A stretch of 64,000 nt of DNA from the NCBI RefSeq assembly GCF_900129905.1, contig NZ_FQXG01000008.1, positions 198,152 through 262,151 on the forward strand, in the 5' to 3' direction. The notes under the pieces are model-generated. The model saw only the letters and a program-made list of their open reading frames with translations, did no database searches and had not been told where the DNA came from. Positions 1-64,000 of this stretch are shown here, piece after piece (the stretch's first letter is position 1; every line of letters begins with the position of its first letter). This stretch comes from Ferrimonas marina. Its GTDB lineage: Bacteria; Pseudomonadota; Gammaproteobacteria; Enterobacterales; Shewanellaceae. Made by a program: the position numbers and the translations under genes.

Positions 1-23
1 TTCGCCTCGATGAATTAACCGGA

Positions 24-662
24 GTGCGAGAGAGCAGAACGGATGCAGCTTTCCCCATGACCCCTGAGCTGGTCGATATGTTCGACGGCCGCCGGATCAA
101 CCTTAACCTGTTGGTGGATGGCGTTCCCCAGCATTTCGATACCTATAACTTTTTCCGAGAGGTGAAGGATCTTGCCCATGAGGTGGCAGGCCTGGACGGA
201 GTAGAACGTGGCCTAGAACGCACTCGCGAACAGTTCCGCGCCTGGGGCTATGAAGGCGAAACGCTGGGGAACCTGATCGTCGAAGGTAGCGAGATCAGTG
301 CTGATACAGATGGCGAGCCAGGAAAAGGAGTGGTCAATGCAGTCTGGGTTTATAACCAACTTGGGGAGCCCATCGAACAACACCAGGAGGGGCAGCTTGG
401 GACCGTATTCATTGCTGAATTTGAATCTGTGGGTACCGTGCTCCGCTCCGCTGACTTCAGCTGTACCTACTCGGCGCAATGGTTGGGGAATGGGCTTCAA
501 TGGCTGGACCCGCGCTTCGACAAATGGGAAGAAGTCACCCATGTGCGTTTCGTTCCCAGTAGTGATTGCGCTGCCGGGGCGGTTCACACCTACGATCTGG
601 ACGACACATTGCGCGCCCACGCTGAGTTCCACTTCACTCTGGAGCAGGAGTTGACCCCGTGA
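24..662 (+). CDS. Hypothetical protein, first of four coupled ORFs
   Basis: A soluble, acidic protein of up to 212 residues that I do not recognise; no signal peptide or membrane segment is visible. The start is uncertain: GTG at 24 has GGA directly upstream, and an in-frame ATG at 57 would remove 11 residues. The stop overlaps the next start by 4 bases (GTGA at 659-662), so the two are probably translationally coupled. The following ORFs also overlap, which gives the group a phage- or mobile-element-like look, but no hallmark gene is present to confirm that. Confidence 0.55.
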   Translation: MRESRTDAAFPMTPELVDMFDGRRINLNLLVDGVPQHFDTYNFFREVKDLAHEVAGLDGVERGLERTREQFRAWGYEGETLGNLIVEGSEISADTDGEPGKGVVNAVWVYNQLGEPIEQHQEGQLGTVFIAEFESVGTVLRSADFSCTYSAQWLGNGLQWLDPRFDKWEEVTHVRFVPSSDCAAGAVHTYDLDDTLRAHAEFHFTLEQELTP

Positions 663-1000
663 GCACCAACATCACCCTAAGCAACGTTCTGGCGTCCGCC
701 CTGGAGTTCACCACCGGCACTACCTACTGCGTTAAAGTGACCAGAAGCGACCAGGAGAGCCCCCTCTATCACATCTATTGTGAGCGCCGGGAGCTGGCCC
801 TGATGTCCTTCTGGATGGGCCTGAAAGGGTGGCGGTTCCGGTCGGTTGTCCACTCGACCAAGAACTTGATCCCCAGTGCCAGGAACTTCGCGAGCAAAGT
901 TAAGGCGGCGGAGGAGGAGCTGCAGGAGCTGCGCCAGAAGGCTCAGAGACGGAACCAGTGGCCGCATATCACCGACCATCGAGCGGCGACTCGATGTTGA
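659..1000 (+). CDS. Hypothetical protein, second of four coupled ORFs
   Basis: A 113-residue protein I do not recognise. Its C-terminal third (about residues 75-100) is Lys/Glu/Arg-rich and probably helical or coiled-coil. It starts with GTG inside the stop of the preceding ORF and ends 7 bases inside the next one (ATG at 994, stop 998-1000), which supports real coding and coupled translation. No membrane segment or catalytic motif is visible. Confidence 0.5.
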   Translation: MSTNITLSNVLASALEFTTGTTYCVKVTRSDQESPLYHIYCERRELALMSFWMGLKGWRFRSVVHSTKNLIPSARNFASKVKAAEEELQELRQKAQRRNQWPHITDHRAATRC

Positions 1001-1278
1001 AGAAGATAGCGGCGACGGGCCTGCTGGTGGCCTCTATTGGGGGGCCAGCCGTCCAGCATACACAGGCTGAAACTTGGAATGAGCTGACGAGGAAGGCCGG
1101 AGGTTTTGCCATGGGCAAGTCCGGCGCCCAAGTGGGATCCTTCATCTGCTATCAGAGCGGGTTCGATGAGGGAACCTTGAGCCCTCTTGTTGGTATGTAT
1201 GAGACCTTCGCTTGGGAGCATCACCGGGAGGCTTGTATGTATATGCTGGAGCTATTGGAGGGGCTAGATGGTGCTTAA
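994..1278 (+). CDS. Small exported hypothetical protein
   Basis: A 94-residue protein with a clear signal peptide (Met-Leu-Lys-Lys, hydrophobic stretch at about 5-17, possible cleavage after Gln-Ala near residue 24). The mature part is about 70 residues with two cysteines. ATG 994 was chosen because the signal peptide begins there and it overlaps the upstream stop. The longer in-frame start at 958 would put 12 polar residues ahead of the signal. Function unknown. Confidence 0.5.
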   Translation: MLKKIAATGLLVASIGGPAVQHTQAETWNELTRKAGGFAMGKSGAQVGSFICYQSGFDEGTLSPLVGMYETFAWEHHREACMYMLELLEGLDGA

Positions 1279-1360
1279 CTTCATGGTTTTACTTTTTGTG
1301 GTGGTGTCAGGCTGCATCCTGCTCGCCGTTCTGGATTTCCTGAACCATAGGGATAGGTGA
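1268..1360 (+). CDS. 30-residue membrane peptide, last of the coupled set
   Basis: This short ORF starts 11 bases before the preceding stop. It encodes a single hydrophobic helix (about residues 4-22, with a Cys at 16) followed by a charged tail Asn-His-Arg-Asp-Arg. The overlap and the membrane-peptide composition argue for real coding; its small size argues for caution. It could be a regulatory peptide or a holin/spanin-like piece, but nothing identifies it. Confidence 0.35.
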   Translation: MVLNFMVLLFVVVSGCILLAVLDFLNHRDR

Positions 1361-1440
1361 CAACCACATTCCGCAGCCGGAGCGCCACGGATGGCTTTCA
1401 TGTATGATTCTCGGTTCCAGTAGGACACCAAGATTGCACC

Positions 1441-1770
1441 ATGGCACAGACGCGCGGAAGGCCCATCATCTGGGGTAACACGGAAGGGGCTTATCTCCTT
1501 CGATTGATTAAAGAGCAAGGAGAGCTTGAGACCCAAGAGCTGGCTGCCCTTCTGAACACATCCCCTGAATCAATTCGGCGCTGGCAGAGAGGGCAAGTGG
1601 AAGTCAAAGGGACGGCCCTAAGTACGATCCGGGCCCTGGTCGTTCAAAAGAAAGTTGACTTCAACAACCTCCGAATGCTTGCAGAGTTTAACAAGATGAA
1701 TCCTGACCCGATGCCGCCCGAGAAAGCGATTGCCGAATTGGCGGCACTGAAGAAAAAGCTGCGGGATTAG
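1441..1770 (+). CDS. Small helix-turn-helix DNA-binding protein
   Basis: A 109-residue protein. Residues about 27-52 read as a helix-turn-helix: a Leu/Glu-rich helix, then Ala-Leu-Leu-Asn-Thr-Ser-Pro-Glu-Ser-Ile-Arg-Arg-Trp, like MerR/XRE-type recognition helices. The C-terminus is Lys-rich. It stands alone, with 80 bp before it and about 700 bp of non-coding DNA after it. It is likely a transcription factor for neighbouring or mobile genes; its target is unknown. Confidence 0.5.
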   Translation: MAQTRGRPIIWGNTEGAYLLRLIKEQGELETQELAALLNTSPESIRRWQRGQVEVKGTALSTIRALVVQKKVDFNNLRMLAEFNKMNPDPMPPEKAIAELAALKKKLRD

Positions 1771-2465
1771 CGCTCTCACCAACAAAAAAGCGATGACGTG
1801 GCTCTCTCAGAGAGATTACATGACAGGCTAGAGTTGCTGGTCGTCCAGCTGGTATGTGAGTCATGATCAGACATGGCAATGGCTCTGCGCTGCATTTGTA
1901 TAGGGACTCTGCGGCAGCAACCTTTGATACCTACCAGATAACTCACCATGAGCTTGTGATCCCTTGTGGGGAGCAGCTTCTCCACCTTCATTTTCTTGCA
2001 TCGTAGGTGGAGTATGAGTTCGAACGATTGCCGATTCACCCCAAGCAATCGGGATCACTTAAGCGAAAGACCCCTACCGACTTAGCCACAACCCATTGAA
2101 TACTCAACTGCAGTGTAAACCCAACAGCTTCGTGGTGTATTGTATCTGTGTCTTTAGAACCTGTTTTACTTATCCATAAGTGCCGATGGGTGTCCCATTC
2201 AGATTGGCCTTCCCCGTAAAGCCAATGGGCATTGGCGGTTGTAGAGTTTTCTATAGACTAGTGATGACAAAGGTTTAGCCACATCCGGGACGCTTTGGCC
2301 CGAGGTGTTGAGCTGTTGTTCGAGCAGAACAGACTGGGTGTGAAACGACGTTTTGCTTAGCCGATGGTGCAATACCCAGGGGGAGCAAAACGGGGTACGT
2401 TACCCAGCTTGGGATGGCAACAATCATCAGCAAAGGTCGATGGACCCTAAGGAAGTCGTGAAGGG
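1771..2465. other. Non-coding stretch between HTH gene and cobB
   Basis: No convincing gene is present and base composition is lower in GC than the flanks. There is a short dyad at about 1801-1814 (CTCTCTC-AGAGAG). At about 2271-2359 a plus-strand frame reads as a plausible protein tail ending in Lys-Arg-Arg-Phe-Ala-stop, but it has no start, so it may be a gene remnant. I see no tRNA or clear attachment site. The cobB promoter must lie near the right end; SD-like AAGG precedes the cobB ATG. Confidence 0.4.
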
Positions 2466-3179
2466 ATGTATCAACGTATCGTGGTGTTAACCGGCGCAGG
2501 GATTTCTGCCGAATCCGGGCTGAAAACCTTCCGCGCCGAAGATGGGCTTTGGGAGGAGCATCGGGTGGAGGACGTGGCCACCCCCGAGGGCTACTGGCGA
2601 AACCCCGATCTGGTCAATCGCTTTTACAATCAGCGCTGGACTCAGCTGAAGAAAGACGTTGAGCCCAATCCGGCCCACCAGGCACTGGGGCGACTGGAGC
2701 AGGAGTTCGACGGTGAGCTGCTGCTGGTGACCCAGAACATCGATAACCTGCATGAGCGCGGCGGCAGCCGTCGGGTGCTGCACATGCACGGCGAGCTGGT
2801 TAAAGGGCGCTGCCCCAAGTCCCAGCAGACCTTCCCCCTGGCGATGCCCTTTGGCCCGGACAATCTCTGTACCTGTTGCGAGCCTGGCAACGTGATGCGT
2901 CCCCATGTGGTCTGGTTTGGCGAGATGCCTATCGGCCTGGACCGCATCTACGAAGCGCTGGAGCGTTGCGATCTGTTCATCAGCATTGGTACCTCGGGCA
3001 CCGTCTATCCCGCCGCCGGCTTCGTCGAGATGGCTAACCACGCCGGCGCCCACACCCTGGAGATCAACCTGGAACCCTCCGAGGTGCACAGCCAGTTCAA
3101 CACCCATCGCCAGGGACGGGCCGGCGAACTGGTGCCGGAGCTGGTCGAGCAGCTGCTGCGCGGCGAGTTGGTCCGCTAA
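2466..3179 (+). CDS. cobB: NAD-dependent protein deacylase (sirtuin) CobB
   Basis: A 237-residue class III sirtuin that removes acyl groups from lysines using NAD+, releasing nicotinamide and O-acyl-ADP-ribose. The NAD-binding GAGISAESG is at residues 10-18, followed by [12 protein letters not shown] and the catalytic His in HMHGEL (about 108). A zinc-ribbon pair is present around GRC and CTCC. The Tyr-x-x-Arg pair in FYNQR matches the residues that confer desuccinylase activity in class III sirtuins. ATG 2466 follows a purine-rich SD. It converges on bioA across a 20-bp gap. Confidence 0.95.
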
Positions 3180-3199
3180 AGCGTCGTCGCGGTGGCTCG

Positions 3200-4486
3200 C
3201 TAGCGGTACAGCTCTGGCCGAGCCAGGGTGTGTTGGATAGCCCCGGTCAGGCGGCTCAGCTGTGCCGCTGAGATGATGTAGGGCGGCATGATGTAAACCA
3301 GCTTGCCAAAGGGCCGGATCCACACGCCTTGCTCAACGAAAGCGGCCTGGATCCTGGCGCTGTCCACCGGGCGCCGGGTTTCCACCACGCCGATGGCACC
3401 GAACACCCGCACATCCGCCACCTCATCAAGCTCACGACAGGGCGCCAACTCCTCACTCATCTGCTGGCCGATGGCCGCGACCTGGTCGCGCCACTCTCCC
3501 GTTTGCAGCAAGCTCAAGCTGGCGTTGGCCACGGCGCAGGCCAGCGGGTTGCCCATAAAGGTGGGCCCATGCATGAACACCCCCGCTTCGGATTGGCACA
3601 CCCCCCGGGCGACGGCGTCGCTGGCCAGGGTCGCCGCCAGTGTCATGGTGCCGCCGGTCAGCGCCTTGCCCAGGCACAGGATATCTGGCACCACCTGGGT
3701 GTGCTCATAGGCAAACAGCGCCCCGGTGCGACCAAACCCGGTTGCAATCTCATCAAAGATCAGCAGGATCCCGTGCTGGTCACAGTGCGCTTTCAGCGCC
3801 TCCAGGTAGCTGGCCCCATAGAAGTACATGCCCCCGGCGCCTTGCACCAAGGGCTCCAGGATCACCGCCGCGGTCTCATCACTGAACTGGGCCATCGCCG
3901 TTGCCAACGCCTCGGCATCCTCTGGGTGCAGCACCTCACCAGGCTGGGTTTTGGGCCGGGGCAGGAAGTGGGCCTGGGGCAGCATCTGGCGAAACAGACC
4001 ATGCATGCCGTTTACCGGGTCGCACACGCTCATGGCTCCAAAGGTGTCACCGTGGTAGCCACCGCGGATGGTCATCAACCGGGTCTTATCCTGCTGGCCG
4101 ATCCCCTGCTGGTATTGCAGCGCCATCTTCAGCGCTACCTCCACCGCCACAGAGCCGGAGTCCGCCAAAAACAGCTTATCCAGCTTTGGGTCCACCAGGC
4201 TGAGCAAGCGCTTACCCAGCTCCGTGGCCGGGGCATGGGTGAGGCCACCAAACATCACATGGCTCATGCGGTCGATCTGGTCCTTGGCGGCCTGGGACAG
4301 CAGCGGATGCTGGTAGCCGTGGATGGTGCTCCACCAGCTGCTCATGCCGTCGATCAGGCGACGGCCATCCTCCAGCTCGATCTCCACCCCCTCGGCCCGG
4401 GCAACCGGGTAGCAGGGCAGGGGCTCGGTGGTGGAGGTGTAGGGATGCCAGAGGTGGTCCCGGTCAAAGGAGATATCCGCGTGCAT
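3200..4486 (-). CDS. bioA: Adenosylmethionine-8-amino-7-oxononanoate aminotransferase BioA
   Basis: A PLP-dependent class III aminotransferase that converts KAPA to DAPA with S-adenosylmethionine as amino donor, the third step of biotin ring assembly. Family motifs include HLWHPYTS near the N-terminus, [24 protein letters not shown] and the PLP-lysine region [10 protein letters not shown]. The 428-residue form starting at 4486 aligns end-to-end with E. coli BioA; in-frame ATGs at 4504 and 4564 would add 6 or 26 residues. It is transcribed divergently from bioBFCD, as in enterobacteria. Confidence 0.95.
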
Positions 4487-4530
4487 TGTATAATTTTTAT
4501 CCATTGGTAAAGGTGGTGCGCTGGTCGGCG

Positions 4531-4558
4531 TTGACAGTGTAACTTCTGGGCTTATCCT
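4531..4558 (+). promoter_or_regulatory. Predicted sigma-70 promoter of bioBFCD
   Basis: A perfect -35 TTGACA (4531-4536), a 16-bp spacer and -10 TATCCT (4553-4558). The start site would lie near 4565, giving a leader of about 33 nt before bioB. It sits in the bioA-bioB divergent region, where the biotin operator is located in related bacteria. Confidence 0.6.
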
Positions 4559-4571
4559 AGCCAACGTTAAC
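4537..4571. promoter_or_regulatory. Candidate (degenerate) BirA operator
   Basis: Half-sites GTGTAACTT (4537-4545) and AACGTTAAC (4563-4571) form an imperfect inverted repeat overlapping the predicted bioB -10. Enterobacterial BirA operators are TTGTAAACC / GGTTTACAA dyads at the same position. The match here is weak, so the assignment rests mainly on position. Confidence 0.25.
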
Positions 4572-4597
4572 CGTTATCAAACCAATGGAATTTTGCC

Positions 4598-5623
4598 ATG
4601 GCCGCCATCCGCCACGATTGGACCCGCGATGAGGTTCAAGCCCTGCTCGACCTGCCCCTGAACGATCTGCTGTTTCAGGCTCAAACCGTCCACCGGGCTC
4701 ACTTTACCCCTAACCAGGTTCAGATCTCGCGCCTGCTCTCCATCAAGACCGGTGCCTGCCCGGAGGACTGCAAGTACTGTCCGCAAAGCGCCCGCTACCA
4801 CACCGGGCTGGAGACTGAGCAGTTGATCGAGGTGGAGAAGGTACTGACCGAGGCCAAGGCGGCTAAGGCGGCCGGTGCCAGCCGCTTCTGCATGGGCGCC
4901 GCCTGGCGTAACCCACGGGAGCGGGACATGCCTTACGTGCTGAAGATGGTACGGGAGGTGAAGGCGATGGGGATGGAGACCTGCATGACCCTGGGGATGC
5001 TCAGCGCCGAGCAGGCCGAGGCCCTGGCGGAAGCGGGCCTGGATTACTACAACCACAACCTGGATACCTCGCCGGAGTTTTACGGCGAGATCATCTCCAC
5101 CCGCAGCTATGACGACCGCCTCAATACCCTGGAGAACGTCCGCGGTGCCGGCATGAAGGTCTGCTCTGGCGGGATCCTGGGGATGGGCGAAGCGCCGGAG
5201 GATCGGGCCGAGCTGCTGCGTCAGCTGGCGACCCTGCCCAAGCACCCGGAAAGCGTGCCGATCAACATGCTGGTGAAGGTGCCGGGCACACCGATGGCAG
5301 ATCAGGACGACTTGGACCCCATCACCTTCGTTAAGGCGATCGCCGTGGCCCGGATCCTGATGCCTGCCTCCCACGTTCGTTTGTCGGCGGGTCGCGAGAA
5401 GATGTCCGATGAACTGCAGGCGATGTGCTTCTTCGCCGGCGCCAACTCCATCTTCTACGGCTGCAAGTTGCTGACCACCGCTAACCCGCGGGAGAACGAC
5501 GACATGCGCCTGTTCGCCCGCCTGGGCATCGAGCCGGAAGCCGGCGCACCGGCACACCTGGAAAACCTCAAGCCGGTTCAGCCCCGTACCGATGACGCGC
5601 TGTTCTACAATGCCGCACCCTGA
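4598..5623 (+). CDS. bioB: Biotin synthase BioB
   Basis: A radical SAM enzyme of 341 residues that inserts sulfur into dethiobiotin in the last step of biotin synthesis. The CxxxCxxC motif binding the SAM [4Fe-4S] cluster is Cys54, Cys58 and Cys61 (CPEDCKYC). Further conserved cysteines ([30 protein letters not shown]) ligate the auxiliary [2Fe-2S] sulfur donor. It is full length, the first gene of bioBFCD, and its 3' end overlaps bioF. Confidence 0.97.
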
Positions 5624-6740
5624 GGTTTGGCAACAGCGCTGGCAATCAACGCTGGCGCAGCAACAGGCCCAGGGCTTGCGGCGTCAGCGGGTCTGTTGTC
5701 AGCCGCTGTCACCCAGAACGGTGCGCATGGACGGCCGGGACTACCTGCAGTTTGCCAGCAATGACTACCTGGGTCTGGCGTTTGAACCCGGTAATCCCTC
5801 GTTCTCCGGTGCCAGCCGTGGTGCCGGGGCGTCGCCCTTGGTAAGCGGTTACCAACCGGCTCACCGGGCGCTGGAACAGGCCCTGTGTGAGGCCACCGGC
5901 TACCCGGCGGCGATGCTGTTCAGCTCCGGCTTTGCCGCTAATTCTGCGCCGCTGAGTCTGCTCCAGGCCGGCGACCGGGTGCTGGCGGACAAGCTGGCCC
6001 ACGCCTCTATTGTCGATGCTGCCCTGGCCAGTCCTGCCACCATGCGTCGCTTCCCTCACAACGACATGGCCACCCTGGCAAGCTGGCTGGCCAAGGGGGA
6101 AGCCGACACCCTGGTGGCTACCGAATCGGTGTTCTCCATGGATGGCGACCAGGCCCCATTGACCGAGCTGGTGGCGCTGTGTCGCAAGCACGGTGCCTTG
6201 AGTTGGGTGGATGACGCCCACGGCTTTGGCATCCTCGGCGAGCACGGCCTGGGGGCGGCTGAGTTGGCCCGCCCGGATCTGCTCACCATCACCTTTGGCA
6301 AGGCGATGGGGGCCGGGGGTGCCGCATTGCTGGGTTCGGAGCTGATGATTGATGCCCTGCAGCAATCGGCCCGCCACTACATCTATTCCACTGCGATGCC
6401 GACGGATCAGGCAGAGCTTGTGCGCCAGCAGCTGGGCAAGTTGACTCAGCCCGAGCGGCGGGCGCACATGGCTCAGTTGATCCAGCGCTTTCGCCAGGGC
6501 GCAGAGCAACTGGGCTGGCAACTGGGCAGTTCACAAACGCCGATCCAGCCGATCCTGGTGGGGGCCTCGGAGGCCGCCCTGGCCCTGTCGGAGCGCCTCA
6601 AGCAGGCGGGGATCTGGTGTCCGGCGATCCGGCCGCCGACGGTGCCCCGTGGCCAGGCCCGCTTGCGAGTGGTGCTTAACGCCGGTCATCGGCCCGAAGA
6701 CATCGACCGTTTGCTGGACCAACTGGGGGTGGCGTTATGA
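5610..6740 (+). CDS. bioF: 8-amino-7-oxononanoate synthase BioF
   Basis: A PLP alpha-oxoamine synthase that condenses pimeloyl-ACP and alanine to KAPA. The PLP lysine lies in [10 protein letters not shown], preceded by [20 protein letters not shown] is near the N-terminus. ATG 5610 (376 residues) was chosen over the in-frame ATG at 5592 because homologues begin near Pro-Glu-Val-Trp. Either start overlaps the end of bioB (stop 5621-5623). The stop overlaps the bioC start as ATGA. Confidence 0.95.
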
Positions 6741-7468
6741 TGGGGGTTGCCCAATGCTTCTCCGGTGCCGCCAAGCACTATGACGCTCACGCCCAGTTGC
6801 AGCGGCGAGTGGGGCGAGCCTTGCTGCAGCGCGCCCAGCCCGCCGATTGGTGGCTGGATCTGGGAGCCGGTACCGGTTTTCTGACCGAGCAACTGCCCGG
6901 TGAGGGTAACCTGGCGCTGGACCTGGCACCGGCGATGCTCAGCCAGGGCCGTGCCCGGGGCCGGATCCAGCAGGCATTGTTGGCGGATATCCAGGCGCTG
7001 CCGCTGCAGCCCGGCTCGGTACCGGCGATGGCCGCCAACCTGTCACTGCAATGGTGTTCGAACCTGACCGCCACCCTGGCGGGGATGCGCCAGGCCGCCC
7101 GTCCCGGTGCTCAACTGCTGGCCACGGTGCCGGTAGCCGGTTGTTTCCCCGAGCTCCGCCCCCTGGTGGCCAACGGTTCGTTGGGCTGTCGCCATTTTCT
7201 CAGCATTGAGGCGGTGGCCCGGGCGGCCATCGAGGCAGGCTGGCAACAGGTGGCGGTGCACGCTCAGCAAGAGGTGGTGCACTTTGAGGATCCTCGCGCC
7301 CTGCTGGCGCACTTTAAGGGCACCGGCGCGCACCACCTGGCTGAGCGCCACCCTGGTCTGCGTGGACGGAGCTGGTGGCAGGGGGTTCAGCGGGTATTGG
7401 AACAGCATCGGCAGGCCGAAGGACTGCCACTGACCTGGCAATTAGGGCTGTTGGAGGCCAAGGCATGA
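6737..7468 (+). CDS. bioC: Malonyl-ACP O-methyltransferase BioC
   Basis: A SAM-dependent class I methyltransferase of about 243 residues that methylates the free carboxyl of malonyl-ACP so that fatty acid synthesis can elongate it to pimeloyl-ACP. The SAM-binding motif I is LDLGAGTGFLT near residues 37-47, with the acidic end of strand 2 in ALDLAPAML. It is coupled to both neighbours by ATGA overlaps. It opens with two ATGs in tandem (6737, 6740); the true one cannot be distinguished. Confidence 0.93.
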   Translation: MMGVAQCFSGAAKHYDAHAQLQRRVGRALLQRAQPADWWLDLGAGTGFLTEQLPGEGNLALDLAPAMLSQGRARGRIQQALLADIQALPLQPGSVPAMAANLSLQWCSNLTATLAGMRQAARPGAQLLATVPVAGCFPELRPLVANGSLGCRHFLSIEAVARAAIEAGWQQVAVHAQQEVVHFEDPRALLAHFKGTGAHHLAERHPGLRGRSWWQGVQRVLEQHRQAEGLPLTWQLGLLEAKA

Positions 7469-8169
7469 TCTACTTTGTCACCGGTACGGACACCGATGTC
7501 GGTAAAACCCTGGTCAGTACGGCGCTACTGAAGGCCAGCCAGGGCCTCACCCTGGGACTGAAGCCGATCGCCGCTGGCTGCGAGCCAACCCCCCAGGGGC
7601 TGAGAAATGCCGATGCACTGTCGCTGCAGGGGGCAAGCCGAATGTCGCTGGCCTACGAGCAGCTCAATCCCATCGCACTGGCGCCGCCCATTGCCCCGCA
7701 CATCGCGGCAACCCAGGCCGGTGAGGTGCTGTCTGTCGCCCGGTTGGAGGATTGGCTGACGCCAATGCTGCCACAGCTGGCGCAATGCGACCTTTGCCTG
7801 GTGGAGGGAGCAGGGGGCTGGCGGCTGCCACTGAATGAGCAAGAAACCCTGCCGGATTGGGTCAAGCTCCATGACTGGCCGGTGATCCTGGTGGTGGGCA
7901 TGAAGCTGGGTTGCCTGAATCACGCTCTGCTCACCCTGGAGGCGATCCAGGCGGATGGCCTGACGCTGGCAGGGTGGGTGGCCAACCGGGTCGATCCGGA
8001 CATGGCCTATTACCAGGAGAATCTGGAGACCTTGCGCCAGCGTATGCCTGCCCCCTTGCTGGCGGAGATCCCCCACCTGACGAAGACCGCAACCTTGGCA
8101 CCGGCGGTGGCGACATTGCGCCCGGCGGCCCAGAGTTTGAGCGGCAAAGGGAAAGGCCGTCAGGGGTAA
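7465..8169 (+). CDS. bioD: Dethiobiotin synthetase BioD
   Basis: An ATP-dependent carboxylase of 234 residues that closes the ureido ring of DAPA to form dethiobiotin. The P-loop GTDTDVGKT lies at residues 7-15. LKPIAAGCE and EGAGGWRLP follow as the usual substrate- and Mg-binding segments. ATG 7465 overlaps the bioC stop (ATGA) and begins directly with the Tyr-Phe-Val-Thr-Gly strand. It is the last gene of the bio operon. No strong terminator is visible after it. Confidence 0.95.
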   Translation: MIYFVTGTDTDVGKTLVSTALLKASQGLTLGLKPIAAGCEPTPQGLRNADALSLQGASRMSLAYEQLNPIALAPPIAPHIAATQAGEVLSVARLEDWLTPMLPQLAQCDLCLVEGAGGWRLPLNEQETLPDWVKLHDWPVILVVGMKLGCLNHALLTLEAIQADGLTLAGWVANRVDPDMAYYQENLETLRQRMPAPLLAEIPHLTKTATLAPAVATLRPAAQSLSGKGKGRQG

Positions 8170-8327
8170 TCCGGTCCTATAGCTAGGTGGATGGGTCGGC
8201 ATCGGATGGATGGCCGCTGACAAAGAATAAATGTCTGTGCCGTTGCAGAACCGTCAATTTATCGTCGCCTAGCTCAGTCTATGTCGTGCATAATCGCGAT
8301 TTTCAAAGGGTTAGACGGGAAGTACCG

Positions 8328-9749
8328 ATGCGTTTGTGGCTTTTTCTTGGTGGTTTGCTGATGGCGATGCTGTCGCCGGCACAGGGGGAACCGTTGTGGT
8401 TCGCCGGTGATCGCCAGCAGCAGGCCGCCGGGGAACTTCGGGCCCAGCTGGCGGTTTTGGCGGCGGCGGATCTGGACCCGCGCTTCGACGAGCTCTACCG
8501 CGAGATCATCGCCACCGGTGAGCGGGCCGAGCTGAGCCCCCTGTACACCGAAACCTACCTGTTGATGCACGCCTTCTGGCGCGAGCTGGAAGCTCGCCCC
8601 GCCGGCAAGCTGGATCTGTCCCAGCGCTTCGATCTGCACCCACGGCCCGGTTTGACCGGGGCCCTGGCCCGGGATGCACACCAGGGCAGGCTGATGGAAC
8701 GGGTGCTGGCGCTTGAGCCGGAGGTCACCGACTACCTGGCAATCCGCAATGCCGTAGCCCGCTTTGACTACCTGGCCCAACGCGAGCTGATTTCAGCTCA
8801 GCCACTGACCGGGCTGCTGGAGCCGGGGGCGCAATCCCCCCAGGTGACCACCGCACGCCGACAGCTCTACCTGTTGGAGGACCTGGCCAGTGACACTGGC
8901 AGCGACGTCTACGATCCGATGATGGTGGCGGCGGTTCGTCAATTTCAGCAGCGCCACGGCCTGGTGGCGGACGGCATCATCGGCCCACAAACCTATGGCT
9001 GGTTGATTCAACCCTTTGAACGGCGCGCCAAACTGATGGCTCGCTCGCTGATCCGGCAAAGCCACGATGCGCTGTTTATGCAGCCCAGTCACCTGAGGGT
9101 CAACATTCCGGCCTTTGAACTGGTGTGGTATGAGCAGGGCGAACGGCAGTGGCAGACCGAGGTGGTGGTGGGCCTGCCGGCCCGGGCCACGCCGACCATG
9201 CATTCAGAGCTCAATTACGTGGTGCTCAATCCCAGCTGGAACGTGCCGCGCTCCATCCTGTTTCGCGATTTGCTACCGCGCATGGCCAAAGACATCGATT
9301 ATGCCGAGCGCCACCGCTACGAGGTGATTGGCCCGGAGGATGAGGTGCTGCCGCTCTCCGCCGAGGAGATCCAGCAACTGGCGCAGCAGGGCTTTCCCTA
9401 TCGGCTGCGGCAGCAGCCGGGCCCCGGTAATGCCTTAGGTCAGTACAAGTTTCACCTGGCCAACAGCCGGGCGATCTATCTGCACGATACGCCCCAGCAA
9501 AGTCACTTCGGTCTGGCTTCCCGGGCCTACTCCTCCGGCTGTGTGCGGGTGGCGGCGGCGGAGGAGCTGGCCCAGCAGTTGCTGACCCGCTCAGTGGCTG
9601 GGGAGGAGCAGGTGGCCCGCTGGCAGCAGCAACCCCACTCCCGCTGGGTGGCGCTCGATCCCTTGCCGACCTATCTGGTCTACTGGACCGCCTGGATCGA
9701 AAAGGGGCGGCCGCAGTTTCGTGAGGATCTCTACCACTGGGAGGATTGA
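8328..9749 (+). CDS. L,D-transpeptidase, YcbB/LdtD family
   Basis: A periplasmic peptidoglycan L,D-transpeptidase that forms 3-3 crosslinks. The 473-residue protein starts with a signal peptide (Met-Arg-Leu-Trp-Leu-Phe-Leu, cleavage near Ala-Gln-Gly). A peptidoglycan-binding domain follows (about residues 180-235, VRQFQQRHGLVADGIIGPQT), then a YkuD catalytic domain with His in YLHDTP and the nucleophile Cys in SSGCVRV. E. coli LdtD is longer (615), so this is a compact member. ATG 8328 has SD GGGAAG. An LdtD-MepK-like pairing with the next gene matches enterobacterial ycbB-ycbK. Confidence 0.88.
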   Translation: MRLWLFLGGLLMAMLSPAQGEPLWFAGDRQQQAAGELRAQLAVLAAADLDPRFDELYREIIATGERAELSPLYTETYLLMHAFWRELEARPAGKLDLSQRFDLHPRPGLTGALARDAHQGRLMERVLALEPEVTDYLAIRNAVARFDYLAQRELISAQPLTGLLEPGAQSPQVTTARRQLYLLEDLASDTGSDVYDPMMVAAVRQFQQRHGLVADGIIGPQTYGWLIQPFERRAKLMARSLIRQSHDALFMQPSHLRVNIPAFELVWYEQGERQWQTEVVVGLPARATPTMHSELNYVVLNPSWNVPRSILFRDLLPRMAKDIDYAERHRYEVIGPEDEVLPLSAEEIQQLAQQGFPYRLRQQPGPGNALGQYKFHLANSRAIYLHDTPQQSHFGLASRAYSSGCVRVAAAEELAQQLLTRSVAGEEQVARWQQQPHSRWVALDPLPTYLVYWTAWIEKGRPQFREDLYHWED

Positions 9750-9941
9750 GGTCACAGTTTCTGTTAAAAAAGCAGCGTGACTGAGGTTCGATAATTCAGT
9801 GGGTTAAAGATTAAATCTCGTCCTAAGCTCAATCTGGAAGGAAATTATCACTTGAGCCTGTAATTTGGGCTGGTAATTTGCGCAAAAAAAGCCCGGAGAC
9901 TGAGGTTTCCTGGCTGTTAACCGAACAGATTGGGGAACGCG

Positions 9942-10502
9942 ATGGGAGATTTGTGTCCACAGCGCCGCCGCTTGTTAAGGGGCTCACTGGCCGGTGCCCT
10001 GTTGGCCAGCGCACCGAGCCTGGCCCGCGCCAGCCTGGCGGCGCCCGAGGTGGCTCCGCAGCAGCGGGAGCTCACCCTATACAACCGCCATACCGGCGAG
10101 CGACAAACGGCGCTCTACTTTCACGATTATCAATATGACAGCGAGGCGGTGGCCAGCCTGGATGCGGTGCTGCGCGATCATCGCGCCAATGAGGTGGCAC
10201 CGATGGATCGCCGCCTGTACGACCTGGTACACCGCCTGACCGAGGCGCTGGACTACCAGGGCGAGGTCCACGTGGTGTCCGGTTACCGCAGTATGAAGAC
10301 CAACACCATGCTGGCTGAGCGCAACGGTGGCGTGGCCAAGCGCAGCTTTCACACCCGTGCGATGGCGATGGATCTGGTGCTGCCCGGGGTAGAGCTTGAC
10401 CGGGTCCGTCTGGCGGCCCGCCAGTTGGCGATGGGGGGCGTGGGCTACTATCCCCGCTCCGGGTTTGTCCATGTAGATACCGGACCGCTGCGGGCCTGGT
10501 AA
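9942..10502 (+). CDS. DUF882/YcbK (MepK-like) peptidoglycan peptidase
   Basis: A 186-residue protein with a twin-arginine-type signal (RRRLLRG then a hydrophobic stretch, cleavage near Ala-Arg-Ala). The DUF882 fold, an M15-like zinc peptidase, shows VVSGYRS, SFHTRAMAMDL (zinc His/Asp) and GFVHVDTG (His-x-Asp). E. coli MepK cleaves 3-3 crosslinks, so the gene sits logically next to an L,D-transpeptidase. ATG 9942 is preceded by GGGGAAC; a TTG at 9930 would add four residues. Confidence 0.88.
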   Translation: MGDLCPQRRRLLRGSLAGALLASAPSLARASLAAPEVAPQQRELTLYNRHTGERQTALYFHDYQYDSEAVASLDAVLRDHRANEVAPMDRRLYDLVHRLTEALDYQGEVHVVSGYRSMKTNTMLAERNGGVAKRSFHTRAMAMDLVLPGVELDRVRLAARQLAMGGVGYYPRSGFVHVDTGPLRAW

Positions 10503-10586
10503 CCGCCAAGCTGGCCGTGGCAGCGGGTTCCACCCACTGGCTGAGGCCACCGGCGCGACGCGTGCTGCAATGACATGGTATCGGGC

Positions 10587-10615
10587 TTGTTGGGCCCTGG
10601 GGGCTATGGTAGACT
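10587..10615 (+). promoter_or_regulatory. Predicted rplY promoter
   Basis: -35 TTGTTG (10587-10592), a 17-bp spacer and -10 TAGACT (10610-10615). The predicted start near 10622 gives a 70-nt leader. Confidence 0.5.
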
Positions 10616-10621
10616 CCCCTC

Positions 10622-10691
10622 CGCTTTTTTAAGCAGAGAACGGGCCTTGGTCGCAAAGGCCCGTCTTTTTATTGATTTAGAGGTTGTTACC
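10622..10691 (+). promoter_or_regulatory. Structured rplY leader with terminator-like hairpin
   Basis: The leader contains ACGGGCC (10640-10646) pairing with GGCCCGT (10658-10664), followed at once by CTTTTT. This is an intrinsic-terminator shape lying between the predicted promoter and the L25 start codon. L25 is known to repress its own mRNA through a leader in E. coli and relatives. This hairpin could be an attenuator or part of that control element. Confidence 0.5.
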
Positions 10692-10979
10692 ATGTCTTTT
10701 ACTTTTGAAGCTAAAGTCCGCACCGATGCGGGGAAAGGTGCGAGCCGCCGCCTGCGTCACGCTGGTCTGATCCCGGCCATCATCTACGGTGGTGAGGCTG
10801 CTCCGGTTTCCATCGAGCTGGACCACGACAAGATCCTGCACGCTCAGGAAGAAGATGCTTTCTACACCGACGTTCTGACCCTGGTCATCGACGGCAAGGA
10901 AGAGAAAGTTAAGGCGCAAGCCATGCAGCGTCACCCGTACAAGCCTAAGGTTACTCACATCGACTTCGTTCGTGCATAA
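10692..10979 (+). CDS. rplY: 50S ribosomal protein L25
   Basis: A 95-residue 5S rRNA-binding ribosomal protein of the short, CTC-less type found in enterics. Recognisable segments are [21 protein letters not shown] near the N-terminus and [12 protein letters not shown] at the end. ATG 10692 follows a structured leader; upstream in-frame starts would read through that leader and are rejected. It is monocistronic, with a strong terminator 20 bp downstream. Confidence 0.97.
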
Positions 10980-10998
10980 GTAACGGCTTTATGGTCGA

Positions 10999-11027
10999 AA
11001 AAGGGCACCCATCTGGGTGCCCTTTTT
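10999..11027 (+). terminator. Intrinsic terminator of rplY
   Basis: AAGGGCACCC, loop ATCT, GGGTGCCCTT, then a T-run. Confidence 0.9.
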
Positions 11028-11035
11028 GGTATCTG

Positions 11036-11057
11036 AAGGGCCGCAATGCGGCCCTTT
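11036..11057. terminator. Terminator between rplY and the UPF0149 gene
   Basis: AAGGGCCGC, loop AAT, GCGGCCCTT with T/A runs on both sides. It lies 5 bp past the minus-strand stop and serves that gene, possibly both directions. Confidence 0.75.
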
Positions 11058-11062
11058 TGCGC

Positions 11063-11674
11063 TCAATGGGTGGCATCACCCTGGTCTTCGCGCTCGACCT
11101 GGCTCCAGCTGTACATGTAGGCCAGCGCTTCCTCCACTGCCTGGATCAGCTGATCCGGTTGAGGGTCGGCCCCTTCACGCCAGGCCTGGGCATGCTCCTC
11201 TTCGGAACCCAGGGTCGCCACATAGCCCAGCAGGGCAGCACAGGACTCCACCTCTTCCAGCTGCTCCTCGCTGAGCATCTCGCTCCAGGCCTCTTTCAGG
11301 AACAGGAAACCGTTGAGAAAGCCTGACAGCCAGTAACGCAAGGGCTGGCGCACCTCGTGACGGCTGAGCGCCTCCAGGTGCTCCTGCATCGCCGTCGGCA
11401 TCAGCCGGGATTTCTGATGCACCTGATCGTGGATCTGGTTGTAGAGAACGAACAGCCGATCCATCACCTCAGCCTCAAACGGCCAATACTCCTGCTCCGG
11501 CTCCACTCCGGCGATGGCACTGCTCCACATGGCCGGATCCAGGGTGCGGGGGTGGCAATGCAGGTGGGCCAGAAAGCCCTTGGCCTGGGGCAGGTTCATG
11601 CCGCCCTGGCGGGCACACTGGTCGAGGATCTCTGCCAGCTGTTTTTCATCGTGTTTGGTCAGTTTGGTTTTCAT
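11063..11674 (-). CDS. UPF0149 (YgfB/YecA-like) family protein
   Basis: A 203-residue, largely helical acidic protein of the UPF0149 family. Typical features are the N-terminal GFLAHLHCHP segment, PLRYWLSGFLNGF in the middle and the acidic SEEQLEEVESCAALLGYVA. The molecular role is not established for most members. It lacks the C-terminal SEC-type zinc motif of YecA. It is monocistronic, with its own terminator just downstream. Confidence 0.7.
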   Translation of the reverse strand: MKTKLTKHDEKQLAEILDQCARQGGMNLPQAKGFLAHLHCHPRTLDPAMWSSAIAGVEPEQEYWPFEAEVMDRLFVLYNQIHDQVHQKSRLMPTAMQEHLEALSRHEVRQPLRYWLSGFLNGFLFLKEAWSEMLSEEQLEEVESCAALLGYVATLGSEEEHAQAWREGADPQPDQLIQAVEEALAYMYSWSQVEREDQGDATH

Positions 11675-12006
11675 AACGGGTTTCTACCGGCGGATGATGT
11701 GCTTAGGTTCTCACGTTTGGTGCCGATACCTCGCGCTAAAATGAAAATTTTATGCTGTCTATCACAGGGTATTGAACGCAAATGGGATTTTCCAAACGAC
11801 ACAGTAGAATGGGTTGACAAGAAAGGCCGTCACCAACAGGGATGGAGCAAAGTTTGCTCAATTGGTGGTGAAAAGTGCCATACAGCTCTCGCTTTGTTCC
11901 CATGGTGCTTGCAGGGACCAGCGAATTTTGAAATGTTGCCACCATGTTGCGCAGGTTATCAGTCTTGTGTGACCCATGTAGTAGAGCCCTTGGAATCGAG
12001 TCCGCC
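11675..12006. other. Intergenic region upstream of a small membrane protein
   Basis: About 330 bp between divergent genes. One plus-strand frame is open throughout and unusually cysteine-rich, but it has no SD and continues from an antisense frame, so I do not call it. TTGACA at 11815-11820 could be a -35 box, but no good -10 follows. Confidence 0.35.
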
Positions 12007-12375
12007 ATGCAAAAGCACATCAGTCCTTCTAAAGCAGAAGTTGCCACCGGGCTCCCGGCACGTATGTTGTTCGTGGCCCTGTTGTCGTTTATCGCAGCCA
12101 TTCTCTTTACCCTCTATTGTGAGACCCCACATGGTAACGAGGGGATCATGATTGCGCCGTTCGTGTTCTGCACCGAGGCGTTTATCGCCTTCGCCATCTC
12201 GGCCCTGCTGGGGGTACCCAGTACCATCTGGTTGCTGAACCAGTGCATCTATGCGCGCCATGAGGTGATGCTGAAAGAGTGGTGCCTGATGGTTCCCGGC
12301 GCACTGATGAGTTTCTGTTTTGTGGCCATGGGTCTGAACTTTGTTGGCCACCACGCCCTGCGTGTGCTGAGCTAA
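12007..12375 (+). CDS. Small membrane protein, unknown
   Basis: A 122-residue protein with three hydrophobic helices (about residues 18-38, 50-72 and 92-115) and a short basic N-terminus. I do not recognise the family. ATG 12007 was chosen because it starts just ahead of the first polar/TM unit; an upstream in-frame ATG at 11944 would add a Cys-rich stretch unlike the rest. It is followed by a strong terminator. Confidence 0.5.
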   Translation: MQKHISPSKAEVATGLPARMLFVALLSFIAAILFTLYCETPHGNEGIMIAPFVFCTEAFIAFAISALLGVPSTIWLLNQCIYARHEVMLKEWCLMVPGALMSFCFVAMGLNFVGHHALRVLS

Positions 12376-12396
12376 GTCCGACTCGGCTCCATCTGG

Positions 12397-12439
12397 CGCC
12401 GCCGCCTGACCGCGAATACCGGTCTGGCGGCGGCGTTTT
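12397..12439 (+). terminator. Intrinsic terminator
   Basis: CGCCGCCGCC (12397-12406) pairs with GGCGGCGGCG (12426-12435) across a 19-nt loop, followed by TTTT. It terminates the small membrane-protein gene. Confidence 0.8.
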
Positions 12440-12643
12440 GCGTTTTAGTTCTAGCTGGAATATCGCTTCGACGCTCAGCCGAATTCAATCCGATAGTGGG
12501 GTGCAGTCGCGCTGTGAGTTGAGCCGTGCGGTGGGTTGATTTCGAGCGTGGAGGCAGCCCCTATTCGCCCGGGTTTTCCGTTAAAGTGCCGCGGCACTGA
12601 CTGTGGTTCAGACACAGTCACTAAGAACAAAACGAGGAAAACC

Positions 12644-12838
12644 ATGAAACGCGCAATCTGTATCTCCCTGCTGGCCCTGGCCAGCACCCAGGCCCAGGCT
12701 CACGGCAGCCACATGGGTGGCAGCAAGGCCTACCAGGCTCGTATGGCTGCCCAAACGGCCACCGTTGACGCCGACAGCCAGGCTAAGCAAGAGGTACGTC
12801 GCTACCACAGCTGGCGAGCCGTGGCCTACCGCCGCTGA
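12644..12838 (+). CDS. Small secreted basic peptide, unknown
   Basis: A 64-residue precursor with a textbook signal peptide (MKRAICISLLALAS, cleavage after Ala-Gln-Ala) and a mature peptide of about 45 residues. The mature part opens His-Gly-Ser-His-Met-Gly-Gly and ends Arg-Arg. ATG 12644 follows SD GAGGAAAA. The His/Met-rich N-terminus could bind copper or nickel, but that is a guess. It is monocistronic, convergent with tamB. Confidence 0.55.
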   Translation: MKRAICISLLALASTQAQAHGSHMGGSKAYQARMAAQTATVDADSQAKQEVRRYHSWRAVAYRR

Positions 12839-12880
12839 CAGCGAATGCCTCTGAGCTGGGCAGCCCAGGGACGGGCTGCC

Positions 12881-15800
12881 TTAATCGATCTCGAAGGCGT
12901 AGAACAGATCCAGTGACTGCTCAGTGGTGTCGGTGATGGCACTGACCGCTTCGAGCCAGACCTTGGGGATCAGATCCAGCCGCACCGTCAGTTCACTGAT
13001 GGACTCAAACACCCCCACGCCGTACTTCAAAAACAGCCGCTCACCGATGTAGCCACTGATGGTGATCTGGGTATCGTCCCCGGCGCCCTCCGCATCCAAT
13101 GACACGTTCTTAAAGCCCAACCCCTCGCCGATGGTGGTGACCACCCCGCCGGTGGAACTGACGCCGTAGGCCAGTGCCGCCGAGGTAGCCAGTGCACCGC
13201 TGCCATCAGAGGCACTCAAGCCCTGGCCCCGGGTCAGATAGGAGAGGATCTCCTGCTGTTCCAGGTAGGGGGTGGAGAACAGCGACAGCTGCGGTGAGGC
13301 GGGTGTGCCGGTGACCCGGACGCCGGCGGTGACATCATCGGCATCGATGGTGCGGGAAGCGGCGATATCCAGGTTTGGCAGGTTGGCCGGGCCATTGAAG
13401 GTGATCTGACCGCGGTCGATCTCCAGGCGTTGACCAAAGGCGCGGAAGCGCCCCCTCTGCAGGGCCAGATCACCGAAGATCTGCAGCGGCTGACCCGGTC
13501 GCAGTCGCAGGTTGAGATCGCCACCCAGATCGCCGGTCACCCCCAGGGCGCGCACCGAGATGTTGTTGCTGAGGATCACCCGTACGTCCATCTCGGTGTA
13601 GCGGCTGATCAGTGGCACCTCCTCGGAGCGGCTATCGACGTAGACCACGTCTTCGCTGATGTCGACGGCCCCCTCGGGCAAGGATTCCAGGGTCAGGCTG
13701 CCGCTGGTGAAGGCCAGTTCACCGCCAATCCGCAGGCGCTCCGGACTCAGCTCCAGGGTCAAGTCCGGCTTGGCCTCCAGCACCAGCAGCGGCGGGTAGA
13801 GCACACTGAGCCGCTCTCCAACCAGCCCCAGCCGTGCTAACACCGTATCGCGCCAGTCTATCTCCCCCTGCACCCGGGCGGTGCCTTCGCCCATCCGCAT
13901 CTGACCGTCCAGCAGGGCTTGTTGGCCCTGGAAGTCGAGGCTGAGGTTGATGTCGTCCACCTCGGTGGGGTTGATGACGGTGCGCACCACCCCGTCGCGC
14001 AGGGTCAGCAAGCCGGTGATCTCCGGCTCTCGCAGGGTGCCTGCAAATTCCACGTCGCCGTCCAGCAGGCCACTGGCCTCCTTGAGCTGGCTGAACCAGG
14101 CCAGGTAGGGAGCCAGCTCCAGGGCTTCGCCGCTAAGCTGGCCAGACAGGGGATAGGGGGCTTCGCTGCCCAGTTGCAGCTCCAGATCCAGACTGCGCCG
14201 GTCGTCGATCTGGGCCCGGGAGGTGAGCTCGACGCCAGAGGGGTCCAGCGCCAGATCCAGGGTGACGCTTTGCCAGTTGAGCTGGCCCCGCGGCAGGCCG
14301 GCTCCGCGCAGCAGGGTCAGCTCGCCGTCGCGGTCTTCTAAGCTCAGCAGCAGCCGCGGGGTCTGGCCCGGCTGCCAGTTGAGGTGCAGATCCCCCCGAA
14401 TGCTGGAATCCGGCAACATGCGGTCGGGCAGCCAGGGGCGCAACAGGGTCTCGGTGTCCAGATCGATGGCCAGGGCCAGGGCCCCTTTGGGCCCGAGCAA
14501 CGACGGGCCATTGAAACAGAGCTGGCTGTCGGCACCGCGCCAGCAGTGGGCCGCCATCACCCCTTGCAGTTGCGCCAACTCCAGCTGCAGTGAGGTATTG
14601 GCCTCCATCTGCCAGCGATGGTGGCGGCCCTGGATGATCCCCTCCTGCCACAGGCCGTCCCAACGTTGTCGCTCGCGGTCGTACTGACCGGACAGCATCA
14701 AGCGGGTGGAGAGCGCCGGCCCCTCGCTGCTGAGCGACAGGGATTGCTCGGTCAGGTTGCCGCGGCTTTGCAGGCGCAGCAGGCCCAATTCGCTGTCGGC
14801 CCACTGGATCTGCTTGAGGGCGAGCTCCAGCCGGTAGCCGTGATCCGAGCGGGGCTGGTAGTCGGCATCGAGGGACAGATTGCCCAGGCCGAGCTGGTCG
14901 AAGGCCAGGCTTTCGCTGTCCAGCTTGAGCTGAAGCTTGGGGTCCTCCGCCGCACCACTGACCTGGATGCTTCCCTGGGCCTGCCCCTCAAGCTCGCTGT
15001 GCCAGAGCCCCAGATCCTGACTGGCGATCTGACCGCTCAGTTGCCACTGGCCATCGATGATGCCGCCATCGAGGGCGAGGACTGCGCCGTTGAGCAGCAC
15101 CGTCAGGTTGTCCGCTTCGCCGCGCCAATCGGAGTGAAACTCCGCATTGCCATCGATCTTGAGGGGATAGTCCATCCACTCCCCCTCCACATCGGCGTTC
15201 TTCACCGCGAAGTGCCAGCTGTCGTCCTTCCAGTGGCCGTCGCTGATCAGGTCGCCATGCAGCTTGAGGGGGGCCTCCGGCAGCAGTGGGCTGAGATCCA
15301 CCCCTTGGGTGTCGATAGCGGCGTGCCAGGCCAGGCCATCATGGTATTCCAATACCCCGCTGAGCTGGGCATCGCCAAAATCGCCGCTGAGATCGCCCTG
15401 GTAGAGCTGGAACCGGCCGGGTTCATGCACTGCCACCAGGTTGACCGCGGCCTCGCCGATATTGGGCACCTGCAGTTGGGCACTGCCGGCGGTTTTCTGG
15501 TGGCTGAGGGAGCCCTCACTGGCCAGCTCCAGATCGCTGGCGCGCCACTGGGCTTCCCCCTGCAGTGGCCACTGCAGCTGGTCGCCATGGAGCCACAAGC
15601 GGTAGGGCAGATCCGGATCCCCCAGGGTCAGCTGACCCAAGGCCTCGGCCTGCTGTGCGCCCTCGGTCTTCAGGGCAAAGCGCAGATCCGCCAGGCTCTG
15701 CTCGGCCCGCAGGGTAAAGGGCAGGGGATCGGACGGCGGCAACCAGGGCAGCTGGCCCAGGGTGCCTACCAGGGCGGCGTCAATCAGGTAGCCCTGCTCA

Positions 15801-16624
15801 AAGGCCAGGTTGAGGTGCCCCTGGGCGGAGGCCCAGTTGTGCTCCAGTTCCAGCTGCGGCAGCGCCAGCTCGGTATGGTGCCAGCGGCCGATGGTGCTGA
15901 GCAGGGCGATGCGCTGGTCCAGATCGCCGATCTGCAGATGGGTCTGGCGCAGGGTGACGTCGTCCAGCACCAGCTCGAACGGCAGGGTAACCTTGGGCAG
16001 GTTGGCCATAGCCCAGCTGTCACTCTCCGGCTCCTCAGCCACCTGAGTGTCGGTCGGCTCATCCTCCGCCAGGGGGATCAGGATGTTGGCTTTGGACAGC
16101 TCGGCCTGACTGACCCGCAACAGGGTGTCCGCCAGGTAGACCTCGCCGGCCAGGTGGGTGACCTCGAAGCGCATGTCGTCCACCCGCACATCGATGTTGC
16201 CCAGATCAGCCCAGTTAGCCTCGATCACCAGGGGCAGATTGATGCCGCTGTACTGCCCTTCCGGGGTCGGCGGTTTGGGGGGCTCGTCCGGATCCGGCTC
16301 GTCGCTGAGCTCGACAAAGACGCGAATACCATCGGCGCGAAGTTGCTTGGCGCAGACCCGGGCCTTGAACAGGCAGTGCAGGCGCCACTGGGCCTCAAAC
16401 TCGTCCACCTCCACCACCACGGTGTCCAGATCGAGGCGAAATGCCGACAGCGCCACTCCCTGGTTGAGGGTACCGCCCTGATATTTGAGTTCAATCATCG
16501 GCAGTAGGCGGTCCACCGTCATCAGGGTCAGGCGACTGCCCAGCGGGGTGCCCAGGGCCAGTGCCAGAATAACCAGAAATGCCAGTGGCAGTGCGCCCAG
16601 CAGCAGGCGCCAACGTCGTTTCAT
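12881..16624 (-). CDS. tamB: Translocation and assembly module subunit TamB
   Basis: An inner-membrane-anchored, very long beta-helical protein of 1247 residues that spans the periplasm and works with TamA in outer-membrane protein insertion and phospholipid transport. An N-terminal signal anchor occupies about residues 9-25. Amphipathic AsmA/TamB repeats fill the middle, and the C-terminal DUF490 domain is conserved, ending Phe-Tyr-Ala-Phe-Glu-Ile-Asp. Its start overlaps the tamA stop by 4 bases, the usual tamAB operon. Confidence 0.95.
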   Translation of the reverse strand: MKRRWRLLLGALPLAFLVILALALGTPLGSRLTLMTVDRLLPMIELKYQGGTLNQGVALSAFRLDLDTVVVEVDEFEAQWRLHCLFKARVCAKQLRADGIRVFVELSDEPDPDEPPKPPTPEGQYSGINLPLVIEANWADLGNIDVRVDDMRFEVTHLAGEVYLADTLLRVSQAELSKANILIPLAEDEPTDTQVAEEPESDSWAMANLPKVTLPFELVLDDVTLRQTHLQIGDLDQRIALLSTIGRWHHTELALPQLELEHNWASAQGHLNLAFEQGYLIDAALVGTLGQLPWLPPSDPLPFTLRAEQSLADLRFALKTEGAQQAEALGQLTLGDPDLPYRLWLHGDQLQWPLQGEAQWRASDLELASEGSLSHQKTAGSAQLQVPNIGEAAVNLVAVHEPGRFQLYQGDLSGDFGDAQLSGVLEYHDGLAWHAAIDTQGVDLSPLLPEAPLKLHGDLISDGHWKDDSWHFAVKNADVEGEWMDYPLKIDGNAEFHSDWRGEADNLTVLLNGAVLALDGGIIDGQWQLSGQIASQDLGLWHSELEGQAQGSIQVSGAAEDPKLQLKLDSESLAFDQLGLGNLSLDADYQPRSDHGYRLELALKQIQWADSELGLLRLQSRGNLTEQSLSLSSEGPALSTRLMLSGQYDRERQRWDGLWQEGIIQGRHHRWQMEANTSLQLELAQLQGVMAAHCWRGADSQLCFNGPSLLGPKGALALAIDLDTETLLRPWLPDRMLPDSSIRGDLHLNWQPGQTPRLLLSLEDRDGELTLLRGAGLPRGQLNWQSVTLDLALDPSGVELTSRAQIDDRRSLDLELQLGSEAPYPLSGQLSGEALELAPYLAWFSQLKEASGLLDGDVEFAGTLREPEITGLLTLRDGVVRTVINPTEVDDINLSLDFQGQQALLDGQMRMGEGTARVQGEIDWRDTVLARLGLVGERLSVLYPPLLVLEAKPDLTLELSPERLRIGGELAFTSGSLTLESLPEGAVDISEDVVYVDSRSEEVPLISRYTEMDVRVILSNNISVRALGVTGDLGGDLNLRLRPGQPLQIFGDLALQRGRFRAFGQRLEIDRGQITFNGPANLPNLDIAASRTIDADDVTAGVRVTGTPASPQLSLFSTPYLEQQEILSYLTRGQGLSASDGSGALATSAALAYGVSSTGGVVTTIGEGLGFKNVSLDAEGAGDDTQITISGYIGERLFLKYGVGVFESISELTVRLDLIPKVWLEAVSAITDTTEQSLDLFYAFEID

Positions 16625-18447
16625 AGCTCTGCTCCGATGGTGACGTGGATGCGCCAGGGGGTATCCGGTTCGCTGACGCCAAAGCCCACATCCAGTCGGA
16701 TTGGGCCGATGGGGGAGATCCAGTGGGCACCCACACCTACCGAGGTGACCACGTCGATCGCCTCGGATTCATTGATGTCGAAGGCGTTACCGCTGTCGAC
16801 AAAGGTGGCAAAGCGCCACTTGTCGCGCCAGTAGTACTGGTATTCCAGGCTGCCCACCAGCAGGTAGCGGCCACCGACGCTGATGGTGGTCTGGTTGCCA
16901 TCGTCGTCCTCAACGGTGCGGGTAGGACCCAGGGTCTGGTAGCCAAAGCCACGGATGGACTGGTCACCACCGGCGAAGAAGCGCAGGGAGGGTGCCAGAT
17001 CCACCAGTTCGTCGTCGTTGATGACGTTGACACCAAAGTCCAGTCGACTGGCGATGCGGTGCTTGCGGTAGGGGGTAAACACCGCCCTCAGCTGAGCGCG
17101 GAAGCGGGTAATACGCTGGCTTGAGCCCAGGGCGCTGTCGCCGTGCTCAAACTGGTAGGTCTGGCGAAAACCGGTGCGAGGGTCCAACGGTGGGCCGGCC
17201 CGGCGAGTGTGGGTAAAGCTGATCCCCGGCATGGCATAGTGGGCGCGGCGGTCCAGGGTGTCCTGGCTCCAATCCTCCAACAGGGCGCGCAGGTAGAGTG
17301 AGCGGGTCCAACCGTTCTCACTCACCTGTTTGCGGCCGATCTGGGCCTGGTACTGGTTACTGTCGATGTCGCCAAACTCTTCCCGGCCGACCAATGCCTG
17401 GAACTGCAGTTGGTCATTGAGCGGGTGAGACAGGGGGATGCGGTAATCAAAGCTGAGCTTGGGGTTGACCTGGGACAGCTCACCGCGGGTCTCCTGGCTG
17501 TGGCCATAGCGGTTGACCACCGGGGTACGCCAGATGGTGGAGATCCGAAACTGGGTGTCGGTGGCAAAACCAAAACCCAGCTGCAGCGAGTGGCGAGGGG
17601 GTGGGGCGATCCCCACCTCCACCGGTACCAGGCCGTCTTCCGCCTGTTCCGGGTGGGGCAGTACCTTAACGTCCTGGAAGTAACCGGAGCTGAACAGGCT
17701 GTTGGTGAGCTTGCCGATCTCATCGCTGTGATACGGAGTGCCCGGCTCGAAGGGCACCATGCTCTCCAGCACATCGGGATTGAGCTCGGAGGCCCAGAAG
17801 GTGACCTCCCCCAGGCCATAGCGACGGCCACTGTCGTACAGCAGCACCAGGTTGGCGATGTTGTTGTCCCGGTCCAGCTCCAGCCGGTTTTGCACCATCT
17901 CGCCGTCAAAGTAGCCACGGATCAGCCCCAGGGTGATGAGCGAGGTCTTCAGGCTCTCGTAATCGCCATGGTTGAGCACATCCCCGGGTTGGATCTTGAG
18001 GTTGTTGAGTTTGTTGATAAAGGCCGGGTCCTGGCGCGCCTCCCCCTCCAGCAGCACGGTGACAAACTGGTAGCGCATCGGCTCACCCGGTTCCAGCTCC
18101 AGGCTCAGGCTCCAGTTGCCCTCTTTGCGTTCAATGGTCGGATTAAGCGTGCCCTGGTAGTAGCCCAGGGCCTGCAGCGCCTCCTGGGCCTTGTCCTGGT
18201 AGGTAAACAGGAAGCTGGCCCGCTCCGCCGGATTGGTGGGCAGGGGCGAGAGGTGAGCCCGGACGTTGTCCCGCAGCCGGCGGGTGCCGCCGGTAACACT
18301 CAGTGACAGCCCACCGTCGCTGGGGGCCGCCTGACCCTGCTGGGCAGGCTGAGGCTGGGGCCCCTTTTCGCCTTTTACAGGCTCTGCGACCGCGTATTGC
18401 CCTAGTAGGCAACAGCAAAGCAGCAAGACGGTCGCGTATCGAAGCAA
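16621..18447 (-). CDS. tamA: Translocation and assembly module subunit TamA
   Basis: An Omp85-family outer-membrane protein of 608 residues. A signal peptide ends near Gln-Tyr-Ala-Val-Ala, residue 21. POTRA domains follow, then the C-terminal 16-strand barrel with the family motif near SIRGFGYQTLGP and the final strand ending in Gly-Ala-Glu-Leu. A Gln/Pro/Lys-rich linker follows the signal peptide, a small departure from E. coli TamA. It is first in the operon, with tamB immediately after it. Confidence 0.95.
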   Translation of the reverse strand: MLRYATVLLLCCCLLGQYAVAEPVKGEKGPQPQPAQQGQAAPSDGGLSLSVTGGTRRLRDNVRAHLSPLPTNPAERASFLFTYQDKAQEALQALGYYQGTLNPTIERKEGNWSLSLELEPGEPMRYQFVTVLLEGEARQDPAFINKLNNLKIQPGDVLNHGDYESLKTSLITLGLIRGYFDGEMVQNRLELDRDNNIANLVLLYDSGRRYGLGEVTFWASELNPDVLESMVPFEPGTPYHSDEIGKLTNSLFSSGYFQDVKVLPHPEQAEDGLVPVEVGIAPPPRHSLQLGFGFATDTQFRISTIWRTPVVNRYGHSQETRGELSQVNPKLSFDYRIPLSHPLNDQLQFQALVGREEFGDIDSNQYQAQIGRKQVSENGWTRSLYLRALLEDWSQDTLDRRAHYAMPGISFTHTRRAGPPLDPRTGFRQTYQFEHGDSALGSSQRITRFRAQLRAVFTPYRKHRIASRLDFGVNVINDDELVDLAPSLRFFAGGDQSIRGFGYQTLGPTRTVEDDDGNQTTISVGGRYLLVGSLEYQYYWRDKWRFATFVDSGNAFDINESEAIDVVTSVGVGAHWISPIGPIRLDVGFGVSEPDTPWRIHVTIGAEL

Positions 18448-18585
18448 AGGGGCTCTCCGGCTGGGTTGGGTCGGCGTAAAATCGACCCATCGTAGGATTC
18501 GAAGGTAATTTTAAAAGCTAAGCCGTTTGTAGCCAATCTATATCCTTGATAAAAATAGAACAATTGAAGTACGCAAGGTGGCAGT

Positions 18586-18981
18586 ATGTTGATTTGGCGA
18601 GTGTTGCTGGTGTTGATGGCCATGATGATGGCCGGTCAGGTGGGAGCCTGGATGTTGACGGGGGGCTTGAGCATGCTGCAATGGCTGCTGCTGAGCGTGG
18701 GCGTCATCATGTTCCCACCGGCGCTGGGCTACGCCTACCATTACCCTCTGGTACCTCGCTGGTATGGGGTGGCCTGTGCCGCGGTGCTGTTTGTCACCTT
18801 CCAGTTTTCCCTGACCATGGCGATCATGGTCTACCTCAAGGCCCCCAGCGTAGAGGGTTTGACTCCGCTGGCAGTCCACCTGGTGGTGGTGCTTCTGCTG
18901 CTCTATCCGGTCTGGCAATACGCCTTCTCCAGTCCACAATTCTGGCAACGGCCCAAGGGCAGCCAGTCAATGGTGTTTTAA
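18586..18981 (+). CDS. Four-helix membrane protein, unknown
   Basis: A 131-residue protein that is almost entirely hydrophobic, with about four transmembrane helices and a short polar tail. I do not recognise the family. ATG 18586 is preceded by AAGGTGG. It ends 15 bp before the asparaginase-family gene, so the two may be co-transcribed. Confidence 0.6.
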   Translation: MLIWRVLLVLMAMMMAGQVGAWMLTGGLSMLQWLLLSVGVIMFPPALGYAYHYPLVPRWYGVACAAVLFVTFQFSLTMAIMVYLKAPSVEGLTPLAVHLVVVLLLLYPVWQYAFSSPQFWQRPKGSQSMVF

Positions 18982-18996
18982 CCTGCAGGAACTGCA

Positions 18997-20040
18997 ATGA
19001 AAAAGTTATGGATTGCCGGTTTGCTGGCGTTGATTGGGGTGGTCGGGATCACCGCCGCCTGGTATGGCAACCGTCAGGTCAATCCCATCGCCTTTGCCAT
19101 CCACGCCGGCGCAGGCACCATCGACCCACAAGCGATGGATGATGCGACCCAGGAGGCGGTGATCACCACCCTGGATCGCGCCCTGGCAGCGGGCTATACC
19201 CACCTGCAGTCCGGCGGCGATGCCCTGGGTGCAGTGGCTCGGGCGGTGGTGATCCTGGAGGACTCGCCGCTGTTTAACGCCGGTGTGGGTGCCGTCTACA
19301 CCTTTGAGGGTGGCCATGAGTTGGACGCCTCCATCATGTCCGGCCGCGACCGTCAGGCCGGTGCCGTGGCCAGCGTGACCCGGGTGAAGAACCCCATCCT
19401 GGCCGCGCAAGCGGTGATGAACGATTCCCCCCATGTGATGCTCAGTGGCGAAGGGGCCGACCAGTTCGCCCGTGAGCAGGGGCTGGAGTGGGTCGATAAC
19501 GATCATTTCAATACCCCCCACCGGCGCCAGAGCCTGGAGCGGGCCAAGGCCAAGCTGATGGCTCAGGCCTCGGTGGACCAGTTGCCGCTGGATCAGCGCA
19601 GTGGCACGGTGGGTGCGGTGGCACTGGATCGTAATGGCGATCTGGCGGCGGCCACCTCCACCGGCGGCATGACCGCCAAACGCTGGGGCCGGATCGGCGA
19701 TTCCCCCATCATTGGTGCCGGCACCTTTGCCGATAACCAAAGCTGTGCCGTATCCGCTACAGGGCATGGTGAGTTCTTTATTCGCTACAACGTTGCTGCA
19801 GACATCTGTGCCCGGGTACGCTACCTGGATGAGCCCCTGAGCAAGGCGGCGGACTGGGTGATCGGGCGTGAACTCAAAGGGGTCGGCGGCGACGGTGGAG
19901 TCATTGCGGTGGCCCCCAACGGCGAGGTGGCGATGCCCTTCAACACCCCGGGAATGTACCGAGCGGCCATCGACGGGGAGGGCAATAAGGTGATCGCCAT
20001 CTGGCAGGCCCCGCTGGTGGAACGCCAGTTAAATCGCTAG
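18997..20040 (+). CDS. Isoaspartyl peptidase/L-asparaginase family, exported or membrane-anchored
   Basis: An Ntn-hydrolase of the plant-type asparaginase/isoaspartyl dipeptidase family that self-cleaves ahead of a catalytic threonine, here Thr204 in SGTVGAVALD. Other family motifs are HAGAG near residue 37, NAGVGAV, STGGMTAKRWGRIGDSP and SATGHGE. Unlike the cytoplasmic E. coli IaaA, the 347-residue protein carries an N-terminal hydrophobic segment (about 4-22), so it is periplasmic or anchored. That extension is visible in the sequence; its biological reason is not. Confidence 0.88.
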   Translation: MKKLWIAGLLALIGVVGITAAWYGNRQVNPIAFAIHAGAGTIDPQAMDDATQEAVITTLDRALAAGYTHLQSGGDALGAVARAVVILEDSPLFNAGVGAVYTFEGGHELDASIMSGRDRQAGAVASVTRVKNPILAAQAVMNDSPHVMLSGEGADQFAREQGLEWVDNDHFNTPHRRQSLERAKAKLMAQASVDQLPLDQRSGTVGAVALDRNGDLAAATSTGGMTAKRWGRIGDSPIIGAGTFADNQSCAVSATGHGEFFIRYNVAADICARVRYLDEPLSKAADWVIGRELKGVGGDGGVIAVAPNGEVAMPFNTPGMYRAAIDGEGNKVIAIWQAPLVERQLNR

Positions 20041-20120
20041 CGACAATCGCCATTTTCCGCTGTCCTTGGGGACGCGAAGGACTATCTTTAAATGGCTGCA
20101 CCAAATGTGAGGGAGTGAGA

Positions 20121-20537
20121 ATGGAATCGGTTAAAATCCAAGACTATATGAATCGTCACCCGGTATTGCTGTCGGCCGAGATGCCGCTGTCTCAGGCGGT
20201 TGAACGGCTGCTTGATGCTGGCCAGGCCGGCGCACCGGTGGTGGACGGCGAACAACACCTGCTGGGTTTTGCCTCGGAGAAGGACTGCCTTTCGCTGCTG
20301 CTAAAAAGCAGCTACCACTGCGATCTCACTGCCACCGTGGCCGATGTGATGCGCACCGAGGTGCTGACCGTCGCCCCGGAGGCGTCGGTACTCTCGCTGG
20401 CGGACCAGATGCTGGGTGAAAAACCCAAGATCTACCCGGTGGTGGAAGAGGGCAAGGTGGTGGGAGTGATCGACCGGACCCTGGTACTTAAAGCGGTAAC
20501 CATTCACCTGAAGGTGTGCTTCCGTCACGCGGTTTAG
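20121..20537 (+). CDS. CBS-domain protein
   Basis: A 138-residue protein made of a tandem CBS pair (about residues 5-60 and 72-130) with no other domain. CBS pairs bind adenosyl ligands and regulate partner proteins; none is evident here. ATG 20121 has GAGGGAGTGAGA upstream, and the GTG at 20115 is inside that SD. It precedes cysE by 115 bp. Confidence 0.85.
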   Translation: MESVKIQDYMNRHPVLLSAEMPLSQAVERLLDAGQAGAPVVDGEQHLLGFASEKDCLSLLLKSSYHCDLTATVADVMRTEVLTVAPEASVLSLADQMLGEKPKIYPVVEEGKVVGVIDRTLVLKAVTIHLKVCFRHAV

Positions 20538-20652
20538 CGGGGCGTAAGTCGCAAATGCCATAACCATGGGCCAATTTGCGTTAAGAAAAACTGCAATACG
20601 TCCCAGCATTCCTTACTCTATTAGCCAATAGCGTTTTTTTGAGAGGTAAGGG

Positions 20653-21438
20653 ATGAAAGATCGGATATGGCAGCAGTTGCTCGGGGAAGCGGAACTCGTT
20701 ACCCGGCAGGAACCTTTGCTGACCAGTTATGTCCATACCTGCATCTTGAGCCACGCCAGTCTGGGCGGGGCCTTGAGCTTTATCCTATCGAACAAGGTGG
20801 CGGACGAAGTGATGTCCGCCATGGTGCTGCGTGAACTGCTGGAAGAGGCCTACACCCACGACCCCAGCATCATCGGCAATGCCGCCTTTGACATCGACGC
20901 CGTGTACCACCGTGACCCGGCGATCAAGGAACGACTCACCATCCTGCTGCACCTCAAGGGTTTCCAATCCATCCAGGTACACCGACTGGCCCACTACCTG
21001 TGGAACCGGGGGCGGGAGTCGCTGGCGCTGTTCCTGCAAAGCCGCAACTCCGAGGTGTATGGCATCGATATCCACCCGGCGGCCAAGATCGGCAAAGGGG
21101 TGATGTTCGATCACGCCACCGGCATCGTGGTGGGGGAAACCGCGGTGATTGAGGACAACGTCTCGATCCTGCAATCCGTCACCCTGGGGGGCACGGGCAA
21201 TGAGTCCGGTGACCGTCATCCCAAGATCCGCACCGGCGTGATGATCGGTGCCGGTGCCAAGGTACTGGGTAACATCGAGGTGGGCGAGGGTGCCAAGATC
21301 GGCGCCGGCTCGGTGGTGCTGGATGCGGTGCCGCCTCACGTTACCGTGGTGGGCGTACCGGCCCGTATCGTCGGCAAGCCCGGCTGCGAGCAGCCCTGCG
21401 AGACCATGGATCAGAATTTTCTGAGCGACGGGATCTGA
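20653..21438 (+). CDS. cysE: Serine O-acetyltransferase CysE
   Basis: Acetylates L-serine with acetyl-CoA, the first step of cysteine synthesis. The 261-residue hexapeptide-repeat enzyme shows the N-terminal helical domain, catalytic DIHPAAKIGKG and HATGIVVGETA, then repeated left-handed beta-helix turns ending VVGVPARIVG. The C-terminal Gly-Ile ending is what inserts into cysteine synthase to form the CysE-CysK complex. cysK and cysZ of the same pathway are elsewhere in the window. A SD (GAGAGGTAAGGG) precedes the ATG and a terminator follows. Confidence 0.96.
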   Translation: MKDRIWQQLLGEAELVTRQEPLLTSYVHTCILSHASLGGALSFILSNKVADEVMSAMVLRELLEEAYTHDPSIIGNAAFDIDAVYHRDPAIKERLTILLHLKGFQSIQVHRLAHYLWNRGRESLALFLQSRNSEVYGIDIHPAAKIGKGVMFDHATGIVVGETAVIEDNVSILQSVTLGGTGNESGDRHPKIRTGVMIGAGAKVLGNIEVGEGAKIGAGSVVLDAVPPHVTVVGVPARIVGKPGCEQPCETMDQNFLSDGI

Positions 21439-21458
21439 TCACCCCCTTGAGCAAACCC

Positions 21459-21488
21459 AAAAAAGCAGGCCACTGGCCTGCTTTTTTT
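21459..21488. terminator. Bidirectional terminator, cysE / SGNH operon
   Basis: AGCAGGCC (21464-21471), loop ACT, GGCCTGCT (21475-21482), flanked by an A-run and a T-run. It serves cysE and, on the other strand, the four-gene glycerolipid-type operon. Confidence 0.9.
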
Positions 21489-21504
21489 GTGGTTGCGCGT
21501 CGGT

Positions 21505-22203
21505 TCAGCTGCTGCAGTGCAACAGCGCTGCATCGGCCCAGAGCCGGTGGGTATTGGGGCCGGGGTGAAACTGGTCCGGTGCCAGATCGGCGTCCAGATC
21601 CGGGATGGTCAGCAAGCGCACCCCGTTGTGCTGCTGGATCAGCTGCACCAGCGCCCGGTTGTAGCCGCGACAGCGCATGCCCAGCCAGGCATTGAGAGGC
21701 CAGGGCAGGCGGGGAAAGCGCTCCATCGGTGGCAATGCGGTCAGCAGGATCTTCGGTTGGCCCTGTTGCTGCAGTGACTGGATCAGCTCAGACAGGGTCA
21801 CCTGCCAGCGCCGGGCAGAGCGCACCGAGAGGATGTCATTGACCCCCAGGGAGACGATGACCAGGTCCGGCGGCGTCTGTACCTGGGCCAGCATCGGCAG
21901 GGCCTGCTCGGTGGTCAGGCCCGACTGGGCCAACAGTTGCCACTGGACCCGATGCTGGCAGGCCAGCTGGTTTACCAGGTGCCCCACCAGGGTGTGGTTG
22001 CGGTGGGGGATCCCCACCCCGGCAGCGGCGGAGTCGCCCAAGATCAGCAAGGACAACGCGCTGCCCTCGCCCTGGCTGCCGAGCCGGGGGCCCGGTGCTT
22101 CCGGCAATTGCGGGGTGCGCCAGCGTACCCAGCGCCCCTGCAACCAGAACAGCGGTGCTAACAACCACAGGGCGGATTCAGCATAACGTGAGGGACGGGG
22201 CAT
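21505..22203 (-). CDS. SGNH/GDSL-family lipase or esterase
   Basis: A 232-residue hydrolase. Block I is ILGDSAAAG (nucleophile Ser), block III is GVNDI, and the catalytic Asp/His pair is in DQFHPGP near the C-terminus. The N-terminus has a hydrophobic stretch (about 11-22) that may anchor or export it. It starts 19 bp after the FGGY kinase with a good SD (AAGGAA), so it is the last gene of that operon. In that context a lipid esterase or deacylase role is plausible, but the substrate cannot be read from sequence. Confidence 0.8.
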   Translation of the reverse strand: MPRPSRYAESALWLLAPLFWLQGRWVRWRTPQLPEAPGPRLGSQGEGSALSLLILGDSAAAGVGIPHRNHTLVGHLVNQLACQHRVQWQLLAQSGLTTEQALPMLAQVQTPPDLVIVSLGVNDILSVRSARRWQVTLSELIQSLQQQGQPKILLTALPPMERFPRLPWPLNAWLGMRCRGYNRALVQLIQQHNGVRLLTIPDLDADLAPDQFHPGPNTHRLWADAALLHCSS

Positions 22204-22222
22204 AGGGGTTCCTTATGGCGGC

Positions 22223-23632
22223 TCAGTCAGAGTGTGGCAGAACCGCGGCTTGCGGGTGGCACATCGCCTGCTGGGCGCTTTCAACGTCGGGGTGCCAGCC
22301 CAGGGCCAGTGCGCCGCACACCGCGGCTCCCAGCGCCGAGGCCTCGTTGGTGTGCATACGCTGAACAGGCAAGTTCAGATGATTGGCCAGACACTGCAAC
22401 AGGGGCAGCGAGCGACTGCCTCCGCCGGCAACCCGGCAGTGACTCAGAACGATTCGATGGCGTCGGGCCAGTTGCTGTGCCTGGGTCTGGATGGTCTCCA
22501 GGATCACCGCCACAGCGGCGCGATACAGGGCAGCCAATCCCCATTGATGGTGCAGGCTGTCCAGCTCCGCCATCGCCGCGTCATCCCCCGCAAGTCGGGG
22601 CCACAGTGCCCGCAGCGACTCCACCAAGGCCGCTGCTGGCGGGTGAACCAGGCCAGCTTGCAGGCTGGCCTGGCCCGGCCCGACACTGTAACGCTGGATA
22701 AGCTGGTCCAGCATGGCCATGCCCTGTGGCAGCAGCCGTTCGGTCAGAAAGCCCTCGGGGGTGGCGGCGGGATAGGGCGGCATCAGCAAGCCGGCATTGA
22801 TGGGGTCTGGGCTGTAGAGGTTGAGGCTGATGGCGCTGCCCAGACTGATGTTGAGCACACCGCGATGTTGGCCACCACAACCGAGTACCTCGCAGGCCTT
22901 GTCACCGCCGGTCACCAGTACCGGCATCGGTGTCAGCCCCAACGCCTGTTGGCTGGGAACATTGAGGGTGCCGGCCTCGCTGCCTGGCGGGAGCAGCGGA
23001 TAGAGCTGGTCCGGATGCAGGCCGAACGCGGCCCAGCGCCAGTGGCCCTGCGGGTACCAGGTTTTTTGGTGATAGTTAAACGGCAGGTAACCCACCTGGC
23101 TGGCCAGCGAGTCAACGCAACGGCCCGTCAGGCGCTGGGTCAGGTAGGCTGACAGGGTTGCCAGGGTGTGGCAGCGCTGCCACTGCTTGGGTCGGTAATG
23201 GGCCAGGCGCAGTGCTGGTGCCTTGCGCCTGGCCTCTACCACGCGCTGATGCCAGGGGGGCAGCGCCAGCAGCGCGCGCCAGGGCTGTGGCAGCGGCGGT
23301 AGAGAGGGAACCTGGCGTTGGTCCGGCCACAGCAGGGCAGGCCCCAATGGCACGCCCTTAGCATCCAGTGCCAAGTAGCTGTTGCGTTGGGTGGTCAGCG
23401 CCAGGGCGGCTACCAATGTGCTGGGATGCTGGGCCCGGGCGGCACGAACCGCGTGACAGAGCGCTTGCCAGAACCGCTCTGCCGGTAGCTCTGCCCAGCC
23501 AGGATACTCGCTGAGGTAGGGGGGACTCAGTGGCTCCTTGGCCTGTCCCAGGATCTCGCCATTGGCCGCCACCAGCAGGGCACGGACACTCTGGGTGCCC
23601 ACATCGACGGCGAGAATGACCGGATCAGCCAT
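22223..23632 (-). CDS. FGGY-family carbohydrate kinase
   Basis: A two-domain actin-fold sugar or polyol kinase of 469 residues. The N-terminal phosphate-binding strand is ILAVDVGTQSVRALL; the second nucleotide motif is around VTGGDKACEVLGCGG and RVAGGGSRSLPLLQ. FGGY members phosphorylate glycerol, xylulose, ribulose, erythritol and others, and the specificity here is not evident. Start 23632 (Met-Ala-Asp-Pro) overlaps the stop of the GlpD-like gene by 8 bases. Its neighbours suggest glycerol or a glycerol-like polyol. Confidence 0.82.
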   Translation of the reverse strand: MADPVILAVDVGTQSVRALLVAANGEILGQAKEPLSPPYLSEYPGWAELPAERFWQALCHAVRAARAQHPSTLVAALALTTQRNSYLALDAKGVPLGPALLWPDQRQVPSLPPLPQPWRALLALPPWHQRVVEARRKAPALRLAHYRPKQWQRCHTLATLSAYLTQRLTGRCVDSLASQVGYLPFNYHQKTWYPQGHWRWAAFGLHPDQLYPLLPPGSEAGTLNVPSQQALGLTPMPVLVTGGDKACEVLGCGGQHRGVLNISLGSAISLNLYSPDPINAGLLMPPYPAATPEGFLTERLLPQGMAMLDQLIQRYSVGPGQASLQAGLVHPPAAALVESLRALWPRLAGDDAAMAELDSLHHQWGLAALYRAAVAVILETIQTQAQQLARRHRIVLSHCRVAGGGSRSLPLLQCLANHLNLPVQRMHTNEASALGAAVCGALALGWHPDVESAQQAMCHPQAAVLPHSD

Positions 23633-25103
23633 GACCGGGACCATGCCAGCGTTCGAACTCTTGCCAGTACTGCTGCCATTGCAGCTGCCATTGCGGTTGG
23701 CTCCAGCCCAGGGCGTCGTTACACAGCTGCTCTATCTCCTGCTGGTAGTCCCGCAATGATTGTCCCAGGCTCCAGCCCAGTCGCGTGCGGCGCAGAAGCA
23801 GATCGGACAGTTGCTCAATGGCACCGTGCCGGGCCCAGTAGGCCAGCTCGTGCCGATGCACCAGGCTGTCGCCAATAAGGCTGCCATCCCAGCGAGGCAG
23901 GCCTTGCAATGGCTGGTCGGCTTGCGCGGTGCGGGTCGGCAGAAGCCCCTGTTGCTGGGCCAGGGCGAGCGCTTCCTCGGCCATGGCCACGAAGGTGGTG
24001 AGCTTGCCCCCAGTGATGCTGATCAGCCCCGGTTGCTGCCATAGCAGGTGCTCCCGGCTGGCATCGGAGGGGGCCTGGTTGTCATCGCTGTTGGCCAGGA
24101 TCGGGCGCAAGCCGGACCAACTGGCCAGTAGCGGTGGGGTCTTGGTTATCCCCAGTAGCGGCAGCACCTTGAGCAGGTAGCGCTGCTCCTCTTCACTGAT
24201 CTGGGTCGGCTGGGCCTTATCGGCCAGATGATCCAGATCCGTGGTGCCGAGGACGCTGGCACCTGCCCAGGGGTAGCAGAACACCACGCGCCGATCTTCC
24301 GGGTGATACAGGGTCAGTGCGGCGTTGAGGGGCAGATCCCGTTGGTGGAACATCAGGTGGCTACCGCGCAGGGGACGGATAACCCGGTTCTCTGGCAGTG
24401 GGTGCAAGCCGTCTGCCCAGACACCGGCGGCGTTGATCACCATCCTGGCGTGTAAGGTTTGGTCCTGGCAGACGACACCGGTGATCTGCTCTCCGTCTCG
24501 GATCAGCTCGGTCACCGGGCTGTAGTGACGCAGTGCCGCACCGTATTGGACCGCCTCCTCCAGGGTACGCAGCACCAGGGCGGCATCATCGGCGACGGCG
24601 TCGAAGTAGTGGTGGGCGCTTTCGAAGGCACTGAAGGAGAAGCCCGGCTGCAGCTTGGACAGGCTGGCCAGATCCAGCCGTCGTGGACGATGCAGTGCCG
24701 GGGCCTGGGCAAAGTAGTGATAGAGCTTAAGGGCCAGCCCCATGGCCCAGGCCGGGGTGGGGTCGCTGCTGCGGTGAAGAAACAGATAGGGCAGGGGAGT
24801 GATCAGATCCGGCCAGCGTTGGCGCAGCTGCTCCCGGGAAGCGGCCGCCTCCCGGGTCAGGCGCCATTGCCCCTGGGCCAGGTAGCGTAGCCCGCCGTGC
24901 ACCATCTTTGAGCTGAAATTGGAGGTGCCGGAGGCAAAGTCGCCACGCTCCAGCAACAGGCAGCGCCAGCCCCGCCTCGCCCCTTCCCGCAGGATCCCGG
25001 CACCGGTGATACCCCCACCGATGACAATCAGATCCCAGGGCTGCTGTGCCTGGCACTGGGCCAGACTGCGTTGTACCGCGTCAGTCAGGCTGGGCCGGCT
25101 CAT
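23625..25103 (-). CDS. GlpD-like FAD-dependent glycerol-3-phosphate dehydrogenase
   Basis: An FAD enzyme of 492 residues of the GlpD/GlpA family. It has the dinucleotide motif VIGGGITGAGILREGARRG near residue 27, SSKMVHGGLRYL, RPLRGSHLMF and the C-terminal helical domain. Family members oxidise glycerol-3-phosphate to DHAP at the membrane and pass electrons to quinone. Its ATG overlaps the preceding stop as ATGA. Whether this is the housekeeping GlpD or a paralogue dedicated to this operon cannot be decided from this window; its company with an AGPS-like protein favours a specialised role. Confidence 0.85.
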   Translation of the reverse strand: MSRPSLTDAVQRSLAQCQAQQPWDLIVIGGGITGAGILREGARRGWRCLLLERGDFASGTSNFSSKMVHGGLRYLAQGQWRLTREAAASREQLRQRWPDLITPLPYLFLHRSSDPTPAWAMGLALKLYHYFAQAPALHRPRRLDLASLSKLQPGFSFSAFESAHHYFDAVADDAALVLRTLEEAVQYGAALRHYSPVTELIRDGEQITGVVCQDQTLHARMVINAAGVWADGLHPLPENRVIRPLRGSHLMFHQRDLPLNAALTLYHPEDRRVVFCYPWAGASVLGTTDLDHLADKAQPTQISEEEQRYLLKVLPLLGITKTPPLLASWSGLRPILANSDDNQAPSDASREHLLWQQPGLISITGGKLTTFVAMAEEALALAQQQGLLPTRTAQADQPLQGLPRWDGSLIGDSLVHRHELAYWARHGAIEQLSDLLLRRTRLGWSLGQSLRDYQQEIEQLCNDALGWSQPQWQLQWQQYWQEFERWHGPGHG

Positions 25104-26680
25104 GGCAGCAACACACCGGGATTGAGTCGTTGATCCGGATCCAGTTGCTGACTCAGGGCCTCCAGCGCCTGCTGTCCGGTTTGGCCTATTTCGGCACTGA
25201 GATAGGGCTTGTGGTCCTGTCCCACCCCGTGCTGATGAGAGATGGTGCCCCCCACCGCAACGATGGCTTCGCTGGCGGCCCGCTTGAGCCGTTGCCAGTG
25301 ATCCAGGGCTTGCTCGGCAGAGCCGGCGTAGGGGAACAGGTAGGTGACGTACAGGCTGGCGCCTTGCGGATAGACATGGCTGATGTGGCTGAAGACCAGC
25401 ACAGGTTGCCCTTGTGCGGTCAACGCGTTGTTCAGGGCAGCCTCGATGGTCTGGCGCAGCCGCTCCAGTTGATCCCAGCCGATGGCGGTTTCCAGGGTAT
25501 CCAGGCAGTAGCCCGCCTGCCACAGGGGGTCGCGCAGATGGGGGGCGTCAAATCGCTTGCTCGCCCATTTCCGGCCCAGGCTGGCGCTATGCCAGACCGC
25601 GCCGGCGCCATTGAGGGCGCGCTTGATGGTGCCAACCGGACGCCGGGCTGAGGAGGAGACCGACCACACCAGCAACACCGGCGCTTGTTGGATCCCACGC
25701 AGCTTCAACAGCCGATACAGCCAGGCCCGACGACGCTCGAACAGCGACAGCATCAACTGTACTTCGCTCTCGTTGGGGTGGCTGAGGCGAAACATGCTGG
25801 CCTGGACACCCTGCTGCACCAGCTGTTGCACCGCCTGTTTGGCCCGACGCCAGTCGGGCAGGAAACTGACAAAGAACTGCTCCTTTGCCGGCTTGGGCTG
25901 CACCCGCACCGTCACCTGGGACAGGATCCCTAAGCGACCCTCTGAGCCCAGTAGCAGTTCCCGCCAGTTGGGGCCGGCGGCGCTGGCGGGTAAGGGTGGC
26001 AGCACCCAGCGATCGGTCAGGGTGTGTACCACCGCGCCAGCAAACAGCTGCTCGATGCGACCATAGCCCAGGCTCTGTTGACCGCTGGAGCGGGTGGCAA
26101 CCCAGCCGCCGAGGGTGGAAAACTCAAAGGATTGGGGGAAATGACCCAGGGTATAGCCCTGGGCATTGAGTGCGGCTTCCAGTTGGGGGCCGCTGATCCC
26201 GGCACCAAAGGTGGCCAGGCGGTTTTCACTGTCCAGCCGCAGCAAGCGGTTGAAGCGGCCCATGGCGATGGTCAGCACCGGGCGTTGTCCCGGACGGGGG
26301 CTGACGTGACCGGTGACACTGGTACCGCCTCCGTAGGGGATGATATCCAGGTCCATCTCTTTGGCCAGGTTAAGGCATTGGCGCAGCTCATCGTCGTTAC
26401 CGGGCTGGGCCACGGCGTCGGGCACCCGGCCGGGTTGTCCAGACTTCAGGGCGATCCAATCCGGCAGGCTTTGGCCGCGGCTGAAGGTCAGCCGGGTCAT
26501 GGGGGTGCAGTCCCAGCAGGGGTGCTCAGGCAGGCGAGAGGGGGGCAACAGGGCCAGGACATCCTGCAGCGTTGCCTGGGGCGGCAGTTGCGGTGAGCCC
26601 AGGCGCTGTTCCAGCAGGGGGAAGGCACTGGGGGGCAGTGGCTGGGTATGCCGGCTCCATCCATTCCAGATCCGCTCCAT
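25100..26680 (-). CDS. AGPS-like FAD-binding oxidase (alkylglycerone-phosphate synthase family)
   Basis: A VAO/PCMH-fold flavoprotein of 526 residues. IIPYGGGTSVTG, FSTLGGWVATRSSGQ and LLGSEGRLGIL match the FAD domain of alkyldihydroxyacetonephosphate synthase, the enzyme that makes the ether bond of ether lipids. The C-terminal GGTISHQHGVG corresponds to the AGPS His-His-His motif but reads His-Gln-His. D-lactate- and glycolate-oxidase relatives share the fold, so a dehydrogenase function remains possible. It is first in a four-gene operon, with a long structured leader upstream. Confidence 0.78.
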   Translation of the reverse strand: MERIWNGWSRHTQPLPPSAFPLLEQRLGSPQLPPQATLQDVLALLPPSRLPEHPCWDCTPMTRLTFSRGQSLPDWIALKSGQPGRVPDAVAQPGNDDELRQCLNLAKEMDLDIIPYGGGTSVTGHVSPRPGQRPVLTIAMGRFNRLLRLDSENRLATFGAGISGPQLEAALNAQGYTLGHFPQSFEFSTLGGWVATRSSGQQSLGYGRIEQLFAGAVVHTLTDRWVLPPLPASAAGPNWRELLLGSEGRLGILSQVTVRVQPKPAKEQFFVSFLPDWRRAKQAVQQLVQQGVQASMFRLSHPNESEVQLMLSLFERRRAWLYRLLKLRGIQQAPVLLVWSVSSSARRPVGTIKRALNGAGAVWHSASLGRKWASKRFDAPHLRDPLWQAGYCLDTLETAIGWDQLERLRQTIEAALNNALTAQGQPVLVFSHISHVYPQGASLYVTYLFPYAGSAEQALDHWQRLKRAASEAIVAVGGTISHQHGVGQDHKPYLSAEIGQTGQQALEALSQQLDPDQRLNPGVLLP

Positions 26681-26766
26681 CTTTCCCCCTAAACACTGCT
26701 CATCTCATTGTTAAATTTATGTAAAGTGTCGCGTAATTGCCACTGATATCTGGTCGCACGGACGGC

Positions 26767-26905
26767 AAAAAAAAACGGCGCCTAGGGCACCGTAAGGGTT
26801 GTCAATGGAGGAGTGTCGCCCAGTAGGGGGGCTAGAAAGCCCCGATTCGGGGATTCTGAGCTGAGCCGCAACCAAGCGAACCCTTTAAGGGTAGACAAAA
26901 ATAGG
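26767..26905 (-). promoter_or_regulatory. Candidate structured leader/attenuator of the AGPS-like operon
   Basis: Read on the minus strand, this segment holds CCCTTAAAGGG (26891-26881), then a pair of mutually exclusive hairpins sharing the CCCC at 26840-26843. One pairs GGGGCT/AGCCCC (26828-26843); the other pairs CCCCG/CGGGG (26840-26852). AAGGGTT (26885-26879) can pair with AACCCTT (26800-26794), closing the domain. Immediately after comes an intrinsic terminator, ACGGtGCC-CTA-GGCgCCGT plus a run of nine T (26793-26767). The terminator is about 90 nt upstream of the first gene. The layout resembles a riboswitch aptamer plus terminator; a free-standing sRNA is the alternative. I match it to no known class. 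Confidence 0.45.
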
Positions 26906-27146
26906 ATAGTGCGAGAAAAATTTCTTTAATATTCAGGCTTGAGCACCCATAAGCCTGACTTTATTGAACGTAAGTGCAGTTTCATCAGGAGTTACTGGCG
27001 GGGCTAGCGCGAGCTTGTTGTGCGTTTTCCGTTTAGAGCTCAGTGAGGTGAGGGCTATTTGAGTAACCTGTTGAAGTTACTGCAAATATATAAGATGGCC
27101 CTGTAAATGTGGCAATTTGAGCTTAAGTGTCTGATAAGTAATGTTA

Positions 27147-27250
27147 AATAAAAAAGGCTTTACCCGCCAGGGCAGTCGGGTTAGCTTGCACCCTGATGAC
27201 GGCGGGCCGAGCCGCGGGCCAGGATGTTAGCGGTTCGGCACCACATTATA
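27147..27250 (-). ncRNA. Candidate small RNA with own promoter and terminator
   Basis: On the minus strand a perfect -10 TATAAT (27250-27245) predicts a start near 27238. A strong nested hairpin follows: GGCT/AGCC, CCCGCC/GGCGGG and AGGG/CCCT between 27213 and 27156. It ends in TTTTTTATT at 27155-27147, giving a transcript of about 90 nt. The -35 (CTATGT) is poor, but a perfect dyad lies just upstream. No ORF overlaps it. Family unknown. Confidence 0.4.
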
Positions 27251-27258
27251 ATAATCAG

Positions 27259-27271
27259 ATGTGGATCACAT
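27259..27271. promoter_or_regulatory. Dyad ATGTG-GAT-CACAT
   Basis: A perfect 5-bp inverted repeat with a 3-bp spacer located just upstream of the predicted sRNA -10. It resembles a CRP half-site pair but the spacing is too short for CRP. It could bind another dimeric regulator. Confidence 0.3.
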
Positions 27272-27433
27272 AGCCTTTTAAATATAAAAATCATGCGCTT
27301 AAACACTAAGTGCAGATAATTTATGTTTTCCCGGGTGGTATGCCGTATTTTTTGCGAAAAGGGACTGATAACATCGCCAGCCGTAAACGCCTTACCCTTG
27401 TCGCCTTCTGTTTGCAGGTTGGAGAAAATAATA

Positions 27434-27565
27434 ATGATCGATGCCTTGCTGCTCTGTATGTTGGCGATCCCCTTAACTTGGTTACTTCGTCCCTTCTTTT
27501 CAACGGCTTGGGCGTTTATTGTCGACGCGATTGAGCGTCGATTCAGTGAAAAGATCGATGATTAG
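27434..27565 (+). CDS. 43-residue membrane peptide A
   Basis: A hydrophobic helix fills about residues 3-30 (LLLCMLAIPLTWLL then FFSTAWAF) and is followed by a charged amphipathic tail DAIERRFSEKIDD. The ATG has SD GGTTGGAGAAAATAATA, which is why this start was chosen over longer upstream frames. A second peptide of the same length and design lies 74 bp downstream. It could be a type I toxin-like or regulatory membrane peptide; no family is recognised. Confidence 0.5.
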   Translation: MIDALLLCMLAIPLTWLLRPFFSTAWAFIVDAIERRFSEKIDD

Positions 27566-27582
27566 AGGACGAAAAGTCCAAT

Positions 27583-27634
27583 AAGTATTAGACTAAAGTC
27601 TAATGCTAGGTGCGACACTGACGCACCTTGGAGG
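27583..27634 (+). promoter_or_regulatory. Two hairpins abutting the ribosome-binding site of peptide B
   Basis: ATTAGACTAAAGTCTAAT (27587-27604) is a perfect dyad. AGGTGCG (27608-27614) pairs with CGCACCT (27622-27628), ending one base before the SD GGAGG (27630-27634) and 12 bases before the ATG. This suggests control of translation, or an operator, between the two small peptides. Confidence 0.45.
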
Positions 27635-27639
27635 TCGAA

Positions 27640-27771
27640 ATGATAGTGAAGTCCTTGGTTGTATCAGCGTTGCTGGTGCCCATTGTATCCCCTTTGGTGG
27701 ATCGCGCGATTGACGCATTGGCGAATCGTTTGGCCGATGGCCACGATAACGACAAAGATCCCCGGGGTTAA
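27640..27771 (+). CDS. 43-residue membrane peptide B
   Basis: Exactly the same length as peptide A with the same architecture: a hydrophobic N-terminal helix (about residues 2-19), then VDRAIDALANRLADG and an acidic tail. The tail VD-AI-x-x-R pattern resembles the tail of peptide A, so they may be diverged duplicates. SD GGAGG is optimally spaced. A strong terminator follows within 15 bp, so the pair forms a compact transcription unit. Confidence 0.55.
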   Translation: MIVKSLVVSALLVPIVSPLVDRAIDALANRLADGHDNDKDPRG

Positions 27772-27785
27772 AAACCCAATACGGA

Positions 27786-27822
27786 ACGCCCGCCTGACTC
27801 TCGTCGGCGGGCGTTTTTGTTT
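27786..27822. terminator. Terminator of small-peptide unit, shared with abgT-like gene
   Basis: ACGCCCGCC (27786-27794) pairs with GGCGGGCGT (27806-27814), then TTTTTGTTT. It lies between the peptide B stop and the convergent transporter stop. Confidence 0.85.
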
Positions 27823-27825
27823 CTG

Positions 27826-29325
27826 TTAGCCAATCCCCAATGGCCACTGAAGCTGCTGCCAAAGCAGGAACAATCCGGTCCAGCACAGCAACAGGGCCAG
27901 GCTGTAGGGCAGGGCACTGCTGAGCAACAAGCCCAGGCTGAAGCGGGGCTGGTAGCGGTGCAGGTAGAGCAGGATCATCGGCAGGTAGGGATTCACCGGG
28001 CTGATCACATTGGTGGAGGAGTCCGCCAGCCGAAACGCAGCCTGAATGGTGGCAGGTTCTATGCCGCTGAGCATCAGCATCGGCAGGAACACCGGGGCCA
28101 TCAGTGACCATTGAGCGGAACCGCTAAACACCAGCAGGTTGAGGCTGGCGGTCAGCAGGATGAACAGAAGCAGCGTGGTTTCCGGTGCAATGGCCCAGCT
28201 CGACAGCGCCTCGGCCCCCTGCACCGCCAGTACCACCGCCAGGTTGGTCCATTCGAAGCTGGCGATGAATTGTGCCACCACGAACAGCAGCACCAGGAAG
28301 GGGGCCATCTCCCGGATTGCCTGCTCCATCATCCGCGGCAGATCCGCCCAATGGGCCAGGGTTCCGCTGCGTCGACCGTAGGCGCAGGCGGTGGCCAGAA
28401 AGAACCCCATCAGCAGGGGTACCACGCCCCGCAGTGCCGGCGAAGGCAGCCAGCCCCCCTGCGGATTTCGCAGGCCCGACTCGGGCCACAACGCCAACAC
28501 GACTAAGCCAACCAAGTAGAGCATCGCCACCAGGGCCGCGCTGCGCAGCCCCTGCCGTTGGGCAGGGGTCAGGGTCGGTTGCTGGCCCTTGGGGGCGATG
28601 GATTCTATCGGAATGGGGACGATCCTCGGCTCCACCACCTTGTGGGTCACCAAGGTGATCACCAGCACAATCAATGGCACCGACGCGCACATGAAGTACC
28701 AGTTGGCGGTGGGGGCCACTACCGCGGAGGGATCAAGGCTTTGCGCCACCTCGGTGGAGATCCCCGAGATCAGCAGATCGGTGCCGGAGATAAAGAGATT
28801 GGCGGTAAAGCCAGCGAACACGGAGACGAAGCCAACCAGCACCCCCACCAAGGGTGAGCGGCCCACCGAGTGGAACATCATTGCGGCGATGGGAGGTACC
28901 AGCACGATGGCGGCATCCGATGCCAGGTTGCCGATGATCCCGACCAGCACCACCATGGGGGTGATCCAGCCGCGGGCGCTGCGGCGCAGCAGTGCGATCA
29001 TCGCCGCCTCGGCCAGGCCGGTTTGCTGTACCACCCCCAGTGCCAGCATCATGGTCAGTACCAGGCCAAGGGGCCGAAACTCGACGAAGTTGCTGATCAA
29101 GTGGGTCAGGGTGTAGCTCAGGCCGGACTGGGACAGCAACGGCTGGATGGTGACCCACTCGCCGCTGCTGGGGTGGGCCACGCCGCCTCGCCCGGCCAGC
29201 AAGGTTGAGAGCAGGGCTACGCTGGCCCACAGCAGCAGGAATAGCCAAAACGGGTGGGGAAGGCGATCGGTCAGGCGCACCAACCAGCCCTGGTCCCAGC
29301 GGGACTCTGCCTTAGGGGCCGTCAC
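27826..29325 (-). CDS. AbgT-family transporter
   Basis: A polytopic inner-membrane protein of 499 residues of the AbgT family, whose members import p-aminobenzoyl-glutamate or export sulfonamides. Family segments include GIIGNLASDAAIVLVPP, FTANLFISGTDLL and the late SSTNVISPVNPY motif. Start: GTG at 29325 has GGAGCG seven bases upstream; a TTG at 29346 would add seven residues. Flanking genes do not hint at a substrate. Confidence 0.88.
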   Translation of the reverse strand: MTAPKAESRWDQGWLVRLTDRLPHPFWLFLLLWASVALLSTLLAGRGGVAHPSSGEWVTIQPLLSQSGLSYTLTHLISNFVEFRPLGLVLTMMLALGVVQQTGLAEAAMIALLRRSARGWITPMVVLVGIIGNLASDAAIVLVPPIAAMMFHSVGRSPLVGVLVGFVSVFAGFTANLFISGTDLLISGISTEVAQSLDPSAVVAPTANWYFMCASVPLIVLVITLVTHKVVEPRIVPIPIESIAPKGQQPTLTPAQRQGLRSAALVAMLYLVGLVVLALWPESGLRNPQGGWLPSPALRGVVPLLMGFFLATACAYGRRSGTLAHWADLPRMMEQAIREMAPFLVLLFVVAQFIASFEWTNLAVVLAVQGAEALSSWAIAPETTLLLFILLTASLNLLVFSGSAQWSLMAPVFLPMLMLSGIEPATIQAAFRLADSSTNVISPVNPYLPMILLYLHRYQPRFSLGLLLSSALPYSLALLLCWTGLFLLWQQLQWPLGIG

Positions 29326-29681
29326 AACTGCGCTCCGAGACCACAATCGGGCTGTCTGCTGTCATCTACCAGCCTCCTGCTGGACTATCGGTTTTGCGCC
29401 ACTGACCCTTGTTGTCGGCACAACATGGAAAAAAGCCATGTCAGCGAGGTTCAGAGCCGCTTTGGCACCTAGGATCTGATACCTGCCATCGTCATTGGCA
29501 GCGCCTGCTGTACAACAGCTAACCTACGCGGCCCCTGCTGGGCTGTCGAGCCAGCCGCTTTGGCCCGCCTTTACCTTACCCTGCCGTATCTTGCCGCCTT
29601 TCTGCTCCATGTTGGATAAATGCTCTGTAATGGCTCGCCATTCTGGTGTGGTGTACTAAACCTTACACATATTGAAACAAA
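29326..29681. other. Divergent promoter region abgT-like / sortase
   Basis: About 355 bp without a credible ORF. TACTAA at about 29653-29658 could be the -10 for the sortase gene. I see no strong hairpin or terminator. Confidence 0.35.
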
Positions 29682-30422
29682 ATGCGTTGGCGGGATGGCG
29701 TGTCGAATCGGCTAGGGCGATGGCTGGAATGGGTGTGCTGGGGCATCGGCTCTGCGGCGATGCTGGCCTTTTTGCTGTCCAGGCTTCATGCCCAGGTTGG
29801 GGCGAGCGAGGGCATCGCAGAGTTTGAGCAGATGCGTCAGGCCCTGGCGGCGACGGCGGTGGCAGAGCAAAGCGAGGCCCAGCAGGGCGTTGATGCTGTC
29901 AGTGAACCCGTGGCTTCGGCAGCCGAGGACGAAACACCGGCGTTGGCAGTGCCAGAGCCCGATCAGTCACTCTGGTCCGCCGGTCGTAAAACTCACTACC
30001 AGCAAGCGCTGGAACAGGGCAGCGACAGCCCGATGGCGCTACTCACCATCGAACGTATCGACTTGACGGTGGCGGTGTTCGAAGGGGTCGAGGAGCGAAT
30101 ATTGAACAAAGGGGTAGGGCGGGTGCCCACCCGTGGCCAGTGGGATGGGACCCATAACCTGTCGCTGGCCGCCCACCGAGACAGCTTTTTTCGTCGGTTA
30201 GGGGAGTTGGAACTGGGTGACCGGATCCAGCTCGCCACCGTGACAGGGGAATCGCATCAGTTTGAGATCTCTGATGTGTTGATAGTCGAGCCCAAGGATG
30301 TGCATGTAATGGCGCCAATGGAAGTACCTTCAATAACCTTGATTACGTGTTACCCGTTTTACTACGTAGGTCATGCGCCACAGCGGTATATCGTCCAGGC
30401 CCGTCGCCTCGATGGGTCTTAG
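29682..30422 (+). CDS. Sortase family transpeptidase
   Basis: A membrane-anchored cysteine transpeptidase of 246 residues. An N-terminal TM helix is at about 16-33, followed by an Ala/Glu-rich periplasmic linker (about 40-95) and the sortase barrel. The catalytic triad is visible: His165 in AAHRDSFF, Cys223 in TLITCYPF and Arg235 in APQRYIV. The Thr-Leu-x-Thr-Cys pattern is canonical. It is 25 bp upstream of a protein with an LPSTAS-TM-basic tail, its presumed dedicated substrate. Confidence 0.9.
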   Translation: MRWRDGVSNRLGRWLEWVCWGIGSAAMLAFLLSRLHAQVGASEGIAEFEQMRQALAATAVAEQSEAQQGVDAVSEPVASAAEDETPALAVPEPDQSLWSAGRKTHYQQALEQGSDSPMALLTIERIDLTVAVFEGVEERILNKGVGRVPTRGQWDGTHNLSLAAHRDSFFRRLGELELGDRIQLATVTGESHQFEISDVLIVEPKDVHVMAPMEVPSITLITCYPFYYVGHAPQRYIVQARRLDGS

Positions 30423-30447
30423 AACCTTCTGAATTTAGGAGTGAATT

Positions 30448-30969
30448 ATGAAATGGTTCAAGCAAGGCCTGACTGCGGCGGCCCTGTTATCTGTGATGAG
30501 CTTTTCTGCCCATGCGGTGGATTGCAGTGACATCGAGTGGCACCAGGATGTGTTGGACAAGTTCCCGAATGCGGCGGAAGCCTGTCAATCGGTAGTGATG
30601 CGCGACGGTGAGGTGCATGTCGAGATGATCGCCGAGTTTGTGCGGATGCGCCCCAATAACCGGGCCGATCTCTTGGTTCATGCCAACGATGGCACCAAGA
30701 AAGAGGTGACGGTCAAGGTGGATAACCGCATCAAGGTGAACGATGAGGTGGCCTTTGATACCTTGCCTCGTGGTTACGAGATGCAGTTCTTTATCCCCAA
30801 CGACCGTTTTGAGGTTGTGCATGCGGTGAGCCAGATGCCGGTGGAAGAGGTGGTCATCGAAGAGATCGCCTATCTGCCCTCTACCGCTTCGGTTTGGCCA
30901 TTGGTAGGCAGCCTCGGGGCGATGTTCCTGGGTATCGCTGGGGCATTGCGCCTGCGTCGTCGGAAGTAA
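30448..30969 (+). CDS. Sortase substrate with LPSTAS C-terminal sorting signal
   Basis: A 173-residue precursor. A signal peptide is cleaved near Ala-His-Ala (residue 23). The soluble domain of about 115 residues has two cysteines (26 and 46) and many Val/Glu/Asp. A sorting signal follows: LPSTAS at 143-148, a hydrophobic helix at about 150-167 and RLRRRK at the end. This is the tripartite signal recognised by sortases, and the gene lies directly after one. The soluble domain is not recognised. A terminator follows 15 bp on, so this is a two-gene unit. Confidence 0.75.
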   Translation: MKWFKQGLTAAALLSVMSFSAHAVDCSDIEWHQDVLDKFPNAAEACQSVVMRDGEVHVEMIAEFVRMRPNNRADLLVHANDGTKKEVTVKVDNRIKVNDEVAFDTLPRGYEMQFFIPNDRFEVVHAVSQMPVEEVVIEEIAYLPSTASVWPLVGSLGAMFLGIAGALRLRRRK

Positions 30970-30984
30970 ACTTGTGTTGCACAC

Positions 30985-31021
30985 GCCAGGGGCACCCAAT
31001 CGGGTGCCCCTGGCTGTTTTT
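30985..31021 (+). terminator. Terminator of the sortase/substrate operon
   Basis: CCAGGGGCACCC, loop AATC, GGGTGCCCCTGG, then CTGTTTTT: a 12-bp GC-rich stem. Confidence 0.9.
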
Positions 31022-31116
31022 ATGCTCATCGCCGTCCGGATGGGCGGCAAAAGCAAGCGAGACAGTGGCAAAAGCAGTAGTATACGCCCACTTTCCTGCG
31101 GCAATTGAGGCGACCC

Positions 31117-31956
31117 ATGCTCTCCTACCGTCACAGCTACCACGCTGGCAACCATGCAGATGTGCTCAAACACTGCGTTCAGGCTCTGATCCTGGAAGCC
31201 CTGAAGGGCAAAGAGAAACCCTTCGTGTACCACGATACCCACTCCGGGGCCGGTCGCTATGACCTCAGTGCCGAGCATGCCGAGAAGACCGGCGAGTACA
31301 TCGATGGCATTGGCCGGCTATGGCAGCAAGACTGCCCGGAAGCACTGCACCCTTACCTGGCGGCAGTGAAGGCCCTCAATCCCAGTGGCAACCTGCGCTA
31401 CTACCCCGGCAGCCCGCTACTGGCGGCCAAGCTGCTCAGAGAGCAGGATCGGCTGGTGATGACCGAATTGCACCCCACCGACCACCCGCGCCTGGTGCAG
31501 GAGTTTGCCGGTGATCGCCGGGCCCGGGTCTACCAGGAGGATGGCTACCAGCGGCTCAAGGCAGCCCTGCCGCCCAAGGAGCGTCGTGGTGTGGTGTTGA
31601 TTGACCCGCCGTACGAGCTCAAGGGCGAGTACAACGACCTGGTCAAAGGCGTTCTGGCGGGCATCAAGCGCTGGGCCACCGGCACCTTTGCCCTGTGGTA
31701 TCCGGTGGTGTATCGCCGTGACATCGAGCAGGTACAAAAGCAGCTGCAGGCCAGCGGGGTGCGCAAGATCCTGCAGATCGAGATGAACGTGATGGCGGAT
31801 ACCGGCGAGCGCGGCATGACCGGCTCGGGTATGATAGTGATCAATCCCCCCTGGAAGCTGGAACAGCAGATGCGCGATCTGCTGCCCTGGCTGACCGAGC
31901 GCCTGGCCCAGTCTCCCCAGGCCAACTTCAAGGTGGAGTGGTTAGTTCCGGAGTAG
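31117..31956 (+). CDS. rlmJ: 23S rRNA (adenine2030-N6)-methyltransferase RlmJ
   Basis: A SAM-dependent N6-adenine methyltransferase of 279 residues acting on A2030 of 23S rRNA. The family-defining N-terminus MLSYRHSYHAGNHADVLKH, the DTHSGAGRYDL motif I and the catalytic DPPY (VLIDPPYE) are all present. Start 31117 matches that N-terminus; a start at 31105 would add four residues. It converges on cymA with a 2-bp gap and no terminator between them. Confidence 0.96.
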   Translation: MLSYRHSYHAGNHADVLKHCVQALILEALKGKEKPFVYHDTHSGAGRYDLSAEHAEKTGEYIDGIGRLWQQDCPEALHPYLAAVKALNPSGNLRYYPGSPLLAAKLLREQDRLVMTELHPTDHPRLVQEFAGDRRARVYQEDGYQRLKAALPPKERRGVVLIDPPYELKGEYNDLVKGVLAGIKRWATGTFALWYPVVYRRDIEQVQKQLQASGVRKILQIEMNVMADTGERGMTGSGMIVINPPWKLEQQMRDLLPWLTERLAQSPQANFKVEWLVPE

Positions 31957-31958
31957 CC

Positions 31959-32522
31959 TCACCCCTTGGGATAGGGGTGCGCCACCCCTTTGTGGCAATC
32001 CACGCAGGTTCGGCGCTGGTCCGGTTCCTTTTTATAGTTGGCGGCGTGCATCCGCGCCGCCATGGTCTTCATCGCCTCCGGTGCCTCCTGGGTCACCTGG
32101 TTGTGGCAATTCTGGCAGGTGGAGGAGTCGATCCGCTTCAGGTAGGCCAGCGCCAGATCCGCCTGCTCCTTCCGATTGGCCTCCAGCCACTCCTGGGTGT
32201 TAAAGCCATCAATGGTGAGATAGCCCCAGATATCCTTCGACACTACGATCTTCTTCACCAGGTAGTTGAACGGCTCCTGGGCAATGTGGCACTGCTGACA
32301 CTGCACCACCACTCCGGCCCGGTTGTTGCCGTGGGCCGAGGCCAGCACCTCATCCTTAAGCGAATGATTGCTATGGCAGGTCATGCAGAACTCGTCAGTA
32401 CTGGTGGCGTGCAGGGTCTGCTGCATGGCGAAATAGCCGACCACACCGATCACCACCCCCACCGCCACCAGGGTGGAAACCGAGTACCTGCTGCTGGGTT
32501 TGAATAGCTTGCGCCAATTCAT
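31959..32522 (-). CDS. cymA: Tetrahaem cytochrome c, CymA-type menaquinol oxidase (NapC/NirT family)
   Basis: An inner-membrane-anchored c-type cytochrome that takes electrons from menaquinol and passes them to periplasmic terminal reductases (Fe(III), fumarate, nitrate, DMSO in Shewanella). The 187-residue protein has one N-terminal TM helix (about 15-33) and four CxxCH motifs at 46-50, 75-79, 136-140 and 173-177. The N-terminus MNWRKLFKPS, the STDEFC region, LTIDGFNTQ and the C-terminal CVDCHKGVAHPYPKG closely match remembered Shewanella CymA, including its length. A lysine at 91 fits the quinone-site lysine described there. It is monocistronic. Confidence 0.9.
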   Translation of the reverse strand: MNWRKLFKPSSRYSVSTLVAVGVVIGVVGYFAMQQTLHATSTDEFCMTCHSNHSLKDEVLASAHGNNRAGVVVQCQQCHIAQEPFNYLVKKIVVSKDIWGYLTIDGFNTQEWLEANRKEQADLALAYLKRIDSSTCQNCHNQVTQEAPEAMKTMAARMHAANYKKEPDQRRTCVDCHKGVAHPYPKG

Positions 32523-32623
32523 GGTGCCGCTCCTTAGGTCCAGATGAAGACTCAAGCATAGCGGCTTCGCGGGGAGGCTCCGGTTTAATCGCGGGGCCTA
32601 GGTCGGATGGTGCCAGGGCCGGG

Positions 32624-33190
32624 CTAGGGTTGAATCGGAGCGGAAGCCAGTTGCTGGGCGATGACGGTCATCTGCTGCTGCCACAACGCCCTCATCTGTT
32701 CGGTCATCGCTACGTAGCCTGCCTGGTCCTGTTGGGCCTGGTGCTGAAAGCTCTGTTGCCACTGCAACTGGTCACCCTGAAACAGGCTGTACTGCCCGGT
32801 CAGAAACACCTCGCCATTGGGGCTGCCAAACAACCGACTGACCTCGATGCGCAGGCGCCAGGCAGATGGGGAGGTGTGTTGCTGCCATTGCGGCAGCGCC
32901 GCTTGCAAGCTCTCCTGGGTCAGTCGCTGCAGCTGATCCTGCAGCGGGGCCGCCCAGAGCTGGTGACGACTGAGGTGCAGGTGACCCTCTGGCATCATCA
33001 ACACCGGCCCCACGTGGCGCACCTGGCTGTCCAGCCGAACCGGCTCGATCCACAACTCGCCGGGACGGTCGCTGACCGACGCCATAGTGAGCGGCCGATC
33101 GCTGAGGGAGTGGTAACTGGGCGAGGGGTTGCTGCTGCAACCGACGCACAGCAGTGCAGAGAGGCCGATCAGGATTAGCAGCCGGTTCAT
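32624..33190 (-). CDS. pqiC: PqiC outer-membrane lipoprotein
   Basis: A lipoprotein of 188 residues with a lipobox ending at Cys18 (LLCVGC), belonging to the ABC-transport auxiliary/PqiC family. It acts with PqiA and PqiB in lipid trafficking between the two membranes. The start overlaps the pqiB stop by 4 bases (ATGA). The C-terminal half is Gln-rich. Confidence 0.85.
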   Translation of the reverse strand: MNRLLILIGLSALLCVGCSSNPSPSYHSLSDRPLTMASVSDRPGELWIEPVRLDSQVRHVGPVLMMPEGHLHLSRHQLWAAPLQDQLQRLTQESLQAALPQWQQHTSPSAWRLRIEVSRLFGSPNGEVFLTGQYSLFQGDQLQWQQSFQHQAQQDQAGYVAMTEQMRALWQQQMTVIAQQLASAPIQP

Positions 33191-34824
33191 GGGGATACCT
33201 CAATCTCAGGGTCGGGCAGGGCGTCCTCGCCCCAGACCAGGGCGTCAGGCTTGCGGCCCAGGCTGTGCATCAGTGGCTCCATCTGGTTCATCAGCCGGTT
33301 CAGCTCCGCCAGGCTTTGCTCCAGCTGGTGGTAGATGGGGGCATTGGGTTCCAGCCCTGCAAGGGTTTCGTTGAGCTGGGTCAGGGTGTTGCGCAGCTCG
33401 GGGATCAGTTGCTCTTGCTGGGTCTCGGAGAGCAAACCATTGACCTCTCCGGCGGTCACCGTCAGGGCATTCACTGTCTTATCCAGGTCTGCCACCAGTT
33501 GGTTGGTGTTGAGCAGCAATGGCTCCATCGGCAGCTCGGCGATCTTCTCCAAGACCGCATTGAGGTTGCTGGCCAGGGCGCCAAAGTCGTTTTCTACCGT
33601 GGGGATGATTGGATACGGCAGAATTTCCCCCAGGGCGACTTGCTCTGAAACGTCGGTGGGCTCGTCTTCGAAGGCAAAGGTGATCGCTTTAGCGCCGGTC
33701 AGCAGGTTGCTGGTGCCGAGGGTGGCTCTTAGGCCATTCTGCACCCACTTATCGAACTTGCTGCGCCAGGCCTCGCTGAAGCTGGCATCCAGATCGCTCT
33801 CAAATCGATCCAACTGGATAACGATGAGCACCGGGATAGCACCAGAGTCGGTTACCGCGTCAATCTCTGTGAGCGCGCGGCAGGGGACCTCTTCCACCTC
33901 TCCAATCTGAATGCCGCGATAGGTGACGGGTGAGCCCTGCATCAGCCCGGCCACCGACTGGTTGAACAGCAGCACGTACTCCAGGTCATGCTCCAGTCGA
34001 CTGTCTTCCATCGCTTGGCGATCAGCAAAAAGGGTAAAAGAGTGCTCATCCTGGATCGGCCCGCCGGCTTTAACGCCTTCTGGCAGACCAAAGGTGATGC
34101 TGCCGTTAATCAGCGAATCCAGTGATTCCATGCTCATATTCAGGCCCGCCGACGAGAGGCTGACCTCCAGCCCCGGCACCTGCCAGAAACGGCTTTGCTG
34201 ATTGATCAGGTCGTCGAAGGGGGAGAAGATAAAGGCCTGGGAGCGCACCTGGTCCTGGTCTGGCAGATAGGTGACACTCTCTATCTTGCCCACCTCGAAA
34301 CCGCGGTAACGGATGCTGGTGCCTTCGCCGACCGACAGGCGGCGAAAGCTCATCAGTTCAATGCGGGTGCCTGGGGTATCGGGGCCGGCCACTGGCGGTG
34401 TCTCCTGCAGCTCGAAGTTACGCCTTTCCCTGCGGCTGGTACCGGGCTTGAGCTCGATGTAGGCGCCGGAGAACAGGGTCGACAGACCGCTCACACCGCT
34501 GCGGCCAACCCGGGGTTTCACCACCCAGAACAGTGAATCCTCCACCAGGGCCTCCCTGGCTTCCTTGTTGATCCGAGCCTGGATCACGGCACCGCGCAGC
34601 TCTTTGTCCAGGGCAATGGTCTTGATGGTGCCGATCTCCACGCTCTGGAGGCGGATCTTGGTTTTACCCGCCTCCAGCCCTTCGGCGTTGGCCACCGTCA
34701 GTTCGATCATCGGCCCCTGGCGCAGCCAGAAGCTCAGCACCATCCACAGGCCTATCAATACCGCGATCACCGGGATCAGCCAGATGGTGGCGATGCGGTT
34801 TCGTTTGACGCTTTTGCTATCCAT
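33187..34824 (-). CDS. pqiB: PqiB, MCE-domain periplasm-spanning protein
   Basis: An intermembrane transport protein of 545 residues. An N-terminal TM anchor is at about 14-35, then three MCE domains (beginning near GPMIELTVANAEGLEAGKTK, GTRIELMS and EHSFTLFADR), then a long helical C-terminus (about 410-520) that forms the needle in E. coli PqiB. Start 34824 overlaps the pqiA stop by 8 bases; an in-frame ATG at 34839 adds five residues. Confidence 0.92.
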   Translation of the reverse strand: MDSKSVKRNRIATIWLIPVIAVLIGLWMVLSFWLRQGPMIELTVANAEGLEAGKTKIRLQSVEIGTIKTIALDKELRGAVIQARINKEAREALVEDSLFWVVKPRVGRSGVSGLSTLFSGAYIELKPGTSRRERRNFELQETPPVAGPDTPGTRIELMSFRRLSVGEGTSIRYRGFEVGKIESVTYLPDQDQVRSQAFIFSPFDDLINQQSRFWQVPGLEVSLSSAGLNMSMESLDSLINGSITFGLPEGVKAGGPIQDEHSFTLFADRQAMEDSRLEHDLEYVLLFNQSVAGLMQGSPVTYRGIQIGEVEEVPCRALTEIDAVTDSGAIPVLIVIQLDRFESDLDASFSEAWRSKFDKWVQNGLRATLGTSNLLTGAKAITFAFEDEPTDVSEQVALGEILPYPIIPTVENDFGALASNLNAVLEKIAELPMEPLLLNTNQLVADLDKTVNALTVTAGEVNGLLSETQQEQLIPELRNTLTQLNETLAGLEPNAPIYHQLEQSLAELNRLMNQMEPLMHSLGRKPDALVWGEDALPDPEIEVSP

Positions 34825-36043
34825 GGCTTGCATCGGCACAGTGGTCCCAAATTAGGCGAGGGTCAAAGCTGGCGGCGGCGAGCATGGTCAAAACCACCAC
34901 GGCAGCGAAGGAGACGGCGGCGGGTCCCGGGGTGACGTTGGCCAGCCCCTGGATCTGGATCAGCGCCGCCAGTAGGGCCACCACAAAGACATCGATCATC
35001 GACCAGCGACCAATGAACTCGGTAATGCGGTACATCCGGGTCATCTCCTGCGGTGAGTGGGGCTGGCGCCGGTACACCGTCCAGCACAACCAGGCGATGG
35101 CGATCATCTTGGCAATAGGCACAAAGACGCTGGCAATGAAGATCACCAGGGCGATGGGGTAATCCTCCAACTGCCATAGCAGCACCACGCCACCGAGGAT
35201 AGTGGAGGGCTCGGCGACCCCCAAGGTGGAGGTGGTCATGATGGGGTGCACATTGGCGGGGATGTAGAGCACCACCGCCGCCAGCAAGAACGCCAGGGGC
35301 CGCTCCAAACCACCGGCCTTGCGTTGCTGCAGGGAAGCCTGGCAGCGGCGGCATCGCCCGGGCTCCAGGTTGAGCTGGTGGCAGTGGCTGCAGGGCCAAA
35401 GCGGCTGATTGGGCGCGGGATTGACTGTCTGCAATGGCCCCAGGCACTGCTGGTACAGGTAGTGGCGGTCGACGCTGGTCAGGGTCGCCAGGTAGAGGCA
35501 GACGAACAGGCAAAAGGCCCAGAAGGAGAGACCAAACTGGATATCGGCGTAGGCGGTGATCTTCACCAGCGCCACCAGCACGCCGATCAGGAACACATCC
35601 ACCATCAGCCACATGCGCAGTTGATGATGCACCAACAGCAGAGGCTTGGCGTGCTCCGGTTTGTGTCCCAGCGCCAGCTGTCCATAAAGGTAGGCGATGA
35701 TAACCAGGTCAATCAGCGGGAACAGCATCAGCCCCAACACCAGCAGGGTGGCCACCAGGTAGTAGTAACCCTCGGTCAGGCCACTGGTGGTCTGCCAAAA
35801 CTCGATGGCGGTGGTGTTGCCCCCCTGGCTGATTCCCAAGAAGGAGAAGCAGAAGATGAGGGGAAACAGTGACAGGGCGGCGATGGCCAAGGCCAGAGGT
35901 GCCTGCAGCGGTTGGCGCGGCACATGGCGCAGAGCGTGGCCGCAACGGCGACACTTCAACGACTGGCCGGCACGGGCACGGCCCAGCCGGTAGTGCTGAT
36001 TACACTCCTCGCAAAAGGTGTCGGCCGCTCCAGGCTGGCTCAT
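34817..36043 (-). CDS. pqiA: PqiA, integral membrane component
   Basis: A multi-pass inner-membrane protein of 408 residues with two rubredoxin-like zinc-ribbon modules: CEECNQHY / CRRCGHAL at the N-terminus and CSHCHQL / CRRCQAS in the middle. Each is followed by four TM helices. The C-terminal part (PTSILGGVVLLW-like, RWSMIDVFVVALLAAL, FDPRLIWD) matches E. coli PqiA closely. Start 36043 puts the first zinc ribbon at residue 11, as in homologues; the frame stays open upstream to 36142 but lacks family similarity there. Confidence 0.92.
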   Translation of the reverse strand: MSQPGAADTFCEECNQHYRLGRARAGQSLKCRRCGHALRHVPRQPLQAPLALAIAALSLFPLIFCFSFLGISQGGNTTAIEFWQTTSGLTEGYYYLVATLLVLGLMLFPLIDLVIIAYLYGQLALGHKPEHAKPLLLVHHQLRMWLMVDVFLIGVLVALVKITAYADIQFGLSFWAFCLFVCLYLATLTSVDRHYLYQQCLGPLQTVNPAPNQPLWPCSHCHQLNLEPGRCRRCQASLQQRKAGGLERPLAFLLAAVVLYIPANVHPIMTTSTLGVAEPSTILGGVVLLWQLEDYPIALVIFIASVFVPIAKMIAIAWLCWTVYRRQPHSPQEMTRMYRITEFIGRWSMIDVFVVALLAALIQIQGLANVTPGPAAVSFAAVVVLTMLAAASFDPRLIWDHCADASHG

Positions 36044-36166
36044 TGATGGGGTATTCCCTTGGTTTATTCCATGATTAACGGATAGTTGCTGACTGGAGAA
36101 AGTCAAACCGCCCAGCCCTTGGGTTGCGTTAAGCTGGGCCAAACCCCGTGTTAAGGAAGAATCAGG

Positions 36167-36826
36167 ATGATGACACTGTACGGCGATCCCTACTCCGGTA
36201 ACTGCTACAAGGTGCTGCTGCTGGCATCGCTGCTACAGCGGCCTCTGACCCTGGTACGGGTGGATGTGGTCGGAGGGGAAGTTAAGGAGCTGATCAAGCT
36301 CAACCCCAACGCCAAGGTGCCGATCCTCAAGTGGCAAAACGCCGACGGTGCTGCGGAGACCTTGTGGGAGTCCAACGCCATTCTTCACTACCTGGCCGAG
36401 GACACCCAGTGGTTGCCCGGCGATGCCCTGACACGTGCCCGGATGCTGCAGTGGCAGTTCTTTGAGCAGTACAGTCACGAGCCCTACATCGCAGTAGCTC
36501 GCTACATTCAGCGTTTTTTGGGACTGCCCCCAGAACGACAGGCGGAGCATCAGGCCAAGCAGGCGGGTGGGCATAAGGCCCTGGCAGTGATGGAGCAGGC
36601 GCTGAGCCAGCAGCCCTATCTGTGTGGTCAGCAACCCAGTTTGGCGGACATCAGTCTTTACGCTTATACCCACGTGGCCGACGAGGGCGGTTTCGCGTTG
36701 CAGGCCTATCCGGCGATCCAGGCGTGGTTGGCTCGTATTGGCCAGTGGCCGGGATACCGGTCGATGGCGTCCTGGGACCAGGCAGAAAAAAGCCCCAGGC
36801 AAGGCATGGGGCAAACTAGGCAGTGA
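36167..36826 (+). CDS. Glutathione S-transferase family protein
   Basis: A soluble two-domain GST of 219 residues. The N-terminal thioredoxin fold contains LYGDPYSGNCYKV, the cis-Pro of NAKVPIL and the ESNAILHYLAE glutathione-binding helix. The helical domain includes LADISLYAYTH. The catalytic residue would be Ser or Cys of SGNC, as in bacterial beta/theta-like GSTs. It is divergent from pqiA. Substrate unknown. Confidence 0.9.
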   Translation: MMTLYGDPYSGNCYKVLLLASLLQRPLTLVRVDVVGGEVKELIKLNPNAKVPILKWQNADGAAETLWESNAILHYLAEDTQWLPGDALTRARMLQWQFFEQYSHEPYIAVARYIQRFLGLPPERQAEHQAKQAGGHKALAVMEQALSQQPYLCGQQPSLADISLYAYTHVADEGGFALQAYPAIQAWLARIGQWPGYRSMASWDQAEKSPRQGMGQTRQ

Positions 36827-36957
36827 AGATAAGGCTGACTCACAGCGGCCGCTCGGCTGCTATGGAATACGCTGCGCAGTTTGGCTCGGCCAGGTTGCAA
36901 TCCGGTGACAGCTTATTGTCAGGGGGATGACAATACCGCCGAGGGAATTTCGGGCAG

Positions 36958-36988
36958 AAAAAAAGCCGGCAGATGCCGGCTTTTTTCT
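36958..36988 (-). terminator. Terminator of the cold-shock gene
   Basis: GCCGGC, loop AGAT, GCCGGC within complementary A and T runs; it lies 12 bp beyond the csp stop. Confidence 0.88.
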
Positions 36989-37000
36989 CAATCAGGGTGC

Positions 37001-37210
37001 TTACACCTTGGTAACGTTCGCCGCTTGAGGACCTTTCTGGCCTTGCTCAACGTCGAAAGCAACCTTTTGGCCTTCAGCCAGGGTCTTGAAACCGTCGGAC
37101 TGGATAGCGCGGAAGTGTACGAATACGTCAGCACCGCCGTTGTCCGGAGTGATAAAACCAAAACCTTTCTCTTCGTTAAACCACTTAACGGTGCCGGTAG
37201 TCTGGGACAT
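37001..37210 (-). CDS. Cold-shock protein (CspA family)
   Basis: A 69-residue single cold-shock domain that binds single-stranded RNA/DNA. RNP1 is KGFGFI ([15 protein letters not shown]) and RNP2 is DVFVHF. It has its own promoter, a long 5' UTR and a terminator, as cold-inducible csp genes do. Which csp paralogue it is cannot be fixed by sequence alone. Confidence 0.95.
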
Positions 37211-37403
37211 GGGGATATTCCTATAACATCAATATTAAGCGCAACGTGCGCGGAGCGTGGCTGGCGAGTGCGCCTGGTAAGGCTTTAACACATGCGCTTT
37301 GGAGCAAATCTACAGCAGAGTCCGCGTAGGGGCGTATACAGAGACAAGGCTTCAGTGCGCAGCCACTCGCCCATAGTATCAGAACCTTGCGCAGAGTGAG
37401 TAA
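37211..37403 (-). promoter_or_regulatory. Cold-shock gene promoter and long 5' UTR
   Basis: On the minus strand, -35 TTACTC (37403-37398), 16 bp, -10 TGATAC (37381-37376). The predicted start near 37369 leaves a 5' UTR of about 158 nt, the length typical of thermoregulated cspA leaders. Together with DNA to 37549 this fills the gap to the next gene; TTGGCGAGG-like purines before 37550 serve as SD. Confidence 0.5.
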
Positions 37404-37549
37404 TTATTTGGCTCGACCAGTCGGTTTCGAGTGAAAAAAAGCTTTGGTTATCGAGTGAACCGGGGTTTTTAGCCTACTACCTTGGTGCAATTGGCCGATC
37501 CGAGTAACTTGGCGAGGATGGGATCAGTGAGATCAGAGGGAGTTTGATC

Positions 37550-38089
37550 ATGTTGAAACGAGAACAGTGTGCCCTGGTGGTGATCGATGTGCAGGGCAAG
37601 TTGGCCAGCCTGATGGTGGATGCTGAGGGCCTGATCCAGCGGTTGGCGGTGTTGATCCGCGGGGCCAGGCTATTGGATCTCCCTGTGGTGTGGGTTGAGC
37701 AAAACCCCAAGGGGCTTGGGCCCACCCATCCGACGCTACAGGCCGAGCTTGAGGGCTTGCCCTGTTACCACAAGATGGCCTTTGGCTGCGGCGCCGAACC
37801 GGAGCTGCTGGCCGCCATCAACCAGTTGGGCCGAAATCAGTTGCTGCTGTGCGGCATCGAAACCCACGTCTGCGTCTATCAGTCCGCCCGGCAACTGCTG
37901 GAGCAGGGCTTCCAGGTGGAGGTGGTGATCGATGCCGTGGCGTCTCGCACCGAGGCCAACCGACAGCTGGGGCTGGATAAGATGCAGCAACTGGGCGCCA
38001 GCCTGACCGGCATCGAGATGGCGCTGTTTGAGCTGACCGAGCGTTGTGACGATCCGGTGTTCAAGTCGGTGCTGGCCTTGGTCAAATGA
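37550..38089 (+). CDS. Isochorismatase-like cysteine hydrolase
   Basis: A 179-residue alpha/beta hydrolase of the isochorismatase-like superfamily (YcaC/nicotinamidase relatives). The catalytic Asp is in LVVIDVQGKL (Asp13), the Lys in YHKMAFGC and the nucleophile Cys in CGIETHVCVYQSA. Substrate unknown; such enzymes hydrolyse amides or enol ethers. ATG 37550 follows SD AGAGGGAG. It overlaps the next gene by 4 bases (ATGA). Confidence 0.88.
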   Translation: MLKREQCALVVIDVQGKLASLMVDAEGLIQRLAVLIRGARLLDLPVVWVEQNPKGLGPTHPTLQAELEGLPCYHKMAFGCGAEPELLAAINQLGRNQLLLCGIETHVCVYQSARQLLEQGFQVEVVIDAVASRTEANRQLGLDKMQQLGASLTGIEMALFELTERCDDPVFKSVLALVK

Positions 38090-38580
38090 GCCTGCGTCTG
38101 TGTTTGTGCCTTTTCAGCCTGATGCTGGTGTCCATGGCTTGGGCAACTCAAGCTGCTCAGCAGCTCAGTGCTGCCCAGATTGACCAGTGGGTGGCGTGCT
38201 ATCAGCAGGTGCGTCAGCACCGCACGGCAGGGCTGGGGCCGGCCGAGTGTATCGAGCGGGAGTTTGGTGGCAGCGCCGGGTTCAATCAACGGGGCGATGC
38301 AGTAATGTCGCACTATCGCATCTGGGCTGGGGCTCAGGCGCATGAGGAGCTGACCGACAGCCTGCCGAAAGTGGCAGAGATACTCAGGGACAAAGCCGAT
38401 AGCCAGGCATCGAAGCAGCAGGTCGATGAGTTGATGGCGCAGGCGGCGCGGCTGCTGGAGGACCCGGTCACGCGCAAGCTGATGTGGTTGCCTGAGGCCG
38501 TTGCCGAGGCGGTAGCACGGCACCAGGGGGTGTTGTCGGACTTGGCGGCCCGTCAGGCCTCGGCGATGCGAAAGCAGTAG
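38086..38580 (+). CDS. Exported hypothetical protein
   Basis: A 164-residue protein with a signal peptide (cleavage near Thr-Gln-Ala-Ala, residue 24) and a helical, Gln/Ala-rich mature region with two cysteines close to the N-terminus. I do not recognise it. It is translationally coupled to the isochorismatase-like gene, and its 3' end overlaps the convergent peptidase gene by 28 bp. Confidence 0.6.
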   Translation: MSLRLCLCLFSLMLVSMAWATQAAQQLSAAQIDQWVACYQQVRQHRTAGLGPAECIEREFGGSAGFNQRGDAVMSHYRIWAGAQAHEELTDSLPKVAEILRDKADSQASKQQVDELMAQAARLLEDPVTRKLMWLPEAVAEAVARHQGVLSDLAARQASAMRKQ

Positions 38581-39221
38581 CGGTCGATCAGTCCCGGCAG
38601 CTGCGCCAGCACGCTCTGTTTGAGCGCCAGATCGCTGCCTTCCAGCAGCTCGGCCAGGGCCTGGGCATCAAACTGCTTCAGCGCCGGCACGGCTAAGGGC
38701 TGGTAGCTCAGGTGCCAGGGCTCGGGCCGCACACCACCGAGATCCTCCCGGTAGGGGCGAAAGAAGCCGTAGTCCGCCATGTTCTGCTCCAGCCACTGGC
38801 TCAGCTCGTGGCAGGGCCCACCTTCCTGGTATTCCCAAGGCTCGAGTTTCAGTGCACTGGCCTCGATCCGGTTGCCGTCGTAGACATCCAGATCCGTGCC
38901 CCAATGATGACGAGAGGTGCCCGGCAGTGCCGACCAGGCCAGGATGGCGTCGAGGATGTCCGCCTCGCTCATCTGCTCCACCTGACAGGCACGTCCCTGA
39001 CCATCCTGCAGCGGGCGTTCGCCCCGCGCCTTGCCGTTGAAGATCCGCTGCTGACGCTCAAACGAGCGCCAGCCGGAGCAGATGTTAAGGGCAAAGCCCG
39101 CTTCGTTGGCGCCTTTGGCCATCGCCTCAAAGGCGCGGGCGGTGCGCCGCTCCAGCCGCTGGCCCTGGCAGTCCACCAGGTGTTCATCATCCAGGCCCAG
39201 CAGTTGCGAGGGGGTCAGCAC
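38553..39221 (-). CDS. M15-family D-alanyl-D-alanine carboxypeptidase
   Basis: A zinc peptidase of the VanY/M15B type that trims peptidoglycan stem peptides. The zinc/catalytic motifs are [25 protein letters not shown] (His and Asp ligands) and EPWHLSY (Glu-x-x-His). No signal peptide is seen, so it may be cytoplasmic or use another route. GTG 39221 (222 residues) was chosen because GGAG lies 9 bp upstream and it overlaps the dapE stop; an upstream GTG at 39251 lacks a SD. Confidence 0.85.
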
Positions 39222-40348
39222 AATAGCTTCTCCATGATCCTTTGGTAACACAGCGCCAGCTCATCCAGGTCGTCCACTGAGACACACTCGTTGACCTTGT
39301 GGATAGTGGCGTTGCAGGGGCCCAGCTCCACCACTTGTGCCCCGGTGGGGGCGATAAAGCGACCGTCGGAGGTGCCGCCGGTGGTCTGGGGATCGGTGGG
39401 GGAGCCGGTGATCTCCTCGATCGCCTCGGCGGTGGCCTGTAGCAGGGCACCGTGGTCGGTCAGGAAGGGCTCACCGTTGAGCACCCAGTCCAGGTCATAC
39501 TCCAGGCCGTGGCGGTCGAGGATCTCCATCACCCGCACCTTAAGGTTGTCGGCCCGGCTCTCGGTGCAGAAACGGAAGTTGAACTGGACTGACAGATCAC
39601 CGGGGATCACATTAGGCGCACCGGTTCCGGCGGCGATGTTGGCGATCTGGAAGCTGGTGGGTGGGAAGAAGGCGTTGCCCTGATCCCAGACGGTGTCGGC
39701 CAGCTCTGCCAGGGCTGGAGCCGCCAGGTGCACCGGGTTGGCCGCCAGGTGAGGGTAGGCCACGTGGCCCTGCACGCCTTTGACGGTCAGCTGGCCGGTG
39801 AGACTGCCACGGCGACCGTTCTTGACCACGTCCCCCAGCTTGTTGGTGCTGGAGGGCTCGCCGACGATACACCAGTCGATCTTCTCGTTGCGCGCTTCCA
39901 GGGTCTCCACCACCTTGATGGTGCCGTTGATGAACGGCCCCTCTTCGTCGGAGGTGATGAGAAAGGCGATGGCACCGGCATGCTCCGGGTGGGCCTCGAC
40001 GAAGCGTCGGGTGGCCACCAGAGCGGCGGCCAGCGAGCCCTTCATATCGGCCGCGCCGCGACCGTACAAGATGCCGTCCTTCACCACCGGCTCAAACGGC
40101 GGCGTGTGCCACTGGCGTTCGTCCCCCGGCGGCACCACGTCGGTGTGGCCGGCGAAGCAGAACAGCGGCCGGGCCTGACCACGGCGGGCCCACAGGTTGG
40201 TGGTGTCGTGAAACACCATCGACTCAATATCAAAGCCCAGCGGTGCCAGGTACTCGGCCATCATCTGCTGGCAGCCGGCGTCCTCCGGGGTGACCGAGCG
40301 CCGAGCGATCAGCGCTTTGGCCAGCTGTAGTACCTCGGACTCAGCCAT
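39215..40348 (-). CDS. dapE: Succinyl-diaminopimelate desuccinylase DapE
   Basis: An M20 di-zinc hydrolase of 377 residues that converts N-succinyl-LL-DAP to LL-DAP in lysine and peptidoglycan precursor synthesis. Zinc-ligand motifs are [24 protein letters not shown] and [12 protein letters not shown]; the C-terminal GGTSDGRF and [14 protein letters not shown] complete the site. It sits between yffB and a peptidoglycan carboxypeptidase and overlaps both, forming a cell-wall-themed operon. Confidence 0.96.
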
Positions 40349-40691
40349 GCTGAGCGATCCAGGCGTCGTAGTCGGCGGCCTTAAAGCCTACCAATACGGC
40401 ACCGCTGGCTTCCAGCACCGGGCGCTTGACCAGGGTGGGGTTGGCAAGCATCAGGCGCACTGCCTTGGCCTGATCGAGATCCTGCTTGTCGCTGTCGTCC
40501 AGTGCACGCCAGCTGGTGGAGCGGGTATTCAGCAAGGTGGTGTACTCCACCTGGGTTAGCCAGCGCGCCAGGGTGTCGCTGTCCAGGCCGGCTTCGCGAA
40601 AGTCGTGGAAGTTGTGCTGGCAGCCTTGTTGGTCCAGATGTTTGCGCGCCTTGCGAACGGTGTCGCAGGACTTGATTCCGTACAGGATCAT
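40341..40691 (-). CDS. yffB: ArsC/Spx-family protein YffB
   Basis: A thioredoxin-fold ArsC-like protein of 116 residues, with the Cys motif [12 protein letters not shown] near the N-terminus and KRPVLE in the C-terminal half. E. coli yffB lies directly upstream of dapE in the same way; biochemical function is undefined. ATG 40691 (Met-Ile-Leu-Tyr) was preferred to 40706 by homology. It overlaps dapE by 8 bases. Confidence 0.88.
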
Positions 40692-40797
40692 CCCTGTGCT
40701 CTCCAATTAACGGTCTGATTGGCTGGCATTGTGGCATTGCCTTTGGCAGGGCCGCAAGACGCGGGGCCATGGCCGGGCTAAATGTGACCGGCCTGGC

Positions 40798-40827
40798 TTG
40801 TTTGCGCCTTGGCAGGGGGCGTAGAAT
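40798..40827 (+). promoter_or_regulatory. Predicted promoter of ribN
   Basis: -35 TTGTTT (40798-40803), 18 bp, -10 TAGAAT (40822-40827). The start near 40834 is about 20 nt before the riboswitch. Confidence 0.5.
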
Positions 40828-40855
40828 GGCCAAGCCCCTCGTGGGCATGTCGAAT

Positions 40856-40987
40856 TCTCAGGGCAGGGTGCAATTCCCTACCGGCGGTGATCCCTTAGGG
40901 GCAGCCCGCGAGCGCCCGGCCTGGCCGGGGACAGCAGATCCGGTGTGACTCCGGAGCCGACGGTGACAGTCCGGATGAAAGAGAACG
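40856..40987 (+). promoter_or_regulatory. FMN riboswitch (RFN element)
   Basis: The aptamer core is fully recognisable: TCTCAGGGCAGGGTGCAATT at the 5' side, CTACCGGCGGTGA, AGCCCGCGAGCG, CAGCAGATCCGGTGTGACTC, CCGACGGTGACAGTC and the closing GGATGAAAGAGAA. It binds flavin mononucleotide and lowers expression of the downstream gene when FMN is plentiful. No terminator T-run is seen before the ATG, so control by sequestering the ribosome-binding site is likely. Confidence 0.95.
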
Positions 40988-41053
40988 CGGCAACCACCTT
41001 GGTCGAGTATTCGGCCGAGGCCCGCGTCTGTCCTGATCCAACGTGGAGTTTGT

Positions 41054-41962
41054 ATGGATCAGTCTTCCCATTCCCCTCTCTGGGGTGCCTTCTGGATGTT
41101 GCTCAGTGGCCTGGCCTTTGCCGTCATCAACAGCACCAACCAGTGGATCGCCTTTGTGATGGGCTACCAGTTTTCCAATGTCGCCCTGGTGCAGTACAGC
41201 ATCGCCACCCTGGTGTTGTTGCCCTGGATGGCTCGTCAGGGCCTGCTGCGCAGCCTCAAAACCCGCCAACCCGGGGTGCATGTACTCCGGGTGGCCGTTG
41301 CTGTGGCCGGCATCCAGTTCTGGCTCTGGGCCCTGGCCTACCCAGTGCCCATCTGGCAGGCGATTGCACTGCTGATGACCTCGCCGCTGTTTGTCACCGT
41401 CGGTTCTGCCCTGTTCCTTAAGGAGCGGGTGGATGCGCCACGGGGCCTGGCCACCTTGTTTGGCTTTGCCGGGGCGATGCTGATTTTGGCGCCCTGGAGC
41501 GAGGACTTTCACCCCTCGGCGCTGTTGCCGGTGGTGGCTGCCGTCTGCTGGGCGGTGTATTCCCTGATCACCAAGTCGCAGCTGCGCCAGGGCGAATCGC
41601 CCACCACCGTGGTGTTCTACCTGTTTGTGCTGACCCTGCCGTTCAACCTGATGGTAGCGGCGCCGGTGTTGGCCTGGCCTGAAGCCCAGATGTGGCCGCT
41701 GTTGCTGCTTTCTGGGGTGCTCACTGGCCTGGCCCAGCTGTCGCTGACCAAGGCCTACCAGAGCGCCGAGGCGTCCTACATCCAGCCGTTCGACCTGGCC
41801 AAGCTGCCGTTTAACGTGTTGGTGGGGTTCTGGGTGATGGGTACGGTGCCACCGGGTCAGCTTTGGCTGGGTGCCGCGGTGATGATTGGCGCCAGTTTGT
41901 ACCTGACGCGACGGGAAGAGCGGAAGGTTCGACAGGGCACGCCACAGTTGGCGACCCGTTGA
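41054..41962 (+). CDS. ribN: RibN-type riboflavin importer (EamA/DMT family)
   Basis: A ten-helix inner-membrane transporter of 302 residues with two EamA repeats (about 10-145 and 155-290). EamA proteins carry many substrates, but this one lies directly behind an FMN riboswitch. That is the arrangement of RibN riboflavin transporters described in Rhizobium and Vibrio, so riboflavin uptake is a well-supported inference. The SD is AACGTGGAGT. It converges on crr with a 9-bp gap. Confidence 0.85.
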   Translation: MDQSSHSPLWGAFWMLLSGLAFAVINSTNQWIAFVMGYQFSNVALVQYSIATLVLLPWMARQGLLRSLKTRQPGVHVLRVAVAVAGIQFWLWALAYPVPIWQAIALLMTSPLFVTVGSALFLKERVDAPRGLATLFGFAGAMLILAPWSEDFHPSALLPVVAAVCWAVYSLITKSQLRQGESPTTVVFYLFVLTLPFNLMVAAPVLAWPEAQMWPLLLLSGVLTGLAQLSLTKAYQSAEASYIQPFDLAKLPFNVLVGFWVMGTVPPGQLWLGAAVMIGASLYLTRREERKVRQGTPQLATR

Positions 41963-41971
41963 GGGCGTGGG

Positions 41972-42487
41972 TTAGGAGCGCATGGAGACCTGGAAGATGG
42001 GCGTGGTGCCGGCCACCACGGTGCCACTGCGTTTTTGCAGGGTCTCCACGTCTTCCATGTTGGCGATGATCACCGGGGTCAGCACGCTGCGGGCGTGCTC
42101 TTGCAGGTAGGGCAGGTCGAACTGGAAGATGGGATCGCCGGCGCGCACCTGCTGCCCCTCTTCCGCCAGGCGCTTAAAGCCCGCGCCACCCAGCTCCACG
42201 GTGTCGATGCCAAAGTGGACAAACAGCTCCAGGCCCAGCGGCGATTCCAGCGAAAAGGCGTGGTTGGCGTCGAACAGACGGCCGATGGTGCCATCGATGG
42301 GGGCCACCACGGTGTCACCCTGGGGGTTGATGGCTACGCCGTCGCCGATGATCTTCTCGGAAAATACCACGTCGGGCACCTGCTCCAGCGGCACCAGCTC
42401 GCCGGAGACCGGTGCCAGGATCTCGACCCCTTCGGCGGGGAGATCACGATTGGCGATGATGCGACGTAAGCGGCTGAGAAAACCCAT
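41972..42487 (-). CDS. crr: PTS glucose-specific enzyme IIA (Crr)
   Basis: A 171-residue soluble phosphocarrier that receives phosphate from HPr and regulates adenylate cyclase and non-PTS permeases. The phosphorylated His lies in ELFVHFGIDTV, and the second active-site His is in the ANHAFSLE region. It is last in ptsH-ptsI-crr, 20 bp after ptsI. Confidence 0.96.
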   Translation of the reverse strand: MGFLSRLRRIIANRDLPAEGVEILAPVSGELVPLEQVPDVVFSEKIIGDGVAINPQGDTVVAPIDGTIGRLFDANHAFSLESPLGLELFVHFGIDTVELGGAGFKRLAEEGQQVRAGDPIFQFDLPYLQEHARSVLTPVIIANMEDVETLQKRSGTVVAGTTPIFQVSMRS

Positions 42488-42507
42488 GAAATACCCTTAG
42501 TAACGTG

Positions 42508-44217
42508 CTAGTCGGAGCGGTGAGCTGGGGGACTGGAGATAGCCTCAATGGTAGCTGATAATCCATTGTTAACACAATCGTTTAACAGCGTGCTCAGGGC
42601 ATCATTACTGGCACAGGCCAGGGCCTGGTCCAGCAGGATCTGACCCCACTGGTCACGGTATTGGGCCATCCGGTGCTTCACCGGTCCACACTGGCGGGCG
42701 GGAATGCTGAAGCTGCGCAGCCCCATCGCCAACAGCAGATCGATCGCCTTGAGATCGGCGCCGAGCTCGCCGCAGATGGACAGCGGCAGTTTATGGACCT
42801 GGGCCTGCTGGCAGATGTGTTGCAGCAATCGCAACACCGGCGGGCTGAGAGCCGGGTAGTGGGGGGTCAGTCGGGCGTGCAGTCGGTCGGCGGCCAGACA
42901 ATACTGGGCCAGGTCGTTGCTGCCGATGCTGGCAAAGTCCACCAGCGGTGCCAGCAGATCCAGGCTCATCGCCGCCGCCGGGGTTTCGATCATCACCCCC
43001 ACCGGTAAGCGGGGGGCCAGCCGGCACTCGTTTTGGACCTGGTCCAGCAGTGAGCGGACCATCTCCACCTCTTCCGGCAGGCTGATCATCGGCAGCAGCA
43101 ATCGCACCGGGAACTCGTCGGCTAACCGGACAATGGCACGAAGCTGCTGGCGCAGTCGCTCAGGCTGCTGCAGTCCCAGCCGGATGGCCCGAAGGCCGAG
43201 GGCCGGGTTGGGCTCCTCTTGCGCCAGGCCCGGCAGGTTCTTGTCGGCACCAAAATCGAAGGTGCGGATCACCAAAGGCTTGCCGTCGAGCTGCTCGGCG
43301 ATGGCCCGGTACATGATCAGCTGGCGCTCGCTGTCGGGCCAGCCCCCTTCCGCCATGTAGAGAAACTCGGTGCGCAACAAACCGATGCCATCCAGGCCAA
43401 ACTCCAGCACCTGGCTGGCTTCCTCCTCGGTACCGATGTTGGCGCCCAGCCAGATCTCGTCGCCATCGGCGGTGTGCGCCGGCTTCTCCATCCCCTGCTG
43501 ATAGAGTCGCTGCTGGCGTTGCCAACGGGCCAGCGCCTGGGTAAACAGCTGCAGCTCCTCTTCGTTTTGGCCCAGGGTCAGTTGGCCTCGATCGCCGTCG
43601 ATCAGGGTGGGGCCGCTACTGAGTCGACCGCAGGCGTCGGTGAGCACCAACGCGGGGATCCCGGCACTGCGTAGCAGGATGGCCAGGTGATCGGTGGCAC
43701 TGCCCTGGCCCAGCACCACGCCTTGCAGGTTCTCTTTGGGCAGCTGGATGAATTCGGCGGCGGTGAGATCCGGTACCGCCAAGATGGTGGGCTCCGGCAG
43801 GATCTGCGGCAATTGCAGGTTTTGTCCCAGGCTTTGCCGCGCCAGGCGTTCGCCCAGCTGGTGCATGTCGTTGGCCCGCTTGGCCAGCTCCGGATCCGGC
43901 AGGGAGGCGAGCACCTCGGCGTGTTCGGCAAACAGCTGGCGCAGGACCTGGGCCAGGGAATCCCCTTGGCCTAATCGCTGTTGTAGCGCCTCGAGCAGCT
44001 CGGGATCCGACAGCATCAGGTGGTCGGCTTCCAGCAGCTGGCGCTGATCCTGGGGTAGGTCCTGACGTTGCAGCAGCCCCTGCAGGGCCAGGCACTCCTG
44101 GGCGAGAAGCTGAGCGGGATCGGGGTTGGGGGTGCTGATGCGGTAGCTGTTGCAGCGTTGCAGTTGTCCCAGGCCGAGGCCGGGGCTGATGGCGGTGGCG
44201 GTGAAGACCTTCGACAT
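42508..44217 (-). CDS. ptsI: PTS enzyme I (PtsI)
   Basis: Phosphoenolpyruvate-protein phosphotransferase of 569 residues, the first step of the PTS relay. The PEP-binding domain is typical: LLRTEFLYM, RTFDFGADKN, NPALGLRAIR, GVMIETPAAA, SIGSNDLAQY and ICGELGAD. The phosphohistidine motif reads GSATDHLAIL, where most enzymes I have Gly-Gly-x-Thr-Ser-His, a modest departure that keeps the His. It follows ptsH by 13 bp. Confidence 0.95.
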   Translation of the reverse strand: MSKVFTATAISPGLGLGQLQRCNSYRISTPNPDPAQLLAQECLALQGLLQRQDLPQDQRQLLEADHLMLSDPELLEALQQRLGQGDSLAQVLRQLFAEHAEVLASLPDPELAKRANDMHQLGERLARQSLGQNLQLPQILPEPTILAVPDLTAAEFIQLPKENLQGVVLGQGSATDHLAILLRSAGIPALVLTDACGRLSSGPTLIDGDRGQLTLGQNEEELQLFTQALARWQRQQRLYQQGMEKPAHTADGDEIWLGANIGTEEEASQVLEFGLDGIGLLRTEFLYMAEGGWPDSERQLIMYRAIAEQLDGKPLVIRTFDFGADKNLPGLAQEEPNPALGLRAIRLGLQQPERLRQQLRAIVRLADEFPVRLLLPMISLPEEVEMVRSLLDQVQNECRLAPRLPVGVMIETPAAAMSLDLLAPLVDFASIGSNDLAQYCLAADRLHARLTPHYPALSPPVLRLLQHICQQAQVHKLPLSICGELGADLKAIDLLLAMGLRSFSIPARQCGPVKHRMAQYRDQWGQILLDQALACASNDALSTLLNDCVNNGLSATIEAISSPPAHRSD

Positions 44218-44230
44218 CCTTGTCTGTCCT

Positions 44231-44488
44231 CTACTTGAGATCCGATAGCATATCGCTGAGCCGGTCTATCGCCTGTTCCGCCTGCTCACCTTCCGCCTGC
44301 AGGGTGATCTCAGTGCCGTAGCGAAGATCCAGCGTTTGTAGCCGAAACAGGCTCTTGGCGCTGGCTTGTCGGCCCTGGCTAAGGACAGTAATGGTGCAGG
44401 GGAAGTCCTGGGCGGCTTTCACCAGCAGGGCGGCGGGCCGGGTATGAAGGCCGTGAGGAGCGGAGATGGTGACGGCGCGTTGGATCAT
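44231..44488 (-). CDS. ptsH: Phosphocarrier protein HPr
   Basis: 85 residues, the standard HPr length. The phosphorylated His15 is in APHGLHTRPAA, and the Ser46-type region is SAKSLFRLQTL. It passes phosphate from enzyme I to EIIA proteins. ATG 44488 matches the homologue start; an upstream frame start at 44512 would add eight residues. It is the first gene of ptsHI-crr. Confidence 0.96.
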   Translation of the reverse strand: MIQRAVTISAPHGLHTRPAALLVKAAQDFPCTITVLSQGRQASAKSLFRLQTLDLRYGTEITLQAEGEQAEQAIDRLSDMLSDLK

Positions 44489-44528
44489 GGTAATTCTGGG
44501 CCCACCGGGCAACTGCGTTGGTGGCGTA

Positions 44529-44558
44529 AGGATACTGCTCAGGGTGGGGATGGGTCAA
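44529..44558 (-). promoter_or_regulatory. Predicted ptsH promoter
   Basis: On the minus strand, -35 TTGACC (44558-44553), 18 bp, -10 TATCCT (44534-44529). It gives a leader of about 35 nt. Confidence 0.55.
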
Positions 44559-44587
44559 ATGACCGCAAGTGGATGGAGTTGTATAGC

Positions 44588-44619
44588 GTGAAAAAAACGG
44601 CGCCTGAGGGGCGCCGTTT
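44588..44619 (-). terminator. Terminator of the chemoreceptor gene
   Basis: AAACGGCGCC pairs with GGCGCCGTTT around TGAGG; on the minus strand it ends in a run of seven T. It separates the mcp gene from the ptsH promoter. Confidence 0.88.
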
Positions 44620-44637
44620 CGGTGTGGCTGTCAGGCC

Positions 44638-46173
44638 TTAAACCTTGAAACGTTCCAGCTCCCCGTCCAGCTGTTGACCCATCTGCTCCAGCGACTGGGC
44701 CGCCACCAGGTGGCTTTCATCCGCCTTCACCGTGGCCTCGGTCAGCTCGGCGATGGCCTGGACGTTGTGGTTGATCTCGTTGGACACCTGGCTTTGCTCT
44801 TCGGTGGCCGCGGCAATCTGGCTGTTGCGCTGCTCGATGGCGGTGATGGCGCCGACGATGCTGTCCAACGCCTGGTTGGCCTGGCTGGACTGGCTCTCCA
44901 GCTGCTGGAACTGATCCATCGAGCTGGCAGCGGCGTCAGTCACCTGGTTAACCCCGCTGTGGATGTTGTCGACGATGGCCTGGATCTCATCGGTGCTGGC
45001 CTGGGTCCGGTTGGCCAGGGCACGCACCTCATCGGCCACCACCGCAAAGCCACGGCCGTGCTCGCCGGCCCGGGCCGCCTCGATGGCCGCATTAAGAGCC
45101 AGCAGGTTGGTTTGGTCGGCGATGTTGCGGATCACCTCGAGGATGTTGCCCACCTCGGCACTGTGGCGTGCCAGCTCATCGGCGGTGTGAGCGGTCTGGT
45201 GCAGATCCGAGGAGAAGGTCTTCACCAGGGTGTGGGTGGACTGCACCGCACTGCGGCAGCTCTGCACCTCCTGGTGTGCCGCGACTGCCTCGTTGGCGGC
45301 GGATTGGGCGGACTGGGCCACCTCACCGGTGCTGGCCAGCATCTGGTTCATGGCACTGGCCACCGACTGGGTCTCCTGGTGCATCCGCTGGCCGGTTTGC
45401 TGGCTTTCGTGGGCGGTGACGGTCAGTCGGGCCGCGCTCTCACTGACGTTGTTTCCGATTGGCTTAAGCTGGGTGATCATGTCCGCCAGCTTGGCATTGA
45501 AGTGGTTGAAGCTGTTGCTGAAGCGGGCGATCTCATCCTGCCCGCTGTCATCCAGGCGGCGCTTCAGGTCGCCATCGCCGTCGGCGATCTCAGCCAGGGC
45601 GGCGTTGGCAGCGTTGAGCGGCTGGGTGATGGAGAAGTTCAGCAGCAGGAACAGGGCGGCCAGCGGCAGCGACAGCGCCAGCAGGAAGATGGCGTAGGTC
45701 TTCATGATCTCGCCCATTTGGCGGTCGATGCGGGCCACGTCGGTGGCCAAAATCAGGGTCTCACCACCGAGCTGACGGATGCTGAGCCAGCCTTCTCGGT
45801 TGGAGATCTCCTCCAGCGCCAGGTCCTGGTCGCGTCCGCTTTGCAGTGCTGCCTGCACCCGGTTGTGATCCAAGACTCCGCGCCAACTGGCCTGTTGGGC
45901 GTTACCCAGGTGCCACTGGCCATCGGCACTGAGCACATCCACCAGCTGATCGGACTGTTGCCAGGCGGTGTCGCCAGCGTCTTGCCACTGGATGCTACGC
46001 AGCAGGGTGCTCATCGCGGACACGGTCTGCTGGTGATGCTGGTTTTCGCTGTACAGCAGTTGCTGACGCTGCTCACTGAGTCCCAGGTAGGTGTAGGTCA
46101 GGGTGCCAAAGGCAGCCAGACCGAGCAGAAGCAGCAGGCGAAGCGAGATGGAGAGTTGGCGCAACACAGACAT
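44638..46173 (-). CDS. Methyl-accepting chemotaxis protein
   Basis: A transmembrane chemoreceptor of 511 residues. TM1 is at about 8-25, a periplasmic sensor region of about 135 residues follows, then TM2 at about 160-180, a HAMP domain ([22 protein letters not shown]) and the signalling hairpin. The hairpin tip is [20 protein letters not shown] then [20 protein letters not shown]. It would feed CheA/CheW and control flagellar rotation; the ligand is unknown because the sensor domain is not recognised. Confidence 0.93.
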
Positions 46174-46246
46174 AACCGCGTCCTTGTCTTGTTTTTTTGT
46201 AACTGTTTTCAGCTAGTTTGCCTTCAGTTAGAACCGGGGCCAAGTA

Positions 46247-46274
46247 AAAAAGGCGACCCGAGGGCCGCCTTTAT
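46247..46274 (-). terminator. Terminator of cysK
   Basis: On the minus strand AAAGGCGGCCC, loop, GGGTCGCCTTTTTT: one mismatch in the stem, then six T. Confidence 0.8.
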
Positions 46275-46295
46275 TCAGAGGTTGAAAGGGATCAC

Positions 46296-47270
46296 TTACT
46301 GAACGTTTTCTTGATCACTAAACATCCCGGCGAACAGCACGGATGAGAGGTAACGCTCGGCAGCGGAAGGCAGTACCACCACAATGGTTTTGTCCTTCAG
46401 CTCGGGCTTGGCGGCGATCAACTTGTTGACGGCCACGACGGCAGCGCCGGAGCTGATGCCTGCCAGGATCCCTTCCTCTTCCATCAGACGGCGGGCCATG
46501 GCCACGGCGTCGTCGTTGCTGACGGTTACGGCCTGGTCAACCAGTTCCAGGTCCAGGTTGCCGGGGATAAAGCCGGCGCCGATACCCTGGATCTTGTGCG
46601 GACCCGGGGTCAGTTCCTGGCCAGCCAGGGCCTGACCGATCACCGGAGAGTCTTCCGGCTCCACCGCGACAGTGAGGACATCCTTACCCTTGGTGCCTTT
46701 GAGGTAGCGGGCGGTACCGGTGATGGTGCCACCGGTGCCGACACCGGCAACGAAGACGTCAACCTCACCATCGGTGTCGTTCCACACCTCGGGGCCGGTG
46801 GTCTGTTCGTGGATTGCCGGGTTGGCCGGGTTCTCAAACTGTTGCAGCAGCACGAACTTGTCCGGATCGCTGGCCAGGATCTCTTCGGCCTTGGCCACGG
46901 CGCCTTTCATCCCCTTGGCACCTTCGGTCAGCACCAGGTTGGCACCCAGCGCCTTGAGCAGCTTGCGGCGCTCCAGACTCATGGTGTTGGGCATGGTCAG
47001 GGTCAGGGCGTAGCCACGGGAAGCCGCGACGAAGGCCAGGGCGATGCCGGTGTTACCGGAGGTGGGCTCGATGATCTCTTTGCCCGGGCCCAGCAGGCCT
47101 TTTTTCTCGGCGTCCCAGATCATGTTGGCACCCAGGCGGCACTTTACGCTGAACGACGGGTTCCGTGCTTCCACCTTGGCCAGCACGTTGCTGCCTTCGG
47201 TTACGCGGTTGAGGCGTACCAGCGGGGTGTTACCGATGGAGAGGGAGTTGTCTTCGTAAATCTTTGCCAT
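46296..47270 (-). CDS. cysK: Cysteine synthase A (CysK)
   Basis: A PLP enzyme of 324 residues that makes L-cysteine from O-acetylserine and sulfide. The PLP Lys43 is in [11 protein letters not shown]; the substrate loop TSGNTG and the PLP phosphate loop [10 protein letters not shown] are intact. It forms the cysteine synthase complex with CysE (20.7 kb) and draws sulfate through CysZ (57.9 kb). It is divergent from a BshA-like gene. Confidence 0.96.
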
Positions 47271-47632
47271 GGTTTGCTTTCCTGCAGTTTTCGGAAGGGG
47301 CGGTCAGTTACCCAGATGACCATAGCTTATCCCTTGACGAAGCGGGCGGAAGTGACGCTTGGTTATGCCTTATGCTCAAACGTAATTACCAGTAAACATT
47401 AAGTTATTTTGCTTTTGGCTCAAATGGCGGTTTGACCCTGTTGCAGCGCTACCCAGGCCGTTTTGGCGCTGACCTGCCTTATGTAACACCCTGTTATCTT
47501 TAACCATCTTTTCTTGGACTACTATTAATGGCGGTCGAGTTCGGTGTCCCTGGCGGTGGGCCGGCACGGGCTGCGTGAACGACGGGTTCAGCGGGCGCAG
47601 CGTTGAGGGAACAACACAGAAGGCGCACCCTT
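47271..47632. other. Divergent control region cysK / bshA-like
   Basis: There is no ORF in this 362-bp gap. A candidate plus-strand promoter is TTAACC (47500-47505), 17 bp, TATTAA (47523-47528), followed by a leader of about 95 nt. I could not pick out a clear cysK promoter or a CysB site. Confidence 0.4.
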
Positions 47633-48793
47633 ATGCGTATAGGAATAGTCTGTCACCCAAGCATTGGTGGCTCGGGGTTGGTGGCCACCCAGTTGGCCAT
47701 GGGGCTGGCGCAGCGCGGGCACCAGGTCCACGTCATCTCCCGGGAGCGGCCCTTTAAGCTGGATCCCGCCACCCCCAACCTCATGTTCCACCCGGTGGAC
47801 CCGGTGCATTATCCGCTGTTCTCCGATCCCCTCTACACCTACACCCTCACCGCCAAGATCCTTGAGGTGATGACCGAGCATCAATTGGATGTGGTGCACG
47901 CCCACTACAGCATCCCCCACAGTCTCAGCGCCATCCTGGCCAGCGCCATCGCGCCCCGGGGGATCCCGGTGATCACCACCATCCATGGCACCGATGTCAC
48001 CGTGATTGGCCAGGATAAGGGGCTCTACGCCCTCAACCTGCACAGCATGAATCAAAGCACCCGGCTGACCACCGTCTCCCATTACCAGCGCGATTATGTG
48101 CTGGAGCATTTTCCGTTGGAGCGGCCGCTGGAGGTGATCCACAACTTCATCGATCTTGAGGTCTTTTCCCCGGCTCACGCCAGCCTGACCCTGCGACGGG
48201 AGCTGGCAGCGGACGATGAGAAGATCGTCATGCACGTCTCCAATTTCCGCCCCATCAAGAACAGTGACGCAGTGCTGTCGGCGTTCTATCAGCTGACCGC
48301 GCGGGTTAAGGCCCGGTTGGTGTTGCTCGGCACCGGGCCGGACATCGACATGATCAAGATGCGCTGTCGGGATCTGAACCTGCTGGAACAGGTGACCTTC
48401 CTCGGCGACGTCACTCATGTCGAGCAGTACCTGCCGGTGGCCGACTGCGTGATCCAGCCCAGCTACCGCGAATCCTTTGGCATGGTGCTGCTGGAGGCGA
48501 TGGCCTGCGCCGTGCCGACGGTGAGCAGCAACGTTGATGGCATCACCGAGGTGGTGGAGCACGGTGTCACCGGCTTTGTCGCCGATACCGACGATGTACA
48601 GGCCCTGGCGGCCTACATGGAGACTCTGCTCAGCTGCGATGCCACTGCCCGGGCCATGGGCCAGGCCGGCCGTGAGCGGGCGGCCAGGCTGTTCAGCCCA
48701 CAGCGGCAGTTGAGTGCCTACCTGGCCTGCTACCGGCGGGCCATCCATGCCCACCACGGCATGCAATCGGTGCCCCGGGAGCAGCAAGGATGA
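47633..48793 (+). CDS. BshA-like glycosyltransferase (GT4)
   Basis: A GT-B retaining glycosyltransferase of 386 residues that closely resembles BshA, the enzyme joining N-acetylglucosamine from UDP-GlcNAc to L-malate in bacillithiol synthesis. Shared signatures are IVCHPSIGGSG at the N-terminus, VVHAHYSIPHS, TTIHGTDVTVIG, IHNFIDLEVF, HVSNFRPIKN and ESFGMVLLEAMACAVP. Bacillithiol is not typical of Gammaproteobacteria, so another acceptor is possible. ATG 47633 fits the BshA N-terminus. It overlaps the next gene by ATGA. Confidence 0.72.
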   Translation: MRIGIVCHPSIGGSGLVATQLAMGLAQRGHQVHVISRERPFKLDPATPNLMFHPVDPVHYPLFSDPLYTYTLTAKILEVMTEHQLDVVHAHYSIPHSLSAILASAIAPRGIPVITTIHGTDVTVIGQDKGLYALNLHSMNQSTRLTTVSHYQRDYVLEHFPLERPLEVIHNFIDLEVFSPAHASLTLRRELAADDEKIVMHVSNFRPIKNSDAVLSAFYQLTARVKARLVLLGTGPDIDMIKMRCRDLNLLEQVTFLGDVTHVEQYLPVADCVIQPSYRESFGMVLLEAMACAVPTVSSNVDGITEVVEHGVTGFVADTDDVQALAAYMETLLSCDATARAMGQAGRERAARLFSPQRQLSAYLACYRRAIHAHHGMQSVPREQQG

Positions 48794-50982
48794 GTGAAAA
48801 GGCGGTGGCGGCGGACCCGCCGGCGGAGGAGAAGAAGCTCAGCATGTCGACCCTGGTGCTGATCGCCTTCGGTGCCGGGATCGTCGCAGGGCTGTTCTTC
48901 GGCGAGATGCTGGCCTGGATGTCGGTGATTGGCGATGCCTTTATCAAGCTGCTGCAGATGACCATCATCCCGTACATCATGGTGTCGCTGATCTCCAGCC
49001 TGGGCAGCCTCAGCTACGCCCAGGCCCGCAGCTTGGGGCTCAACGTTGGCAAGCTGATGCTGGTGATCTGGGTGCTGGGCATCGTGGTGATGTACCTGAT
49101 CAAGTTCACCTTTCCCGAATGGGTGGCGGGGGAGTTCTTCAGCCTGACTGCGCTGCAGGACCCGAAGAGCGTCAACCTGCTGGATCTCTACATCCCGGCC
49201 AACCCCTTCTTCTCCCTCTCCAACAGCTACATCCCCGCCATCGTATTGTTCTGCGTAGCCACCGGTCTGGCGCTGATCTCCATCGACAACAAGGAGTCGC
49301 TGATCACCCCGTTGGAGCTGCTGGGGGTGGCCTTTAACAAGGTCACCCAGTACATCGTTAACCTGATGCCGCTGGGGATCTTCGCCATGACCGCCGCCAC
49401 CGCCGGTACCATGGAGATCGACGAGTTTCAGAAGCTGCAGGTGTACTTTGCTGCCCACATCGTGATGACCATCGTTCTCACTTACTGGGTATTGCCGGCC
49501 ATCGTCGCGGTGATCACCCCCTTCTCCTACCGCGACATCAGCGGCATCGCCAAGGATGCGCTGATCACCGCCTTCGCCGCCGGCAACATCTTCATCATAT
49601 TGCCGCTGCTGATCGAGCACACCAAGGAGCTGTTTCATAAGTACAAGATCGGTGACAAGGAGACCGATGACTACGCCAATGTGATCATCCCGGTGGTGTT
49701 CAGCTTCCCCAACCTGGGTAAGCTGCTGACTATCGTTTTCGTGCTGTTCGCCGCCTGGTTCTCCGGCATGGAGATGGATTTCATCACCTACCTGCCGATG
49801 GCGATCAACGGCCTGATCAGCCTGTTTGGCAGCGTCTACCTCACCATCCCCATGCTGCTCGATTCGCTGGAGCTCTCCTCTGATCTGTTCCAGCTCTACG
49901 TGGTGTCCAGTCTGTTCACCAGCCGCTTTACCTCGCTGCTCGCGGCGATGAACCTGTTCGTGCTGGCGGTGGGGGGCACCGCGCTGTTGTCCGGCCGGGC
50001 CAAACTGAGCAAGACCAAGCTGATGTTCTACCTGGGCATGACCCCGGTGGTGATGGGCGGGATCCTGGTGGCCACGGCGCTGCTGCTTGGCAAGGTGGTG
50101 GACACCGAATACAAGATGGACCAGGTGGTGGTGCAGATGACCTCCTCAGAGGAACTGCCGGAGATCGTCACCCAGTACTCCTGGGGTGATGTCGAGGCGC
50201 TGCACGGCCCCCGCAGCATTGATGAGATCCGCGATGAGGGCATCCTGCGGGTGGGTTACAACCCGCGTCAGCTGCCGTTCTCCTACTACAACGCCAACGC
50301 CGAGCTGGTGGGCTTTGATGTGGAGCTGATGAAGCGCCTGGCCGCGGAGCTGGAGGTAAAGCTGGCCTTTATCCCCTACAAGGCGGACAACGTTCTGGAG
50401 CTGCTCAACACCGGCGAGGTGGACCTGGTGGTGTCCGGGCTGCAGATGACCACCTTCCGGCTTAAGTATGTGGGCTTCACCGATCCTGTGATGACCCTGC
50501 ACTACGCCTTTGTGGTGAAGGATTACCGCGCAGATGAGTTTGCTACCGATGAGCTGATCCGCGATGCCGGCCCCATCACCGTCGCCTCGGTGGGGGACTA
50601 CGAGATCATCCCTCAGCTGGAGCAGAAGTTTGAGAACCTCACCTTTGCCCGTATCCCCTCCGACCGGGTGTTCTTCGAGGACGATGGCGAGCAGTTCGAT
50701 GGCTTGCTCTTGAGCCTGGAGGCGGGCAAGACCTGGACCATCCTCTATCCGGAATACACCACCTTGTACAACCGCGAGGAGGTGAGGTCCTTCCCCGCCT
50801 CCTACGCCGTGGCCAAGCAGAACCTGTCATTGCAGCTGTTCCTCAACAGCTGGCTGGAGCTGCAGCGCTCCTCCGGCCACATCGATAAGCTCTACGACTA
50901 CTGGATCCTGGGCAAGAACGCCGAGCCCAAGAAGGCGCGCTGGTCGGTGATCAAGGACGTACTGCACTGGGTGGAGGAGTAG
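48790..50982 (+). CDS. Dicarboxylate/amino acid:cation symporter fused to a solute-binding domain
   Basis: A 730-residue fusion. Residues about 18-410 form a DAACS (SLC1-type) symporter with the LLQMTIIPYIMVSLISSLG segment and helical hairpins. An additional TM helix (about 412-433) then brings the chain to the periplasm. Residues about 472-720 form an SBP_bac_3 domain (ILRVGYNPRQLPFSYYNA, LVGFDVELMKRLA, VDLVVSGLQMT). Solute-binding domains usually serve ABC or TRAP systems, so a covalent link to a secondary symporter is unusual. It is coupled to the BshA-like gene. Confidence 0.85.
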   Translation: MSEKAVAADPPAEEKKLSMSTLVLIAFGAGIVAGLFFGEMLAWMSVIGDAFIKLLQMTIIPYIMVSLISSLGSLSYAQARSLGLNVGKLMLVIWVLGIVVMYLIKFTFPEWVAGEFFSLTALQDPKSVNLLDLYIPANPFFSLSNSYIPAIVLFCVATGLALISIDNKESLITPLELLGVAFNKVTQYIVNLMPLGIFAMTAATAGTMEIDEFQKLQVYFAAHIVMTIVLTYWVLPAIVAVITPFSYRDISGIAKDALITAFAAGNIFIILPLLIEHTKELFHKYKIGDKETDDYANVIIPVVFSFPNLGKLLTIVFVLFAAWFSGMEMDFITYLPMAINGLISLFGSVYLTIPMLLDSLELSSDLFQLYVVSSLFTSRFTSLLAAMNLFVLAVGGTALLSGRAKLSKTKLMFYLGMTPVVMGGILVATALLLGKVVDTEYKMDQVVVQMTSSEELPEIVTQYSWGDVEALHGPRSIDEIRDEGILRVGYNPRQLPFSYYNANAELVGFDVELMKRLAAELEVKLAFIPYKADNVLELLNTGEVDLVVSGLQMTTFRLKYVGFTDPVMTLHYAFVVKDYRADEFATDELIRDAGPITVASVGDYEIIPQLEQKFENLTFARIPSDRVFFEDDGEQFDGLLLSLEAGKTWTILYPEYTTLYNREEVRSFPASYAVAKQNLSLQLFLNSWLELQRSSGHIDKLYDYWILGKNAEPKKARWSVIKDVLHWVEE

Positions 50983-51016
50983 GAACATCGACAGGCCCAG
51001 CGCATCCGTTGCGACC

Positions 51017-51044
51017 AAAAAGCGCGAGCCCTGGCTCGCGCTTT
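51017..51044. terminator. Bidirectional terminator
   Basis: AAAGCGCGAGCC, loop CT, GGCTCGCGCTTT. It lies between the symporter fusion and the convergent carbonic anhydrase gene. Confidence 0.85.
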
Positions 51045-51072
51045 GTCGTTAGGGAGGGTGAGACAGCAGGGG

Positions 51073-51678
51073 TTACTCAGGTGCGGCTACTGGGATCAGC
51101 GCGCCGCTGCCACAATCGTAGACGTAGCCGTGCAGGGCGATCTCCTCCGGTACCATCGGGCTTTGCCGGATCCGACGGATATCGTCCTGCACCGCCTGGG
51201 CCGGGTCGTCAAAGGTCAGCCAGGGGACGAAGTGGCCCTCGTCGGTGCCGGAGTGATCCGCCGGGCAATGCCAGTGCTCGCCGTTGTGTTCGGCCGGTTG
51301 CAAACTGCGACTGAGCAGGCCCGCCATGGTGGGGCCATCAAAGGTGACCATGCCGCAATCGGTGTGGTGGATGATGAACCACTCCTTAGTGCCCAGTAGC
51401 TTGTAGGAGATCACCAGTGAGCGGATGGCGTCGTCACTGGCGCGTCCGCCGGCGTTGCGGATGACATGCGCATCCCCCTCGGCCAGTCCAGCGAACTGGG
51501 CCGGATCCAGCCGTGCGTCCATGCAGGTGAGGATGGCAAAGCGACGCGCCGGCGGCATCGCCAGGGCACCCTTGTCACCGAACTGTTGCTGGTATTCCTG
51601 GTTGGCGGCCAACACCTCGCCAACGGTGGTGCTGGACTCGAGTGGGGCGGTGGCCTCCTGGCTTTGGGTTTTGCTCAT
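51073..51678 (-). CDS. Beta-class carbonic anhydrase
   Basis: A zinc enzyme of 201 residues interconverting CO2 and bicarbonate. The zinc ligands are Cys of CMDARLD and His/Cys of HHTDCG, and the Asp-Arg dyad is in the same CMDAR. The insertion and length match the single-domain bacterial type. Start 51678 (Met-Ser-Lys-Thr-Gln) was preferred; 51693 adds five residues. Confidence 0.92.
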
Positions 51679-51863
51679 GGGTCTGTTCTCCATCGGGGCT
51701 GATAATCTAACTCAATACGTTGATCTAAGAGACCAGATTGGTTCACAGATGGATCAGAGTCTGTTGATTTATAGCCAGATGGAATAAGTATCCTACGGGG
51801 AGGATCTGGAGGGGAGATAGCCCAGCTCGAGCCAACTGGACTACCTGATTCTGGAGGGGCGGG

Positions 51864-52316
51864 TTAGGCGAGTCGGGACTCCATCCGGCGCTGGTCAGCC
51901 CTGCGGTGGCTGACTTTCCAGCGTCGGGCAAACTCTGCTTGCTCTGTTTTGCTCTCCAGATAGGGGCAGTCCCTCTCTGGGATGCCGTCCATTCCTGCCT
52001 GCCAACCCTGGTCTGATGCCATGCGGTAGCCGATATAGAGCTCTTCGTTAAGTGGGCGTTTGGCGTGAGAGATGACGCGGCGAAACAGAGCCAGGCCCAG
52101 TAATACCGCCATCACCAATAGGGCGCAAAACAGTATCGTCATCGCGGCATTGTCCCTTCCAACATACACTGCCGCCATACCGCCCAGGGTGAAGCCGATA
52201 CTGCAGAGGCGGTCAAACTTTTTGTTGGCACCGATTTGCGAGCCCCGATAAAGGCGATCCAACCGGTGGTGCCTCTCAGCCAGCACAAAATACTTCTGTT
52301 GTTCCTCTGGTGTCAT
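51864..52316 (-). CDS. Membrane protein with C-terminal RMF-like domain (copy 1)
   Basis: A 150-residue protein. Residues 1-33 are a charged helix (MTPEEQQKYFVLAERHHRLDR), two TM helices follow (about 37-53 and 58-78), and the C-terminal part is cytoplasmic by inference. Residues 104-133 read GWQAGMDGIPERDCPY then Trp at 133. E. coli ribosome modulation factor has GYQAGIAGRSKEMCPY with identical Gly-to-Cys spacing and a Trp 15 residues past the Cys (16 here). It is a gapless paralogue of the gene at 53692. Start 52316 was set by alignment with that copy. Confidence 0.6.
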   Translation of the reverse strand: MTPEEQQKYFVLAERHHRLDRLYRGSQIGANKKFDRLCSIGFTLGGMAAVYVGRDNAAMTILFCALLVMAVLLGLALFRRVISHAKRPLNEELYIGYRMASDQGWQAGMDGIPERDCPYLESKTEQAEFARRWKVSHRRADQRRMESRLA

Positions 52317-52519
52317 TCCCTTGTCCTTGTGCGAATACGGCCAGGCCCAATTCAATGCCTGAATCACGGAGACAACTTGTATCACACTCGCTTGATTGCC
52401 CCAAGGAACCGAGTCTTTGGAGTTTTTACGCTGATGAAATCCTGCTCCAGCTCGAGAACGCCAGGGAAGCGTGACGGGGCACTTTCAGTTCACTCTGACC
52501 CGGCGTCCGCTGCCAATCT

Positions 52520-52783
52520 CTAACGATTGACCTGTGCCGCTGAGGCGTTTTGCTTGCGCAGGCGGTCAGTGACCTTGCCTGAAATAGCCCAAACCATGAC
52601 GCCACCCCAAGCGATGAACGAGAAACCCGCCGGGATACAGGCCAGAAGAATCAACCTGAAATGTTTGCGGTTAAATATCAGCGCCAGCATGGCAGGGAGA
52701 AACCACACCAATAGCATCGCCAATATCACTAATACAAAAAAGCCGCCATCCGCCTGCGCCCATACCTGACTCAATTGGTTCAT
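52520..52783 (-). CDS. Superinfection-immunity-family membrane protein
   Basis: An 87-residue protein with two TM helices (about 14-37 and 43-69). The pattern Phe-Leu-Pro-x-x-Leu-Ala-Leu-Ile-Phe, then Trp-Gly-Gly-Val-Met-Val-Trp-Ala-Ile-Ser, fits the T4 Imm-like superinfection immunity family that blocks phage DNA entry. Many chromosomal members are uncharacterised. It lies in an accessory island with an XRE regulator and RMF-like proteins. Confidence 0.55.
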   Translation of the reverse strand: MNQLSQVWAQADGGFFVLVILAMLLVWFLPAMLALIFNRKHFRLILLACIPAGFSFIAWGGVMVWAISGKVTDRLRKQNASAAQVNR

Positions 52784-52852
52784 TTTGATTCTCCTTACTG
52801 TTGGGTTAGGAGATGGGTCGGACGCTCGCTGAAAATGTCGATAAAGCTGGGC

Positions 52853-53308
52853 TCAAAGCTCGGGATCAAACCAGATCCCGTACTTATCCCCCTGCCACTT
52901 GAGCAACTCGAAAAAATAGGCATTCGAGAGCAAAACAATACCGCCAAACAGCGCCGTTTCATTGACCCATCCCAGAACAACGAAAAGAAAGCCAAACAGA
53001 TGGGAAAGCATGATGACTCGTTGTGTCGCGGCTCGATTGGGCTTGGCTGCCAGATAATTGAACGTGAACCAGGCCCTGACGAAAAAGGGCAGTTTTTTCC
53101 AGTTCTCACTGCCGCTGTCTATCGAAACCTTAGGTTGTGTCAACGTCTCCACCTCAACCTCCAACGCCGCTGCCAAACACCTCAGAGATTCGGTACTGGC
53201 TTTATGGCCACTCTCTATCCGTTGAATGGTTCGAACGCTCAACCCAGAGATCTGAGCTAACTGCTCCTGCGACAAATACCGACCAAGACGTAACTGCTTC
53301 AATACCAC
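52853..53308 (-). CDS. XRE-family regulator with membrane-spanning C-terminus
   Basis: A 151-residue protein. An N-terminal HTH_3 domain (about 5-58) contains LSQEQLAQISGLSVRTIQRIES. A linker and two hydrophobic helices (about 98-114 and 118-136) follow, so the regulator is probably membrane-tethered. GTG/ATG choice is uncertain; 53308 places the HTH at the usual distance. It is likely co-regulated with the immunity-like gene 69 bp downstream. Confidence 0.7.
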   Translation of the reverse strand: MVLKQLRLGRYLSQEQLAQISGLSVRTIQRIESGHKASTESLRCLAAALEVEVETLTQPKVSIDSGSENWKKLPFFVRAWFTFNYLAAKPNRAATQRVIMLSHLFGFLFVVLGWVNETALFGGIVLLSNAYFFELLKWQGDKYGIWFDPEL

Positions 53309-53691
53309 CGTGTGCTTCCTTTTCTGGTTCTAGACTGGCTCAATGCAAGGCCTGTCGGGCACGAATCCCACCCGACAGCACCCCGACAGTTCCCTGCCAG
53401 CAACCCGCCATGCCCAATTACCGCTGTCCTTTTTGGGTGTGCAATTCGGGCTGCTATCACTCGAGCGTACCGCAACCGCCCCGTTGAGTAACCAACCATT
53501 GAGCAGGGTGCCAGCATTGAGTCCTTTGACCAAGAGAGGGAACAAAGGGGGAGCAAAGGGGCCAGAGTGGCTTGAGCTCGATATTGACTGAATGCCTTCA
53601 AAGGGGTTGCTGCTGCTCAGTCACACAGGTAGCCTCACTGACCATTAACTGATTTTTCAATCTCTTAGGCATGCTAACAAGGTGGTAGGCA
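53309..53691. other. Intergenic spacer in the accessory island
   Basis: 383 bp with no credible gene between the XRE regulator and copy 2 of the RMF-like protein. It contains one copy of the dispersed GGGG(T/C)CA repeat at 53551-53579. The rest may hold promoters for both flanking genes. Confidence 0.4.
53551..53579 (+). repeat. Dispersed repeat, copy 1
   Basis: GCAAAGGGGCCAGAGTGG followed by CTTGAGCTC. Related copies are at 54242 and 55698; all three share CAAAGGGG(T/C)CA-(G/A)-GTGG in the same orientation. Confidence 0.55.
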
Positions 53692-54219
53692 ATGACCGAT
53701 GAACAACGCGAATACTACTTCGGCTTAGCCCGCGAAGTGAAACGCTTAGAGCGCAGGCAACATAGCTTCAGTACCCACTCCGGTGACGATGTCACTCGCT
53801 GGGGCCAGTTTGCCACCTCTTTGGGGAGCGGGATCGCAGCGCACCTGTTCAGTGGCAGCTTGCTGATTACCTTGGCCTGCATGGCAGTGACCTATATCGG
53901 CGTCGAGCTGGTGCTGTTTCTACTTAGAGCACAGGTTGAGAAGCAGGTCTCCCCACTTTATAAGCCCCTATACGAGGGCTACAGCCTGGCAGCTGACGAG
54001 GGAGAGCAAGCGAAACACGATGGATTGCCTGAATCCGCCTGCCCCTATATCGAGGATCATCCCGTGCAGGGCAAATTCGCCCGAGAATGGCTCGACAGCT
54101 ACCGCCAAACCCGAGCCACTGATGAGGAGGAGCGTGAGTACCAGGAGAGCATGGCAAGACTTCATGCAGCACTTGAGCAGCACCAGTTGGACAAGGGCAG
54201 CTCAATCGCGTTTAAGTGA
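53692..54219 (+). CDS. Membrane protein with C-terminal RMF-like domain (copy 2)
   Basis: A 175-residue paralogue of the 51864 gene. It has the same charged N-terminus (MTDEQREYYFGLAREVKRLER), a hydrophobic segment at about 38-79, then LYEGYSLAADEGEQAKHDG and ESACPY. Cys-Pro-Tyr falls at 117-119 and Trp at 133 in both copies. It has a longer Glu-rich tail (about 142-175) predicted helical. ATG follows GGTGGTAGGCA. The RMF resemblance suggests ribosome or RNA contact at the membrane, but function is unknown. Confidence 0.6.
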   Translation: MTDEQREYYFGLAREVKRLERRQHSFSTHSGDDVTRWGQFATSLGSGIAAHLFSGSLLITLACMAVTYIGVELVLFLLRAQVEKQVSPLYKPLYEGYSLAADEGEQAKHDGLPESACPYIEDHPVQGKFAREWLDSYRQTRATDEEEREYQESMARLHAALEQHQLDKGSSIAFK

Positions 54220-54241
54220 TGCGCCCTGACGGGTTGTGGGG

Positions 54242-54276
54242 AGAAGCAAAGGGGTCAAGGTGGAATGAAGTTCTTC
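54242..54276 (+). repeat. Dispersed repeat, copy 2
   Basis: AGCAAAGGGGTCAAGGTGG followed by AATGAAG, starting 22 bp after the stop of the RMF-like copy 2. Confidence 0.55.
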
Positions 54277-54544
54277 AATGACCTCTCCGGGGCGGCAGGA
54301 GCCACCAGGTAGCCCCTATTGTCGGTGATCCACCCACGCACGTGGCGAGCGTCTGCTCTGGCGCCAAAAGCAGTCGCTCGTTGGGACACGCGCACCTTCA
54401 CCGTATAGATTCTCTGTCTCACCCAAAGGGCAATCAGGGCCGGCATCTAAGAGATTGATTGAATGGGGAGCGCTTGGTACGTTGGAAAAACCCTAGCCGG
54501 AGTTGTTGCGCCCTCATAGGTGCCAACAGGCGCAAAGAAACACT

Positions 54545-54551
54545 GTTAGGC
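54545..54551 (+). other. Integron-type cassette boundary (R' core GTTAGGC)
   Basis: AACACT-GTTAGGC matches the core recombination site of attI/attC. GTTAGGC is the exact complement of GCCTAAC, which begins the attC at the end of the following gene, as expected for the two ends of one circularisable cassette. The crossover would fall after the first G. Confidence 0.6.
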
Positions 54552-54557
54552 ATCAAT

Positions 54558-55085
54558 GTGAAATCTTCTAAACCTCGCAAGCAATCAAGGTATATGCCCG
54601 GAATGGTCTATGCCGTTCCGTTGGCTGATGGCTCGTTCGGTATAGCTCAAGCGAACGTAAGTCAGGGGAATTTCGACAGCGTAATCTACATTGCGCTTTT
54701 CGAAGATAGATTCGATGAAGTACCCAATGAAGTTCCCGTTTTGAGCCGCGCAAAAGTGGTCTCGCTTTGCGCAACGTGGCGGCAAGGCTTAAATCGAGGA
54801 GAGTGGTTATCGATTGGTATCGAAAAGGAGTTGTTTGAGAAACATGAGTTCCCGAATGAGGAGTATGCCAGCAATGGATATATCGGAGCAGAGAACTACG
54901 ATGCTGGAATACTTACAAAATTCCTATCAGCAGTTCACGGGCTTATCCCTTGGAACGTAATGCATGATCCCAACTACTACGACGAAATACTTCTAAACGG
55001 GGCTGCTCGGCCAAACTCAGCGTACATCCTAAGCGAGCAGGAGCGAACTATCTACCGCAAAGAGATGTTCGGAATTGATGCCTAA
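54558..55085 (+). CDS. Imm26-like immunity protein in an integron cassette
   Basis: A 175-residue protein whose N-terminal part (GMVYAVPLADGSFGIAQAN) fits the Imm26 family of polymorphic-toxin immunity proteins; the match is moderate. It fills a cassette: its GTG start is 12 bp inside the R' boundary and its stop TAA is inside the R'' box GCCTAAC. ATG at 54556 is out of frame (ATGTGA). Codon use is more AT-rich than neighbours, consistent with acquisition. No toxin is adjacent. Confidence 0.5.
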   Translation: MKSSKPRKQSRYMPGMVYAVPLADGSFGIAQANVSQGNFDSVIYIALFEDRFDEVPNEVPVLSRAKVVSLCATWRQGLNRGEWLSIGIEKELFEKHEFPNEEYASNGYIGAENYDAGILTKFLSAVHGLIPWNVMHDPNYYDEILLNGAARPNSAYILSEQERTIYRKEMFGIDA

Positions 55086-55177
55086 CAAGGGTTTAAATAC
55101 CGGTCGCTTCGCTCCCAGGGACAAAGGCCACTAGGTGGCGGTGACGCTGACCTTTGCTCTTTAGCTTAGCGTTATGT
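55080..55177 (+). other. attC recombination site of an integron cassette
   Basis: It starts with R'' GCCTAAC (55080-55086) and AAGGGTTTAAA (L''-like). It has partly self-complementary arms including GGTCGCTTCGCTCCC and CAAAGG...CCTTTG, and ends CTTAGC-GTTATGT (R' at 55171). At 98 bp it is within the usual attC range. It lies immediately at the 3' end of the Imm26-like gene, overlapping its stop. Confidence 0.7.
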
Positions 55178-55194
55178 GAAAGGACATTCGAGAT

Positions 55195-55683
55195 TTGAAT
55201 CTAGACAAAGCACATAAAATTGAAGAAATTCTTAACACTGATTTCAAACATGAAGAATTCCTTCTAGAAAGCTATGATGAAGCCAAAAAGTATATAAATG
55301 ATTTTGATTGGCATAAGGGCATTAAAGATACTTTCGTTGGAATGTGCTTTGATGGGATTTTATGTGTGTTCCTATTTGACTGCGAGCTTACAATTGAAAA
55401 AGAGCTCGAGGGCGATAATTTTGTTTGGGTGATAGTGGGTGATTTACCCCCAGCTTATATAACGTCAGAGAATGCTCCTAATCCAGCTTGTGCATTAGAT
55501 GGCTACGTAGGTGCAATGCTAGAGTGGGTCAAGGCAGCAGCTTCTGGTGATACAGTTGATGATCTTATTCCAGTAAACGTTCCTGCTAATCCTGAGAACT
55601 CCGAGTTGTTAAAACGAAGGCTGGACTTTATAGATAAAGAGATTCTTAGTGCTGCAGAGTACAAAGAAGACTTACGAGCATAG
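55195..55683 (+). CDS. Hypothetical acidic protein, second cassette gene
   Basis: A 162-residue soluble acidic protein, distinctly AT-rich compared with the whole window, so recently acquired. It starts (TTG, SD AAAGGA) 18 bp after the attC R' box, the position expected of the next cassette gene. I do not recognise the family; its size and company suggest another immunity-type protein. No attC follows; instead repeat copy 3 begins 15 bp after the stop, so this cassette looks truncated. Confidence 0.6.
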   Translation: MNLDKAHKIEEILNTDFKHEEFLLESYDEAKKYINDFDWHKGIKDTFVGMCFDGILCVFLFDCELTIEKELEGDNFVWVIVGDLPPAYITSENAPNPACALDGYVGAMLEWVKAAASGDTVDDLIPVNVPANPENSELLKRRLDFIDKEILSAAEYKEDLRA

Positions 55684-55697
55684 TGAGACCAAAGGCA

Positions 55698-55735
55698 GAG
55701 ACCAAAGGGGTCAGAGTGGATTGAAATCACCTCAA
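55698..55735 (+). repeat. Dispersed repeat, copy 3
   Basis: GAGACCAAAGGGGTCAGAGTGG followed by ATTGAAA, downstream of the second cassette gene. It marks the right end of the AT-rich insertion. Confidence 0.55.
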
Positions 55736-55774
55736 TGGCTGGTTTGGGGCGAAAATGGCCTCTTTGTGCTCAGT

Positions 55775-56422
55775 TCAGAGGTCGATATCAGTCAGTGGGG
55801 TTAGCCCCTGTCGACAGTCTTGACCGTAGGCCTCGGCAAAGGGGCGGTCAAAGCAGTGCAGAAAACCCTCAACCACATCCAGGTTAGCGATCTTACCCCG
55901 CATCCAGTCGGGCCAGTCCGAGGTGTCAGGGATGGGCTGCTTTTTAGCGATGCGGTCCCGCGCCGCGATCAGCGCTGCTTTGTCTCGTTGCAAAAAGGCG
56001 ATGTGGGCATCGGTAAAGGCGGCGTTATCCCAATAGGGATTGTCTTTGCCTTGCTCCAGGGCGCGTTGACGGCGCAGGTAGGGCAGGGCAGCATCATCTT
56101 CACCACTCATCGCCAGCAGCTGCCCGGTGTGCATCAGCAAGATGGTGTAACGCTCGGCACGCTCTGGATGTGTCTCGACGTAGGCCACCAGCAGTTGTGC
56201 CGCCTGGCTATAGCAGCCTCTGTCGTAATAGCGACGCCAGCCCTGGTCTGGTGTTTGGTCAAATGCCTTGAACGACAGGGTCATCTGCTGGCTCAACTCG
56301 GCATCAGTCAGCTCGACGTCAGTTAGGTTGCACTCGGCTGCGGCCAAGGGCGCCAGCAGTAAAAGCAATAACCCCGCTAGTCCTTTCGCCCTTAAACCTT
56401 GCTGTCCCTGCACTGCGCTCAT
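55775..56422 (-). CDS. Exported hypothetical protein, TPR-like
   Basis: A 215-residue protein with a signal peptide (about residues 15-30, cleavage near Ala-Ala-Ala-Glu). The helical mature domain contains repeat-like segments (YSQAAQLLVAYVETHPERAE, DDAALPYLRRQRALEQGK) that suggest tetratricopeptide folds, and three cysteines. Not recognised. ATG 56422 gives the signal peptide a short polar lead; the frame stays open upstream but is antisense to the monooxygenase. Confidence 0.6.
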   Translation of the reverse strand: MSAVQGQQGLRAKGLAGLLLLLLAPLAAAECNLTDVELTDAELSQQMTLSFKAFDQTPDQGWRRYYDRGCYSQAAQLLVAYVETHPERAERYTILLMHTGQLLAMSGEDDAALPYLRRQRALEQGKDNPYWDNAAFTDAHIAFLQRDKAALIAARDRIAKKQPIPDTSDWPDWMRGKIANLDVVEGFLHCFDRPFAEAYGQDCRQGLTPLTDIDL

Positions 56423-56456
56423 CGTTTTGTTCTCATATTTGAACCACCGCTTTCCA

Positions 56457-57854
56457 TTAGCTGGGTGTCTGGGCCGTTGAGCTTGCTCGCTTGCGGCCCA
56501 GCTGCCAGGCCTTACGCAGGTTGTAGGAGTACTCCGGGCAGTCCGCCTGGATGGTGTGGCTGGGGGAGGGCAGATAGCCCTCGGCCGCCTCAGCATCCTG
56601 AGCCGCGGTCTCCTTGGCCAGCTTGGCACCGTCCGGCAGGGCCACCTCGCCGATAAGCACATCAGCCAGAAACTCCGATTGCAGCTCAGCGATGGGCATT
56701 AACGCACATACCGGCTGGATTAGGCCGATAAAGGCCAGATCCTGACGCTGGGGCGGGAAGATCCGATGCCAAAGCGGGAAGCGGTTGCCCTGGGGCGTCA
56801 GCTCCGGCTGGTCAAAGAAGGGGAAGCGAATGTCGTAGCCGGTGGCGCAGATGATGGCGTCTACCTGCTCCTGCTGGCCATCCTCGAAGGTGACGGTGTG
56901 GCCATTCAGCTGCGTAATCTCACCCCGGGCCAGCACATCGCCGTGGGTGAGGCGGTGGTAGATCTCCTGGGATACCGTGGGGTGGTGCTGACTCAGTCGC
57001 CCCTTCGGAGGCTTCATCCCCATCCGTTGTGGGGAGCCCGCCAGCAGTGAAATGAGGCCCTGGTGTACCCGGTCGCGCACCGCCAAACGAAAACGCCGCG
57101 GCAAGGTCTCCCGCACCAGGCGCTCCCACAGTGAGGGTGGCTTCATCGGGTGGCGGACAAACTTGTCCTGGGCCAGGTTGCCAAACAGCTTGGGCAGTAC
57201 CCAGACACCGGAGCGCTGGGACAGCAGCACCTTTTTTGCCCCTTGTCCGGTTCGGCCCAGCTCGCAGGCGATGTCCATGGCGGAGTTGCCGGAGCCCACC
57301 ACGACGACGGTTTTATCGCGCAGATCCAGCGGCTCGGTCACATCCACATAGTGGTGGGCGTGGATCAGCTCGCCATCAAACTGACCAGAAAACTCAGGCA
57401 GGCGGGGTGACCAGTGATGGCCATTGGCCACCACCAAAAAATCAAAGTCCTGGGTTTGTTCGCCCTCGGCGCAATGGAGGGTTAACTGCCAGCCACCCTC
57501 GGGCATTGGGGCGCAGTGGCGCACCTCGGTATTGAACTGGATAAGCGGGAGCAGCTGGAACTGCTCAGCGTAGCGCTCGAACTCTTCCAGTATCTGCCAG
57601 TGGGGTGGGTACTCCGCCATCTCCTCTTTGAAGGGGAAGTCGGACAGCTGCATCATCCGCTTGGAGGTGTTGATGTGCAGCGAGCGGTAACAGGTGGAGG
57701 CGCCGTTGTCGTTGTTGAAGCGCCAGATCCCCCCGAGGGCGCTGCCTTTTTCGAACACGCTGACCGACAAGCCGTGTTGCTTAAGCACCTTGGCGGCAAC
57801 GAGGCCGCTGATCCCGGCACCGATGATGGCAATACGCTGAGGGCGAAGGGGCAT
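56457..57854 (-). CDS. Flavin-containing monooxygenase (FMO-like)
   Basis: A class B flavoprotein monooxygenase of 465 residues. The FAD motif is IIGAGISGLVAAKVL (about 11-25), the FMO-type segment is FDGELIHAHHYVD, and the NADPH motif is VVVGSGNSAMDIACEL. Such enzymes oxygenate amines or sulfides, or perform Baeyer-Villiger reactions; the substrate is unknown. Start 57854 (Met-Pro-Leu-Arg) was preferred to 57881. Confidence 0.88.
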   Translation of the reverse strand: MPLRPQRIAIIGAGISGLVAAKVLKQHGLSVSVFEKGSALGGIWRFNNDNGASTCYRSLHINTSKRMMQLSDFPFKEEMAEYPPHWQILEEFERYAEQFQLLPLIQFNTEVRHCAPMPEGGWQLTLHCAEGEQTQDFDFLVVANGHHWSPRLPEFSGQFDGELIHAHHYVDVTEPLDLRDKTVVVVGSGNSAMDIACELGRTGQGAKKVLLSQRSGVWVLPKLFGNLAQDKFVRHPMKPPSLWERLVRETLPRRFRLAVRDRVHQGLISLLAGSPQRMGMKPPKGRLSQHHPTVSQEIYHRLTHGDVLARGEITQLNGHTVTFEDGQQEQVDAIICATGYDIRFPFFDQPELTPQGNRFPLWHRIFPPQRQDLAFIGLIQPVCALMPIAELQSEFLADVLIGEVALPDGAKLAKETAAQDAEAAEGYLPSPSHTIQADCPEYSYNLRKAWQLGRKRASSTAQTPS

Positions 57855-57912
57855 GGTTCCATCCTGGAGTGAATGCGTCATGCCCCATCATGGCGGCGAG
57901 GGAATTTGCTTG

Positions 57913-58671
57913 TCAATCCAGCCCGTAGCGACCGTGCACCTCACGGTACTGATCCACCCACAAAGCAGTGGCACCGCAGATCGCCACCGGCATCAGCACC
58001 AGGTTCACCAGTGGGATCATCGCCATGATGGCAGCGGCCGCGCCAAAGCTGAAGCTGCGCCAGCGCTGCATCTGCAGTGCGCCACGCATCCGGTCGAACG
58101 GCACCTTATGGTTGTCGAACGGGTAATCCAGGTACTGGATCGCCATCATCCAGGCGGTGAAGCCAAACCAGAGGATGGGGCCGATACCCGGCACAAACAG
58201 CAGGATGATCAGAAACACCAGGGCCCGGGGCAGGTAGTACCACAGCTTGGTCCATTCCCGGCCTATCAAGCGCGGGGTGTCTTTGACCAGGTCCAACACG
58301 CCACCGGTGTCCATGGGTTTCCCCGTAAGTGATTTCTCCACCTGCTCTGCCAATAGCCCGTTAAAGGGGGCGGCGATGAAGTTCATAATGGCGCTGAAAG
58401 TGAACGAGGCGGTCAGTAGCACGCTGATCACCGCCAGCGGCCATAACAGGAAATCGAGCCAGCTGAGAAAATCCGGCAGCCAGTCCATTAACTGGCCGAT
58501 CCACACCTGCATCCGCTGGAACAGGAAATAGAAGGCGGTGGAGAACAGCAGCAGGTTGACGGTCAGCGGCAGCACCACGAAGCGACGCAGGCCGGGCCGG
58601 CGGATCAGCTCAAATCCTTGCAGAAAGTATTCAACGCCGCTTTTCTGCTCCGGCGTAGGGGAAGAATTCAT
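57913..58671 (-). CDS. cysZ: Sulfate transporter CysZ
   Basis: An inner-membrane sulfate permease of 252 residues feeding cysteine synthesis. Segments diagnostic of the family are RPGLRRFVVLPLTVN, LLWPLAVISVLL, IAAPFNGLLAEQ, AIQYLDYPFDNHKVPF and MPVAICGATALWVD. It is divergent from smc. In many gammaproteobacteria it neighbours cysK; here cysK is 10 kb away. Confidence 0.94.
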   Translation of the reverse strand: MNSSPTPEQKSGVEYFLQGFELIRRPGLRRFVVLPLTVNLLLFSTAFYFLFQRMQVWIGQLMDWLPDFLSWLDFLLWPLAVISVLLTASFTFSAIMNFIAAPFNGLLAEQVEKSLTGKPMDTGGVLDLVKDTPRLIGREWTKLWYYLPRALVFLIILLFVPGIGPILWFGFTAWMMAIQYLDYPFDNHKVPFDRMRGALQMQRWRSFSFGAAAAIMAMIPLVNLVLMPVAICGATALWVDQYREVHGRYGLD

Positions 58672-58937
58672 CGCAGATCCACATTCTGTTGGTCAGGGTG
58701 TCGTTTTCCCTGGCATTGACTCGGCGCTCGAGCCCATTGTCAGGCCATCAGAGGTCAACTTGGCACGAACACCTTGCTGAAAAGCCATCACAAACGGCTC
58801 CGTCAGCTCGAGAATTTCATTGTGTTGTGATCCCGGCCTCTAGGTCAACAAAGCGGGTATTTCAGGCTGTTACAAAACATTCCCGGCTTTGGTAAAGTGC
58901 CTGACTATTACCATCTTGTGAGACCCTGCTGCGCCCT

Positions 58938-61900
58938 ATGCGGCTGAAAATGATAAAACTGGCGGGCTTTAAATCCTTCGTGGATCCCACCAAAGTCCCC
59001 TTTCCCGATCAGATGACCGCCATCGTCGGCCCCAATGGCTGCGGCAAATCCAATGTGATTGATGCCGTACGCTGGGTGCTGGGGGAGAGCAGTGCCAAGA
59101 ATCTGCGCGGCGACGCCATGACCGACGTCATCTTCAACGGCTCCAGTGGTCGTAAGGCGGTGTCGGTGGCCAGCGTGGAGCTGGTGTTTGACAACAGCGA
59201 AGGGCGGCTGGACGGTCAGTACGGCAGCTACGCCGAGATCTCGGTTAAGCGTCAGGTCAACAGCGACGCCCAATCCACCTATTTCCTCAACGGCGCCAAG
59301 TGTCGCCGTCGCGACATCACCGATCTGTTCATGGGCACCGGCCTGGGCCCGCGCAGCTACGCCATCATCGAGCAGGGCACCGTCTCCCGTCTGATTGAGT
59401 CCAAGCCCCAGGAGCTTCGGGTCTTTATCGAGGAGGCGGCGGGGATCTCCCGCTACAAGGAGCGCCGCCGCGAGACCGAGAATCGCATCCGTCATACCCG
59501 GGAGAACCTGGAGCGATTGGAGGATGTGCGCATCGAGCTGGGCAGCCAGATTGAGCGGCTGCGTCGCCAGGCGGATGCCGCCCGTCGCTATCGCGAACTC
59601 AAGGTGCAAGAGCGCACCCTGCATGGCGAGCTATTGGCACTGCGTTGGCGCGAGTTGTCGATGCAGATGCAGGCGGTGGAGGAGAAGATCGCCGAGCTGG
59701 AGCAACAAAAGGCCCAGCAGGAGCACGCCTTTGCCGGTGATGACGCCACCCAAATTCAGCTTGAGCAGCAAAAATCCGATCTCAGCGCCGAGCTGGAGCA
59801 GTGCCAGCAGCGCCTGTTCCAGAGCAATGGCGCGGTCACCCGATTGGAGCAGCAGATCCTCCATGCCCGTCAACGCAGCCAGCAGCTGGATGATGAGGTG
59901 CGTCGCACCCAGGAGCAGTTGGAGGGCAGCGAACGCCAGCTCGGCGGTTTAGGCGATGAGCAATCCGAGCTGGAAGGTGCCCTGGCGGAGCTTGAGCCGG
60001 AGATCGAGGCGCTGGAGATGGCGCTGGAGGGGCTCAGCCTGGAGCTGGAGCAGCAGGAAGCCCAGCAAGATGAACTTGAACAGACCCGTGAGCGCTGCCG
60101 CAGCGAGCGGGAGAACGCCGACCGTCAGCGTCAGATCAGCCTGACCGAACTGGCCGGGCTGGGGCGTGAGCGCCAGCAGCTGGCCAGCCAGCAGCAACGA
60201 CTAGCGGAGCAGCTGCAACAGTGGCAGTCCGACGATGGCGAGGCTCGCTTGGAGGCTCTGGCGGAAGCCCTGGCGCTGAGCCAGGAGGAGGCCGAACAGG
60301 CCCAGTTGGAGCTGGAGGAGTCCCAGCAAGCCCTGGAGCTGGCGGAAGCGCAGCGAGATAAGGCACGGGAGCAGCGACAGCAGGCCCAGCAGCTACGCAG
60401 CGCCGCCGAAAGCACCCTGGCCTCGCTGCAGACCCTGATTGCCGCGCGGGAGCAAGCGCTGCCGGCGCCCTTTGATCAACTGCCCCGGGCCTGGCAGCAG
60501 GTGCAGGTGGCACCGGCCTGGGCCGGAGCCGTAGAACAAGTCTTGGGGCGGTTACTGCAGTCGGTGGTCGGCGCAGAACAGCAAACCCTGCCCGAGGGCG
60601 TCAGCCGGCTAAGTGCCCACTCGGCCGAGCGTTCGTCGCAACGGGACTGGCCCTGCCTGCTGGACCAGATCCAGGGACCGTTTAACTTCACCCCTTGGCT
60701 GTCCCACGTTTATTGTGCCGAGGATAAGGCACAGGCCAGGCAGTGGCTGAGCCAATGCCAGTCCCACGAGTCGGTGGTGTTGGCCGACGGCCGTTGGCTG
60801 GGGCCGGGTTTTGAGATTGCCGCCGGTCAGGCCGCTCAGCAGCCACTGACCGAACTGGTGCGTCAGCAGCAGCAAGCCGAAGCTGACCGTGACCGCTGGG
60901 TGGAAGCCGAGAGCGAAGCAGCGCAGGCGCTCGATGACGCCCAGAGCGGCTTGGAGCAGGCCAAGAACAACGTGAACCAGGCCCGCCAGCAGGCCACCAG
61001 CGCCCGTGAGCGGGCACTGACCGACGCCGGGGCGCACCAGCGTCTGGCGGAGCAGCTGCAACAACAGGGTCAGCAGCGGGAACTGCTCGAGCAGCAACAA
61101 GAGGAGCTGGTGATGCGCCTCGAGGAGCTGGAGCAGCGCGGCTATGGCCTGGAGGAGCAGCTTGAGGAGCTGGAGCAGCAGGCGGAGCAGGCCCAACTGG
61201 CTTTTGACCAGGCGGACCAGCAACGCCAGCAGCAGCGTGACCAGCTGCGCCAACAGCAGCAGCGTCAGGCCGAGCTGAACCAGCGCCTGCAGCAGATGCG
61301 ATTACAGCAGCAGAGTCAGCAGGCCCGGTTGGACAGCATGGCGGATCGGCGCAGTCAGGCGCAGATGGCGGCGGAACAGTGGCAGGAACGCATCGCCCAG
61401 GCTCGCGAGGAGCGTGAGGGGCTGGCGGAGCCGCTGGCGGAGTTTGAGCTGTCGCTGGAGGAGGAGCTGGAGAGCCGTTCTGAACAGGAGCAGGTGCAGG
61501 CCCGGGTGCGTGATGCGCTGCAGGAGGTTAACCAGACCCTGTCCGGCATCAACGAAAACCAGCGCGACCAGCAGGCCCGGATCCAGACCCTGGTCGATCA
61601 GATCAACCGACAGCAGCTAGAGTTTGAGGGCCTGCGGGTCCAGGCTCAGGGCCAACTCGACCTGCTGGCAGAATCGGAGATGCAGCTTAAAGGGATCCTG
61701 GAAACCCTAAGCCCAGAGGCGGCGGTGGCCCAGTGGAGCGCCGATCTGGAACGGGTCAAGGAGCGGATCCGCCGTTTGGGCGCCATCAACATGGCGGCCA
61801 TCGAGGAGTACGAGCAGCAGACCGAGCGAAAAGCCTACCTGGATGAGCAGAACGCCGATCTTACCCAGGCCCTGGAGGTACTGGAGGCGGCGATCCGCAA

Positions 61901-62393
61901 GATCGACCGGGAGACCCGCAGTCGCTTCAAGGAGACCTTCGATAAGGTCAATGCCGACCTCACCCATCTGTTCCCCAAGGTGTTCGGCGGCGGTAGTGCC
62001 TACCTGGAGCTGACCGACGATGATATGTTGGAGGCGGGGGTAACGATTATGGCGCGACCACCTGGTAAGAAAAACAGTACCATTCACCTGCTCTCCGGTG
62101 GTGAAAAGGCGCTGACCGCTTTATCATTGGTGTTTGCGATCTTCCGCCTCAATCCGGCACCCTTCTGCATGTTGGATGAGGTGGACGCACCGCTGGACGA
62201 TGCCAACGTAGGCCGCTTTTGTCGGCTGGTGAAAGAGATGTCGGAAACGGTCCAGTTTGTCTACATCAGCCACAACAAGGTCAGCATGGAGATGGCTGAC
62301 CGCCTGACCGGGGTGACCATGCATGAGCCGGGGGTATCCCGGATCGTCGCCGTTGACATTGAAGAGGCCGCAGCGATGGCCAAAATCGGATAA
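58938..62393 (+). CDS. smc: Chromosome partition protein SMC
   Basis: An SMC ATPase of 1151 residues that compacts and segregates the chromosome, forming a long coiled-coil dimer. Walker A is GPNGCGKSN (about 32-40), the coiled coils are Gln/Glu/Leu-rich (about 170-500 and 640-990), and the hinge lies between (about 510-630). The C-terminal signature LSGGEKALTAL and Walker B FCMLDEVDAPLDD are intact. It belongs to the canonical SMC rather than the MukB type. It precedes zipA by 20 bp. Confidence 0.96.
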   Translation: MRLKMIKLAGFKSFVDPTKVPFPDQMTAIVGPNGCGKSNVIDAVRWVLGESSAKNLRGDAMTDVIFNGSSGRKAVSVASVELVFDNSEGRLDGQYGSYAEISVKRQVNSDAQSTYFLNGAKCRRRDITDLFMGTGLGPRSYAIIEQGTVSRLIESKPQELRVFIEEAAGISRYKERRRETENRIRHTRENLERLEDVRIELGSQIERLRRQADAARRYRELKVQERTLHGELLALRWRELSMQMQAVEEKIAELEQQKAQQEHAFAGDDATQIQLEQQKSDLSAELEQCQQRLFQSNGAVTRLEQQILHARQRSQQLDDEVRRTQEQLEGSERQLGGLGDEQSELEGALAELEPEIEALEMALEGLSLELEQQEAQQDELEQTRERCRSERENADRQRQISLTELAGLGRERQQLASQQQRLAEQLQQWQSDDGEARLEALAEALALSQEEAEQAQLELEESQQALELAEAQRDKAREQRQQAQQLRSAAESTLASLQTLIAAREQALPAPFDQLPRAWQQVQVAPAWAGAVEQVLGRLLQSVVGAEQQTLPEGVSRLSAHSAERSSQRDWPCLLDQIQGPFNFTPWLSHVYCAEDKAQARQWLSQCQSHESVVLADGRWLGPGFEIAAGQAAQQPLTELVRQQQQAEADRDRWVEAESEAAQALDDAQSGLEQAKNNVNQARQQATSARERALTDAGAHQRLAEQLQQQGQQRELLEQQQEELVMRLEELEQRGYGLEEQLEELEQQAEQAQLAFDQADQQRQQQRDQLRQQQQRQAELNQRLQQMRLQQQSQQARLDSMADRRSQAQMAAEQWQERIAQAREEREGLAEPLAEFELSLEEELESRSEQEQVQARVRDALQEVNQTLSGINENQRDQQARIQTLVDQINRQQLEFEGLRVQAQGQLDLLAESEMQLKGILETLSPEAAVAQWSADLERVKERIRRLGAINMAAIEEYEQQTERKAYLDEQNADLTQALEVLEAAIRKIDRETRSRFKETFDKVNADLTHLFPKVFGGGSAYLELTDDDMLEAGVTIMARPPGKKNSTIHLLSGGEKALTALSLVFAIFRLNPAPFCMLDEVDAPLDDANVGRFCRLVKEMSETVQFVYISHNKVSMEMADRLTGVTMHEPGVSRIVAVDIEEAAAMAKIG

Positions 62394-62413
62394 TTACAGG
62401 GTTTCGCACCATT

Positions 62414-64000
<1,587 letters not shown>

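Follow-up and report, generated by a model that had tools for sequence, protein, structure and literature searches.

A small family of predicted membrane proteins in Ferrimonas carrying an RMF-like C-terminal domain

Ribosome modulation factor (RMF) is a small protein under whose action bacterial ribosomes become dormant. A locus of Ferrimonas marina raises the question of what an RMF-like domain would do at the end of a membrane protein. Within the window, that is, the whole 64,000-nucleotide stretch analysed here from a 4.98 Mb genome, the sequence-only reading had described two gapless, collinear paralogues joining membrane helices to such a domain. Both ORFs are indeed intact: copy 1 (51864..52316, minus strand) encodes a membrane protein of 150 aa with a C-terminal RMF-fold domain, and copy 2 (53692..54219, plus strand) a diverged paralogue of 175 aa with a longer acidic tail. 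BLASTP aligns them over 148 residues with 49 identities (33%) and no gaps (E 6e-25), and every shared residue listed in that reading (Y9 F10, R18 L19, G96 Y97, D110 G111, C117 P118 Y119 and W133) is present in both copies. The start codon of copy 1 is likely ATG 52316, since the remaining family members start at the same residue, the member from genome G004 doing so with GTG; a longer form starting at GTG 52385 has no such backing.

The domain comprises residues 91–141, placed in copy 1 (51894..52046, minus) by profile and fold matches and in copy 2 (53962..54114, plus) by profile and alignment, that is, from sequence. Its descent from a common ancestor with RMF is well supported by sequence comparisons, as is its RMF fold by structural models. 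The Pfam RMF model (PF04957, cut-off 27.9 bits) matches the window proteins on their own only weakly, at 13.9 and 12.6 bits, which would suit a chance resemblance built on a short GxxAxxxG...CPY motif with no common descent. However, in a scan of the genus a copy from G003 (contig C3), an orthologue of copy 1, reaches 29.3 bits and thus exceeds the cut-off, four other members score 26.2, 26.1, 26.0 and 20.7 bits and copy 1 scores 16.2, copy 2 being absent at E up to 0.1. At the family level, each of the seven has a PF04957 match at E up to 1, the lowest value being 1.6e-6, and the NCBIfam Rmf/CrpP models also match all seven (best 5.1e-7), with copy 2 reaching 24.7 bits against Rmf_CrpP_fam (E 1.3e-5, cut-off 28). 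The best three matches among PDB profiles are RMF (1.1e-4 to 2.7e-4). Conversely, a profile of the family C-terminus assigns 24.7–34.0 bits to all 36 distinct RMFs in a control set, whereas a profile of the N-terminal half gives them 1.2 at most. These RMFs were drawn from 41 loci by a start-motif filter through which atypical RMFs fell out, and the set is biased because nearly all of it was originally retrieved with the family profile. The proper comparison is with shuffled and reversed RMFs, of which 756 were built; among the 749 that received a score, the maximum was 8.9 bits. Likewise, hhalign aligns the family C-terminal profile with RMF at 97.0% (E 9.5e-11), compared with 0.2% for the reversed control.

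The predicted structure agrees with the profiles. The model of the isolated copy 1 domain gave three Foldseek matches at E up to 10, all of them RMF, and superposes on ribosome-bound RMF in 4V8G at 1.2 A over 52 residues, in a VIA-align comparison that covered 9 chains only and is thus no search; one of the five isolated-domain models was poor (pLDDT 71.3). With the full-chain model of copy 1, Foldseek gave 89 matches, none at E 0.001 (best 0.77). The Cys-Pro and Trp of the motif singled out earlier are invariant in all seven members, and its Tyr is replaced by Phe in two. Thus, the earlier proposal of an RMF-like domain on a membrane anchor holds, in family profiles, in their controls and in the predicted fold alike, and we regard chance resemblance as extremely improbable; the failure of shuffled and reversed RMFs to match the family profile rules against it.

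The earlier claim of two transmembrane helices stands for the second and is less sure for the first, most of all in copy 2, owing to the weak hydropathy of that helix. A strong hydrophobic peak lies inside residues 57–79 in all seven members (1.88 to 2.83, 19-residue Kyte–Doolittle window), corresponding to residues 60–78 of copy 1 (52083..52139, minus; peak 2.83) and 57–75 of copy 2 (53860..53916, plus; peak 2.21). In the copy 1 model it belongs to a helix of residues 57–109 that runs unbroken into RMF helix 1. The first helix (about 36–58) has 17-residue peaks of only 1.05 to 2.19 across the members. In copy 1 it is placed at residues 37–53 (52158..52208, minus; peak 1.58) and modelled as a helix of residues 32–51, in a block with pLDDT 68–69, and in copy 2 the peak is 1.05. 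Two of the five full-chain models of copy 1 were poor (pLDDT 62.7 and 61.2).

Among 14 Ferrimonas genomes, profile searches detect the family in five, with seven members in all: two in the F. marina window, two in G003 and one each in G006, G013 and G004, the last being divergent. Thirteen alignment columns are invariant, including G104, A107, G111, C117, P118 and W133. A scan of named genomes recovered three loci in two strains, namely, Ferrimonas balearica DP5N7-6 (two loci) and a record labelled Marinobacter nauticus DP3N21-5; the latter record appears to belong to Ferrimonas, and its label may be wrong. Outside the genus, the family profile was run against overlapping sets of 369 genomes of the class, 394 of the order and 398 of the phylum, with at most 9 or 10 candidates scored per genome; the matches listed, which in one of the lists extended to E 0.0041, included no full-length member. 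Most of them were canonical RMF or small proteins resembling it, and the others were TM-only or unrelated. In tblastn searches, copy 1 (P0001) had no match in plasmids and copy 2 (P0002) none in phages; the divergent G004 member had none in plasmids and a domain-like stretch in three phage records (E 0.02 to 0.07), one of which, on inspection, was a 162-base gene. Among viral contigs, 118 pattern matches included no relatives. A seven-row tree resolved nothing, with none of its four inner branches supported, and dN was lower than dS in all 21 member pairs, to which we give little weight because dS is often near saturation.

Two genes lie between the copies, exactly as previously described: a superinfection-immunity-like gene (52520-52783, minus; PF14373, E 8.5e-11) and an XRE-type regulator (52853-53308, minus). 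By eye, the C-terminal half of the regulator resembles two membrane helices. The arrangement had been taken to hint at a stress or anti-phage defence cassette, and both genes do share a strand with copy 1, from which 203 bases separate the immunity-like gene, with a further 69 bases between that gene and the XRE gene. However, comparison did not support this suggestion: no window neighbour was found within about 8 kb of the five other copies (blastp 1e-6, ORFs of at least 70 aa). Moreover, PADLOC matches are limited to residues 2–66, the HTH part, of the XRE protein, and the plasmid and phage searches for copies 1 and 2, respectively, were empty. A defence cassette is thus highly unlikely. The surroundings of G004 and G006 have in common a gene pair that is 77% identical, at distances of about 0.4 and 3.8 kb from the respective copies; those of G004 and G013 share a distant regulator pair (27%). 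Relatives of a carbonic anhydrase (63-66%) were found only in G010 and G011, and no further window gene is shared around them. Elsewhere in the window, a weak Imm26-like protein (54459-55085; E 0.05, below the cut-off) lies beside the paralogues, and a 730-aa protein (48790-50982) fuses a Sodium:dicarboxylate symporter (SDF) with an extracellular solute-binding domain (SBP_bac_3).

Which functional residues of RMF the domain retains can be judged against mutants of the E. coli protein, which is strongly basic (55 aa, pI 11.3). According to the available text of PMC8126665, G16A, C29A, W40A or W44A suppresses ribosome binding, and R3A, K5A, R11A, G23A, P30A, G43A and R45A mutants still bind and form no or few dimers; in its Discussion, unlike its Results, the binding of R3A, K5A and R11A is termed weak. 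Furthermore, removal of the first five N-terminal residues abolishes both binding and dimerisation, R3 and K5 contact helix 28 of 16S rRNA, R45 contacts the anti-Shine–Dalgarno sequence, and G16, C29 and W40 are regarded as structural (same source). Equivalents of G16, G23, C29, P30 and W40 are invariant in the family and that of R45 is kept in five of the seven members. At the W44 position, all seven have H, Y, L or F, so that three of the four binding-essential positions are retained throughout. K5 and R11 are lost in every member, and the R3 position is occupied by D or E in six and by K in copy 2, these three positions being located by an ungapped count back from G16 along one predicted helix. 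Copy 1 keeps A12 (= A100), G16, G23, C29, P30, W40 and R45 and is without R3, K5, R11, G43 and W44; it does not have the full set invariant in 50 RMFs (PMC8126665; M1 left aside). Compared with RMF, the family has a 5-residue insertion between CPY and W, and its net charge from residue 91 onward is −8 to +2, versus +3 to +8 in the 36 RMFs, although residues 131–150 carry +1 to +6 in six of the seven members (−3 in copy 2). Nor are the window copies small and strongly basic, the hallmark of RMF, being 150–175 aa long with a membrane helix. As G16, C29 and W40 are treated as structural in PMC8126665, their conservation may mean only that the fold is kept.

RMF-like domains are also found on other membrane proteins. 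The Pfam RMF model gave 38 matches in 36 of 369 class genomes at E up to 0.01. We re-read 17 of these, mainly long frames (plus one match from the genus scan; the long frames left out include those of G150, G395, G400 and G155), finding a hydrophobic stretch (peak at least 1.5) in 11, which fall into three kinds, and none in six; ten proteins were scanned in full. Of these three non-Ferrimonas kinds, only one passes the Pfam cut-off (31.6 versus 27.9 bits), namely, an RND transporter of the AcrB family that bears an RMF domain at its C-terminus (L114:4200-5933, from G247:C300), adjoined by a gene for what appears by eye to be an outer-membrane efflux protein. Proteins with an N-terminal RMF-like domain, a TM helix and a C-terminal DUF2914 occur in three genomes of the same class but different families (L115:893-1663, L116:1189-2091 and L117:1546-2364; RMF E 4.1e-5, 2.7e-3 and 9.8e-3, respectively). 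Six short proteins of 123–150 aa (L118–L123; one further near-copy was left out of the scan) combine an RMF-like domain, in which NPY or NPF replaces CPY, with a C-terminal hydrophobic stretch that is weak in G216; their RMF E values are 7.1e-5 to 0.012, and in two of the six no NCBIfam RMF model is matched at E 0.1. In hhalign, the domain of each group aligns with RMF at 92–97% (DUF2914 group 95.5%, short group 92.6%; reversed controls 0.1%), whereas against the Ferrimonas domain the short group reaches 42–60% and the DUF2914 group 15%; given this poor direct alignment, the link among the groups runs through RMF. If simple topology rules hold, all these domains would be cytoplasmic. Collectively, the Ferrimonas hairpin, the C-terminal hydrophobic tail, the TM helix with DUF2914 and the RND-type transporter C-terminus could be scaffolds to which the RMF fold was independently joined as a recurrent gammaproteobacterial module, bringing ribosomal subunits at rest to particular places on the membrane; we consider this broad proposal rather unlikely to hold as a whole.

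Canonical hibernation factors are present throughout the genus. The Pfam model detects canonical RMF in all 14 genomes, in 13 of which the family profile also retrieves its gene at E up to 0.01, and in F. marina rmf resides on a different contig (C6) from the copies (C15). HPF/RaiA homologues number at least two in each of the 14 genomes, with exactly two S30AE homologues in each of the other 13; the genome of the window has a third, weak one that is over the cut-off (G000:C10:72638-72895; 25.8 bits). A sister genome contains, in addition, a small RMF/CrpP-like ORF with a 49-aa frame (L112, G007:C32:7176-7301; 38.3 bits). By contrast with the E. coli control, which was positive, the YqjD-type tether (PF05957) was found in none of the 14 genomes, and neither window copy matches it at E up to 10.

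Sequestration of ribosomes or RNA at the membrane, as first suggested for the two copies, is plausible. Our best explanation, held tentatively at a little short of even chances, is that the family tethers 30S or 70S ribosomes to the membrane without dimerising them. A small family of inner-membrane proteins would have arisen when an RMF-like domain acquired a membrane hairpin at its N-terminus. The domain would hang into the cytoplasm and dock, like RMF, on the 30S subunit close to the 16S rRNA 3' end; in starvation, idle 30S or 70S ribosomes would be held at the membrane, or mRNA kept off them. No driving of 70S dimerisation would be expected, as R3, K5 and R11 are gone while three of the four binding-essential residues of RMF are retained. 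In this view, the family would serve as a counterpart of E. coli YqjD in which RMF forms the head, although copy 2, being more acidic, could by now bind a different ligand. That RMF-like domains recur on other membrane scaffolds supports the tether. Against it speak the apparent loss of the basic N-terminal residues, two of which are 16S rRNA contacts in RMF, and the binding defect of RMF without its first five residues, as well as the replacement of W44, the lowered net charge, the insertion before W and the patchy occurrence in the genus. Moreover, since R3 and K5 of the RMF N-terminus touch helix 28, helices fused at this point may clash with the 30S subunit.

The same losses lend themselves to another explanation, possible though doubtful, which ranks close behind the tether: the fold may have been reused as a membrane adaptor binding proteins or ligands with no ribosome contact, as perhaps in the wider RMF/CrpP family. 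The shifted charge, the best score of copy 2 coming from a generic Rmf_CrpP model, the phage stretches resembling the domain of the G004 member and the presence of RMF-like domains on scaffolds not known to be connected with ribosomes, the RND-type transporter among them, would all fit such an adaptor; retention of three of the four binding-essential residues, of the R45 contact (PMC8126665, in its available part) in most members and of a positive end of the domain outside copy 2 would not. Alternatively, the domain could control hibernation indirectly in the manner of RaiA, competing with or titrating soluble RMF or HPF on 30S subunits near the membrane and so blocking dimerisation. The ubiquity of soluble RMF and HPF/RaiA homologues in the genus and the loss of dimerisation residues alongside retention of fold-critical ones agree with this, but canonical rmf lies on another contig and the family is present in so few genomes that we consider indirect control improbable.

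If the tether reading is correct, a membrane-anchored RMF would link RMF with the membrane tethering of resting ribosomes and would naturally separate ribosome binding from dimerisation. No membrane-anchored RMF was found in our search of the literature, in which, as far as the available texts go, RMF is a small basic factor and the tethers YqjD, ElaB and YgaM belong to another family (PMC8126665, PMC8778775, PMC10746276). The recurrent module, if true, would represent a branch of hibernation biology absent from the accessible portions of that literature, and recurrence on unrelated membrane proteins would open to direct test the reason why resting ribosomes go to the membrane. Overall, the RMF-like fold predicted for the inward-facing end of these proteins suggests that in some bacteria resting ribosomes, or something akin to them, may be kept at the membrane.

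Among known systems, that of PMC13324472 likewise joins a hibernation-factor domain to another module, but, in the part available, the hibernation domain, the partner and the domain of life are all different. Small proteins of the Rmf/CrpP fold (NF041886, NF041887, NF041856 and NF033696) belong to the same fold family, NF041886 being the best-scoring model for copy 2; their models, however, are 39–58 positions long, whereas here the domain forms the C-terminal end of a longer, membrane-bound protein. RMF itself (PF04957) shares with the modelled copy 1 domain a two-helix fold with a CPY loop, and differs in that the family has membrane helices ahead of a domain that is not basic overall, five additional residues before W40, no R3, K5, R11 or W44, and a separate canonical rmf gene alongside it. 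The closest functional analogy would be with YqjD and its paralogues ElaB and YgaM (DUF883, PF05957), by which ribosomes are fixed to the membrane in stationary-phase E. coli (available text of PMC8778775 and PMC10746276) and which so have the job proposed here. Hydropathy and the model predict a membrane anchor in the Ferrimonas family as well, placed ahead of the putative ribosome-binding part, whereas YqjD carries its TM helix at the C-terminus and binds ribosomes through its N-terminal part (PMC8778775, as far as available).
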